Origin: a virus
Strand: one strand, 5' to 3'
DNA length: 39,278 bases
IMG/VR virus record: IMGVR_UViG_3300042878_000561
Coordinates: 1 to 39,278 of that record
Shown: one piece after another, positions 1 through 39,278 of the stretch
How the letters are laid out: every line of letters starts with the position of its first letter
Position numbering within the stretch: the stretch's first letter is position 1
Program-made: the position numbers and the translations under genes
The notes under the pieces: generated by a model
Told to the model about the DNA's origin: nothing
What the model saw: the letters and a program-made list of their open reading frames with translations, nothing else
Databases searched by the model: none

Positions 1-127
1 TCGAGTGGATTCAAAAAGAAGTTATTACTCGTCTAGGACGACATGGTAAATTAATCATCGTTGGCACTCGAGTTGCACCAATTGACCTATATAAGATGCT
101 CCGTGACCCCCAGCAATGGTCTGGTGG
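1..127. repeat. Terminal direct repeat, left copy (assembly overlap)
   Basis: These 127 bases are identical to 39152-39278. The repeat lies inside the terminase reading frame, and joining the two copies gives one uninterrupted open frame. The exact length of 127 is a common maximum k-mer size in short-read assemblers, so the repeat is best read as the overlap of a circular contig rather than a biological terminal repeat. Confidence 0.93.
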
Positions 128-1103
128 CAAGTCACCCTTTACTTACTTTGCAATGCCTGCCGTACTTCAGTTTGACGAGAAGCCTGATAACTGGAAGACG
201 CTGTGGCCTAAGACCACGATGCAGGAAAACGAGATTGATGAACCCGATGACAATGGACTTTATCCGAAATGGGATGGACCCTCGCTCTTTACGCGCCGCT
301 CTGAAGTGGCGGCATCTGTCTGGGCTATGGTCTACCAACAAGAAGATGTCCAGTCCGATTCCATATTCGCGCCAGCAGCAGTTGCAGGATGTGTTAACGG
401 TATGCGAAAGCGTGGACCGCTTAAACCAGGTACTCCAGGGCACCCGTCCAGAGCAGGCTCGACCTACACAGTAATTGGTTTTGACCCTGCTGTATCTGGT
501 CGTTCAGCATTTGTAGCCGTAACTCTTAACCGAGATGATAGCACAATCTATGTACTTGACTGCGTCAACATGGCAGACCCTACTCCTCAAAAGGAGAACG
601 CTCTAATTCGTGAGTGGGTCGAGAAGTACCACCCCCAAGAATTCCGTGTAGAAATTAACGCGCACCAGAAGTACTACGCTATGGATACTGACCTACGTAA
701 CTATCTGGCTACCTACGGCTGCCAGTTAAACTCACACTTTACTGGTAAGAACAAGTGGGACACATCTTTTGGTGTAGCATCTATGTCTAGCCTTTTTGGT
801 ACTATACATGATGGTCGCTACCAAGACAATGGTTTAATCGAACTACCAAGCAACGAAGGCTCTGAGGGACTCAAGTCTCTTGTACAGCAACTTATTACTT
901 GGAAGCCAGATACCAAGAACCCAACTGACTGCGTTATGGCTTTATGGTTTGCCATCATCCGTATACGTGAGTTGATGCAGCAAGGCAGCAAAGTAGGTCA
1001 GTACCAAAACAATCGCTGGGCAACCAGATACCAGAAGCAAGGCAGAATGTCATTGAACTTAGATGAAGCATTCGCTGAGCAATGGCAAGAAACTTATAGT
1101 TAG
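1..1103 (+). CDS. terL: Terminase large subunit, C-terminal part (gene continues from 38386 across the circular joint)
   Basis: This is the C-terminal two thirds of the DNA-packaging motor, the ATPase-nuclease that docks on the portal, cuts concatemeric DNA and pumps it into the prohead. The frame enters at base 3 with no start codon. Once the 127-bp overlap is collapsed, the whole protein is 622 aa. Numbered on that protein, this part holds the end of the ATPase domain (coupling motif LIIVGT, about 273-278) and the RNase H-fold nuclease, with the first acidic motif GFDPAVSG (Asp417), a second in VEINAHQ and a third in NPTDCVMALW. The internal ATG at 96 gives a 335-aa frame but would remove the ATPase core, so it is not the start. 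The portal gene follows after 7 bases. Confidence 0.95.
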   Translation, partial: EWIQKEVITRLGRHGKLIIVGTRVAPIDLYKMLRDPQQWSGGKSPFTYFAMPAVLQFDEKPDNWKTLWPKTTMQENEIDEPDDNGLYPKWDGPSLFTRRSEVAASVWAMVYQQEDVQSDSIFAPAAVAGCVNGMRKRGPLKPGTPGHPSRAGSTYTVIGFDPAVSGRSAFVAVTLNRDDSTIYVLDCVNMADPTPQKENALIREWVEKYHPQEFRVEINAHQKYYAMDTDLRNYLATYGCQLNSHFTGKNKWDTSFGVASMSSLFGTIHDGRYQDNGLIELPSNEGSEGLKSLVQQLITWKPDTKNPTDCVMALWFAIIRIRELMQQGSKVGQYQNNRWATRYQKQGRMSLNLDEAFAEQWQETYS

Positions 1104-1110
1104 GACAACA

Positions 1111-2877
1111 ATGGCATTATCAATGGAACAAGTTGCGGCGCGGGTCGAGAACCTTCGCTTCCGCAACGCTGAACGCGACGGTCGTAACCTCGACGTTCTT
1201 GCAGTCCGCAAGGGTAACATTGCATCTGTATATCCTGACTTCTTCCCAGACGGAGTAGATGCTAACGTAGTTGCTAACTTTATCGACATTGTCGCACGCG
1301 ACTTGTCTGAGGTTATGGCGCCACTACCTGCGGTCAATTGTTCTGCTGCTAACTCTGTTTCAGATAGAGCCCGTCAGTTTGCTGATAAGCGTACACGTAT
1401 CGCCTCAAATTATTTTGCTCACTCTGACCTTTCGGTTCAGATGTACCAAGGTGCCGACTGGTACCTCACTTACGGTTTCCTCCCATTCTTTATTGAATTG
1501 GATGAGGAAGCAAAGATGCCACGTATCCGCCTAGAAAACCCAGTGGGTGCTTACCCAGAATTCGACCGCTACGGACGCTGCATTGCCTTTGCAAAACGCT
1601 ACATGACTTCTTTGGCGGAGTTAGTTTCATTGTTCCCTGAGTATGAATACTCTTTGCTAGGTGGCGCAAGTTACAAGCAAGACTTAAATACTCAAGTAGA
1701 AATGATTCGCTACTTCGACAAAGACCAATCAATCATCTACATTCCTACAAAGGATAACCTAGTACTATCACGTGCTAAGAATCCATTGGGTAAGATGATG
1801 GTTGTAGTAGCACGTAAGCCATCTATTGATGATGAACTACGCGGGCAGTTCGACGACATCCTGGGTATCCAGTTACTTCGTAACCGCTTTGCATTACTCG
1901 CAATGGAAGCTGCAGAGAAATCTGTTCAAGCTCCAATCGTACTCCCACAGGATGTACAAGAGTTGCAACTTGGTGGCGACGCTGTTATTCGTACAGCTAA
2001 CCCAGCAGGCGTACGCCGTGTAGAACTTAATATTCCAGCAGGTGCGTTCACTGAACAGAACTTGCTTAATCAAGAATTGCGTGTGGGCGCACGCTATCCT
2101 GAATCACGTACAGGAAATATCAACGCATCAGTTGTTACTGGTCAAGGTGTACAGGCTCTTATGGGAGCCTTTGATACACAGGTTAAATCTGCACAAGCAA
2201 TCTTTGCATCTTCTCTTCGTGATGTAATTAGCATTTGCTTTGAGGTTGATGAAACAATCTTCCCAGCAGAAAAGACAATTCGTGGTGTCGACTCAGGTTC
2301 ACCATATGAAATTACTTATTCTCCTAAGAAAGATATCAAGGCCGACTACTCAGCCGATGTCCGTTACGGAATGCTTGCTGGTCTTAACCCAGCACAGGGA
2401 CTTATCTTTATGCTCCAGGCACTTGGTGGTGGACTCATCTCCAAGGATATGGCAATGCGTGAACTTCCATTTACAGTTAACGTAACCCAAGAACTAGAAA
2501 AAATTGAAATCGAAAGCATGCGAGCATCGCTTCTCGGTTCCATTACTGCACTCTCTCAAGCGATACCGCAGATGGCTATGCAAGGCCAGGACGCTTCTGA
2601 AGTTGTGCGACAGATTGCTGCTGTCATTAAGGCACGCCAAAAGGGACAGGCACTAGAGGACGTCATTGAAGAAGTCTTTACGCCGCAGCAGCAACCAGTT
2701 CCTCCTGCTGGGGCACCACAAGCGGTTGAGCAACCGTCCCCTGTTCCCGCTGGCGTTCCAGCAGGAGGCGCTACCCCTGAAATTGAACAAGCACCACCAG
2801 ACATTATGAGCCTACTATCAGGTATTACTGGTAGTGGAAAGCCAACGGCAAGCGTTCGTTCAACGCGAACCATATAA
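1111..2877 (+). CDS. Portal protein
   Basis: Probable portal protein of 588 aa, the dodecameric ring at the capsid vertex through which DNA enters and leaves. The call rests on position directly after terL, on size, and on a soluble mixed alpha/beta protein with a long helical C-terminal region. It ends in a low-complexity Pro/Gln/Ala tail (about residues 540-575). I place the start at 1111 (MALSMEQ) because TTAGGAC lies just upstream and this leaves a 7-base gap after terL. An in-frame ATG at 1063 would overlap terL by 41 bases. No single residue motif proves the family, but no other gene in the window fits the portal role. Confidence 0.82.
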   Translation: MALSMEQVAARVENLRFRNAERDGRNLDVLAVRKGNIASVYPDFFPDGVDANVVANFIDIVARDLSEVMAPLPAVNCSAANSVSDRARQFADKRTRIASNYFAHSDLSVQMYQGADWYLTYGFLPFFIELDEEAKMPRIRLENPVGAYPEFDRYGRCIAFAKRYMTSLAELVSLFPEYEYSLLGGASYKQDLNTQVEMIRYFDKDQSIIYIPTKDNLVLSRAKNPLGKMMVVVARKPSIDDELRGQFDDILGIQLLRNRFALLAMEAAEKSVQAPIVLPQDVQELQLGGDAVIRTANPAGVRRVELNIPAGAFTEQNLLNQELRVGARYPESRTGNINASVVTGQGVQALMGAFDTQVKSAQAIFASSLRDVISICFEVDETIFPAEKTIRGVDSGSPYEITYSPKKDIKADYSADVRYGMLAGLNPAQGLIFMLQALGGGLISKDMAMRELPFTVNVTQELEKIEIESMRASLLGSITALSQAIPQMAMQGQDASEVVRQIAAVIKARQKGQALEDVIEEVFTPQQQPVPPAGAPQAVEQPSPVPAGVPAGGATPEIEQAPPDIMSLLSGITGSGKPTASVRSTRTI

Positions 2878-2891
2878 ACTAGGAGGGGACA

Positions 2892-3437
2892 ATGACAACA
2901 ATCGTTGGCGTACAACTAGAACATGGCTGTATCATTGTTTCTGATAGCAGAATTGCTGCAAGTGGCAAAGTTTATACACACTCGGACATGGTAAAGGCAG
3001 TTGAACATGGAAGTTATATTATTTCTGGTGCTGGTGACTATCGTGCTTTGCAAGTGGTACTCCATGGGTGGACGCCTCCACTAGTTACAGCCAAGGCTAA
3101 AACAAACTTATATGAGTTTGTGATTAATAAAGTAGTTCCTGCATTAAAGACTACGCTCACTGAAGCAGGAGTCAATGTGAGTAAATCATCAAATGATGAT
3201 GATAGCAAGTTTGAATTATCTCTTTTAATAGCAATCAATGGAACAATCTTTGAGATTGATTCTGATTTTGCAGTTGGTATGAATAGTACAGGATTTTATG
3301 GTATCGGCTCAGGTGGTGACTACGCAGTAGGTGCACTACATGCAGGTGCTAGTACATTAGATGCAATGCGAATTGCAGCAGTTAATAATAACGAGACGGC
3401 TCCGCCGTTTCATATTCTTGAACAAGAGACTAAGTAG
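2892..3437 (+). CDS. HslV/20S-proteasome-beta-like Ntn hydrolase, candidate prohead protease
   Basis: A 181-aa protein with the hallmarks of the HslV/proteasome-beta family of N-terminal-threonine hydrolases. After the initiator Met comes TTIVGV, so Met removal would expose a catalytic Thr (Thr2). VSDSR supplies the conserved Asp18 and Arg20, and MVKAVEHG supplies the active-site Lys35 at family spacing. The C-terminal half carries YGIGSGGDYAVGAL (Ser140-Gly-Gly), then DAMRIA with the usual Asp. Like HslV, and unlike most proteasome beta chains, it has no propeptide. No HslU-type ATPase is in the window. It sits after portal and before the head genes, where tailed phages usually encode the capsid maturation protease, and no other protease is seen there. 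A strong AGGAGGGG ribosome site lies just upstream. Family confidence is high; the prohead role is inferred. Confidence 0.87.
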   Translation: MTTIVGVQLEHGCIIVSDSRIAASGKVYTHSDMVKAVEHGSYIISGAGDYRALQVVLHGWTPPLVTAKAKTNLYEFVINKVVPALKTTLTEAGVNVSKSSNDDDSKFELSLLIAINGTIFEIDSDFAVGMNSTGFYGIGSGGDYAVGALHAGASTLDAMRIAAVNNNETAPPFHILEQETK

Positions 3438-3445
3438 GAGGAATC

Positions 3446-3892
3446 ATGGCAGTACAAGGCGGATATCGTAAGCCAGGTAACCCTGCTCCAGTTTCAGGTC
3501 CAGGTGCACTCTCACGTCGTACAGATGGTCGAGTCGCTGAAGGATTTGCATACGGCATGAACAAGCAAATCAACGAACAAGCAGCAGGTGCACCGATGGC
3601 AAAAGCCGCGACACCAATGGCAGCACGTCCAATGAATGTTGCTCCACAACTTCCTCCAGTAACTCCTATCACAGCAGAGACAGAGCGCCCTGACGAACTA
3701 GTTACATCAGGTGTAGATGGCACACCAGGTCCAGGTTCAGAAGCTCTTATGCTACCAAACCGCTCAGACAGCGAAATGGAATTTAAAAGAAGTATTGAAG
3801 CTTACTATCCAGTTTTAAACTATATCGCATCTCGTCCAAATACATCACCTGACACAAGGCGTGTACTAGCGTCCCTAATGAATGGTATTTAA
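3446..3892 (+). CDS. Hypothetical virion-module protein, 148 aa, Pro/Ala/Met-rich
   Basis: I do not recognise this family. The protein is 148 aa. The N-terminal hundred residues are low in predicted structure and rich in Gly, Pro, Ala and Met, including the segment MAKAATPMAARPMNV. The last 50 residues (EFKRSIEAYYPVLNYIASRP onward) look helical. It starts after a clear AGGAGGAATC ribosome site, 8 bases beyond the HslV-like gene, and its stop overlaps the next start by one base, so it is translated with the head module. A minor head protein or a substrate of the neighbouring hydrolase are both possible and neither is shown. Confidence 0.8.
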   Translation: MAVQGGYRKPGNPAPVSGPGALSRRTDGRVAEGFAYGMNKQINEQAAGAPMAKAATPMAARPMNVAPQLPPVTPITAETERPDELVTSGVDGTPGPGSEALMLPNRSDSEMEFKRSIEAYYPVLNYIASRPNTSPDTRRVLASLMNGI

Positions 3893-6800
3893 TGGATATC
3901 TGGAACCGTATTGGTGACCTTGCAAAAGGAACCAGAGACTGGGGAGCAGATGTTGGTCTTGCACTTTTGTCAATTCCTAAGTTTGCTTGGGATATTGGAA
4001 CAGCACCTTTAAATGACAGAGAAGAATTTGATACAGTTTTAGGAACTCTAAAGCAAGCGTCAATTGATTTTGGCAAAAACGTTGCTCGTCCAGTCGGCGG
4101 AGTTCTTGCTGCAGTTGAAGCAACAAACCGTAACTTAATTCGTGAACCACTTTCTGCTGTAACGCTGTTTGCTCAGCGTGACGGAAATATGGGAATCAGC
4201 GACTCATGGAAAAAAGCATGGGAAGCACGCAACGAAATTTCTTTTGGTCAGGCATTAACTACACAGTTTGGTCAAGCAATTGGTGGCATTTTACCAGATG
4301 ACTTGACTCCAAAGTTTATGGATTCTGACTTTGACATCTATGATGACAAGCAACGCGAAGAAGCATTTAATGATAGCCTCATGGGTAAGTTTGCCTCAGG
4401 TACTGTAGATACAATTACTCAGTTTGCTGGAGACGTTTCAATCGTCGGTGGTAAATTAATCGCTAGCAAACGTGCAGCAGATTCTGCTAAAGATGCAATC
4501 ATTGCTTTGCGCGAAGTGCGTTCTGGAATTCCAACAACAAATAAGTTGGCAGATAAGTACAGCAGACTAGCTGATGACTTTGCTAAGAATGACATTGTTT
4601 GGGCACAGAACCATCCTTGGGTTAAGGGTAGCAATAACGAGGCTACTACATCATACCTACTTGGTATCTCTGCTACTAAAGAAGAAGCACTTAATACCAT
4701 GCTCGCCGTTATGGGCGATAAGAGTGGTATAGATATTCTTGATGAATTAAAGCGTCCAGACATTGCAGCACCTTTGCGTATCGCAAATGGTGAGCTATCA
4801 ATGAGCGACTATAAGGTTCTTCTTAATGAAGAGTCAAAGTTAGTTAATGCAACCAGTGATGATATGCTTCAGTTTGCCCTACGCACACCTGAAGAAATTC
4901 AGGTTGACCGAGACTTTATTTCAGCATGGGCTAAGCATGACCGCTATGTAGATACTTTAATTAACATTGCAGATACTCCAGCATTTACTGAGGGTATTTC
5001 TGCTATGGGCCAGACTACTGGAAAGTTTATGGCGTCAGCAAAGAGCAGTCTTTACCATGCAAAAGAAGTAGGCGATGCTAAAATTTCTATGTATCAGCCA
5101 ACTCCTTTCCACAAACTTTACTATGCAGTAACTTGGCCACTTCGTGAGCGCCCAAGTGGCGTGATTAACCTTAACGAAGGTGAGTCAATCCGAGAAATTA
5201 CAGCAGTGACAGACCGTTTGATTAAATTATCTAAGCCAATCTCATCAAAACCTGCTGCATTTATTACACGCACACAAGCTGGAACATTTACACCAGAAGA
5301 TGCTATGTCGTATATCCAGCGTTACGCAGCCGCAGGAACTCCTGAAGCGCGAGCCCTTGTAGTTAACGAACTTGAGCAGACTGGTTATAGAATCGTTGCT
5401 GCAAAAAATGGTGTTTCACCAGAGGACGCTGAAGAGCTTTTTAATTATCACGTAAAATTACGTACTGGTAAAATGAATGAATCCAAACAAGACGGATTTA
5501 TGTTTGACAAAGAACTTAATCAAATGATTAAGGTCCCATTGTTTGAATCTCAAACAGCAAACTTTTTACCAATTGCAGATTTTGACACTATTGATGCAGT
5601 AATCAAGCGCAATGCTAGTGCAATTCGTGCAGTTTCTGGAAGTATTAATGATGTTGTAACAGTGACATCTGATTTATGGAAGGCTGCAGTTCTTCTGCGC
5701 CTTGGATATCCTATCCGTAACGCAGTTGATTCACAGTTACGTATCTGGGCTACAGTTGGTGCAATGGCTTCCCTTCGTCACGCTGGCGAAGGTGCAAGAG
5801 ATTTATGGGACAACACTAAAGCTGCGTCACAACGCATGATTGATGATTACAATGCTCCAGTTAAACTAGACTACAAGACAGTCAAGGCTGAACTTCAAAA
5901 GAACGGTGCAGAAGTTGCACGTCTTTCAAAGGAAGTTGCAAATCTTGACACACGTGCTGCAATGGAACTAAATAATCCAGATTTAATCGGTGAACTTGTG
6001 GTTAAGCGTAAGGCGTTAGAGGCTGCGAATGCAGCATATGATACTAACAACGCTACACTTACAAAATTAGAGCAGGCAAAAGTAGGTTCACGTAAGAAGC
6101 GTATTGGCGAGAAAGACATTGAACTAACTTCAACCATTAATGGTGCTGATGGAACAAAGTATACCGCGTATGGTTCATTTGGTGGACCTAATGGTGGGCT
6201 ATTCCGCGAATTAAACTCTTCACAAAGAACATTCTACTCTCTCCTAGAAGACTACTCAACCATTTATGGTACTGGTGTAGCAAGCAAGGGCCGTGGCGCT
6301 GTGCGCCCAGGAGATGTGAACTATTACCAAGAGTGGACCAATGCTATCAATGAGACATTTGGTAACGCTGCAGTTCCTCGTGGACTTATGGCTGGCAAGG
6401 GTGTCGATGAAGTAGCAAGAGAGCTTGCTGACAACAAAGAACTGCGTGCTCGTCTAGGACTTGCCCGTGCAGATGCACTAGAGTATGTTGTCACAGCGCA
6501 GAAGTTTCTAGATGATTACGTTCCTAATGGGTACGGCATCCGTGAGAAGATTATGTCAGCACTTCCAGGTGAAGAAGCTGGCAAGGTTACAGAAGATTTC
6601 CTACGTAATGCAATACGTGACCCTCAGGCACTACCTATTGTACATGGTCACCTATTAGATGCCAACATGAACCTGACGGTTCGTGGAGTATCTAGTCGTA
6701 TCACTGGTACCTTGTTTAAATATCTAGCGCAGATACCTGAAGATAACTGGGCACGTCACCCATTGTTTATTGACCTGTATGAGAAGTCAATGCTGAAGCG

Positions 6801-8508
6801 CCTTGAGACAGCAGAGTTCCTTAAGGGTGGTACATTTACCCGTCAAGAGTTTGCTGATATACAGTACAACCTTACAGCAGGTGCACGAGCAGATGCTATG
6901 AAGGGTGTAAAGGCTGTTCTTTATAACGTAGAACGTCGTTCAAATGCTGCACACATGCTGCGCTTTGTATCACCGTTCTTCTCTGCACAAGAGAATGCTG
7001 TCAAGACATGGTTCAAGATTGGTATGGATAACCCTGCTATTCTTAACCGTGCCAATATTGTATGGAATGCACCTAACCGTGCAGGTCTTATTACTAATGA
7101 AGAAACAGGCGAGCCAGTAGGTCCGAATGAAGTATTAAGTTCAAGTGATACTATGTGGTTGCCTATTCCTAAGGCATTAAAGAAACTACCTATTATAGGT
7201 GAGGGACTATCGTCCCTTGATACAGTTGGTATTAGTAAGAGAAGCCTAGATGTTATCTTCCAAGGTAATCCATTCGGTGTATCTGTAGGTCCATTCGCTG
7301 CTATTCCAGTAGCAAATGTACTGAAGTTGAAGCCAGAGTTATCTGAGGTTGTAGCATTTGCATTCCCTTATGGACCTGATGCATCACTAAATCAGTTCAT
7401 GCCAACATGGATGCGTAACGTAGTAAAGGGTGTACAAGGGCTCAACAACGATGACTATGCTAAGACATATCAACTTATATGGTTGACAGAGCAGCAGAAA
7501 GCACAAGAAGCTGGTACTGCTTACCTAACAGATGGTGAGATTAAGAGCAAGACTGACGCATTCTACAAGATGCGTGTAGCAGCTAACCTAATCCTACCAT
7601 TTGCTCCACAGTTTGAAAGTCCATACAGACTTTACATGGACAAGTGGCGCGAATACAGCCGTGTATATGGCTTAGGTGCAGATGCTAAGTTCCTTGAAGA
7701 CTATCCAGAATACTTCGAGTTTGCTACATCTTTATCTAAGAACCCTACAGGTTCACAATCTACAATGGATGATGTAGAGAACGCAAAGCGTTATAAAGGT
7801 TTAATCAGTGACATTGCCGAAGACAACTCTTACTTAGTTGGTTTAATTACTAGAGGTTCAGGTGCTGCTAAGTACAATCCTACAGCATACTGGTGGCAGT
7901 CAGAGACTGCAATATCTCCAGGCTCACCTGAGACATTCCGCAGTAAGCAAGACCCTATGGAAGCAATCCAACAGAACGCTGCTCGTGAGGGTTGGGCTAA
8001 GTATCGACGTGCTATGGCTATCCTCGATGCTCACCTTGATAGACGTGGACTAACATCATTCCAGGCATCAGGTGCTGAAGACTTAGCATACGCAAAGCAG
8101 GCTGTTATTCAGCAACTAGCATCTGATATTGACCCAGTTACTGGGCAACCAACAGGTGAACCAAGTCCATGGTACCAGGACTATAAGGATATCGATGGCA
8201 CAAAGTCTGCAAAGACTATTGCAGGATTCAGAAAGATTATCTCTAATGATACATTCATGGCAGATAATGGAGATGACCCTACATGGAAGTCGGTTGCTTT
8301 GTATATGAAAGTACGCGATAGTATTGCATCTAGTTTAAGTGGGCGTACATCTGGCAATATAGACGCTAAAGATAATCAAGACTTACGCATGGCTCTTGAT
8401 TATTATGTTAATAAACTTAAAGATGGTGACTTAGAATTCGCTAACATCTACGACAGATTCCTATCACAGGATAGAATCTATGACAAATACCTAGGTTCAG
8501 GACAATAA
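3892..8508 (+). CDS. Very large virion protein, 1538 aa (candidate internal/ejection protein)
   Basis: The largest gene in the genome, 1538 aa. It is predicted mostly helical, with no signal peptide and no recognised catalytic motif. A coiled-coil-like stretch lies near residues 660-740 (KTVKAELQKNGAEVARLSKE and on). Amphipathic or hydrophobic segments occur near 600-625 and around 1010-1040 (MLRFVSPFFSAQENAVKTWF). In podoviruses such as T7, proteins of this size are internal core proteins ejected ahead of the DNA to span the cell envelope. That role fits here because the genome shows no siphovirus-type tape-measure gene in the tail cluster. Its location between portal and scaffold, rather than after the tail genes, is unusual. 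The assignment is inferred from size and context. Confidence 0.85.
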   Translation: MDIWNRIGDLAKGTRDWGADVGLALLSIPKFAWDIGTAPLNDREEFDTVLGTLKQASIDFGKNVARPVGGVLAAVEATNRNLIREPLSAVTLFAQRDGNMGISDSWKKAWEARNEISFGQALTTQFGQAIGGILPDDLTPKFMDSDFDIYDDKQREEAFNDSLMGKFASGTVDTITQFAGDVSIVGGKLIASKRAADSAKDAIIALREVRSGIPTTNKLADKYSRLADDFAKNDIVWAQNHPWVKGSNNEATTSYLLGISATKEEALNTMLAVMGDKSGIDILDELKRPDIAAPLRIANGELSMSDYKVLLNEESKLVNATSDDMLQFALRTPEEIQVDRDFISAWAKHDRYVDTLINIADTPAFTEGISAMGQTTGKFMASAKSSLYHAKEVGDAKISMYQPTPFHKLYYAVTWPLRERPSGVINLNEGESIREITAVTDRLIKLSKPISSKPAAFITRTQAGTFTPEDAMSYIQRYAAAGTPEARALVVNELEQTGYRIVAAKNGVSPEDAEELFNYHVKLRTGKMNESKQDGFMFDKELNQMIKVPLFESQTANFLPIADFDTIDAVIKRNASAIRAVSGSINDVVTVTSDLWKAAVLLRLGYPIRNAVDSQLRIWATVGAMASLRHAGEGARDLWDNTKAASQRMIDDYNAPVKLDYKTVKAELQKNGAEVARLSKEVANLDTRAAMELNNPDLIGELVVKRKALEAANAAYDTNNATLTKLEQAKVGSRKKRIGEKDIELTSTINGADGTKYTAYGSFGGPNGGLFRELNSSQRTFYSLLEDYSTIYGTGVASKGRGAVRPGDVNYYQEWTNAINETFGNAAVPRGLMAGKGVDEVARELADNKELRARLGLARADALEYVVTAQKFLDDYVPNGYGIREKIMSALPGEEAGKVTEDFLRNAIRDPQALPIVHGHLLDANMNLTVRGVSSRITGTLFKYLAQIPEDNWARHPLFIDLYEKSMLKRLETAEFLKGGTFTRQEFADIQYNLTAGARADAMKGVKAVLYNVERRSNAAHMLRFVSPFFSAQENAVKTWFKIGMDNPAILNRANIVWNAPNRAGLITNEETGEPVGPNEVLSSSDTMWLPIPKALKKLPIIGEGLSSLDTVGISKRSLDVIFQGNPFGVSVGPFAAIPVANVLKLKPELSEVVAFAFPYGPDASLNQFMPTWMRNVVKGVQGLNNDDYAKTYQLIWLTEQQKAQEAGTAYLTDGEIKSKTDAFYKMRVAANLILPFAPQFESPYRLYMDKWREYSRVYGLGADAKFLEDYPEYFEFATSLSKNPTGSQSTMDDVENAKRYKGLISDIAEDNSYLVGLITRGSGAAKYNPTAYWWQSETAISPGSPETFRSKQDPMEAIQQNAAREGWAKYRRAMAILDAHLDRRGLTSFQASGAEDLAYAKQAVIQQLASDIDPVTGQPTGEPSPWYQDYKDIDGTKSAKTIAGFRKIISNDTFMADNGDDPTWKSVALYMKVRDSIASSLSGRTSGNIDAKDNQDLRMALDYYVNKLKDGDLEFANIYDRFLSQDRIYDKYLGSGQ

Positions 8509-8509
8509 C

Positions 8510-9514
8510 ATGGCAACCACAGAAGAACTATTAGCCCGTCAGAAAGAACTGACTGCAAAGATTGCTTCCTTATCCAAGGTTGACGTCACGGCAACTACCG
8601 CATCTGCACGTATGAAGTCTATGGAGGCTACCAAAAAGTATCGTGCTGAGTTAGTGGAAATCAATCGTCAGTTATCTGGCAGACCAAAGACTCCACCTAA
8701 GAAGACAAATGCAGCTCCTCTTCCTAAGGGGCCTACTCTTGCCGAGAATGCCCCAGCAGGCATTACAGATGATATCTTAGCAGACCTTACGGGAGCAATT
8801 GACTTTACAGACCCAAACGTATTTAAAGCAGGAGCTTCTGGAAGTACAGCGTTTGTATACTTTGGAGAAGAATCAAAGACTCGTGACTTAGAGTTTAAAG
8901 GTGGCAAACCTGTATCTTCGGTAACACCTAAAATCGGATTTGTTAATACTGTTATTAATGACTTCTGGACAGATGAAGCTTTGCAAAATAAGATTATTAG
9001 TTCATACGCTGCAAAGGGAAAGTCTATTACACAGGTTCAAGCGTATGAGATTTGGAAAAGCTTAGTAGGTACAGCCGCTGCAATCTATCAAGGCGGTCGA
9101 GGCGGCAAGGTTACTCCTATGCAACTATTGTCTGATACCTTAAAGGGTATTAAAGGTGATGAACCTACTCTTCCTGAACGCACTATCTCTAAGTTAGACA
9201 AGCCTACAACCTTTGCTGCTATGGATACATGGGCATCAAAGAAACTTATGCGTACATTAAATGATGACGAAAAAGAAGACTTGTTTGCAGAGTTAGAAAA
9301 ACTTAATACTGGAACTGTAACAACCTATAAGAAGGTTAAGAATAAAGACCCAGGCAAGATGGAGAATGTACGAGTAAGTACACCAGGTCTTACTACGGAA
9401 GCAGCTCAGGCTACTGTTGAGCAGAGATTAAAAGAATTAAACCCAGATGATGCTGACCGTGCTTCACGGATTCAGTTTACTGACTGGCTATCAGGTAGTG
9501 TGGAAGGTATATAA
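8510..9514 (+). CDS. Hypothetical virion-module protein, 334 aa
   Basis: Unrecognised 334-aa protein directly after the 1538-aa gene with a one-base gap, and overlapping the next start by one base. Residues 1-55 are a charged helical segment (LLARQKELTAKIASLS), followed by a Lys/Pro linker (about 58-70) and then a globular region. An ARxxxxQ-type or peptidase motif is not visible. Tight coupling with the flanking genes suggests a structural or ejection protein made in stoichiometry with them. Function is otherwise open. Confidence 0.8.
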   Translation: MATTEELLARQKELTAKIASLSKVDVTATTASARMKSMEATKKYRAELVEINRQLSGRPKTPPKKTNAAPLPKGPTLAENAPAGITDDILADLTGAIDFTDPNVFKAGASGSTAFVYFGEESKTRDLEFKGGKPVSSVTPKIGFVNTVINDFWTDEALQNKIISSYAAKGKSITQVQAYEIWKSLVGTAAAIYQGGRGGKVTPMQLLSDTLKGIKGDEPTLPERTISKLDKPTTFAAMDTWASKKLMRTLNDDEKEDLFAELEKLNTGTVTTYKKVKNKDPGKMENVRVSTPGLTTEAAQATVEQRLKELNPDDADRASRIQFTDWLSGSVEGI

Positions 9515-10683
9515 TGGCATACACACCAGAACAAATCGCTGCAGCCCTGAAAAAACTTACCAGTGGTGGAGTATTAACCGCTGAAGAAAATGCAATGCTT
9601 AGTATTAGTGATACTCCTGCTGCTAATATTACTTATACAAAAGAACAAATACAGGCCGCCGCAGCAAAACTGGCTAGACTTGGGCCTGATGGTTTATCGG
9701 CTGAAGAAAAGGGAATGCTCGGATTAGGGCCAAAAGTTGCTTCATCTGGTTCTACAAATGTTACTATAAATAATCCAGCAGTTGACCCTGTAGCCGCAGC
9801 TGCCGCAGCCGCAAAGGCTAAGGCTGAACAAGAGGGTGTACAAACAGCATACTCCTATGGCATTAGCCAAGCACTCTTTGCTGACCCTACATACGGTGAT
9901 GAACTAAAGGCAGTATATGAACTGTTCAAGGCTGGCAATACAGGTAAAGCTTTAGAAGAACTATACAAGACAAAGTACTATACGGTTCTAAGCCCAACTG
10001 TCAAGAAACGCATGAAGGAAAGACTAGAGCAACCTGATGTTTATAAGGACTCTGTAGATAAGTACAAGGTTTCAGCACGTAAACGCCTAGTTACAGCGGG
10101 TGTTAAGATTAACATGACTGACTTCGATGCTCTTGCTATTCAGGCATATGAGCGCGGTTTAGATGATAATCAGTTCGATGAACTCATCAAGTTCTCAGGT
10201 AAAATTACTGGCTATGGTGGAAACATCATTGGTGATACAGCATCATTGAAGACATACGCCGATTCATTCGGCGTGAGCAAGTATCTAAACCAGGCATACT
10301 GGGACCAGAAGTCTAAGGACTTGTTTACTGGCACAACAACAACAGATGATATCCAGGCTGAAATCCGCAATACAGCAGCCAGTGCATTCCCAGGATATTC
10401 TGACCAGATTAATAATGGTATCAGTGTCAGTTCAATTGCATCTGCATATAAGGGAGCAATGGCTAACATACTAGAGCGCGATGCTGACTCAATTACATTT
10501 GAAGACCCAAGACTACGTCAAGCTTTGCAATACATAGGACCTGATGGTAAGCCTGCGGTTAAACCACTATGGCAATTTGAAAGAGAACTTCGCTCCACAC
10601 CTGAGTGGGAGAAGACAAACAATGCACGCGACACTGTTGACTCATTGTCTCTTAAGGTTCTACGCGATTGGGGACTAGCATAA
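9514..10683 (+). CDS. Hypothetical virion-module protein, 389 aa, with duplicated N-terminal motif
   Basis: Unrecognised 389-aa protein. It begins with two copies of a short helical motif: YTPEQIAAALKKL...LTAEENAML (3-29) and YTKEQIQAAAAKL...LSAEEKGML (41-69). The next gene also begins MAYTKAQWDRI, so the motif may be shared. A short Ala-rich stretch (about 92-108) precedes a helical body with repeated segments of the kind YKDSVDKYKVSARKRLV. It overlaps both neighbours by one base (TAATG junctions), which implies translational coupling. Likely an internal virion or ejection protein, by context only. Confidence 0.8.
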   Translation: MAYTPEQIAAALKKLTSGGVLTAEENAMLSISDTPAANITYTKEQIQAAAAKLARLGPDGLSAEEKGMLGLGPKVASSGSTNVTINNPAVDPVAAAAAAAKAKAEQEGVQTAYSYGISQALFADPTYGDELKAVYELFKAGNTGKALEELYKTKYYTVLSPTVKKRMKERLEQPDVYKDSVDKYKVSARKRLVTAGVKINMTDFDALAIQAYERGLDDNQFDELIKFSGKITGYGGNIIGDTASLKTYADSFGVSKYLNQAYWDQKSKDLFTGTTTTDDIQAEIRNTAASAFPGYSDQINNGISVSSIASAYKGAMANILERDADSITFEDPRLRQALQYIGPDGKPAVKPLWQFERELRSTPEWEKTNNARDTVDSLSLKVLRDWGLA

Positions 10684-12551
10684 TGGCATATACAAAAGCA
10701 CAGTGGGATAGAATACAATCTTCTTTAGACCCAGACGCACGTGTGTCTTACCTTGATTATCTACAATCAGCAGACCCTGCACAGTACGCAAAGCTTACTA
10801 AGTCTAGTCCATTACAAAGTTTCAGAACATCAGAATCTGCATCAACAACAACTGGTCCAACGGCGATATCTGCAGTAGAGTCCGCGGCTGCAGTAAAGGC
10901 TAAAAAAGCAACCATCATTGCCAATGCAGCCGCAGCAGATGCTGCGCTAAAAGCAGCGACAGATGCACTCAATGCAGATAAAGCGGCAAATACATACTAT
11001 ACAAAAATTGTTGCTGACGGATTAACTCAAGCGCAACTCGATGCCGCAGCAGGAGCCACAACTGCAACACAAACAAAAGCAGCAGCTGACAAGGCATTAG
11101 CTGATGCCAAGGCTGCTCAAAGCAATATTGGTAAAACTCCTGCACAACTTGCTGCAGAAGCAGCTGCTAAAGTAGCAGCGGATAAAGCAGCAGCAGATGC
11201 TAAAGCCAAAACAGATGCAGCAGCAGCAAAAGCTGCAGCAGATGCAGCCGCAGCAGCAGCAGCCAAAGTAGCAGAAGAAGCAAAAGCAGCACAAGAGGCT
11301 GCTGAAAAACTATTAAGAGAAGCAAAGACTGCAGCAGAATTACAGGATGCAAAGAATGCTGCGATGCTAGCAGATGCTAAGGCAGCACTGGCAGCAAAAC
11401 AATTAGAAGACCTTAGAAAGAAAGCTGAAGCAGATGCAATTGCAGCAAAAGCAAAAGCAGACGCAGACCTAGCGCAAGCTTTACTTAATGCTAAGACAGC
11501 TTCAGATAAGGCAGCAGCAGATGCCCTTGTTAAAGCAGCACAAGATGCAAAGACTGCAGCGGATGCTGCGGCAGCAACGGCAGCAAGAAATGCACAGATT
11601 GCAGCAGCTGAAACTGGCGTAGCAAATGCTACAGCAAATATTAACGTCACTGGAAACACAATGCTTCCTCTTCCTGGTGAAACTCCTGCAGATACTTACG
11701 CTCGAATTACAGCAGAACAACTTAAGATGGAAACTCGCCAGTCAACAATTCAGACCTTGACTGATAGATTTAATAAGTATAATCTTAATGGTCTAGCAGC
11801 AACAATCAAGAAACTTGCGATTGAAGGAGCCAATGAGGCTACAATTACTCTTGCCCTTCAAGAGACACCAGAGTACAAGGACCGTTTCAAGGCAAATGAA
11901 CTTCGTGCAAAGAAGAATCTTGCAGTCCTTGACCCAGGAACTTACTTAAGAAATGAAGATTCTTACCGACAGGTACTACGCGAGTATGGACTAAAGCAAT
12001 TTGATACTGACGAATACGTATCTAAGTTTATTGCTAATGATGTATCTCCAACAGAATTCTCTAATCGAATAGTTACAGCAGTCCAGCGTGTGCAGAATGC
12101 TGACCCTGCAATTGTCAAGCAACTCAATGATTTTTATGGTATCAAGCCTGAAGGGCTTGTTGCCTATGTGCTTGACCCAGAGCAGCAGTTCCAAAAGATT
12201 CAACGTCAAGTTGCAGCAGCAGAAATTGGTGTAGCAGCAGGTCGTCAAGGATTGCAAGTTGGAGTATCAGTTGCCGACCAACTAGCAGCACAGGGCATAA
12301 CTGAAGCACAAGCACAAAAGGGTTATGCAACTATTGCAGATATCCTTCCAAGTGCTGAAAAGTTGTCTGACATATACGGCACAACAATGGATACATATGG
12401 TCAGTCAGAAGCTGAGCAAGAAGTATTCAATAGCCTAGCATCTGCACAGCGTAAGCGTCAGAAGTTAACTGCACGTGAAGTTGCAGCCTTTAGTGGCTCA
12501 GCAGGTGCAGCAAAAACAAGTCTAACCTCACCACGAGTAGGACAATACTAG
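10683..12551 (+). CDS. Ala-rich coiled-coil virion-module protein, 622 aa
   Basis: The start is placed at the ATG overlapping the previous stop (TAATG), giving MAYTKAQW. A start 15 bases upstream is possible but would lack the coupling seen at the preceding junctions. Residues about 65-320 are an Ala/Lys/Asp/Glu low-complexity region that should form a very long continuous helix, similar in composition to TolA. The C-terminal 290 residues are globular and helical (for example ETPEYKDRF near 400 and YGLKQFDTDEYVSKF near 440). A long rigid helix followed by a folded domain suits a protein that lines or spans the ejection channel. That is inference; the sequence itself gives no enzymatic motif. 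Confidence 0.82.
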   Translation: MAYTKAQWDRIQSSLDPDARVSYLDYLQSADPAQYAKLTKSSPLQSFRTSESASTTTGPTAISAVESAAAVKAKKATIIANAAAADAALKAATDALNADKAANTYYTKIVADGLTQAQLDAAAGATTATQTKAAADKALADAKAAQSNIGKTPAQLAAEAAAKVAADKAAADAKAKTDAAAAKAAADAAAAAAAKVAEEAKAAQEAAEKLLREAKTAAELQDAKNAAMLADAKAALAAKQLEDLRKKAEADAIAAKAKADADLAQALLNAKTASDKAAADALVKAAQDAKTAADAAAATAARNAQIAAAETGVANATANINVTGNTMLPLPGETPADTYARITAEQLKMETRQSTIQTLTDRFNKYNLNGLAATIKKLAIEGANEATITLALQETPEYKDRFKANELRAKKNLAVLDPGTYLRNEDSYRQVLREYGLKQFDTDEYVSKFIANDVSPTEFSNRIVTAVQRVQNADPAIVKQLNDFYGIKPEGLVAYVLDPEQQFQKIQRQVAAAEIGVAAGRQGLQVGVSVADQLAAQGITEAQAQKGYATIADILPSAEKLSDIYGTTMDTYGQSEAEQEVFNSLASAQRKRQKLTAREVAAFSGSAGAAKTSLTSPRVGQY

Positions 12552-12668
12552 AATCCTGAACGGACCTATCGGCCCCGTCAGCGTAATAGACCGATAGTAG
12601 GAGCCAGCCAATTTCCCCGAATTGAACTGTGGCCTGCGAACTAACAACGAATAGAAGGGTGGGTTGCT
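12552..12668 (+). promoter_or_regulatory. 117-nt structured leader between the ejection-type genes and the scaffold/capsid genes
   Basis: This is a non-coding gap inside an otherwise tightly packed operon. It contains a perfect 7-bp stem, CTATCGG at 12566-12572 with CCGATAG at 12591-12597, and a second short stem, CAATT 12609-12613 with AATTG 12620-12624. No T-run follows either stem, so neither is a classical terminator. A leader or promoter that lifts scaffold and capsid output is the likeliest role. Confidence 0.5.
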
Positions 12669-13142
12669 ATGAGCAACAACTACTGGGACGACGAAGACGA
12701 TGACCAAGATACCGACAATGAAGTGCAATTGGATGGAAGTGACTTACTTAAAAAGTTACGTAAAGCCAAGCGCTCTGATGAAAAGCGTATTAAGGAACTC
12801 ACTGAGCAGCTTGAGACATTTACCAAGACGCAGCGTGAGTCAACCGTCAAAGCAATCCTAGAACAAAAGGGTGTAAACCAGAAGGCAGCACGTCTAGTCC
12901 TCAAGGACTTAGATGGTGATTTCTCAGAAGAGGCAGTATCGAACTGGCTCGATGACAACGCTGACCTATTTGGTATAGAAGTATCCAAGAGACCTGACAA
13001 AGAAAACCTTGCTACATTACGTCAGCAAGATGTCATGACTCAAAAAGGATATACACCAGACAGAGCACAGGACTTAGAACAGCGCATGGATAATGCGGGT
13101 TCTATGGAGGAACTCCTCACCCTGATGCAGTCACAACAATAA
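12669..13142 (+). CDS. Capsid scaffolding protein
   Basis: Probable scaffold of 157 aa. The N-terminus is strongly acidic (WDDEDDDQDTDNE). A charged coiled-coil follows (about residues 28-60, LRKAKRSDEKRIKELTEQLE), and the protein ends in a helical segment. Small acidic coiled-coil proteins directly upstream of the major capsid gene are typical scaffolds that direct shell assembly and then leave or are degraded. It could be a substrate of the HslV-like hydrolase. The gene lies behind the structured leader and 31 bases ahead of the capsid gene. Confidence 0.82.
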   Translation: MSNNYWDDEDDDQDTDNEVQLDGSDLLKKLRKAKRSDEKRIKELTEQLETFTKTQRESTVKAILEQKGVNQKAARLVLKDLDGDFSEEAVSNWLDDNADLFGIEVSKRPDKENLATLRQQDVMTQKGYTPDRAQDLEQRMDNAGSMEELLTLMQSQQ

Positions 13143-13173
13143 TATCCGTTCATAGTCAAGGAGACTAAAAAAA

Positions 13174-14376
13174 ATGGCAAACGCATATACAGATACCACG
13201 AGCGGTTCGCTCGGTGGTACAGTTGGCGGTGCTGGTCTCGTACAGAAGGCATACGACCGCCTTCTCGAGTTCGCTCTCCGTTCAGAACCCCTAATTCGTT
13301 CTGTCGCAGATAAGCGCCCAGCAAAGCAAGCAATCCCAGGTTCAACTGTAGTTCTACAGAAGTACGTTGACCTAGATGCAAAGACATCAACACTAACAGA
13401 GACAGTTGACCCAGATGCAGTAGCATTGTCAACACCAACATCTGTTACTGTAACACTTAACGAGTACGGTAATGCTGTACTTGTAACACGCGCATTGGAG
13501 CTATTCTCTCTAGCAGATGTAGACCCAGCAATCGCGAACATCATTGCTTACAACCTAGCAGATTCAATCGACCAGGTTGCAATGACAACTCTACGCTCAG
13601 GAACAAACAACATCTACGCAGGTAACGCAACATCAGTTGTTACAACCGACGCAGCAGATACACTAGACTCAGCAGACATCCGCAAGGCTGTTGCTAAGTT
13701 GCGTTCTAACAAGGCTAAGGGCCGTCGCGGCAATGCATACTGGGTTGGTATTCACCCAGAAGTTTCACACGACCTTCGTGCAGAGACAGGCGACCTTGGA
13801 TGGCGCTACCCTCAGTCACAGTCTGCTTCAGAAGCAAGCAAGATTTGGGCAGGAGAAATCGGTGAGTACGAAGGCGCATTCTTCGTAGAGTCATCACGTC
13901 TATACAATGCTAAGTCAGGTGCAGACCAGACAGCATTAGCAACAACAACAGCAACTGTAGCAGGAACATCAGCAGGATTTACTATTGGTGTTGCTTCATC
14001 ATCTGTTATCGCATCACGCGCTGAAGTTGGCGATAAGATTGCTGCAACAGGTATTGCATCTGGTGCAAAGATTACTACTATTGCAACAAGTGGTTCAACA
14101 ACAACTATCACAGTTGACACAGCAAACACTGCAGCAGTAACAGTTGGAGCAACAGTAACTGTTACTCCTGTAACACGCGTATTCGATACAATCGTTGCAG
14201 GTTCACAAGCAATGGCAGAAGCCGTAGCTGAAGAGCCACACGTAGTTATCGGTAACGTAACTGATAAGTTGATGCGTTTCCGCCCAATGGGTTGGTACGG
14301 CGTACTTGGTTTCTCAGTCTACCGCGATGAGGCTCTATACCGAATCACATCAGGTTCATCAATCGCTGCTCTCTAG
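13174..14376 (+). CDS. Major capsid protein with an inserted Ig-like/repeat domain
   Basis: A 400-aa protein with features expected of an HK97-fold shell subunit: a short N-arm, a body ending in KLMRFRPMGWYGVLGFSVYRDEALYRI, and position after the scaffold. It begins without a long delta domain. Residues about 252-333 form a Thr/Ala/Ser/Gly/Val-rich beta segment (VGDKIAATGIASGAKITTI...TVGATVTVTP) that looks like the small beta domains of phage fibres. It interrupts the body between FFVESSRLYNAK and VTRVFDTIVAGSQ. The ribosome site AAGGAGACT is strong, and codon choice seems more uniform than in neighbours, as suits a very abundant product. Confidence 0.92.
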   Translation: MANAYTDTTSGSLGGTVGGAGLVQKAYDRLLEFALRSEPLIRSVADKRPAKQAIPGSTVVLQKYVDLDAKTSTLTETVDPDAVALSTPTSVTVTLNEYGNAVLVTRALELFSLADVDPAIANIIAYNLADSIDQVAMTTLRSGTNNIYAGNATSVVTTDAADTLDSADIRKAVAKLRSNKAKGRRGNAYWVGIHPEVSHDLRAETGDLGWRYPQSQSASEASKIWAGEIGEYEGAFFVESSRLYNAKSGADQTALATTTATVAGTSAGFTIGVASSSVIASRAEVGDKIAATGIASGAKITTIATSGSTTTITVDTANTAAVTVGATVTVTPVTRVFDTIVAGSQAMAEAVAEEPHVVIGNVTDKLMRFRPMGWYGVLGFSVYRDEALYRITSGSSIAAL

Positions 14377-14392
14377 TAGTTAATTGACTGCT

Positions 14393-14412
14393 GGACAGGG
14401 GCAACCCTGTCT
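14393..14412 (+). promoter_or_regulatory. GCAA-tetraloop hairpin after the capsid gene
   Basis: GACAGGG (14394-14400) pairs perfectly with CCCTGTC (14405-14411) around a GCAA loop of the stable GNRA type, with an extra G-T pair outside. No T-run follows. It probably protects the 3' end of the capsid message or partly attenuates transcription rather than fully terminating it. Confidence 0.65.
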
Positions 14413-14439
14413 GGTGGTGAGTCCACTAAAGGAGGAGTC

Positions 14440-14709
14440 ATGACAGATTACATCTTCGAGACACCAACTGTCGATGAAGGGTTTGAAGGAGTTCAACGAC
14501 TCTTTACATTTTACAAGTTAGCACGGGGCATTAGTATCATCAGAGTTAATGGTACATACCGTCAGGTTCGTTATCCATACGATGGTGACCTAGACACATA
14601 CCAAGAAGTATATCTTGGTGGAAGCAAGTACACTGTAGATGATACAACAAAGGCAGCACTTATTGCTGGTGGCGTTGGGGTAACGGAAGCAAACTTTACA
14701 GCAATATAA
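14440..14709 (+). CDS. Small head-module protein, 89 aa
   Basis: Unrecognised 89-aa protein with an excellent AAAGGAGGAG ribosome site 5-6 bases ahead of the start. It appears to be a compact mixed alpha/beta protein (RQVRYPYDGDLDTYQEVYLGG in the middle), with no cysteines and no membrane segment. Position immediately after the capsid gene suggests a decoration protein, head completion protein or a small structural accessory. Nothing in the sequence decides among these. Confidence 0.8.
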   Translation: MTDYIFETPTVDEGFEGVQRLFTFYKLARGISIIRVNGTYRQVRYPYDGDLDTYQEVYLGGSKYTVDDTTKAALIAGGVGVTEANFTAI

Positions 14710-14716
14710 GGGACAT

Positions 14717-15163
14717 ATGGGACACGAACACGCAAGCAAAGTTCTTGAATGGGCATACAAACTAGTAGACGGAGATATGGTTCCATACTCTGCTCTCTAT
14801 GGGTGTGTGCACTGTGATGCTACATCAACAGAACCATTCCCTGATGAGAACGATATCTTTATAGACCACACTACGTGTGGACCTGATTGCTTTGGCTGCA
14901 AAGCCAGAGGACTTCAGATGAATACTGGCGATGCTAACAGTCAGCGAAATGCTCCACGTAAGCGTTTCGAAAGTGAACTATCTGCATACGCTAATGCTAA
15001 GGCCCAGGGCATACAGCCTGGAGGCACTACAATGGAAAAGATTCGTGAGGCAGAACGTGCCTCCGAAGTATTGAATAAGCCATACAATGCTAATTCAATG
15101 CCAGATGCAAAGCACGTAAATCAATCAACCGCAGCAGTAATGAAAGAGATAGGACAAGCATAA
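14717..15163 (+). CDS. Zinc-binding-type head-module protein, 148 aa
   Basis: A 148-aa protein with five cysteines arranged for metal binding: C30-VH-C33 and C54-GPD-C58-FG-C61. The segment FGCKARGLQMNTGDA follows. The C-terminal half is hydrophilic and helical. I do not know a function. The arrangement resembles small zinc-knuckle proteins seen near actinophage head-tail genes. Its stop overlaps the next start by one base. Confidence 0.78.
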   Translation: MGHEHASKVLEWAYKLVDGDMVPYSALYGCVHCDATSTEPFPDENDIFIDHTTCGPDCFGCKARGLQMNTGDANSQRNAPRKRFESELSAYANAKAQGIQPGGTTMEKIREAERASEVLNKPYNANSMPDAKHVNQSTAAVMKEIGQA

Positions 15164-15351
15164 TGCCACAAGTAGGAATGAAGAAGTTTCCATACACACC
15201 AGCAGGTAAGAAGGCTGCCAAGGCTTATGCCGCTGGCGAGAAGATGGAATCCAAGTCTGAGAAGATGATGGAAATGAAAAAGGGTATGAAGAAGACTGCA
15301 AAGAAGTCTGCTAAGAAGATGGTTATGAAGAAGATGGGCAAGAAGAAGTAA
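15163..15351 (+). CDS. Lys/Met-rich basic protein, 62 aa
   Basis: Very basic 62-aa protein. The last 35 residues are almost only Lys, Met, Ala, Glu and Gly (KKTAKKSAKKMVMKKMGKKK at the C-terminus). It should bind nucleic acid non-specifically, much as a histone tail does. It is the first of five short basic genes in a row (15163-16187), coupled to its neighbours with no gap, and so probably a virion-associated DNA-condensing or packaging accessory. Function is inferred from composition. Confidence 0.75.
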   Translation: MPQVGMKKFPYTPAGKKAAKAYAAGEKMESKSEKMMEMKKGMKKTAKKSAKKMVMKKMGKKK

Positions 15352-15510
15352 ATGCCAAAGATGACACCGCAGGATGCGGCTATGCTTAAGATTTTCCAAA
15401 AGGAATATGGCACAATGGTATACCCAACACCAGTTCGTGCATCAACAGCAGATAGCGCACGCAGACAGAACGCAGCAAAGTTAGCCAAGAAGAAAACAAA
15501 AAAGGACTAA
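15352..15510 (+). CDS. Small basic protein, 52 aa
   Basis: An open frame starting at the base after the preceding stop: MPKMTPQDAAMLKIF... ending in AKLAKKKTKKD. It encodes 52 aa with a helical N-terminus and a Lys-rich tail. No gap separates it from either neighbour, and its stop lies one base before the next start, so coupled translation is likely. It is unrecognised by family, but composition and placement group it with the basic cluster. Confidence 0.72.
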   Translation: MPKMTPQDAAMLKIFQKEYGTMVYPTPVRASTADSARRQNAAKLAKKKTKKD

Positions 15511-15511
15511 G

Positions 15512-15769
15512 ATGACAGACCCAAGACTAAAGCGAGCAGGAGTATCTGGCTTTAATAAGCCTAAGCGTACACCAAGTCACCCAAAGAAGTCACATGTTGT
15601 TGTGGCTAAAGAGGGAGATAAGGTTAAGACTATTCGCTTTGGTCAACAGGGTGTCACTGGTGACAGGAAGCCAACAGCACGACAGGCTTCTTTTAAAGCA
15701 CGTCATGCAAAGAACATTGCTAAGGGCAAAATGTCCGCGGCTTACTGGGCGGATAAAGTCAAATGGTAG
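15512..15769 (+). CDS. Small basic phage protein with SFKARHAKNIAKGK motif, 85 aa
   Basis: An 85-aa basic protein of a type I know from phage genomes of aquatic bacteria: an N-terminal LKRAGVSGFNKPKRTPSHPKK segment, a middle beta strand VKTIRFGQQG, and a conserved end, SFKARHAKNIAKGKMSAAYW followed by ADKVKW. The family has no assigned biochemical role that I can name with confidence. The strong conservation of its C-terminus suggests a specific partner rather than simple charge. It overlaps the next gene by 7 bases. Confidence 0.82.
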   Translation: MTDPRLKRAGVSGFNKPKRTPSHPKKSHVVVAKEGDKVKTIRFGQQGVTGDRKPTARQASFKARHAKNIAKGKMSAAYWADKVKW

Positions 15770-15951
15770 CAAAGAAAAAGACTAAGTCTAAGGTTAATGC
15801 AGCAGGCAACTACACTAAGCCAGCAATGCGTGCTTCTTTGTTTAAAAAGATTAAGGCTGGCTCTAAGGGTGGAGACCCTGGAGAATGGTCTGCTCGTAAA
15901 GCTCAGTTGCTTGCAACTCAGTACAAGAAAGCAGGAGGCGGTTACAAGTAA
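15763..15951 (+). CDS. Small basic phage protein with KGGDPGEWSARKAQLLA motif, 62 aa
   Basis: A 62-aa basic protein. The pattern YTKPAMRASLFKKIKAGSKG followed by GDPGEWSARKAQLLATQYKK and a GGGYK end is shared with small proteins found across phages and some large viruses of aquatic hosts. It is therefore a genuine conserved gene despite its size. Function is not known to me. Overlapping junctions on both sides (7 bases and 1 base) place it in the same translational unit as its basic neighbours. Confidence 0.83.
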   Translation: MVAKKKTKSKVNAAGNYTKPAMRASLFKKIKAGSKGGDPGEWSARKAQLLATQYKKAGGGYK

Positions 15952-16187
15952 TGGCACTTGCTAAGTCACAACAGTCCTTAAAGAAATGGACCAAAGAAGA
16001 GTGGACAACTTCTGATGGTAAACCATCTAAAGGCAAGAAAAGATATTTGCCCAAGAAGGCATGGTCTGCATTAAGTGCATCTGAAAAGAAAGCAACTAAC
16101 CAGGCTAAAGCTGCAGGTAATGCAAAGGGTAAGCAGTTTGTAAAACAACCAAAGTCCATAGCGAAGAAGGCTGCGAGGTTTAGATAA
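15951..16187 (+). CDS. Small basic protein of the RYLPKKAW...KQFVKQPKKIA type, 78 aa
   Basis: A 78-aa basic protein with SLKKWTKEEWTTSDGKPSKG at the start, KKRYLPKKAWSALSASEKKA in the middle and GKQFVKQPKSIAKKAARFR at the end. It resembles a small domain family recorded in phages and large DNA viruses (I believe DUF5872, not checked). Its role is unknown. Conservation together with high charge suggests binding to packaged DNA or to rRNA. It overlaps both neighbours by one base. Confidence 0.8.
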   Translation: MALAKSQQSLKKWTKEEWTTSDGKPSKGKKRYLPKKAWSALSASEKKATNQAKAAGNAKGKQFVKQPKSIAKKAARFR

Positions 16188-16462
16188 TGGCAACAGGAGT
16201 AGCAGGTAGCACATTTGCTGACGAGTTGAATCGTCTTGCAAATGGTGGGACATATCCCACACCAGATGCATACCAATCTGAGCAAGGTGCAGCTAACAAC
16301 TATGCTGACACTAGTGGCTTAGGTATCATAGCAGCATTAAATATTAAAGCCAGTGCAAGTCGTCAGCCTAATAATTACAAGATGATGAACGCTATCTGTA
16401 ATGAACTAGCAGGAACTACTGGACTATCAGCCGTTGTTGCACTAAGGAGCATAGACCTATGA
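16187..16462 (+). CDS. Hypothetical head-tail module protein, 91 aa
   Basis: A 91-aa protein, predicted mostly helical: STFADELNRLANGG, then a GLGIIAALNIKA segment and a final LSAVVALRSI segment. It has no charge bias like the basic group before it and no membrane anchor. It overlaps the tail-adaptor gene by 4 bases (ATGA). Placement suggests a connector or neck accessory. I do not recognise the family. Confidence 0.75.
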   Translation: MATGVAGSTFADELNRLANGGTYPTPDAYQSEQGAANNYADTSGLGIIAALNIKASASRQPNNYKMMNAICNELAGTTGLSAVVALRSIDL

Positions 16463-17376
16463 CAACACTAGCACAGATGATTGATGAAGTCCTTATTAAC
16501 CTTTCAGGTTATACATACCAACAGGACCGTTCAACATATCTTAGAGATGCTGTTACTACGCTCACATCACCATCGACTGCTCCTACTATCCTATCTCTTG
16601 GAGATACAAGTAACGTAGGTAAGGGTATTGTCGAGGTTGACGAAGAGTTAATGTGGGTTGATTCATTTGACCGCGTTGGCAATACAGCAACTGTCTCGCC
16701 ATACGGCCGCGGCTACCTAGGCACAGGCGCTGCTACGCACGCAGCTGATGCCAAGGTTACTATCTCACCTATCTTCCCACGCTATGTAATTAAGAAGGCA
16801 ATCAACGATACTATCCGAGCAATGGGTGCAGGCCTGTTGTCTATCAAGCAGACTACCTTCACATTCAATGCAGCAATCAATACTTACGAGTTTGAAGACT
16901 TGAACATTGAGAACATTCTAACTATGTCATGGCAGGATACTGGTCCTTCTAAGGAATGGATTCGTGTTCGTCGCTGGGACTTCGACCCATTCGCAGATGT
17001 TACTACTTGGGGTGCTAACTCACAGACTGTATCTATCTACGATTTCATTACTCCAGGACGTACAGTAAAGGTGATGTATGCTACACCACCTACTGCTATG
17101 GAAAATGGAACAGATGTATTTACAACAGTAACAGGTTACCCTGAATCAGCGCGAGACATCGCAATCTTAGGTGCATCATACAGGCTATTGGCTTACCTTG
17201 ACCCTGCACGTGCGGGCCAAATCAGCCCACAGGCGGACGAAACAGATGGCAAGCGCCCATACGGTGCAAGTGCCTCAGCAACAAAGCAACTCTTTGCTCT
17301 TTACTCACAGCGTCTTAATGAAGAAATTAAGACACAGCAAAACCAATACCCGCCTCGCATTCACTACACCCGATAG
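16459..17376 (+). CDS. Tail adaptor / head-to-tail connector-like protein, 305 aa
   Basis: A 305-aa protein directly ahead of the fibre genes. An N-terminal helical part (TLAQMIDEVLINLSGYTYQQ) is followed by a beta-rich insertion (about 45-100) with the signature SPYGRGYLGTGAATHAADA, a motif common in phage connector and baseplate-type proteins. A second helical part follows (PRYVIKKAINDTIRAM), then beta strands with a helical C-terminus. This fits a gp4/gp11-like tail adaptor that extends the portal in short-tailed phages. Specific assignment is by architecture and order. Confidence 0.68.
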   Translation: MTTLAQMIDEVLINLSGYTYQQDRSTYLRDAVTTLTSPSTAPTILSLGDTSNVGKGIVEVDEELMWVDSFDRVGNTATVSPYGRGYLGTGAATHAADAKVTISPIFPRYVIKKAINDTIRAMGAGLLSIKQTTFTFNAAINTYEFEDLNIENILTMSWQDTGPSKEWIRVRRWDFDPFADVTTWGANSQTVSIYDFITPGRTVKVMYATPPTAMENGTDVFTTVTGYPESARDIAILGASYRLLAYLDPARAGQISPQADETDGKRPYGASASATKQLFALYSQRLNEEIKTQQNQYPPRIHYTR

Positions 17377-17384
17377 GAACCTGA

Positions 17385-20126
17385 ATGACAACTAGACAAT
17401 ACTCCTCACGCTCTCAGCAAACAACGCTGACAGGTACAGTAACCTCAGGTGCTACCACGATGGCAGTCATCTCTGGCACGTCACTACTTGGTGGTGTAAC
17501 AATCCCTGCTGGCAGAACCTTCACGATTGTACTTGACCCAGATACGGCAATCGAAGAAATTGTAGATGCCACCGCGGTATCGACCAACACCTTTAATATT
17601 ACTCGAGCCATTGACGGCTCATCAGCACAGGAACATACAGCAGGAGCAGTAGTTCGTCACATGGCTATTGGTCGTGACTACCGTGAGGCAAACACTCACA
17701 TTGAGTCTACCACTGGTGTACACGGTGCTACAGGGGCTGTAGTAGGTACTACAGATACCCAGACCCTGACCAATAAGACACTGACTTCCCCTACGATTAC
17801 TAACCCTACTATCTCGGGCACTAACGTAGATGCAAGCATTGTCTTTGAAGGCGCAACTGCTGATGCTTATGAAACTACTCTTACAGTAGTTGACCCTACA
17901 CAGGACAATACAATCACAATGCCTAATACAACTGGCACAGTGGTGATTGCAACAGCAGTACAGACTCTTACAAACAAAACTTTAACTAGCCCGACTATCT
18001 CAGGCTCACCAGTTATTACTGGTCTATCTTCTGCGGGTATGTCTGCTTCATCTGCTACTCCTAAGGATTACGTAGATAGCATTTTAGGTTCAGCAACTGC
18101 TGCCTCTACTTCGGCAGCATCGGCTGCCACTAGTGCAGCATCTGCTGCTACATCTGCAGCAAGTTCAGAAACCTCAGCAATTGCATCAGCAAGTTCTGCA
18201 ACAGCCTCAGCAACATCTGCGACTGCCTCAGCAACTAGTGCAACAGCATCTGCATCAAGTGCATCTGCAGCAGCAACTAGTGCATCAAGTGCAGCAACAA
18301 GTGCCACAGCAGCGGCTACATCAGCCACATCTGCTGCAGCCAGTGCGACAACTGCTGCTGCTTCTGTAGCAACAATTGCAGGGTATGCAACTACTGCCTC
18401 CAACTCAGCAAGCGCTGCAGCGACAAGCGCCTCAAGCGCATCAACATCTGCAAGTTCTGCTTTAACTTCTGCAAACTCCGCTGCTACTAGTGCTTCTACT
18501 ATGAGTGCAAGCGTTACGGCTGCAGCAACTAGCGCTGCTAGTGCAGCTACAAGCGCAACCGCTGCTGCAACATCTGCAGCGTCTGCAGCAACGTCTGCAT
18601 CTGCTGCTTCAACATCAGAAGCCAACGCAGCAACAAGTGCGAGTTCAGCATTGACAAGTGCAAACAGTGCAAGTACAAGTGCTGCATCTGCAGGAACATC
18701 GGCTACTGCATCTGCAACTTCGGCAAGTGCTGCTGCAACTTCTGCTACTTCTGCTGCTACATCTGCAGCATCTGCATCTACAAGCGCTTCTTCAGCTGCA
18801 ACAACATACGATGAGTTTGATGACCGATACCTTGGTAGTAAGTCAACTGCTCCTACGGTAGACAATGATGGCAACACACTTCTTGTGGGTGCTATTTATT
18901 GGAACTCTACCCTTAACAATATGTATGTATGGTCAGGTTCTGCATGGGTACAGATTGCTACAACTAGCGTTTATACAACCCCTACACTTGGCTCAACTGC
19001 AATTAACTCAGGTGCAACAGTATCTAATGTTGATGCTTTAACTATTAACTCAACAACTATTCCAACATCTAAGACCTTAGTGGTAACTACAGATAAATTA
19101 TCTGCACTTGCTGCAACAACTTCTGCAGAACTTGCTGGAGTTATCTCTGATGAGACAGGTAGCGGTGCATTGGTATTTGCTAATACTCCAACACTTGTTA
19201 CACCTGTGCTTGGCGTGGCAACTGCTACTAGCATTAATGGAACAACAATTCCTACAAGCAAAACTCTTGTTGCTACAGATACAACTGCTTTTGTGGCTAC
19301 TGCTGGTGGTTCAACCATCGGAGTTGCATCAGGTACAACAGTTCCGCTTACCATTACTAATGAAGGAACTGGCAATTCGTTTTTAGTGCAAGATTCTGCA
19401 AACCCAGACTCATCACCGTTTGTAATTGATGCTGCAGGAAATGTTGGAATTGGTACGAGTTCGCCATCATTAAAGTTAAGTGTTTCTGGAAGTTTATCTG
19501 GCTCAACGCAAATTGTTGCTGGTGCTACTACTACCTACAGCGATGGCTCTATTGGCACACCAACTTTTCAGTGGAACGCAAATACAGGAGTAAGGGCGGG
19601 TGCGATATCTATTGCAGATACAACATCAAATATTGACCATTGGGTCTTAAGAAATCCAAATGGTAATGTTGCATCTATTTCTACAAACGGCTCTGATTTT
19701 GTATTTAACACAGCAACAACAGAGCGTATGCGTATTGACTCATCAGGCAATACAACCATTAATTCTGTTGCAGATGCAACAACTACAACCGCTGCACGCG
19801 GTGGTGGCTATATGGGTCTGCCTCAAAACTCTGCAACAACTGGTGCTTATGGAGTAGTTGCTGCAGATGCTGGTAAGCATATCTACTCAACTGCAACTCG
19901 TACAATTACTATTCCTGCTAACGCTTCGGTTGCTCTTCCAGTTGGCACTGCAATTACATTTATTGCAACAACTGGAGCAACCGTAACCATTGCAATTACA
20001 ACAGATACAATGTATTTAGCAGGTACTGGAACTACTGGTTCAAGAACACTTGCTGCTCACGGAATGGCAACAGCGATTAAGGTTGCTTCAACTACTTGGT
20101 ACATCTCAGGAAATGGGTTAACATAA
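17385..20126 (+). CDS. Tail fibre protein with long Ala/Ser/Thr repeat shaft, 913 aa
   Basis: A 913-aa receptor-contacting fibre. The N-terminal part (1-110) is a beta domain with ITRAIDGSSAQEHTAGAVVR, probably the virion anchor. TQTLTNKTLTSPTI occurs twice (about 125 and 190), a classic fibre repeat. Residues about 235-475 are a low-complexity Ala-Ser-Ala-Thr shaft. It is followed by YDEFDDRYLGSKSTAPTVDN and AIYWNSTLNNMYVWSGSAWV, a conserved block in cyanophage-type fibres. The C-terminal third is beta-rich with GNVGIGTSSPSLKLSVSG and MRIDSSGNTTI, as in trimeric fibre tips. It follows the adaptor gene after 8 bases. A 269-aa open frame on the opposite strand is only a shadow of the repeat. 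Confidence 0.92.
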   Translation: MTTRQYSSRSQQTTLTGTVTSGATTMAVISGTSLLGGVTIPAGRTFTIVLDPDTAIEEIVDATAVSTNTFNITRAIDGSSAQEHTAGAVVRHMAIGRDYREANTHIESTTGVHGATGAVVGTTDTQTLTNKTLTSPTITNPTISGTNVDASIVFEGATADAYETTLTVVDPTQDNTITMPNTTGTVVIATAVQTLTNKTLTSPTISGSPVITGLSSAGMSASSATPKDYVDSILGSATAASTSAASAATSAASAATSAASSETSAIASASSATASATSATASATSATASASSASAAATSASSAATSATAAATSATSAAASATTAAASVATIAGYATTASNSASAAATSASSASTSASSALTSANSAATSASTMSASVTAAATSAASAATSATAAATSAASAATSASAASTSEANAATSASSALTSANSASTSAASAGTSATASATSASAAATSATSAATSAASASTSASSAATTYDEFDDRYLGSKSTAPTVDNDGNTLLVGAIYWNSTLNNMYVWSGSAWVQIATTSVYTTPTLGSTAINSGATVSNVDALTINSTTIPTSKTLVVTTDKLSALAATTSAELAGVISDETGSGALVFANTPTLVTPVLGVATATSINGTTIPTSKTLVATDTTAFVATAGGSTIGVASGTTVPLTITNEGTGNSFLVQDSANPDSSPFVIDAAGNVGIGTSSPSLKLSVSGSLSGSTQIVAGATTTYSDGSIGTPTFQWNANTGVRAGAISIADTTSNIDHWVLRNPNGNVASISTNGSDFVFNTATTERMRIDSSGNTTINSVADATTTTAARGGGYMGLPQNSATTGAYGVVAADAGKHIYSTATRTITIPANASVALPVGTAITFIATTGATVTIAITTDTMYLAGTGTTGSRTLAAHGMATAIKVASTTWYISGNGLT
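18090..18810 (+). repeat. Degenerate Ala/Ser/Thr codon repeat tract inside the fibre gene
   Basis: About 720 bases of GCA/GCT, TCT/TCA/AGT/AGC and ACA/ACT codons. They encode short repeated units such as ATSAASAATSA. Codons vary although the protein repeats, so the tract is kept at protein level and is unlikely to be recent slippage. Length changes here would tune fibre reach. Confidence 0.85.
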
Positions 20127-21001
20127 TGGGTGGTATTCAGACTGCATTAATAGGTTCTTTTGTTAAGCCAAAGCCAGTAGTTACAGGTGGAACGCTTACA
20201 TCTGATGCAACTTATTACTATCGTACATTTACTGCTAACGGAACACTTGGTATAAGCGGACCTTCATTAACTGCGGATTACGTTATTGTAGGCGGAGGCG
20301 GTAATGGTCTCTCTGGTGCGCTTTATGAAGTTGAATTACCTTCTTTTCACTATGAATATAGGACTGGCGGCGGTGGTGGTGCTGGTGGTGTTAGACAATT
20401 TACAAACGTAACATTTTCTCCTGCTAACTACTCTGCTGTTGTTGGAGGGGCTGGGTCTGCATCTACTTTTAATTCTCAAAGTGCTGCTGGCGGGGGCGGG
20501 GGTGCTGGTTCTAATGGAGGTAGCGGTGGAGGCGGATACGCCACCTATGAAACTAGAAATGGCACGTTTACTGCATACGCTGGTGGCACTGGAAATACAC
20601 CATCAACAAGCCCATCACAAGGAAATAATGGTGGTACAGCGGTAAGCGGAAATTCAGTTCAACAAAGAGGCGGAGGCGGTGGAGGCTCTGGTTCTGTTGG
20701 AGCGACTGGTACCGCCAGTGGAAATGGCGGTAGCGGCACTTCTAACCCACTAGGATTATCGTATGCTGTAGGCGGAGGCGGTGGCGGTGGTGGTGGCACT
20801 GGTGGTTTGACTCCAGGCACTGCTAGTAGCGGTGGTGGAGCAGGAAGAGCCGCTGCTACTGGGTACTCAGGAACTGCGAATCGTGGCGGCGGCGGTGGCG
20901 GAGTAGGTATTGACCAGACAGGTCAAGTACAGTTTTGGTCTGGCGGTACTGGTGGCTCTGGAATTGTTCACGTTAGATACACGAAAGCACAGGTGGACTA
21001 A
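20126..21001 (+). CDS. Glycine-rich tail tip / adhesin-like protein, 291 aa
   Basis: A 291-aa protein. The start is set at the ATG overlapping the fibre stop (TAATG); an upstream in-frame ATG at 20096 lies inside the fibre. After a short N-terminal part come many poly-glycine runs (VGGGGNGLSG, TGGGGGAGGV, AAGGGGGAG, VGGGGGGGGG) separated by Ser/Ala/Asn/Thr segments. The protein ends in a beta strand, GIVHVRYTKAQ. Gly-rich sandwiches of polyglycine II helices form the receptor-binding tip of some phage long tail fibres, such as the S16/T2-type adhesin. This gene could cap the neighbouring fibre. It shares with other glycine-rich phage proteins the opening TYYYRTFTANGTLGISG. Confidence 0.85.
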   Translation: MGGIQTALIGSFVKPKPVVTGGTLTSDATYYYRTFTANGTLGISGPSLTADYVIVGGGGNGLSGALYEVELPSFHYEYRTGGGGGAGGVRQFTNVTFSPANYSAVVGGAGSASTFNSQSAAGGGGGAGSNGGSGGGGYATYETRNGTFTAYAGGTGNTPSTSPSQGNNGGTAVSGNSVQQRGGGGGGSGSVGATGTASGNGGSGTSNPLGLSYAVGGGGGGGGGTGGLTPGTASSGGGAGRAAATGYSGTANRGGGGGGVGIDQTGQVQFWSGGTGGSGIVHVRYTKAQVD

Positions 21002-21366
21002 TGGCTCATTGGGCAGAAATAGATGAAAATAATACAGTCCTTCGCGTAACTGTTGGTGATAACGATGACCCAGCAGGTGATGAAGGATACCAATGGTTAC
21101 TAGATAACCTTGGTGGTACTTGGATAAAGACTTCCTTTAATAGTATAGGTGGAGTTCATTATCTACCTGACAATGAACGTGATGAAAATGGAAATCGCAT
21201 ACCTTCTGGTAAACCACATTTACGGTACAACTATGCTTGTATTGGTTTTATTTACGATTCGATTCGTGACGCATTCATTCCACAAAAGCCTGAGTTTGGT
21301 GACCCTTCTATGTGGGTGTTTAGTGAAGAAACTTGCCAATGGGAAATTAAATTACCAATAGAATAA
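21001..21366 (+). CDS. Small tail-associated protein (MAHWAEIDENN type), 121 aa
   Basis: A 121-aa protein opening MAHWAEIDENNTVLRVTVGD, with a central SGKPHLRYNYACIGFIYDSI block and the end WVFSEETCQWEIKLP. The pattern 'YAxIGxxYDxxRDAFIPxKP...W...TCQWE' is familiar from short proteins encoded beside fibres in cyanophages and pelagiphages. Its role is unknown, but its position supports a tail or fibre accessory, perhaps a trimerisation or assembly helper. It overlaps the glycine-rich gene by one base and is the last gene before a transcriptional break. Confidence 0.82.
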   Translation: MAHWAEIDENNTVLRVTVGDNDDPAGDEGYQWLLDNLGGTWIKTSFNSIGGVHYLPDNERDENGNRIPSGKPHLRYNYACIGFIYDSIRDAFIPQKPEFGDPSMWVFSEETCQWEIKLPIE

Positions 21367-21376
21367 TACTTATCCC

Positions 21377-21399
21377 TGAGCACGGATTTAAACTGCTCA
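21377..21399 (+). terminator. Weak hairpin after the fibre genes
   Basis: TGAGCA (21377-21382) pairs with TGCTCA (21394-21399) around an 11-base loop, followed by the weak T-rich ACAATTTTACTT. It may partly stop transcription from the fibre genes before the new promoter. Confidence 0.4.
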
Positions 21400-21412
21400 A
21401 CAATTTTACTTA

Positions 21413-21442
21413 TTTACAATACTATAATTAATATGTTATATT
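21413..21442 (+). promoter_or_regulatory. Candidate promoter ahead of the glycosyltransferase gene
   Basis: TTTACA (21413-21418) and TATATT (21437-21442) are separated by 18 bases. A TATAAT at 21423-21428 is an alternative -10 box. The 114-base A+T-rich gap is the longest inside the second half of the late operon, and the start codon at 21481 is preceded by GGGGAC. Confidence 0.5.
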
Positions 21443-21480
21443 GCAAGTAGGCTAATAATGCCTTAAACATAGGGGACACA

Positions 21481-22203
21481 ATGATTCAACCAAAAGAAAC
21501 AGTAGCCATTGGCTGGTGTGATAACGGCATGGTAGATGGCAAGTTTACTGAGGGACTTATGTCTGCAGTAATTACTGGTGCGGCAAACAAGATGCCTATC
21601 ACTACATCTATGAGAGTGCAAGGCAATCAGATTGGTAGACAGCGTCAAGTCCTATGGGACTATTGGGCTGACAATATTAAGAGTGACTGGTTACTATGGG
21701 TTGATTCGGACATTGTCCTGACACCAGAAGTAATGCAGAAGTTATGGGCGACAGCTGACAAGCATCATCGCCCTGTTGTAAGTGGAGTTTACTTCATCTC
21801 TAAGGAGAATGAAGGCACACTCATGAAGCCATATCCAGTACTTTTTAATGATATATCTGAGTTTCAGGTTCAGTATGTGCACCCACTACCACAGAACGAA
21901 GTAATCAAGTGTGACTCAGCGGGGTTCGGATTAGTGCTTATGCACAAGTCAATCATTCCAATTATGCGTGAGAAGTATCCTAACCAGTCTATGTTCATGG
22001 AGACAGCAGGTGGTAGTGATGACCAGTTCATTGGAGAAGATATTATCTTCTTCCGCAAGATGAAGGCTGCTGGTATTCCACTACATGCACACACAGGTGC
22101 TTTAGTAAAACATATGAAGCGCTTTGCGCTTGACTATGATTACTATGGTATGTACTGGACAATGGATAGTATTCAAAAGAAAATGAAAGAACAACCAAAC
22201 TAA
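21481..22203 (+). CDS. GT-A-fold glycosyltransferase, 240 aa
   Basis: A probable sugar transferase. WVDSDIVL (73-80) gives the metal- and nucleotide-sugar-binding DxD motif after a hydrophobic strand. QGNQIGRQRQVLWDYW is the usual helix before it. GEDIIFFRKMKAAG (185-198) carries the acidic catalytic-base motif of family 2-like enzymes, followed by HAHTGALVKHM with the late metal-ligand histidine. The acceptor is not predictable: capsid or fibre protein, phage DNA, or host surface glycan are all possible. It has its own promoter-like gap and sits between the fibre group and the big tail protein, as an insertion would. Confidence 0.87.
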   Translation: MIQPKETVAIGWCDNGMVDGKFTEGLMSAVITGAANKMPITTSMRVQGNQIGRQRQVLWDYWADNIKSDWLLWVDSDIVLTPEVMQKLWATADKHHRPVVSGVYFISKENEGTLMKPYPVLFNDISEFQVQYVHPLPQNEVIKCDSAGFGLVLMHKSIIPIMREKYPNQSMFMETAGGSDDQFIGEDIIFFRKMKAAGIPLHAHTGALVKHMKRFALDYDYYGMYWTMDSIQKKMKEQPN

Positions 22204-22212
22204 GGAGTCTAC

Positions 22213-24207
22213 GTGGCTGGTCGTGATATTACCGAAGGTCGTGCAACGCGGGCGATTGCTGTTGATGTTGGTGTAGTTTCTACATCTTCTATCTGGCAGA
22301 ACACTGATGTAGCATATGATGTTGCAGTAGGTGGCATGCCGTTTATCTATGCAATCAGTGATGCACGTCCTTACATCCGACAGACTGCACCGTTCCGCAA
22401 GGAACAGTTTGACAATCAGACTGAGCCAGGTGAGCAATCACTTACTGGTTGGTGGATTCGTAGTCAGATGTCTTTCCATGGTGGAGACGGTATTACTTTC
22501 TATGACCCAGCAAATTCTACGACTAACTCCCTTGACCACTATCGCTTCTCTGATAGCAAGGGTGTAAATGTTTGGGACCAGGGTAAAGTAACTCTCCTTA
22601 AGAATGTAACCTCTGGTCATGCTACTACTGGTCCTATTGCAAGCAATGGTGTAGTCCAGCAGCATCTACGTTCTATTAAGTGGAGTACCTATACTGGTGC
22701 ATTACTGCATGATGAGTACGATGTTGACAAGATTAAGGTTACAGACCCATCTAACCCAGTTCACTTCATTGATTACAATAGTGGTACTGATTCTCCTGTG
22801 TATGCTATCTGTGATGATGGAACTTTTGCTTACTGGATTACTAACACATCAACCAAAAAGACTGTGTACAAAAAAGCATTAACTCTTACTTCTGCTGACG
22901 CTGATACTAAGATGTTTGACGAAATTGGTGTGGTATCAAATGCTGTTATGGAATACGTAAAAGATAGAATTATTCTATGTGCTGATAATAAAGTTTATGA
23001 ATTTGGTACATCAGCCTCAGCATTGCCATCACCTGTGTATACTCAGACAACAACTACCCATGTATATACATCTATCGCAGCATCAGGTCCTGCTATCTAC
23101 ATTGCTGGTTACAATGGCAGCCAATCAACAATTCAAAAGTTTACACTTTCAACTGCTGGAGTAATGCCTACGCTGACATCAGCGATTGTTGCTGCTGAAC
23201 TACCAGTAGGTGAGATTGTCCACAAGATTTACTACTACCTTGGTTACATGATGATTGGAACCAACAAGGGTATCCGAGTAGCAGCAGTATCAGACCAAGA
23301 CGGTTCGATTAACTACGGCCCACTTATTGTGGAAACAACTCAGCCTTGCTACGACTTTGCAGCACGTGACCATTATGTATGGTGTGCTACTAGTGTTGCT
23401 GGAGCACCAGGATTAATCCGCATTGACTTAAGTAGCGAGATTGAACCATTACGTTTTGCTTATGCAAATGATATCTATTACGCTGGAATAACGGGACACG
23501 TTACTACTGCCGTCTGCTTTGATGGTAACACTGACCCAGCAACAACAGATAGATTGATGTTTGCTACTGCGTATGCCTCGTCTGCAAATGGTGCTATCTA
23601 TGTTGAGGATGCATCAACCCTCATGACAAGTGGATACATACAGACTGGGTACATTAGATACAACACACTAGAACCTAAGAACTTTAAGCGCCTTATTGCG
23701 CGTGGTGACTACACCTACGGGTCAATAATGCTTGAAACTGTTGATGAAGATGGAACAGAGTACGACGTCATAACATATGATGTAAACGTACCACCAGTTG
23801 AGGTAACAACATCAACCCCACAGACAGCCCAAGAATACCTAGGGTATAAGTTTATCCTCACCCGTGATGCAACTGATACTACCAAGGGACCTCTTATGGA
23901 GGGTTATCAGGCTAAGGCAACTATCGCTACGCCTAGACAGCGAGTAATGAGATTCCCCGTCTATTGTTATGACGTGGAGACAGATAGATATAACGTGCAG
24001 GTTGGATATGAAGGCAGAGCCTTCGATAGAATCGGCCAACTAGAATCTGTTGAAGAAAGCGGAGACGTTATAACATGGCAGGACCTCACTACAGGTGAGT
24101 CACGCCAAGCTGTCATTGAACAAATCTCTTTCACTCGCCTCACACCGCCTGACCGTGGATTCACGGGCTATGGTGGTGTCATTGATATCACGATTAGGAC
24201 AGTCTAA
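22213..24207 (+). CDS. Large tail protein (tail nozzle/tubular-like), 664 aa
   Basis: A 664-aa beta-rich protein. The start is a GTG at 22213, chosen because TAAGGAGT lies 7 bases upstream and no ATG fits. The N-terminal region has PYIRQTAPFRKEQFDNQTEP, GEQSLTGWWIRSQMSFHGGD and HYRFSDSKGVNVWDQGKVTL. The middle has repeated strand pairs ending in motifs such as YAICDDGTFAYWITN and IAGYNGSQSTIQKFTL that suggest beta-propeller blades. The C-terminal 150 residues are a further beta domain. This architecture suits a podoviral tail nozzle (T7 gp12 / P22 gp10 class). Without a tape-measure gene, a distal tail tube of this kind is the simplest reading. Exact family is unproven. Confidence 0.72.
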   Translation: MAGRDITEGRATRAIAVDVGVVSTSSIWQNTDVAYDVAVGGMPFIYAISDARPYIRQTAPFRKEQFDNQTEPGEQSLTGWWIRSQMSFHGGDGITFYDPANSTTNSLDHYRFSDSKGVNVWDQGKVTLLKNVTSGHATTGPIASNGVVQQHLRSIKWSTYTGALLHDEYDVDKIKVTDPSNPVHFIDYNSGTDSPVYAICDDGTFAYWITNTSTKKTVYKKALTLTSADADTKMFDEIGVVSNAVMEYVKDRIILCADNKVYEFGTSASALPSPVYTQTTTTHVYTSIAASGPAIYIAGYNGSQSTIQKFTLSTAGVMPTLTSAIVAAELPVGEIVHKIYYYLGYMMIGTNKGIRVAAVSDQDGSINYGPLIVETTQPCYDFAARDHYVWCATSVAGAPGLIRIDLSSEIEPLRFAYANDIYYAGITGHVTTAVCFDGNTDPATTDRLMFATAYASSANGAIYVEDASTLMTSGYIQTGYIRYNTLEPKNFKRLIARGDYTYGSIMLETVDEDGTEYDVITYDVNVPPVEVTTSTPQTAQEYLGYKFILTRDATDTTKGPLMEGYQAKATIATPRQRVMRFPVYCYDVETDRYNVQVGYEGRAFDRIGQLESVEESGDVITWQDLTTGESRQAVIEQISFTRLTPPDRGFTGYGGVIDITIRTV

Positions 24208-24413
24208 TGCAAGCACAAGACTACGCAACGGTAGCCGTTGCAGTATTAACAATTATGGGTGGCTTTGTTGGTGCAGTTAAGTGGCTAGTCAAGCACTACC
24301 TCAACGAACTCAAACCTAATAGTGGTTCAAGTTTAAAAGATTCCGTCATTAGACTGGAAGAAAAAGTAGAAATCCTATACCAGATGATGTTACAAAAGGG
24401 GAGAAATGAATGA
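24207..24413 (+). CDS. Small membrane protein of the lysis cassette, 68 aa
   Basis: A 68-aa protein with one membrane segment (residues about 8-27, TVAVAVLTIMGGFVGAVKWL). It is followed by a charged coiled coil (SLKDSVIRLEEKVEILYQMM). This TM-plus-coiled-coil plan is shared with XhlA/haemolysin-type phage accessory proteins and some class III-like holins. It overlaps the large tail gene by one base and the endolysin by four (ATGA), which supports a lysis role. Holin versus anti-holin cannot be told. Confidence 0.7.
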   Translation: MQAQDYATVAVAVLTIMGGFVGAVKWLVKHYLNELKPNSGSSLKDSVIRLEEKVEILYQMMLQKGRNE

Positions 24414-24919
24414 AGCCTGTTGCCAAGAAAGCCACACCTGCCGCTACTGCTGTCCTTCGACAAGCCACAGCGATAGCGCCATCTCGTTTGAAAGTCTCCG
24501 ATGGACTTCTTCCGTCGAAGCTGCATCAAACACAGAATCCTAAGTCGGACCACAACACAGGTCTTGCTGTAGATTTAACCCATGACCCTAAGCATGGCGT
24601 CGACTGCGTCGACATCTTCCAGAAACTTAAGGAAGACAAGCGAGTTAAGTACCTGATTTTCAAGGGAAAGATTTGGTCAGCTGAACGTGCACAAGAAGGA
24701 GACCGTGATTACGACGGTTCGAATAAGCACAACAAACACCTCCACATCTCAATCAACGAGGGGATGGGCAATGATACTTCACCGTGGTTCTGGTGGCTCA
24801 ACCAGCCTAAGGTAATCAATCAGGTGAAGGCGATACTCACACCATCGCCAAGTAAGAAAACGTATAAGACTGCAGTTTGCACTTGTTGCAAAGTCCATAC
24901 GTCAAATCCTACGTCCTAA
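24410..24919 (+). CDS. Endolysin, M15-like zinc peptidase, 169 aa
   Basis: Cell-wall peptidase of the D-Ala-D-Ala carboxypeptidase/L-alanyl-D-glutamate peptidase group. SDHNTGLAVDL provides His48 and Asp55, and KHNKHLHIS provides His112 (with His110), giving the HxxxxxxD...HxH zinc site. There is no signal peptide, so release needs the holin. The C-terminal tail after residue 140 is Lys-rich with CTCCKVH, a possible small cell-wall or metal-binding tail. It lies between two small membrane-protein genes, forming a compact lysis cassette at the end of the late operon. Confidence 0.87.
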   Translation: MKPVAKKATPAATAVLRQATAIAPSRLKVSDGLLPSKLHQTQNPKSDHNTGLAVDLTHDPKHGVDCVDIFQKLKEDKRVKYLIFKGKIWSAERAQEGDRDYDGSNKHNKHLHISINEGMGNDTSPWFWWLNQPKVINQVKAILTPSPSKKTYKTAVCTCCKVHTSNPTS

Positions 24920-24928
24920 GGAGGACTT

Positions 24929-25120
24929 ATGAACACAGAGAAACTAGTTGCAATTGCAGGCACATACCTACGTGCAGCTTTCGCATCAGTGCTAGCAATG
25001 TACATCGCAGGAATCACAGACCCTAAGGCATTAGGTTCCGCCTTCCTTGCATCCCTTGCTGCACCTATCCTAAAGGCTCTAGACTCTAAAGAGACTGCCT
25101 ACGGCAAAGGCTCAGAGTAA
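24929..25120 (+). CDS. Holin, 63 aa
   Basis: A 63-aa protein with two hydrophobic helices (about 8-27 and 33-50) separated by a short turn (ITDPKALG), and a hydrophilic end, DSKETAYGKGSE. The pattern LRAAFASVLAMYIAG...LAAPILKALDSKETAYGKGS matches small two-helix holins of actinophages. It has a perfect AAGGAGG ribosome site and closes the late operon right before the strong terminator. Confidence 0.8.
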   Translation: MNTEKLVAIAGTYLRAAFASVLAMYIAGITDPKALGSAFLASLAAPILKALDSKETAYGKGSE

Positions 25121-25129
25121 CCATTTAAG

Positions 25130-25143
25130 GGCCCTAGCGGGCC
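25130..25143 (+). terminator. Short GC hairpin after the holin gene
   Basis: GGCCC (25130-25134) pairs with GGGCC (25139-25143) around TAGC, ten bases after the holin stop. No T-run follows directly, so it probably assists the terminator beginning at 25158. Confidence 0.5.
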
Positions 25144-25157
25144 GATAGCAACAAGAA

Positions 25158-25201
25158 ACCCCCCTTCCTAAGGTAATCACCCTAGGTTGGGGGGTCTTTT
25201 G
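25158..25201 (+). terminator. Rho-independent terminator of the late operon
   Basis: ACCCCCC (25158-25164) pairs with GGGGGGT (25189-25195). A TT/TT internal loop separates this from a CCTA/TAGG inner stem (25167-25170 with 25183-25186), and TCTTTT follows. It is the clearest terminator in the window and lies at the end of the run of late genes. Confidence 0.92.
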
Positions 25202-25214
25202 TCGTTTCTAAAGG

Positions 25215-25373
25215 TTACTTGATGTCGTCATCATCTGCTTCGATGTCCTCAAGCATGTCCCTGAAAGGTTTAAAATGCTTACTGTGTTGGTGGTCCTGGT
25301 ATCTTTCAATCAACTCCAGGTATACATCACGTACTGCCATTGCTGCTAATACTCCAAAGAAAATTTCTAACAT
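25215..25373 (-). CDS. Small membrane protein, leftward, 52 aa
   Basis: A leftward open frame of 52 aa: MLEIFFGVLAAMAVRDVYLE, then LIERYQDHQHSKHFKPF and an acidic end, EDIEADDDDIK. It has a good AGGAGATACT ribosome site. The first 14 residues are hydrophobic, followed by an amphipathic charged helix, so it may be a membrane-tethered peptide. It is the only leftward gene between the two rightward blocks, facing the late terminator and backed by a bidirectional-type terminator and an A+T-rich promoter-like region. That is the layout of a separately expressed 'moron'. Function unknown; candidates are superinfection exclusion or lysis timing. Confidence 0.72.
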   Translation of the reverse strand: MLEIFFGVLAAMAVRDVYLELIERYQDHQHSKHFKPFRDMLEDIEADDDDIK

Positions 25374-25537
25374 AGTATCTCCTATAGTATAATATATATA
25401 TTATATATAATATAACCCCCGAAGGGGGTTTATTTATTATATATTAATATTAATTATACACATAGAATCTGACGGTGTAAGTAGGCGAGGCAAGTACGCC
25501 TAGTGGCACTGACTCTCAAGTGTGCTATGGTTACCCA
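25374..25537. promoter_or_regulatory. A+T-rich divergent promoter region
   Basis: A 164-base gap between the leftward 52-aa gene and the rightward replication operon. It holds two alternating TATA-rich blocks (25385-25415 and 25430-25458, with several TATAAT/TATACT hexamers on both strands), a terminator-like hairpin between them, and an inverted repeat TAGGCG (25482-25487)/CGCCTA (25497-25502) 35 bases before the first downstream start. The pattern suggests divergent early promoters with an operator. Exact -35 boxes cannot be fixed by eye. Confidence 0.55.
25414..25435. terminator. Terminator-like hairpin in the divergent promoter region
   Basis: AACCCCC (25414-25420) pairs with GGGGGTT (25424-25430) around a GAA loop. 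TTTATTTATT follows on the + strand and an A+T tract follows on the - strand. It can insulate transcription in either direction. Confidence 0.7.
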
Positions 25538-25729
25538 ATGATACAACTTGGAGATTACGAATTACCTGAACATGTGAGTTACTCAGCGTTCAGTACCTAT
25601 GTCGACTGCGGTTACCAGTACTACCTTGGTCGACTCATGCAGGTACCTGAGGAACCATCAGTCTGGTCCGTGGGTGGCTCCGCCTTCCATACAGCGACAG
25701 AAATGTGGGACTTAGAAAATGCAGAATGA
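25538..25729 (+). CDS. Cas4/RecB-like nuclease, N-terminal fragment, 63 aa
   Basis: The N-terminal piece of a PD-(D/E)XK nuclease of the Cas4/RecB exonuclease group. VSYSAFSTYVDCGYQYYLGR supplies the first iron-sulfur cysteine (Cys24), and GGSAFHTATEMWD supplies the conserved GxxxH histidine (His51). The catalytic core lies in the next gene, in the +1 frame, overlapping by 11 bases. No good ribosome site precedes the ATG at 25538 or the in-frame GTG at 25520. The frame ends GCA GAA TGA, and reading past the stop with a +1 step would continue into ELWAKAWAQEL, the natural continuation. See the next entry and the finding on split genes. Confidence 0.8.
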   Translation: MIQLGDYELPEHVSYSAFSTYVDCGYQYYLGRLMQVPEEPSVWSVGGSAFHTATEMWDLENAE

Positions 25730-26324
25730 ACTATGGGCTAAGGCTTGGGCACAAGAACTTGGTGACAAGGACCTGACCAATGCACGTGTCGGTGGTCGAG
25801 CAACCAAGGCTAACCCACAAAAAGAAGATGTTAACTTTTGGCAAGCAACTGGACCTCAATGGGTACAGGCGTACATTGATTGGCGTAAGGCTAACCCTAG
25901 CTGGAAACTGTGGAAGACACCACAAGGCGTACCAGCGATTGAGTTAGCGATGCTACCTGAATTTGCTGGCGTGCCAGTCAAGATGATTCTTGACAGGGTG
26001 TTTGAAGTCAATGGCGAACTGGTTATCGTCGACTTGAAAACCTCTCAGCAAACACCAACCAATACACTACAACTAGGATTCTATAAGGTCGGATTACTAA
26101 AGACCTTTGGTATCGACGTTAAGTGGGGGACTTATTGGATGGCACGTCAGCACGGTGTGTCTCCTCTTGTTAGCCTCGAGCAGTACACAGAGGACAAACT
26201 TGAGTACCTTGTTGCAGGATTTGACAAGGCTCGCAAAGCTGGAATATTTTTACCGAACACAAACAACTGCCAATACAAATGCGGATTGACAGCACACTGT
26301 CAGTTCTCAACGAAGATAGGATAA
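25719..26324 (+). CDS. Cas4/RecB-like nuclease, catalytic fragment, 201 aa
   Basis: Carries the nuclease motifs missing from the preceding frame: Glu75 (VPAIELAM), Asp92 (MILDRVF), then IVDLKTSQ with Asp105 and Lys107, and three C-terminal cysteines C184-x3-C188-x5-C194. Together with Cys24 of the upstream frame these make the four-cysteine Fe-S cluster of Cas4/AddB-type nucleases. The full enzyme would be about 263 aa, the usual size. Such phage enzymes process DNA ends in recombination and replication. The ATG at 25719 has only a weak GGGAC upstream, so it is either translationally coupled, joined by +1 frameshifting, or broken by an indel. Confidence 0.85.
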   Translation: MQNELWAKAWAQELGDKDLTNARVGGRATKANPQKEDVNFWQATGPQWVQAYIDWRKANPSWKLWKTPQGVPAIELAMLPEFAGVPVKMILDRVFEVNGELVIVDLKTSQQTPTNTLQLGFYKVGLLKTFGIDVKWGTYWMARQHGVSPLVSLEQYTEDKLEYLVAGFDKARKAGIFLPNTNNCQYKCGLTAHCQFSTKIG

Positions 26325-26327
26325 CAA

Positions 26328-26744
26328 ATGGAAGACTGGAAACTGCAAGTCAGTTACAAGACACCTGCTGGGGATATGATTAATATCCGTGCTAATACAG
26401 CTGATGAACTCAGCGTGTTACTAGAAGGCATCGGTGATTACTCAACACAAGTAGCAGCCGTACAACGATTGGTTGTCGGTGCATACAACGCAGCCCCTTT
26501 GGGGACCACGCCTTCAACTCCAAGCACAGCGCCATCCACTTACTCCGCTCCACCCCAGGTGCAGGCTCCGTTACTTACACCTCCACCAAGCGCAGTAACA
26601 CCATCAGGGACAGCGAGCCCAACGTGCATCCACGGAGCACGAATCTTCCGACAGGGAGTGAGCAAGAACACTGGGAAGCCCTACGCTTTCTGGGCATGCC
26701 CAACCCCACAGGGGACTCCAAACCAGTGCAAGCCAGTAAACTAA
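26328..26744 (+). CDS. Zinc-ribbon protein with Pro-rich linker, replication module, 138 aa
   Basis: A 138-aa protein in three parts. The first is a small alpha/beta domain (1-55, LQVSYKTPAGDMINIRANT). The second is a Pro/Thr/Ser linker (57-98). The third is a C-terminal zinc ribbon, C100-x-H102...GKPYAFWACPTPQGTPNQC, with Cys124 and Cys134. Proteins with this plan lie between Cas4-like and ssDNA-binding genes in actinophages. A ssDNA- or protein-binding accessory is likely, but the role is not established. It starts 3 bases after the nuclease stop. Confidence 0.78.
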   Translation: MEDWKLQVSYKTPAGDMINIRANTADELSVLLEGIGDYSTQVAAVQRLVVGAYNAAPLGTTPSTPSTAPSTYSAPPQVQAPLLTPPPSAVTPSGTASPTCIHGARIFRQGVSKNTGKPYAFWACPTPQGTPNQCKPVN

Positions 26745-26757
26745 CGAGAGGCAAGAG

Positions 26758-27099
26758 ATGAGTATTTGGGATAATCCTGAGTTCAAGAGTGAATCAGGTG
26801 GCACTTATGTTAACTTCAAAAACATTGGTGACTCAGTAGAAGGAACAGTACTAAGTGTCGGACTACAAACATGGGACGATGGAACTATTGCTCCAAAAAT
26901 TATACTTCATACAAGTGAAGGTGAACGCACGTTGACTGCTGGTCAAGTGCGATTGAAGATGGCATTAGCAGATAAGCGTCCAGAACAGGGAGACTATCTT
27001 GCTGTTAAGTTTACATCTATCGAAGACCGTGGCGGTGGTAAGACACTCAAGCACTTCGATGTCAATGTCCGCAAAGCAATGACAACGGCTCCGTTTTAA
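26758..27099 (+). CDS. Single-stranded DNA-binding-like (OB-fold) protein, 113 aa
   Basis: A 113-aa protein that reads as a small OB-fold: VGDSVEGTVLSVGLQTWDDG, PKIILHTSEGERTLTAGQV, DYLAVKFTSIEDRGGGKTLK, HFDVNV. These are five alternating strands with the DxVEGxV opening typical of such barrels. In this place, before a helicase and after a nuclease, a phage ssDNA-binding protein is expected. No acidic C-terminal tail of the host SSB type is present (the end is KAMTTAPF), so it may not dock to host partners the same way. Confidence 0.7.
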   Translation: MSIWDNPEFKSESGGTYVNFKNIGDSVEGTVLSVGLQTWDDGTIAPKIILHTSEGERTLTAGQVRLKMALADKRPEQGDYLAVKFTSIEDRGGGKTLKHFDVNVRKAMTTAPF

Positions 27100-27109
27100 T
27101 TAAGCATAT

Positions 27110-27158
27110 GAAAGAACGCAGTTACAGAAGAACACCACAGAAGTGGCTGCGTTCTTTC
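27110..27158 (+). promoter_or_regulatory. 12-bp perfect inverted repeat ahead of the helicase gene
   Basis: GAAAGAACGCAG (27110-27121) and CTGCGTTCTTTC (27147-27158) are exact complements around a 25-base loop. This makes a strong stem 24 bases before the helicase start. TATAAAGAAGGG follows, so there is no T-run and it is not a normal terminator. It may be an mRNA processing or translation-control element, or an operator. An ORF that begins at 27108 inside it is treated as spurious. Confidence 0.75.
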
Positions 27159-27181
27159 TATAAAGAAGGGAATGATAAAGG

Positions 27182-27964
27182 ATGCGTACACTTGTCCGCT
27201 CAGTTGGTCGTTCCAGTATTGGTGGAGAACCGCTCCCTAGTTGCTTTAAGGCATTCGAAAGTAACAAGATTATCATTAGGCGCTCTGAGGTTTCGATGTT
27301 CGCAGCAGCACCAGGAGTTGGAAAGTCCACACTAGCACTGGCACTTGCACTTAAGATGAAGGTGCCAACACTTTACATCTCAGCAGATACCAACGCACAC
27401 ACGATGGCTATGCGATTAGCCTCAATGATTTCAGGTAAGTCACAGACAGACGTTGAAGCATTGATGAACACAGACCATGGTTGGACCAAGGCAACGCTTG
27501 CTAAAGGTGCACACATTGTCTGGTCATTTGAATCAGCACCGACACTTCAAGACATTGATGAAGAAGTGCAAGCATTCGAAGAACTATGGGGTTGCCCCCC
27601 AACTTTAATTGTAGTAGATAACTTAATGGATGTAGCCACTGATGGTGGCGAAGAGTTTGCATCTATGCGTGCAATCATGAAGGAGTTGAAGTATCTTGCG
27701 AGAGCGACTAACGCTGCAGTGGTTGTACTACACCACACTTCGGAGGCTGTCCAAGGTAGCCCGTGTCAACCACGGTCAGCTATTCAGGGCAAGGTTGCTC
27801 AACTTCCTGCTCTTATATGCACCCTCGGCGTTGTTGGTACTTCTATGGGTGTTGCACCTGTTAAGAATAGATACGGTAGAGCTGACGCAGGGGGAGGACT
27901 CATGACATGGGTTGCTTTCAACCCTGAGTACATGTTCATTGATGATATACCAGAGAATGTATAA
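27182..27964 (+). CDS. RecA-fold replicative helicase / AAA ATPase, 260 aa
   Basis: A RecA/DnaB-core ATPase: Walker A AAPGVGKST (42-50), a strand ending LYISADTNAHTMAMRL (64-79), Walker B TLIVVDNLMD (141-150), and the DnaB-type sensor VVVLHHT (180-186). A late Arg-rich segment follows (VKNRYGRADAGGG). At 260 aa it lacks the N-terminal domain of DnaB, as do other compact phage helicase-loader or helicase-like proteins. The start ATG at 27182 follows AAGAAGGG; its frame is closed by TAA six bases upstream. With the primase and SSB-like genes nearby it likely opens DNA for the host polymerase. Confidence 0.85.
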   Translation: MRTLVRSVGRSSIGGEPLPSCFKAFESNKIIIRRSEVSMFAAAPGVGKSTLALALALKMKVPTLYISADTNAHTMAMRLASMISGKSQTDVEALMNTDHGWTKATLAKGAHIVWSFESAPTLQDIDEEVQAFEELWGCPPTLIVVDNLMDVATDGGEEFASMRAIMKELKYLARATNAAVVVLHHTSEAVQGSPCQPRSAIQGKVAQLPALICTLGVVGTSMGVAPVKNRYGRADAGGGLMTWVAFNPEYMFIDDIPENV

Positions 27965-27972
27965 GGAGAAAA

Positions 27973-28128
27973 ATGTTAATGGAAAAGACACTAGAGATTC
28001 ATATGCGTGAACAGGCAATAGAGTATTCTCGTTTGCTTGCTAAGCATTCAGTACAAGTTTCAAAAGATGATTGGTACGTACCTGCACAGGTTGCATTAGA
28101 TATAGTATCTGGAAGAATAAAGGATTAA
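27973..28128 (+). CDS. Small hypothetical protein, 51 aa (MLMEKTLEIH)
   Basis: A 51-aa frame with an AAGGAG ribosome site, 8 bases after the helicase. It encodes MLMEKTLEIHMREQAIEYSR and ends ALDIVSGRIKD. It is helical and mildly charged, with no membrane segment. Its first codons match those of the next small gene (ATG TTn ATG GAn), which suggests a shared start context or a duplication. Function unknown. Confidence 0.65.
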   Translation: MLMEKTLEIHMREQAIEYSRLLAKHSVQVSKDDWYVPAQVALDIVSGRIKD

Positions 28129-28137
28129 GGGGAAACA

Positions 28138-28314
28138 ATGTTGATGGATAATACACTCAAGCAATTAAAGCAAGACGCATACGTTGAAGGTTGGCAAGAT
28201 GCAGTAGCTGCGCTAACTAAAGAGTATGAAGATAGATTACGTTCAGTCATTGAGAAGTTTGAACTACCAAAGGAATACGAAATAAATGACGACACGCAAG
28301 AGCCACAAGGCTAG
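28138..28314 (+). CDS. Small hypothetical protein, 58 aa (MLMDNTLKQL)
   Basis: A 58-aa frame, MLMDNTLKQLKQDAYVEGWQ then DAVAALTKEYEDRLRSVIEK and a polar end. GGGGAAAC precedes the start. It overlaps the resolvase start by 29 bases in another frame. It is predicted as a helical hairpin. The pattern 'DAYxEGWxDAxxAL' is reminiscent of small helical phage proteins near recombination genes. No function is assigned. Confidence 0.62.
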   Translation: MLMDNTLKQLKQDAYVEGWQDAVAALTKEYEDRLRSVIEKFELPKEYEINDDTQEPQG

Positions 28315-28654
28315 AGGTGCGACGTACGAAACAGACATCCGAGACTGGTTTAGAGCAAATGGATACGATAGTGAACGACTTGCTCGAACAGGTGCACGAG
28401 ATGAGGGTGACGTTGTTGTCCGCAAAGACTTCCTTGGAAGCATTGGCGTTATCGAATGCAAGGCACCAGGTGCAGGCAATGCCATTGACCTTAGTGGTTG
28501 GACAAAAGAAGCACAGGTTGAAGCAACTCATTATGCAGAAGCAAGGGGTCTCGACCGTAGCGCCGTCCTCCCAGCGTTACTTATCAAAGCTAGAGGAAAG
28601 TCAATAGCAGATTCATATTTAGTATTACGATTAGGAGATATCTTCGGTGAATGA
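28286..28654 (+). CDS. Holliday junction resolvase-like PD-(D/E)XK nuclease, 122 aa
   Basis: Compact archaeal Hjc-type/phage resolvase. KARGATYETDIRDWF holds the opening Arg and Glu (Glu15). LARTGARDEGDVVVRKDFLG gives the metal-binding Asp42. GVIECKAPG gives the E-x-K pair Glu57 and Lys59. The LSGWTKEAQVEATHYAEARG helix matches the family's later part. It would cut four-way junctions or branched DNA before packaging, complementing the Cas4-like nuclease and helicase. It ends by overlapping the primase start by 8 bases. Confidence 0.88.
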   Translation: MTTRKSHKARGATYETDIRDWFRANGYDSERLARTGARDEGDVVVRKDFLGSIGVIECKAPGAGNAIDLSGWTKEAQVEATHYAEARGLDRSAVLPALLIKARGKSIADSYLVLRLGDIFGE

Positions 28655-29012
28655 TTTGCCCAGCATCAAGGCTGTACTAGAACACTACGGTGCTAGTATG
28701 CGTCGTGACCATGGGCAAGTCAACCTAAAGTGTCCGTTCCACGGTGACTCACATCAAAGTGGAACTGCAAACCTAGATGATAATCTATTTGTTTGCTTTG
28801 CCTGCGGTGTACAAGGAAACAGTTTACAAATCATAGCACAACAAGAAGGGTGTGACATACGTGGGGCAGCAAAATTCGCAGAAGGAACTCTTGGGCATAG
28901 CGTCGAGAAAGTACCAGGAAAGCATCTATCAGGCAGAAGGTTACCTTCGAAGCAGGGGTATAACTCTGGAGGTAGCGCGGTTGGCACGATTAGGCGTAGT
29001 CGCGGAGCCTGA
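28647..29012 (+). CDS. DNA primase, zinc-binding N-terminal fragment, 121 aa
   Basis: CHC2-type zinc-binding domain of a DnaG-like primase: Cys29-PF-His32 and Cys50-FA-Cys53, in the setting VNLKCPFHGDSHQSGTANL and LFVCFACGVQGNSLQIIA. It starts with GTG at 28647, with TTAGGAG upstream. After about residue 80 the frame loses family-like sequence (KHLSGRRLPSKQGYNSGGSA), while the next frame (+1) becomes primase-like over the same DNA. The real product is therefore either this domain plus a separate TOPRIM protein, or a frameshift fusion. Residues beyond about 85 are probably not functional in this frame. Confidence 0.82.
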   Translation: MNDLPSIKAVLEHYGASMRRDHGQVNLKCPFHGDSHQSGTANLDDNLFVCFACGVQGNSLQIIAQQEGCDIRGAAKFAEGTLGHSVEKVPGKHLSGRRLPSKQGYNSGGSAVGTIRRSRGA

Positions 29013-29490
29013 ACCAGGACATGAACAGTATCTAGGCAGACTTAGTATACCTTACATTACCAAGACTGGTATCTCTGACATTCGCTTTCGCTCACTTAAT
29101 CCTGCTGTTGAACCAAAGTATATGGGCATGGTAGGAGCTGACACAAAGATGTACAATGTGTTAGACATTGAACGAGCAGGTGATTGGATTGGAGTATGCG
29201 AAGGTGAACTTGATACCCTTACTATGTCTCGTTGTGTTGGCATACCTTGTGTTGGAGTACCAGGTGCAAACAGTTGGAAGAAACACTACACACGTTTGCT
29301 CGCTGACTTCGAACGAATCTTTGTATTCGCAGATGGTGATGGACCAGGTAGGGAATTCGCAAACAGTTTGGCTAGAGAGTTGCCAGTTACTATCGTTGGA
29401 TTCGGTGACGGGGAAGATGTTAATTCGGCATACACCAAGTATGGCGCAGGATTTATTAAAGATAAGATGGGGTTAACAAATGAAGAATAA
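28852..29490 (+). CDS. DNA primase, TOPRIM catalytic fragment, 212 aa
   Basis: Carries the catalytic TOPRIM domain: Glu117 in GVCEGELDTLTM, and Asp161/Asp163 in VFADGDGPGREFA. The N-terminal part AEGYLRSRGITLEVARLARL and EPGHEQYLGRLSIPYIT matches the segment between zinc finger and TOPRIM in DnaG-type phage primases. The start is uncertain: the frame opens with GTG at 28852, while TTG at 28891 has GAAGGA 4 bases upstream and lies just before the primase-like sequence. The zinc domain is in the upstream +1-offset frame. The protein would make RNA primers at the helicase-opened fork. Confidence 0.83.
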   Translation: MTYVGQQNSQKELLGIASRKYQESIYQAEGYLRSRGITLEVARLARLGVVAEPEPGHEQYLGRLSIPYITKTGISDIRFRSLNPAVEPKYMGMVGADTKMYNVLDIERAGDWIGVCEGELDTLTMSRCVGIPCVGVPGANSWKKHYTRLLADFERIFVFADGDGPGREFANSLARELPVTIVGFGDGEDVNSAYTKYGAGFIKDKMGLTNEE

Positions 29491-29818
29491 GATTAATCCT
29501 TGTCCAGATTGTGGTCAACAGTTCGACAATGTCTTTGAGGCAACAGACCATTTGCTAGAAGATGAAGATGGGTTTGACCCAGCATTGGTGTTGCCTAACG
29601 GCTATCGCCTTATGATTGGTTCGTTGTTACGTTGTATGTACCGCTATGCTAATGACCCTGAACAGATACGAACGATAACGCAGGACACGTACATGACTTT
29701 GTTCACAGCAGAGACACAACCAGATGTAATACTAGATGTGATTGAAGATATGATTGTTGGCTCTAGCATGGTAGGAATTGATGACGAACTTAAGCAGCTC
29801 TTGGCAGATGGAGAATGA
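29480..29818 (+). CDS. Zinc-finger-like hypothetical protein, 112 aa
   Basis: A 112-aa protein opening with NPCPDCGQQFDNVFEATDHL, which carries Cys8, Cys11 and His24 and resembles half of a C2H2 finger. It continues as helices with acidic residues (IEDMIVGSSMVGIDDELKQL at the end). It overlaps the primase fragment by 11 bases. This type recurs beside primase in actinophages but has no known role. DNA or nucleoprotein binding is plausible. Confidence 0.75.
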   Translation: MKNKINPCPDCGQQFDNVFEATDHLLEDEDGFDPALVLPNGYRLMIGSLLRCMYRYANDPEQIRTITQDTYMTLFTAETQPDVILDVIEDMIVGSSMVGIDDELKQLLADGE

Positions 29819-29824
29819 GGAGAC

Positions 29825-30208
29825 ATGGCAGATTATTCAGTATCTAACGGGGTTAGGATTACCAGTAGAGTCGGTGTTGAAGGACGGCACTCTGCTGAAA
29901 GTAACCTTAGCAATCCCACTCTTGCACGTGAAGTCCATCTAGAGGTGCACTTGAGCAACACAGTCAAGGAACTGTCTGACTTGTTGTTGAGTAAGCATAG
30001 GGACTATGGCCCTAAGAATATTTCGCAAGCCCCTGGTGGGCCTATCAACGGCTTGCGTGTACGGATGCATGACAAATTGGCACGCATCAGTAATCTAGTC
30101 GATAGTGGTGCTGACCCTCAGCATGAATCATTGGAAGATTCATTCAAAGATATGGCTAACTATGCAATCATTGGATTGCTAATACTACGAGGACAATGGG
30201 ATAAATGA
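29825..30208 (+). CDS. Nucleotide-modification-associated domain 1 (DUF1599-like) protein, 127 aa
   Basis: A 127-aa protein with the signature of the Nmad1/DUF1599 group: LLLSKHRDYGPKNISQ (53-68), GLRVRMHDKLARISNLV (76-92), and ESLEDSFKDMANYAIIGLLI (101-120). The family is an all-helical fold related to MazG/dUTPase-like nucleotide hydrolases and is often encoded with nucleotide-modifying or methylating enzymes. Here it overlaps the C5-methyltransferase gene by 4 bases. Its substrate is unknown. The N-terminal 40 residues are disordered and not part of the fold. Confidence 0.8.
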   Translation: MADYSVSNGVRITSRVGVEGRHSAESNLSNPTLAREVHLEVHLSNTVKELSDLLLSKHRDYGPKNISQAPGGPINGLRVRMHDKLARISNLVDSGADPQHESLEDSFKDMANYAIIGLLILRGQWDK

Positions 30209-30888
30209 AACTACTTGACCTATTCTGCTGTGCAGGTGGTGCCTCTAAAGGCTACGCCTTGGCAGGGTTTGAGGTAACTGGACTTGATGTTAAGCATGGT
30301 AAGAGATATCCATTCACTTACTTACGCAGAGATTTCAATACTGTTACACTTGCTGAGTTGCAAGAGTATGATGCTATCCATGCATCACCTCCATGTCAGA
30401 CTCATAGCATAACCAAACATCTGCGTGAAGCGCAGGGTGGGACAACGTCTAAGTTAGATTTACTTGAACCAGTACGACAATTACTGATTGAATCAGGTAA
30501 GCCTTATGTAATTGAGAACGTCAAGGGTGCACCACTTATCAACCCAATTCAGATATGTGGTTCAGCTTTTGGCTTGAAGGTACGCAGGCATAGATTGTTT
30601 GAGAGTAATATTAAACTCGAAGGCACGAAGTGTAAGCACAAAGAACAAGGCAAGCCCGTTGGTGTGTATGGTGCGATGAATGATAACCCTCAGGGGTTAG
30701 ACAAAGCAACAGGCAAGTATGTCTATGGTGGTACAACTGCTAAGACTATTGAAGAAGCACGCGAGGCAATGGGAATTGACTGGATGATTTGGGGCGAACT
30801 AGTAGAGGCTATACCTCCAGCGTACACAGAGTACATTGGGAAACAACTGATGAAGGAGTTAACTAATGTCGAACAAGTCATCGTTTGA
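30205..30888 (+). CDS. DNA (cytosine-5)-methyltransferase, 227 aa
   Basis: A compact C5 cytosine methyltransferase. Motif I is LLDLFCCAGGASKGYALAGF (SAM binding). Motif IV is HASPPCQ with catalytic Cys64. Motif VI is YVIENVKGAP (104-106 ENV), motif VIII is RRHRLFES (127-134), and the final IPPAYTEYIG is motif X. The target-recognition region (about 135-190) is short, which is common in actinophage enzymes. No cognate restriction enzyme is obvious, although the next gene is nuclease-like. It probably protects phage DNA from host restriction. Confidence 0.93.
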   Translation: MKLLDLFCCAGGASKGYALAGFEVTGLDVKHGKRYPFTYLRRDFNTVTLAELQEYDAIHASPPCQTHSITKHLREAQGGTTSKLDLLEPVRQLLIESGKPYVIENVKGAPLINPIQICGSAFGLKVRRHRLFESNIKLEGTKCKHKEQGKPVGVYGAMNDNPQGLDKATGKYVYGGTTAKTIEEAREAMGIDWMIWGELVEAIPPAYTEYIGKQLMKELTNVEQVIV

Positions 30889-31276
30889 TTTGGATTTTGG
30901 GTACGGACGTAAGGGCGAACAGTTAGTAGATGAGTTGCTAACAGGTGGACGCACAGTTGAGGTCAAGCGTGACCGCAAGTGGGCTAAGACTAACAACCTA
31001 TACATTGAGACTGAGTGCTTCTTCAAGAAGATTGAGGATTGGGCACCATCAGGGTTAGGTGTAACCGAAGCTGCATACTGGGCATTCGTACTCGAAGAGA
31101 GCACATTGATTGTACCAACAGATGCACTACGATATGCAGTAAAAGAGTTTGGTAGAGAGATTACGTGTAACATCCCACCTAATCTGTCTAAGGGATTCTT
31201 AATTACAGTAGATGATTTAATGTCAGCAACCCGACTCTACAAGAAAGCAAAGGCAGATGAACTGGCAACAAATTGA
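30866..31276 (+). CDS. PD-(D/E)XK-like endonuclease, 136 aa
   Basis: A small nuclease-like protein. LDFGYGRKGEQLVDELLTGG provides the first Glu, and RTVEVKRDRKWAKTNNLYIE provides Glu32-x-Lys34 with a later Glu. The segment ECFFKKIEDWAPSGLGVTEA then AYWAFVLEEST matches a phage family of single-domain nucleases. It overlaps the methyltransferase by 23 bases and the sigma-like gene by 20, so all three are coupled. It may be a partner of the methyltransferase (degrading unmethylated host DNA) or a recombination nuclease. Neither role is proven. Confidence 0.75.
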   Translation: MSNKSSFDLDFGYGRKGEQLVDELLTGGRTVEVKRDRKWAKTNNLYIETECFFKKIEDWAPSGLGVTEAAYWAFVLEESTLIVPTDALRYAVKEFGREITCNIPPNLSKGFLITVDDLMSATRLYKKAKADELATN

Positions 31277-31949
31277 GCCGTGGGAATATGTAATCACGGC
31301 AGTAGCCTCTGAGTATCATCGCAAGTTTGACATGGTTGAACTAGAAGATATCAAGCAGAGTTTATATGAGTGGTTCGCTAAGCACCCTAACAAGGTGGCT
31401 GAGTGGGAAAAGATAGGTAACAAGGATGCAAAGAACCTTATCTATCGGAGCTTACGGAATCATGCGTTGGATTATTGCCAGAAGTGGAAGGCAAAGAGTG
31501 TCGGATACGACGTGTCAGATTTATATTACTATGAGTCAGATGTTGTAGAAGCACTGCTCCCTGCTGTGTTGCGTTGTGAATGGGGTGTTACTCATAAGTT
31601 AAACTTGGGTAGACCAGGGCGACCAAGCGCCCCTTCCGAAGGTGGAAACTTATCTGTCATGATGATGGAGATAGACTCCGCATACTGGAAGTTGAGTAAG
31701 GAGGATAGAAAGATACTCTTCTTCCGATATGCAGAGTCTATGGACTACAAAGAGATAAGCAATTACTTATCACTAGGTAGTGATGACGCAGCACGCATGA
31801 GAGGTAACAGAGCCATCAAGCGACTGGTCAATAAGTTGGGTGGCTTCAAGCCATTCTATGATACTGACTTTACGGAGACCACGGAAACAGAGCCATCAGA
31901 AGACTCATCATACCAAGAATTAGGTACACCAATACAACAAGAGCAGTAA
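31257..31949 (+). CDS. RNA polymerase sigma-factor-like protein, 230 aa
   Basis: A 230-aa protein with two parts. Residues 8-80 (LEDIKQSLYEWFAKHP, then AKNLIYRSLRNHALDYCQKW) look like a region 2-type helical domain. Residues about 140-200 (AYWKLSKEDRKILFFRYAES, MDYKEISNYLSLGSDDAARM, RGNRAIKRLV) form a region 4 helix-turn-helix of the sigma-70 type. A polar linker with PGRPSAPSEGG joins them, and the last 30 residues are acidic and disordered. It would direct host RNA polymerase to phage promoters, most likely those of the late operon. It is the last gene of its operon. Confidence 0.75.
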   Translation: MNWQQIEPWEYVITAVASEYHRKFDMVELEDIKQSLYEWFAKHPNKVAEWEKIGNKDAKNLIYRSLRNHALDYCQKWKAKSVGYDVSDLYYYESDVVEALLPAVLRCEWGVTHKLNLGRPGRPSAPSEGGNLSVMMMEIDSAYWKLSKEDRKILFFRYAESMDYKEISNYLSLGSDDAARMRGNRAIKRLVNKLGGFKPFYDTDFTETTETEPSEDSSYQELGTPIQQEQ

Positions 31950-31974
31950 AGAATCCTACTATGATGATAGACAT

Positions 31975-31989
31975 AGCACGGAACGTGCT
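31975..31989. terminator. Hairpin between convergent operons
   Basis: AGCACG (31975-31980) pairs with CGTGCT (31984-31989) around GAA. It lies in the 53-base gap where the rightward replication operon and the leftward operon meet. There is no long T-run in either direction, so termination strength is uncertain. Confidence 0.5.
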
Positions 31990-32002
31990 TGTCTCCTTCT
32001 GT

Positions 32003-32221
32003 TTACTCCGCACCAGGGTCGAACTCTTTGTCGAAGTTATCTTCTGAGTTAATCATCTGTTCTATCATGTCCTCTAAGTCCAGCTCCGCTGGGTCAACAT
32101 TCAATGCTTCCCCATTTACATTGTAGAACTCTTCAATCTCTTTCATGCTAGCAAACTGTAGTTCATCAGACTGTAAGTCACAGGCTGAACAACCACCGCT
32201 TTCACATACTTCACATACCAT
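32003..32221 (-). CDS. Acidic CxxC protein, 72 aa
   Basis: The last gene of the leftward operon, 72 aa. Four cysteines open it: C3-EV-C6 and C11-SA-C14, a compact metal site. A strongly acidic, helical body follows (PAELDLEDMIEQMINSEDNF). There is no recognisable family. It follows the FmdB-like gene closely (3-base gap). Small zinc-binding proteins recur in this operon and may modulate host protein complexes, but that is a guess. Confidence 0.72.
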   Translation of the reverse strand: MVCEVCESGGCSACDLQSDELQFASMKEIEEFYNVNGEALNVDPAELDLEDMIEQMINSEDNFDKEFDPGAE

Positions 32222-32224
32222 TTG

Positions 32225-32401
32225 TTATCCTCCTGTTGAATAGAATCCACTGCCATTAAACTTGACAGGTGGTGCACTGTACACCCTTACCATTGGCTCA
32301 TTGCAACTGTCGCAGTAAGGTACGATTTCCTCATCGGTCATACCTCTACTGATTGTGATAGTGCTTGAGTCATCTTCACATTTGTATTCATAACTAGCCA
32401 T
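32225..32401 (-). CDS. FmdB-like zinc-ribbon protein, 58 aa
   Basis: Read from the ATG at 32401, the protein is MASYEYKCEDDSSTITISRG...VPYCDSCNEPMVRVYSAPPV. This matches the FmdB-type putative regulatory zinc ribbon (YxYxC...C-x2-C, RVYSAPPVKFNGSGFY). In the usual family the first metal pair is CxxC. Here only Cys8 is kept (CEDD), so one ligand may be lost or replaced by Asp. An in-frame ATG at 32419 would add six residues before the conserved MxxYEYxC start, so it is rejected. It overlaps the upstream gene by 8 bases. Confidence 0.82.
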   Translation of the reverse strand: MASYEYKCEDDSSTITISRGMTDEEIVPYCDSCNEPMVRVYSAPPVKFNGSGFYSTGG

Positions 32402-32807
32402 GTTGCCACTCGCTTCCATCAGTTGTGTATCTACCGCTACAAGTTCTGCAGTTGTAAGTGTTGTTCTCCCAACTGTAGTTAGGTCTACATGGGTGCCCTG
32501 CTAGCATCTCCCATGCATTAATCGAAAGCATTTGAGGTGAACGTAAGGTTACAGTTGCTGGTGTGTTAATCATCACCGCTGTCTGAATCCAACCGCCTAC
32601 GTTAGGAAAGATTACAGAGTGTTCTGTAACTCCATCGTTAGTACTAGACCTGTATGTTATTTCATTAGCAGGTGGCATAGGTCGTGATGGTACGGAGAAT
32701 CCATGTTCCCGTACACGTCCGAATATTGGTGAGTCAAAGTCTAATAACCCACGCATTTCCATCTCGCGTTCACGCTTCTTTATTACTTGATGTAAGAACT
32801 CAGCCAT
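32394..32807 (-). CDS. Hypothetical protein with C-terminal cysteine motif, 137 aa
   Basis: A 137-aa leftward protein. An N-terminal charged helix (FLHQVIKKREREMEMRGLL) is followed by a beta-rich middle. The end is PCRPNYSWENNTYNCRTCSG with Cys107, Cys120 and Cys123, perhaps a zinc site. The middle part (EITYRSSTNDGVTEHSVIFP) suggests a small beta sandwich. I do not recognise the family. It overlaps both neighbours by 8 bases. Confidence 0.72.
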   Translation of the reverse strand: MAEFLHQVIKKREREMEMRGLLDFDSPIFGRVREHGFSVPSRPMPPANEITYRSSTNDGVTEHSVIFPNVGGWIQTAVMINTPATVTLRSPQMLSINAWEMLAGHPCRPNYSWENNTYNCRTCSGRYTTDGSEWQHG

Positions 32808-33024
32808 CTGTTACCTCATCACTAGGGTGTGGAGCTGTGGCTAAGGTGCCACATACTACACATTCCATTGTCTCTGTAAACCACATACTTATATCCCCCT
32901 CTTCATCGAACATTACCTTGACTAGCCATAACTGTGAACCACAAGGACATACTGTGGTTGGTTCACCACGAATGTCCATCGACTCTGAATAGTCATGACT
33001 AATATTATCTACATGCTCACTCAT
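32800..33024 (-). CDS. Zinc-ribbon-like protein, 74 aa
   Basis: A 74-aa protein with C26-P-C28 and C55-VV-C58 separated by a 26-residue beta segment (QLWLVKVMFDEEGDISMWF), the usual spacing of a rubredoxin-like or zinc-ribbon fold. It starts at the base that ends the transglycosylase gene's stop, so the two are coupled. No further role can be read from sequence. Confidence 0.72.
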   Translation of the reverse strand: MSEHVDNISHDYSESMDIRGEPTTVCPCGSQLWLVKVMFDEEGDISMWFTETMECVVCGTLATAPHPSDEVTDG

Positions 33025-33416
33025 TAATAGTTACCATTCCTCTTCCAATAAGACCATGCATCGCATGGTGTACCGTATCTATAGTAAATGTAATCAAGCC
33101 CACGCTCTATCTGTCGTGGTGCTGGTGTGTCAGGGTCAAGCCCCAACAGTTGTGGAATCCCACCCGCATGCTTCCCCATCACGCGAATAGGATTGAAAGC
33201 TTGAGGATTCCATGCGGATTCCTTGCCCCACAATCTGTTGAGACATGACACTTGCTCATCTTTCCACTCGTTGAGTTTATCTCTAGCGTATGCCTTGCTA
33301 TCTGCCTTACTCCAAATGACTCGCACGCCTTTGTCTGTTGTGTCCGTGGCTGTCTTTGAGTTGTCGGCTAATAGCAGGGCTACTACTACGAGCAGTAAGA
33401 ATGTTAGTGATTTCAT
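33024..33416 (-). CDS. Exported lytic transglycosylase-like protein, 130 aa
   Basis: A 130-aa protein with an N-terminal signal or membrane segment (MKSLTFLLLVVVALLLADNS). The body resembles a lysozyme-like fold of actinobacterial transglycosylases: CLNRLWGKESAWNPQAFNPI with the probable catalytic Glu66, KHAGGIPQ, and GLDYIYYRYGTPCDAWSYW with a cysteine pair (58 and 118) that may form a disulfide. Being in the leftward, presumably early, operon and having its own export signal, it is separate from the late lysis cassette. It could loosen wall peptidoglycan for entry or secondary roles, or block superinfection. The WhiB gene lies immediately upstream with a one-base overlap. Confidence 0.8.
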   Translation of the reverse strand: MKSLTFLLLVVVALLLADNSKTATDTTDKGVRVIWSKADSKAYARDKLNEWKDEQVSCLNRLWGKESAWNPQAFNPIRVMGKHAGGIPQLLGLDPDTPAPRQIERGLDYIYYRYGTPCDAWSYWKRNGNY

Positions 33417-33742
33417 TAGGCTGTTGCCCTTACTCTATGTGCGAAGTTAATCTTAGACCCACGATTATTCCATTTTACTGGAACATTTGCAAGTACGATA
33501 CGCTCACCTGGTAGAGAGCCTCCCCAAATTCCATCGTCTAAATTCTCTCGCTTCATACCCTCAGCAAAGCACTCAGCTTTAACGGGGCATTGATTACAGA
33601 TAGCCAGCGCGGTCTGTACATTAGTGATGCGCTGTTTGTATTCTGCGCTATCAACATTGGTATTAGAATTCTCTCCGTCACTATCGACAGACTCGCTGAA
33701 CCATAGGTCAGGGTTCTCATGACCTGTACATAGACCTTGCAT
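33416..33742 (-). CDS. whiB: WhiB-family iron-sulfur transcription regulator, 108 aa
   Basis: A clear WhiB-like protein. Four cluster-binding cysteines: Cys5 (GLCTGHENPDLWF), and C49-NQ-C52-PVKAE-C58, spaced as in the family. The GIWGG turn (71-75) precedes a basic C-terminal segment (RVRATA). WhiB proteins bind region 4 of the housekeeping sigma factor through the 4Fe-4S cluster and redirect host transcription. Some mycobacteriophage versions inhibit host WhiB2 and block superinfection. The family is restricted to actinobacteria and their phages, so it is the best host marker in the window. AGGAGATAC ribosome site. Confidence 0.95.
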   Translation of the reverse strand: MQGLCTGHENPDLWFSESVDSDGENSNTNVDSAEYKQRITNVQTALAICNQCPVKAECFAEGMKRENLDDGIWGGSLPGERIVLANVPVKWNNRGSKINFAHRVRATA

Positions 33743-33750
33743 TGTATCTC

Positions 33751-33849
33751 CTATCTCTCTAGTGCTTCCTCTAACATTTCGTCAAACTCTTCCTCAATAA
33801 CTTCATCGTCCTCGAAAGATGGGTCATTGAGTGGTGGTTCATAACTCAT
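33751..33849 (-). CDS. Very small acidic protein, 32 aa
   Basis: A leftward frame MSYEPPLNDPSFEDDEVIEE followed by EFDEMLEEALER. It is 32 aa, extremely acidic, with a helical end. It overlaps the gene before it by 11 bases, and a ribosome site AGGAAAGG precedes it. Its reality rests on the packed operon, coupling and absence of any competing frame. It could be a DNA mimic or small protein antagonist because of its charge, but nothing confirms that. Confidence 0.5.
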   Translation of the reverse strand: MSYEPPLNDPSFEDDEVIEEEFDEMLEEALER

Positions 33850-33988
33850 GTTTGTATTCCTTTCCTACTTCATACTCACTACATACAGCTTCGACTGCCA
33901 TGTCTAAGTCTCTGCGCAAGCGTACTCTATCTGCTTCGTTTAGATGAGCAATCATCTCATCAGTTAGTTCAGCTTTCCATGTACTCAT
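33839..33988 (-). CDS. Small hypothetical helical protein, 49 aa
   Basis: A leftward frame MSTWKAELTDEMIAHLNEAD, RVRLRRDLDMAVEAVCSEYE, VGKEYKHEL. The ribosome site is GAGAGGATAC. It is a charged helical protein with one Cys. It lies in a 306-base stretch between the 89-aa gene and WhiB that otherwise has no annotated product, and it has the same site/start arrangement as its neighbours. Confidence 0.62.
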   Translation of the reverse strand: MSTWKAELTDEMIAHLNEADRVRLRRDLDMAVEAVCSEYEVGKEYKHEL

Positions 33989-34048
33989 AATGTATCCTCT
34001 CTGTTAAGTTTAAGGTGAGCAGTTTCAAGTCATACTCAGGACATGGTA

Positions 34049-34318
34049 TTAGGGTTGAAAGATTACATCTACATACCCGTTTAGGCGGTAGTCTGTAGCA
34101 ATCAATCCCTTCTTACCATTAAGGTGCTTGTATGTGCCGTCACCTAACGCCACCCATAGTGACTTAGGCTTGAAGCGGTTCTGCACTTCCTTAGCCTTGA
34201 CGATAGTGCCCTTAGGCATGTGGTCTGACGAAACTGCAGAGTCAATGTTAGCCTCTAGTTCGTCAGCGATGATACGGATTTCCTCAACTAGGTTGAAGAG
34301 ATTGGTGGTTGTGGACAT
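34049..34318 (-). CDS. Hypothetical protein, 89 aa
   Basis: An 89-aa leftward protein. It opens with a helical part (LFNLVEEIRIIADELEANID), followed by a small beta barrel-like segment (GTIVKAKEVQNRFKPKSLWV, ALGDGTYKHLNGKKGLIATD). The second part resembles an SH3-like fold. The ribosome site is AGAGAGGTAAC. It is preceded by a short gap after the amidotransferase gene. Function not recognised. Confidence 0.72.
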   Translation of the reverse strand: MSTTTNLFNLVEEIRIIADELEANIDSAVSSDHMPKGTIVKAKEVQNRFKPKSLWVALGDGTYKHLNGKKGLIATDYRLNGYVDVIFQP

Positions 34319-34368
34319 TTGTTACCTCTCTGTTGGTGTTACTCTGCATACACTTTGCATACAGAATG

Positions 34369-35211
34369 TTAGTATGGGAAGAAGTCATAACTCCTAGCAC
34401 TTGTCCACTTGCTAGTGCTTGGAGTGTAACACATACAAGTATGTATCACATCTCCGCAATCATAGCACATGGTACATGTCGTGCAGTAGTATGGGTTCTC
34501 GTTCATGTCTGCTATCTCGTAGCAGTAAGGACATAATTCTATGAGTGGGTCATCATCTATCGCAGCTTCGTATCTCTCTAGCAGTTTGTTATAGACTTCC
34601 TCTTGGTAAGTCTGACTATCTGTTACCACTTTAGGTGCGGTGTAGGTAGTACGCTTGTGACTCTGATTACTCCACCAAATACCTTCGTTATCCCATGTGC
34701 CTAGGTTCTCATTGACTAGGTACATAGGATACTTGGAGGTAGGACTGGTCGTGAGTATAGCAATCTTGCTACCACTAGCCCACTTAGAAATCATGAGCCA
34801 AATAGTATCATCATCTAGTGCATTGACACCACCTAGTTTAGGTAGCGTGTCCTCTGCAAAGACTCGTGTGTCTGAACGGCGGTCGCCGTGTGGTATAGCA
34901 ACATCTAACACACCATTGTGTGCTAGGTATGTGCCTTCATCATCACCTACCTTGAATGGGTGACAATTCTGTTCGTTCTTTACACCATGTGTGGCGTATC
35001 GTGCATGCCACATGGCGTAGCCATTGGGGTACTGCGCTCGCAGCTCCATGAAACGCTTGATAGATTTTTTTGCAGACATACTACGTTCTGAGATAATCTT
35101 ATCTCCAGCGTGTATGGCAAAGCCAAAGCCATGCGGGTTAGCACAAGCACCAGCGTGCAAGTCACTAGCCTTAGGCGTGGAGTTTGGCTCACACACTACA
35201 AGTATGCACAT
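34369..35211 (-). CDS. Class II glutamine amidotransferase-like protein with C-terminal zinc cluster, 280 aa
   Basis: An N-terminal nucleophile amidotransferase. The Met is followed by Cys2 (MCILVV), so Met removal would expose the catalytic cysteine. NPHGFGFAIHAGDKI (25-39), MWHARYATHG (67-76) and TYLAHNGVLD (94-103) are the family's glutamine-binding and oxyanion-hole motifs, with SDTRVF (113-118). The C-terminal part (227-261) carries C-x2-C, C-x2-C-x2-C-x2-C and CMC, a dense metal site absent from ordinary enzymes. It takes ammonia from glutamine for transfer. Its neighbour, 10 bases upstream, is an amidoligase, which is the natural partner. It has an AGAGAGGATACT ribosome site. Confidence 0.88.
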   Translation of the reverse strand: MCILVVCEPNSTPKASDLHAGACANPHGFGFAIHAGDKIISERSMSAKKSIKRFMELRAQYPNGYAMWHARYATHGVKNEQNCHPFKVGDDEGTYLAHNGVLDVAIPHGDRRSDTRVFAEDTLPKLGGVNALDDDTIWLMISKWASGSKIAILTTSPTSKYPMYLVNENLGTWDNEGIWWSNQSHKRTTYTAPKVVTDSQTYQEEVYNKLLERYEAAIDDDPLIELCPYCYEIADMNENPYYCTTCTMCYDCGDVIHTCMCYTPSTSKWTSARSYDFFPY

Positions 35212-35221
35212 AGTATCCTCT

Positions 35222-36526
35222 CTATGCTTCGATAGGTTGTCTGTTGTTTAACTCTACGCTTGCAATCTTAGGCAGTCGTGAGTATAGGTCAGGGTATAGT
35301 CCGTTGTTATCTCTGACATAATCAATGAACCATTCCCATGTGAGTGCGCCTAGTTTAACATCATCTAAGCGTAACTCTCTCGTGTATTCCACGAGTGCTT
35401 GTGTCAGGTCAAGCGCGGATAACACCCCGCTAGGGTTCATAGTACCCCTAAAGAAGCGCAGCTCCAGCGTATCCCTGTTCTGTGTATTAACCGCAGAGTA
35501 TCTCTCTGTGGAATTGCGTTGCGGGTTGCCTGTCTTGTGCTTGAAGGACATGACTGGCTTGTCATACTCATCAAACTTATAGCAATCATTGAAGCGGGCA
35601 TAGTCGGACTTACGACCAGCAAACTTCATCATCATCTCACTGTTGTGGTAGATGAAAGCAATAAAGCGGTGCGTGTGTGCGCCACTAGTAAAACCAGCAC
35701 GACTCACATGAATGTGTAATCCGCAGGTTGTAGTATCCCATGACCTAGCATGGTAATCGGTACGCAGTTTGTCGATAGTCTGCCACAGTAGGGCAGAGTT
35801 ATCTCTATACTCTGAGTGAGTATGAGGTTGCGTAACTATCTCGAACCCTGAGTATCCGTCACGACCTATACTAGCGTCATTCTTTAGGATAGCGATAGGC
35901 GTGAGTGCGTTACTAGCAAACTCTGCAGCTTCGTCTAGTGTGGTACTGCTACCTCTAATCTCTGTCTCCAACTCGAAGCCTAGATAGACACCCTTGCGGG
36001 AGACACCCTTGAATTCTAGCGTTGGTTTGCATGAGTAGTTATGAATGTTACCTCTGCACCCGCAGTCATGTCTGATTGCAGTAGCAGTATTACAGTCGCA
36101 AGGACTATCATTATTAAAGTATTCATCATGCTCTTCACAGTAGTAACAGTTAGACTCGTAGCAATCTTGGCAGTAAGTATTACCCTGTACATACCAGTTA
36201 TCGTAATAAGTATTGTAATTCTCGTCGCACGACTCGCAGTAGAATGAATGGTTCTCATAGCAACCTTGACACCAATCCTCGTTCTGAACCGTATGTGTAG
36301 CATCATTATTTTCTACTGTATCGCAACGCTCGCATACTGTGCCACACTCTGAGCAATAAACATTATCACCAATGAGTGCGTCATCATTAGGCATAAGCGT
36401 TGAGCATGAGTCGCAATAGAGTGTGCAATTTGCGCACACTATGTCGCCGTTAGGCATTGTGCGTTCGTCACCCTCATCAATGAGAGAGTCGCAGAACTCA
36501 CAATTTATTGCAGCTTCATCAGACAT
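35222..36526 (-). CDS. Amidoligase (glutamine-synthetase-like fold) with N-terminal multi-zinc region, 434 aa
   Basis: A two-part protein. Residues 1-160 contain a string of cysteine pairs (C9/12, C31/34, C38/41, C58/61, C65/68, C86/89, C97/100, C119/122, C127/130 and two CxC), like repeated LIM or treble-clef fingers. Residues 170-420 match the COOH-NH2 ligase family related to glutamine synthetase: YLGFELETE (181-189), DASIG...GFEIVTQP (217-234), GLHIHVS (269-275), and RYSAVNTQNRDTLELRFFRG (342-361). Such enzymes join amino and carboxyl groups using ATP. With the adjacent class II glutamine amidotransferase it could amidate or peptide-tag a wall precursor or protein. The target is unknown. 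Confidence 0.87.
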   Translation of the reverse strand: MSDEAAINCEFCDSLIDEGDERTMPNGDIVCANCTLYCDSCSTLMPNDDALIGDNVYCSECGTVCERCDTVENNDATHTVQNEDWCQGCYENHSFYCESCDENYNTYYDNWYVQGNTYCQDCYESNCYYCEEHDEYFNNDSPCDCNTATAIRHDCGCRGNIHNYSCKPTLEFKGVSRKGVYLGFELETEIRGSSTTLDEAAEFASNALTPIAILKNDASIGRDGYSGFEIVTQPHTHSEYRDNSALLWQTIDKLRTDYHARSWDTTTCGLHIHVSRAGFTSGAHTHRFIAFIYHNSEMMMKFAGRKSDYARFNDCYKFDEYDKPVMSFKHKTGNPQRNSTERYSAVNTQNRDTLELRFFRGTMNPSGVLSALDLTQALVEYTRELRLDDVKLGALTWEWFIDYVRDNNGLYPDLYSRLPKIASVELNNRQPIEA

Positions 36527-36540
36527 AGGCTTACCTATCT

Positions 36541-36735
36541 CTATACTCTAGCGGGCTTTCCGCTAGTGTGGCTATCTATAATAGCGTTAGCAATCTTAGA
36601 ACGCAACTCCTCGGTCTCTATCACTAGAACCTTAAAGTCGTTGCGCTGGTGTGTGTCTTGCGCTTGGCGTAGTGCCATGCGAATAACCTCAACCTCACGA
36701 GGTGAGAGGTCTAGCAATAGACTATCTTGCGTCAT
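36541..36735 (-). CDS. Small helical protein, 64 aa
   Basis: A 64-aa leftward protein, MTQDSLLLDLSPREVEVIRM, ALRQAQDTHQRNDFKVLVIE, TEELRSKIANAIIDS. It is helical throughout. The first part (LSPREVEVIRMALRQA) resembles a short HTH-like helix. This small protein type is common in actinophages and its role is unknown. It overlaps the upstream membrane-protein gene by 14 bases. Confidence 0.75.
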   Translation of the reverse strand: MTQDSLLLDLSPREVEVIRMALRQAQDTHQRNDFKVLVIETEELRSKIANAIIDSHTSGKPARV

Positions 36736-36862
36736 AGTAGCCTTCGTATCTACGCAGTTTGCGTTCTAATACATAGACCCTACGAAACGCGACTATCAGT
36801 AGCAAATTAACTGACAGCAGTGCAATCATGACAGCGAATAAGTCGCTGGTAGATAGCATCAT
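36722..36862 (-). CDS. Small single-pass membrane protein, 46 aa
   Basis: Read from ATG at 36862: MMLSTSDLFAVMIALLSVNL, then LLIVAFRRVYVLERKLRRYE and GYYDAR. One membrane helix (about 8-25) is followed by a basic, heptad-like helix. The start is set there because ACGGAGAACGAC lies just upstream. A longer frame from 36913 would extend into the tRNA-like element and lacks a ribosome site. The basic side probably faces the cytoplasm. Function unknown. Confidence 0.68.
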   Translation of the reverse strand: MMLSTSDLFAVMIALLSVNLLLIVAFRRVYVLERKLRRYEGYYDAR

Positions 36863-36903
36863 GTCGTTCTCCGTTCTAGTCAATTCATGCTGGTTTGCAT
36901 GAG

Positions 36904-36948
36904 TGCCCCGCAAGGGAATTGAACCCTTGTCTGCAGCTCCAGCGGGGC
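36904..36948 (-). ncRNA. tRNA-like minihelix (acceptor stem plus T-arm, no D or anticodon arm)
   Basis: On the minus strand, GCCCCGC (36948-36942) pairs with GCGGGGC (36911-36905), a perfect 7-bp acceptor stem followed by A36904 in the discriminator position. Stacked on it is a canonical T-arm: stem AAGGG/CCCTT with a 7-base loop TTCAATT. Only 13 bases (36941-36929) replace the D and anticodon arms, so it cannot be a normal tRNA. It lies in the 95-base gap between two leftward genes. RNase P and the CCA-adding enzyme are known to recognise such acceptor/T-arm minihelices, so an mRNA-processing signal or decoy is plausible. A degraded tRNA gene is the alternative. Confidence 0.72.
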
Positions 36949-36957
36949 TATCCTAAT

Positions 36958-37257
36958 CTAATTATCGTCTAGGTGTATCGAACCCATGTCGCGCATGAGT
37001 TTATCCATGCGTTCTTGCAGGTCGATAGCCTTAAAGTCTTGCTCGCTCACCTTATGGGTGAGAGGTTGAACCTTGCGTGTCGAACGGTGGGGCTTACCCT
37101 TACGGTGGCGCGGTTTGCGTACCTTAGCGGGTTGGGCAGGGATAACGAAAGTTTCCCCATTAGGTTTAGTTATTGTGACCTCACTAACGCCATGCTTAGA
37201 CTGAACCCATGCGCGGGTTACTCTAGGCTTGCGTGGTGTGGTGGTAATTGAACCCAT
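36958..37257 (-). CDS. Basic hypothetical protein, first gene of the leftward operon, 99 aa
   Basis: A 99-aa basic protein, MGSITTTPRKPRVTRAWVQS... with a Lys/Arg/His-rich centre (KVRKPRHRKGKPHRSTRKVQ), a short strand pair before it (VSEVTITKPNGETFVIPA), and an acidic C-terminal helix (MDKLMRDMGSIHLDD). It has a TGGAGATAAATT ribosome site. As the first gene after the control region it should be among the earliest expressed. A nucleic-acid-binding role is suggested by charge only. Confidence 0.72.
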   Translation of the reverse strand: MGSITTTPRKPRVTRAWVQSKHGVSEVTITKPNGETFVIPAQPAKVRKPRHRKGKPHRSTRKVQPLTHKVSEQDFKAIDLQERMDKLMRDMGSIHLDDN

Positions 37258-37334
37258 AATTTATCTCCATTTCTAGTCGGTTTGCCTTGCGTGGATAGGC
37301 GCGAGTTTCCCCACGCCTACCCGCTAGATTATCT

Positions 37335-37352
37335 CCCCGCCTACAAGCGGGG
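37335..37352. promoter_or_regulatory. CCCCGC hairpin upstream of the leftward operon
   Basis: CCCCGC (37335-37340) pairs perfectly with GCGGGG (37347-37352) around CTACAA. Next to it, GCGTGG (37289-37294)/CCACGC (37311-37316) and TAGGCG (37296-37301)/CGCCTA (37314-37319) are two mutually exclusive stems in the likely leader of the leftward operon. Confidence 0.55.
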
Positions 37353-37420
37353 CATTAGTCTAGGTTTATTTCAATTTATCGACTAGCGAAATTCATGCCT
37401 CTCGTTCGCCATTCCCGCAG

Positions 37421-37476
37421 AATTAGGGTATCCTAATTTCTTAGAGAAATTGCAGACTACTAAAGTCTAAATTTCT
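37421..37476. repeat. Cluster of overlapping inverted repeats
   Basis: AATTAGG/CCTAATT (37421-37427, 37432-37438), AATTTCT/AGAAATT (37435-37441, 37445-37451), AGACT/AGTCT (37454-37458, 37464-37468) and AGAAAT/ATTTCT (37445-37450, 37471-37476) overlap within 56 bases. Several stems compete for the same bases. Confidence 0.7.
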
Positions 37477-37638
37477 AGGGTACGACTGCCTTTTATTACC
37501 GAGTGAAACTAGGTACTAATCGGATACCCGACTTTCCACTAACTCGGTGAATAACGCTTGCTCACCCTTACAAAGAGAAATTTACACTAGTGCAGCTCGG
37601 AAACCTAATCGGAAACACGCTCAACCTAAAAAAACTTT

Positions 37639-37654
37639 TGTGATACCCGTCACA
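37639..37654. promoter_or_regulatory. CRP/GlxR-type operator 1
   Basis: TGTGATACCCGTCACA is a perfect TGTGA-N6-TCACA palindrome, the consensus of cAMP-receptor-family regulators (CRP; GlxR in actinobacteria). It lies 22 bases before the second site. Confidence 0.7.
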
Positions 37655-37660
37655 CCTAGC

Positions 37661-37676
37661 TGTGAATTGGGTCACA
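37661..37676. promoter_or_regulatory. CRP/GlxR-type operator 2
   Basis: TGTGAATTGGGTCACA is another perfect TGTGA-N6-TCACA site. Its offset of 22 bases from operator 1 is about two helical turns, so two dimers would bind the same face of the DNA. Confidence 0.7.
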
Positions 37677-37870
37677 CTTTCACCCTTTCCCTGCGTGTCG
37701 GTTTGCCTATTGCAGCTCGGAGTGGTACGCGATTACCAAACTAGGGCAATTCGGACATTCCCTGCACCTACCATTCTCGCGCCATAAGCGCAAGGGTTTA
37801 GCCCTATGAATTGCATCACACTATGCAGCTCGGTTTGCATAATAGAATGGTATGAAAATTACCCGCCATT

Positions 37871-37981
37871 CCTGAGAGTTTCCTGAGAGCCTTGTACCTA
37901 GTGTGAGCTGGGTCACACCTAGTAATGCTGGGAGTTTGCTGGGAAATAATTGTGTGCCCCCTGAGAATTTCCTGAGTGTGG
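37871..37981. repeat. Iteron-like repeats in three 11-bp-spaced pairs
   Basis: Pairs at 37871/37882 (CCTGAGAGTTT, CCTGAGAGCCT), 37927/37938 (GCTGGGAGTTT, GCTGGGAAATA) and 37960/37971 (CCTGAGAATTT, CCTGAGTGTGG). Each pair is offset by exactly 11 bases, one helical turn, and the last two pairs are 33 bases apart. This is the pattern of initiator-binding iterons. Confidence 0.72.
37902..37917. promoter_or_regulatory. CRP/GlxR-type operator 3
   Basis: TGTGAGCTGGGTCACA, a third perfect TGTGA-N6-TCACA site. It is flanked by CTAG on the left and CCTAG on the right, which extends the palindrome, and lies between the first two iteron pairs. Confidence 0.7.
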
Positions 37982-37995
37982 GTGGATAGTCGTTC

Positions 37996-38035
37996 AATAG
38001 ATAAACCTATAAATAGTTATAGCAACTTATCTATT
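37996..38035. repeat. Nested A+T-rich palindrome
   Basis: AATAGATAA (37996-38004) pairs with TTATCTATT (38027-38035). Inside it CTATAA pairs with TTATAG around ATAG. It lies directly after the iteron-like array and is a candidate DNA-unwinding element. Confidence 0.72.
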
Positions 38036-38118
38036 TATCGACAATTCACTTAGAGTATAACCCTATACCTTAGAGTTAGACATTATGACCCCAGATTGTT
38101 TAATTGAGCCGTCAGGGT

Positions 38119-38135
38119 GGGGGATAGTATCCCCC
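38119..38135. promoter_or_regulatory. GGGGGA/TCCCCC hairpin
   Basis: GGGGGA (38119-38124) pairs with TCCCCC (38130-38135) around TAGTA. TAAAAATTT follows, so it lacks a classical T-run on the + strand. Role uncertain. Confidence 0.5.
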
Positions 38136-38176
38136 TAAAAATTTCTGTTATATAATACTATAGCCCCCCTATATAT

Positions 38177-38195
38177 AGCCCTGAACAGGGCTTTT
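38177..38195 (+). terminator. Rho-independent terminator in the control region
   Basis: AGCCCT (38177-38182) pairs with AGGGCT (38187-38192) around GAAC, followed by TTTT. It faces rightward with no gene directly upstream on that strand, so it should end a non-coding transcript or insulate the late promoter from readthrough. Confidence 0.72.
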
Positions 38196-38245
38196 AAAAT
38201 ATATTCACATAAGTTGTTCGCTTTTGCGATTTGAACAGGTTATCT

Positions 38246-38298
38246 TATATGTATAGAAATACATATACGGAGTCGCTCCGTTTAAGACTCCGCGACTC
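38246..38298 (+). promoter_or_regulatory. Structured leader/operator before the late operon, with competing stems
   Basis: TATATGTAT (38246-38254) and ATACATATA (38259-38267) form a 9-bp palindrome. Next to it GGAGTCGC can pair in three exclusive ways: ACGGAG/CTCCGT (38267-38272, 38276-38281), GGAGTC/GACTCC (38269-38274, 38286-38291), or GAGTCGC/GCGACTC (38270-38276, 38292-38298). It lies 88-140 bases before terL. Confidence 0.6.
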
Positions 38299-38300
38299 TT

Positions 38301-38326
38301 ATATATTATATAATATATTATAATAT
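38301..38326 (+). promoter_or_regulatory. Candidate late promoter (-10 region)
   Basis: An A+T-only block with two TATAAT hexamers (38309-38314 and 38319-38324), 60-70 bases before terL. No good TTGACA-type -35 box is at the right distance, which would fit use of the phage sigma-like protein or an activator. Confidence 0.5.
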
Positions 38327-38385
38327 GGGGAAGTTCTGCCGTTAATCGGCCAGCGTTAAATGACTGTAAATGATGGGGACAACTG

Positions 38386-39278
38386 ATGGGTAGAAAACCT
38401 GGGATTCAGAATATCCCTAAGCGCGAGGCGCAAGAAAAGGCCTTGCAGCAACTGAGTCAGGGTAGCACAATTACCCAGGCTATGGCCTCTGTAGGCCGCT
38501 CAGATGTAGCATTCCGCCAATGGTCAGCAACTGACCCTGAGTTTAAAGCACGTGCCGAGGCTGCTCGCCTCGAGGGTAAAGGCATCAAGACTGACCTAAA
38601 GGAGCTGGGAGATATATCCTTCCCCGACTTCTCTGAGCAGTTCCTAGATACTAAGCTCTTTGACCATCACCTTGACTGGATAGACCTGATTGAGGGCCGC
38701 GAGCCGCGCTGGCTAGACCCAGCCATGACCTACGAGGCAGGAGCTGCCAACCGTGTTCTCATTAACGTACCGCCTGAGCATGCTAAGAGTACGGTTATTA
38801 CGACTAACTACGTCGTTTATAAGATTGTTACCAACCCCAATGCGCGAGTCATTATCGTATCTAAGACTCAGGGTATGGCTCGCAAATTCCTTGGCGCAAT
38901 CAAAACAAGACTTTCCCACCCAGCCTTCACCAAACTCCAAGTAGCCTTCGGGCCTAACGGGGGATATAAGGCAGACTCAACACAATGGTCTGCCGATATG
39001 ATTTACCTGGGAACAGGACGCGACTCTGGAGAAAAGGACCCTACGGTCCAAGCCCTAGGTATGGGCTCTCAGATTTACGGTGCTCGCGCTGACCTGATTA
39101 TAATCGACGATGCTGTCATGGGCTCTAACGCTCACGAGTGGGAAAAGCAGCTCGAGTGGATTCAAAAAGAAGTTATTACTCGTCTAGGACGACATGGTAA
39201 ATTAATCATCGTTGGCACTCGAGTTGCACCAATTGACCTATATAAGATGCTCCGTGACCCCCAGCAATGGTCTGGTGG
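38386..39278 (+). CDS. terL: Terminase large subunit, N-terminal part (continues at base 3 of the window)
   Basis: The N-terminal 297 residues of the 622-aa packaging ATPase-nuclease; the frame runs off the window end and continues in phase at the window start. Residues 15-60 (LQQLSQGSTITQAMASVGRS and on) form a helix-turn-helix like that of small terminase subunits. Walker A is PPEHAKST (129-136), with Ala where Gly is commonly seen (compare PPRHGKST). Walker B is DLIIIDD (236-242). The coupling motif is IIVGT (274-278). The ATG at 38386 follows GGGGAC. Two earlier ATGs at 38370 and 38373 lie in another frame that stops at once. No separate small terminase gene was found. Confidence 0.95.
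   Translation, partial: MGRKPGIQNIPKREAQEKALQQLSQGSTITQAMASVGRSDVAFRQWSATDPEFKARAEAARLEGKGIKTDLKELGDISFPDFSEQFLDTKLFDHHLDWIDLIEGREPRWLDPAMTYEAGAANRVLINVPPEHAKSTVITTNYVVYKIVTNPNARVIIVSKTQGMARKFLGAIKTRLSHPAFTKLQVAFGPNGGYKADSTQWSADMIYLGTGRDSGEKDPTVQALGMGSQIYGARADLIIIDDAVMGSNAHEWEKQLEWIQKEVITRLGRHGKLIIVGTRVAPIDLYKMLRDPQQWSG
39152..39278. repeat. Terminal direct repeat, right copy (assembly overlap)
   Basis: Identical to bases 1-127. It shows that the contig closes on itself, giving a 39151-bp circular map. Confidence 0.93.

Follow-up and report, generated by a model that had tools for sequence, protein, structure and literature searches.

The window analysed here (the whole stretch of DNA, 39,278 nt) derives from a freshwater phage and has one large gene-free region, 37258-38385, lying between a leftward gene (36958-37257, minus strand) and terL, which begins at 38386 on the plus strand. 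Since terL continues at the start of the window, the phage map is circular. The leftward gene cluster spans 32003-37257, and the features on which the argument turns are as follows.

31257-31949, plus strand: gene for a sigma-like factor
33416-33742, minus strand: whiB-like regulator gene of the leftward cluster (PF02467, 5e-10)
36958-37257, minus strand: leading gene of the leftward cluster, coding for 99 aa without an assigned function, presumed first target
37579-37584, minus strand: putative -10 (TAAATT) after a 17-bp spacer, kept in the related phage L022 (GTGTAAATTTCTCTTTGTAAGGGTGA)
37602-37607, minus strand: putative weak -35 (TAGGTT), 31 bp from operator 1, assigned by comparison with the relatives L022 and L020
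37639-37654, unstranded: predicted CRP-type operator 1, TGTGATACCCGTCACA, a perfect match, promoter-proximal on the leftward promoter
37661-37676, unstranded: predicted CRP-type operator 2, TGTGAATTGGGTCACA, a perfect match, 22 bp upstream of operator 1 with respect to the leftward promoter
37805-37820, unstranded: fourth site with one mismatch, TATGAATTGCATCACA; the L022 version, TGTGATACTCGTCACA, is perfect
37902-37917, unstranded: predicted CRP-type operator 3, TGTGAGCTGGGTCACA, a perfect match flanked by CTAG repeats

The TerL of the window is 84% identical to that of OX376640/OX376641, the Planktophila phages E7 and F5, which were isolated on 'Ca. Planktophila landstejnensis' LanE-43 of the order Nanopelagicales (PMC10202952). 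Given this identity to phages known to infect LanE-43, the host of the window phage probably belongs to the same order. E7 likewise encodes a sigma-like factor and a WhiB-like protein. When 9 kb of the window was compared with known phages at the nucleotide level, no match was returned. Bacterial genomes scanned with TerL showed neither prophages nor binned phage contigs, and Rfam and tRNA scans of the window were also empty. Two adjoining genes at 34369-36526 (minus strand), one weakly matching a glutamine amidotransferase type (phrog_4736) and the other coding for an amidoligase-like protein (PF12224), form a possible peptide-tagging pair.

An earlier note on this DNA had reported three perfect TGTGA-N6-TCACA sites, a chance expectation of about 0.04 such sites per genome and a 22-bp distance between the first two. 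All three sites were recovered inside the sole large gene-free region, and the remainder of the window has no perfect match; the expectation is correct (39278/4^10), and the start-to-start spacing agrees. The core GTGA-N6-TCAC occurs in the whole window at these three places only, and the other spacers from 0 to 14 yield zero to two occurrences each. The inverted repeat has a spacer of exactly 6, as in CRP/GlxR operators. The central dinucleotides of the three perfect sites are CC, TG and TG, i.e., without a TA centre. The place and spacing of operator 1 are matched in L022 and L020, the latter also having a tandem operator pair, at 23 bp, and the position of operator 3 is repeated in L022 (-485 from terL).

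The host-regulator reading put forward in the earlier note would be undermined by relatives with the same control region lacking the motif, and this is not what was found. Retrieval of 80 IMG/VR relatives by TerL and removal of near-duplicates gave 56 non-redundant control regions, 47 of which carry the motif upstream of terL. Most relatives have one to four such sites in this region. When whole phage records were searched, perfect sites were present in 23 of 25 and the motif read backwards in none, and a single site (G004:23053) lay away from the terL-upstream region. The pooled motif of the relatives, TGTGANNTANNTCACA, or TGTGA-NN-TA-NN-TCACA (central T and central A 72% each), corresponds by its sequence to the known CRP/GlxR-type operator form. 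GlxR is known to use an operator of this form. The operator of E. coli CRP is TGTGAN6TCACA (PMC4117774). Among all 5-mer palindromes with spacers of 0-20, the motif was rivalled by AT-rich ATATA/TATAT types only, and GTGA-N6-TCAC was found 106 times in the control regions vs. 0-6 times for any other spacing. On these counts the three sites of the window are not a local accident. Relatives also have further sites 1-2.3 kb from terL, directly ahead of leftward genes with Shine-Dalgarno sequences and start codons.

An acI-852 16S probe led to the complete genome of LanE-43 and to further genomes of the Planktophila group. Each complete genome of the group, LanE-43 included, encodes one CRP-family protein that gives a complete match to HTH_Crp, so the regulator is present in the likely hosts; HTH_Crp was found in 0/25 phage records, in keeping with the statement that the phage has no CRP homologue. 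The recognition segment of the host protein, GASRETVNKALADF, is identical to that of M. tuberculosis CRP, with an overall identity of 55% (phmmer 1e-79), and the cAMP-pocket segments FGEL/PRTS/RRTN are retained. It is very probable, judging from these sequences, that the sites are operators of the host's single CRP/GlxR-type factor, which would activate the leftward cluster. The part of the earlier note that tied the phage to a host CRP/GlxR regulator is therefore upheld as a well-supported prediction from sequence, given the TA-centred motif, the single host CRP, the failure to find a CRP in the phage records and, as described below, the phasing to the -35 element and the avoidance of the site by the host. 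Its further suggestion, that infection is coupled to host carbon or energy status via cAMP, is unsupported. Although CRP/GlxR proteins of other Actinobacteria (C. glutamicum, M. tuberculosis) bind cAMP and the host protein keeps the pocket segments, the adenylate cyclase that cAMP-responsive control calls for was not found among the two classes searched: class III (PF00211) and CYTH (PF01928) cyclases were detected in none of six complete Planktophila-group genomes by profile searches that detected both in control genomes. In addition, the closest characterised relative, CRP-Mt, binds DNA significantly without cAMP (PMC4117774). We therefore regard it as unlikely that the phage reads host carbon or energy status through cAMP-CRP at these sites.

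The host chromosomes provide a second line of evidence. In that of LanE-43, GTGA-N6-TCAC occurs once, vs. approximately 24 times for other spacings up to 39 (lowest 12), and against codon-phase-matched baselines this is the strongest depletion among dyads with a spacer above 1 (4486 tests; 3e-9). Across 61 host-family genomes (~86 Mb), spacer 6 totals 467 vs. 1494 for spacer 9 and lies below it in 60 genomes, with one tie, and the perfect 16-mer was observed twice where ~82 were expected. One perfect site, in L195, has inorganic pyrophosphatase and PEP/pyruvate phosphate dikinase-like frames as neighbours; another, in L196 (genome G061, 1501-1516), lies just downstream of nth, overlaps or adjoins a possible -10 and is possibly a genuine host operator. 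No regulon was apparent on inspection around either, no operator with up to one mismatch was present in the intergenic DNA of LanE-43, and host sites with two mismatches formed no coherent set. The simplest reading is that these cells contain a protein whose binding to the dyad is so strong that stray copies would be selected against. Since the host genome contains no recognisable TGTGA-N6-TCACA regulon, the specificity of its CRP is deduced from the recognition helix and from this avoidance. Paradoxically, the host retains no obvious strong-site regulon of its own. A restriction-site cause of the avoidance was set aside, as 60 of 61 genomes show the depletion and the phages keep the site in promoter register.

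The lack of an evident host regulon could also be accommodated if TGTGA-N6-TCACA were read by a phage-encoded regulator of unknown fold, with host CRP uninvolved. Phages commonly use operators of their own, and most of the early proteins are without a family match and could hide a DNA-binding protein. We nevertheless consider this quite improbable, because no HTH_Crp domain was detected in the 25 phage records, the TA-centred motif is the CRP/GlxR one and the host CRP has the matching recognition helix, and avoidance of the dyad by the host chromosome would stay unexplained by a protein found only in phages.

Host CRP as the reader of the sites also agrees with their geometry. On the leftward strand, TTGACA (up to one mismatch) starts beyond the site at 10/11 bp (42 cases), 21/22 bp (16), or 31/32 bp (6). 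A phased leftward TTGACA accompanies 63 of 84 sites, compared with one in the rightward direction; random shifts of up to 60 bp produced a mean of 4.5 phased sites and a maximum of 13 in 500 trials, and 42 of 59 remained phased when similar flanks were collapsed. A 17-bp spacer usually follows, with TANNNT at 35 leftward vs. 1 rightward. Most sites thus lie upstream of -35 and in helical phase with it, as at class I CRP-activated promoters; phasing by single turns is what marks an activator that binds upstream and contacts RNA polymerase on one face of the helix. At E. coli class I promoters of the lac type, the activator sits upstream of -35 on one helical face in steps of ~10.5 bp, and in lac the centre of the CRP site is 25.5 bp above the -35 hexamer. 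The phage promoters, as predicted, have the same upstream activator site and one-face steps but differ in register by about 4 bp, with the centres of their sites 18.5, 29.5, or 40.5 bp above this hexamer. Some 14 gap-11 cases coincide in part with a tRNA-like RNA element, and the TTGACA in them may be explained by the structure of that RNA itself. Because the -35 of the window is itself poor, its assignment leans on the comparison with L022 (TTGAGT-17-TAAATT) and L020 (TTGACA-17-TAGAGT), where the distance from the operator matches. The phased promoters point leftward, away from terL, to probable early genes, a point missed by the earlier note; the genes are called early from their kind (whiB, ArdA anti-restriction, and small unknowns).

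Phasing also bears on whether CRP at these sites might be a repressor, a hold imposed in host defence or a titration sink instead of an activator. M. tuberculosis operators near -10/+1 repress (PMC4117774), neither operator 3 (37902) nor the one-mismatch site at 37805-37820 has a phased leftward -35, and the phages hold more perfect sites than whole host chromosomes. Against these observations, the placement of 63/84 sites upstream of -35 in steps of 10.5-11 bp is a geometry of activation rather than occlusion, and one to four sites per genome are few for a sink, which makes such a role highly improbable. A role outside transcription, as iterons of a replication origin or as structural repeats of the DNA, might be suggested by their repeat-rich, partly AT-rich gene-free surroundings, but is largely refuted and barely credible: the sites keep a fixed position relative to -35/-10 pairs, and those of relatives also precede single genes 1-2.3 kb away with Shine-Dalgarno sequences and start codons.

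With activation by host CRP as the preferred account, the protein would bind the tandem pair at 37639/37661 upstream of a leftward sigma-A-type promoter and, acting from one helical face, would help the host RNA polymerase to begin leftward transcription. The target would be the leftward cluster, with whiB among its genes, which is probably expressed early. Relatives would employ the same unit, site-10/21/32 bp-TTGACA-17 bp-TANNNT, repeatedly ahead of several leftward genes. The regulator would probably act as an almost constitutive helper, a sign that 'this cell is my host', and not as a gauge of cAMP. CRP binding, activation, and early timing are what we infer from these arrangements. A more tentative extension is that host chromosomes have been cleared of the strongest operators, so that the phages might own the best CRP promoters of the cell on entry and outcompete host genes. 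On the same reading, it is conceivable, if somewhat doubtful, that dependence on a weakly used, possibly cAMP-free host CRP is common to a large group of freshwater actinophages.

The arrangement site-10/11-TTGACA-16/18-TANNNT had at least 120 matches in IMG/VR vs. 29 for an out-of-phase control (15/16), the latter count coming from a complete IMG/VR scan. WhiB scored above the cut-off in 19 of 36 in-phase records, taken from among the matches listed, vs. 4 of 36 control records in which TTGACA is out of phase with the site (Fisher p = 3e-4). The in-phase records include contigs of ~97-112 kb with WhiB, indicating that this promoter habit is not limited to the 39-kb phage group.

The nearest precedent is the predicted use by cyanophages of host NtcA, a CRP-family regulator; NtcA-driven promoters were predicted in T4-like cyanomyoviruses, with sites in 16/16 genomes and 1-16 in each (PMC3037559). 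In both cases, a global host regulator of the CRP/FNR family is predicted to act on phage promoters and no phage copy of the regulator is needed. NtcA, however, senses 2-oxoglutarate, recognises GTA-N8-TAC and belongs to another host and phage group, whereas the present phages hold their site in rigid phase with -35, and the site is depleted from the host chromosome. The regulons of CRP-Mt (Rv3676) in Mycobacterium and GlxR in Corynebacterium share the operator TGTGA-N6-TCACA and activation from upstream sites, and the Planktophila protein is 55% identical to CRP-Mt with an identical recognition helix. ChIP sites of CRP-Mt lie, e.g., -62.5, -69.5, and -95.5 from the start (PMC4117774). Unlike those chromosomal regulons (191 and 209 sites), Planktophila chromosomes show no perfect-site regulon and the perfect sites are on phages. 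In the literature searched, no report of GlxR/CRP-dependent early promoters in actinophages was found. Very little work has been done on the phages of Nanopelagicales, which rank among the most abundant bacteria of fresh water. The present analysis offers a testable account of how transcription may start in these phages, points to one host gene, crp, that infection may depend on, and supplies a sequence signature by which such phages could be recognised in metagenomes. The contrast between phages that retain the sites and a host that has lost them also presents a clean natural case of genome-wide operator avoidance.

Several other elements were observed near the control region. A tRNA-like minihelix at 36907-36952 (minus strand) consists of an acceptor-like stem and a T-arm with the loop TTCAATT. 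In relatives (L005 near 1390-1434, minus strand; L050; L074; L077), it comes right after the distal CRP site and adopts a three-way fold with acceptor, D-like, and T-like arms but no anticodon arm. Neither ARAGORN nor Rfam called the minihelix; compared with shuffled sequences, three relatives are clearly better folded (z -2.6 to -4.3) and the window copy is not (z -1.1). Between the operators and terL, a terminator-like hairpin, AGCCCTGAACAGGGCTTTT, at 38178-38197 is shared by many relatives, with a GCCCT-N4 palindrome in 33/56 control regions, and suggests termination of a short rightward transcript or leader ahead of terL. Upstream of terL, where the DNA otherwise changes fast, 38204-38330 is a very strongly conserved block (GTTGTTCG...TTTGAACAGGTTATCT...GGAGTCGCTCCGTTTAAGACTCCGCGACTC) that contains AT-rich palindromes; it is a candidate origin, packaging site, or late promoter. 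Repeats of CCTGAGAGTTTCCTGAG occupy 37871-37976, and relatives have long CTGAGAGTT arrays near CRP sites, without a known binder. Near the operators, GCAGCTCGG is repeated at 37587-37601, 37707-37721, and 37823-37831; it is also found in L022 and L020 and is absent from the other relatives of the alignment. Finally, six relatives (L007, L009, L013, L026, L027, and L032) have a GGTATAAC/GGTATAAAC element ~39-40 bp to the right of the terL-proximal site, which is perhaps a rightward CRP-linked promoter.
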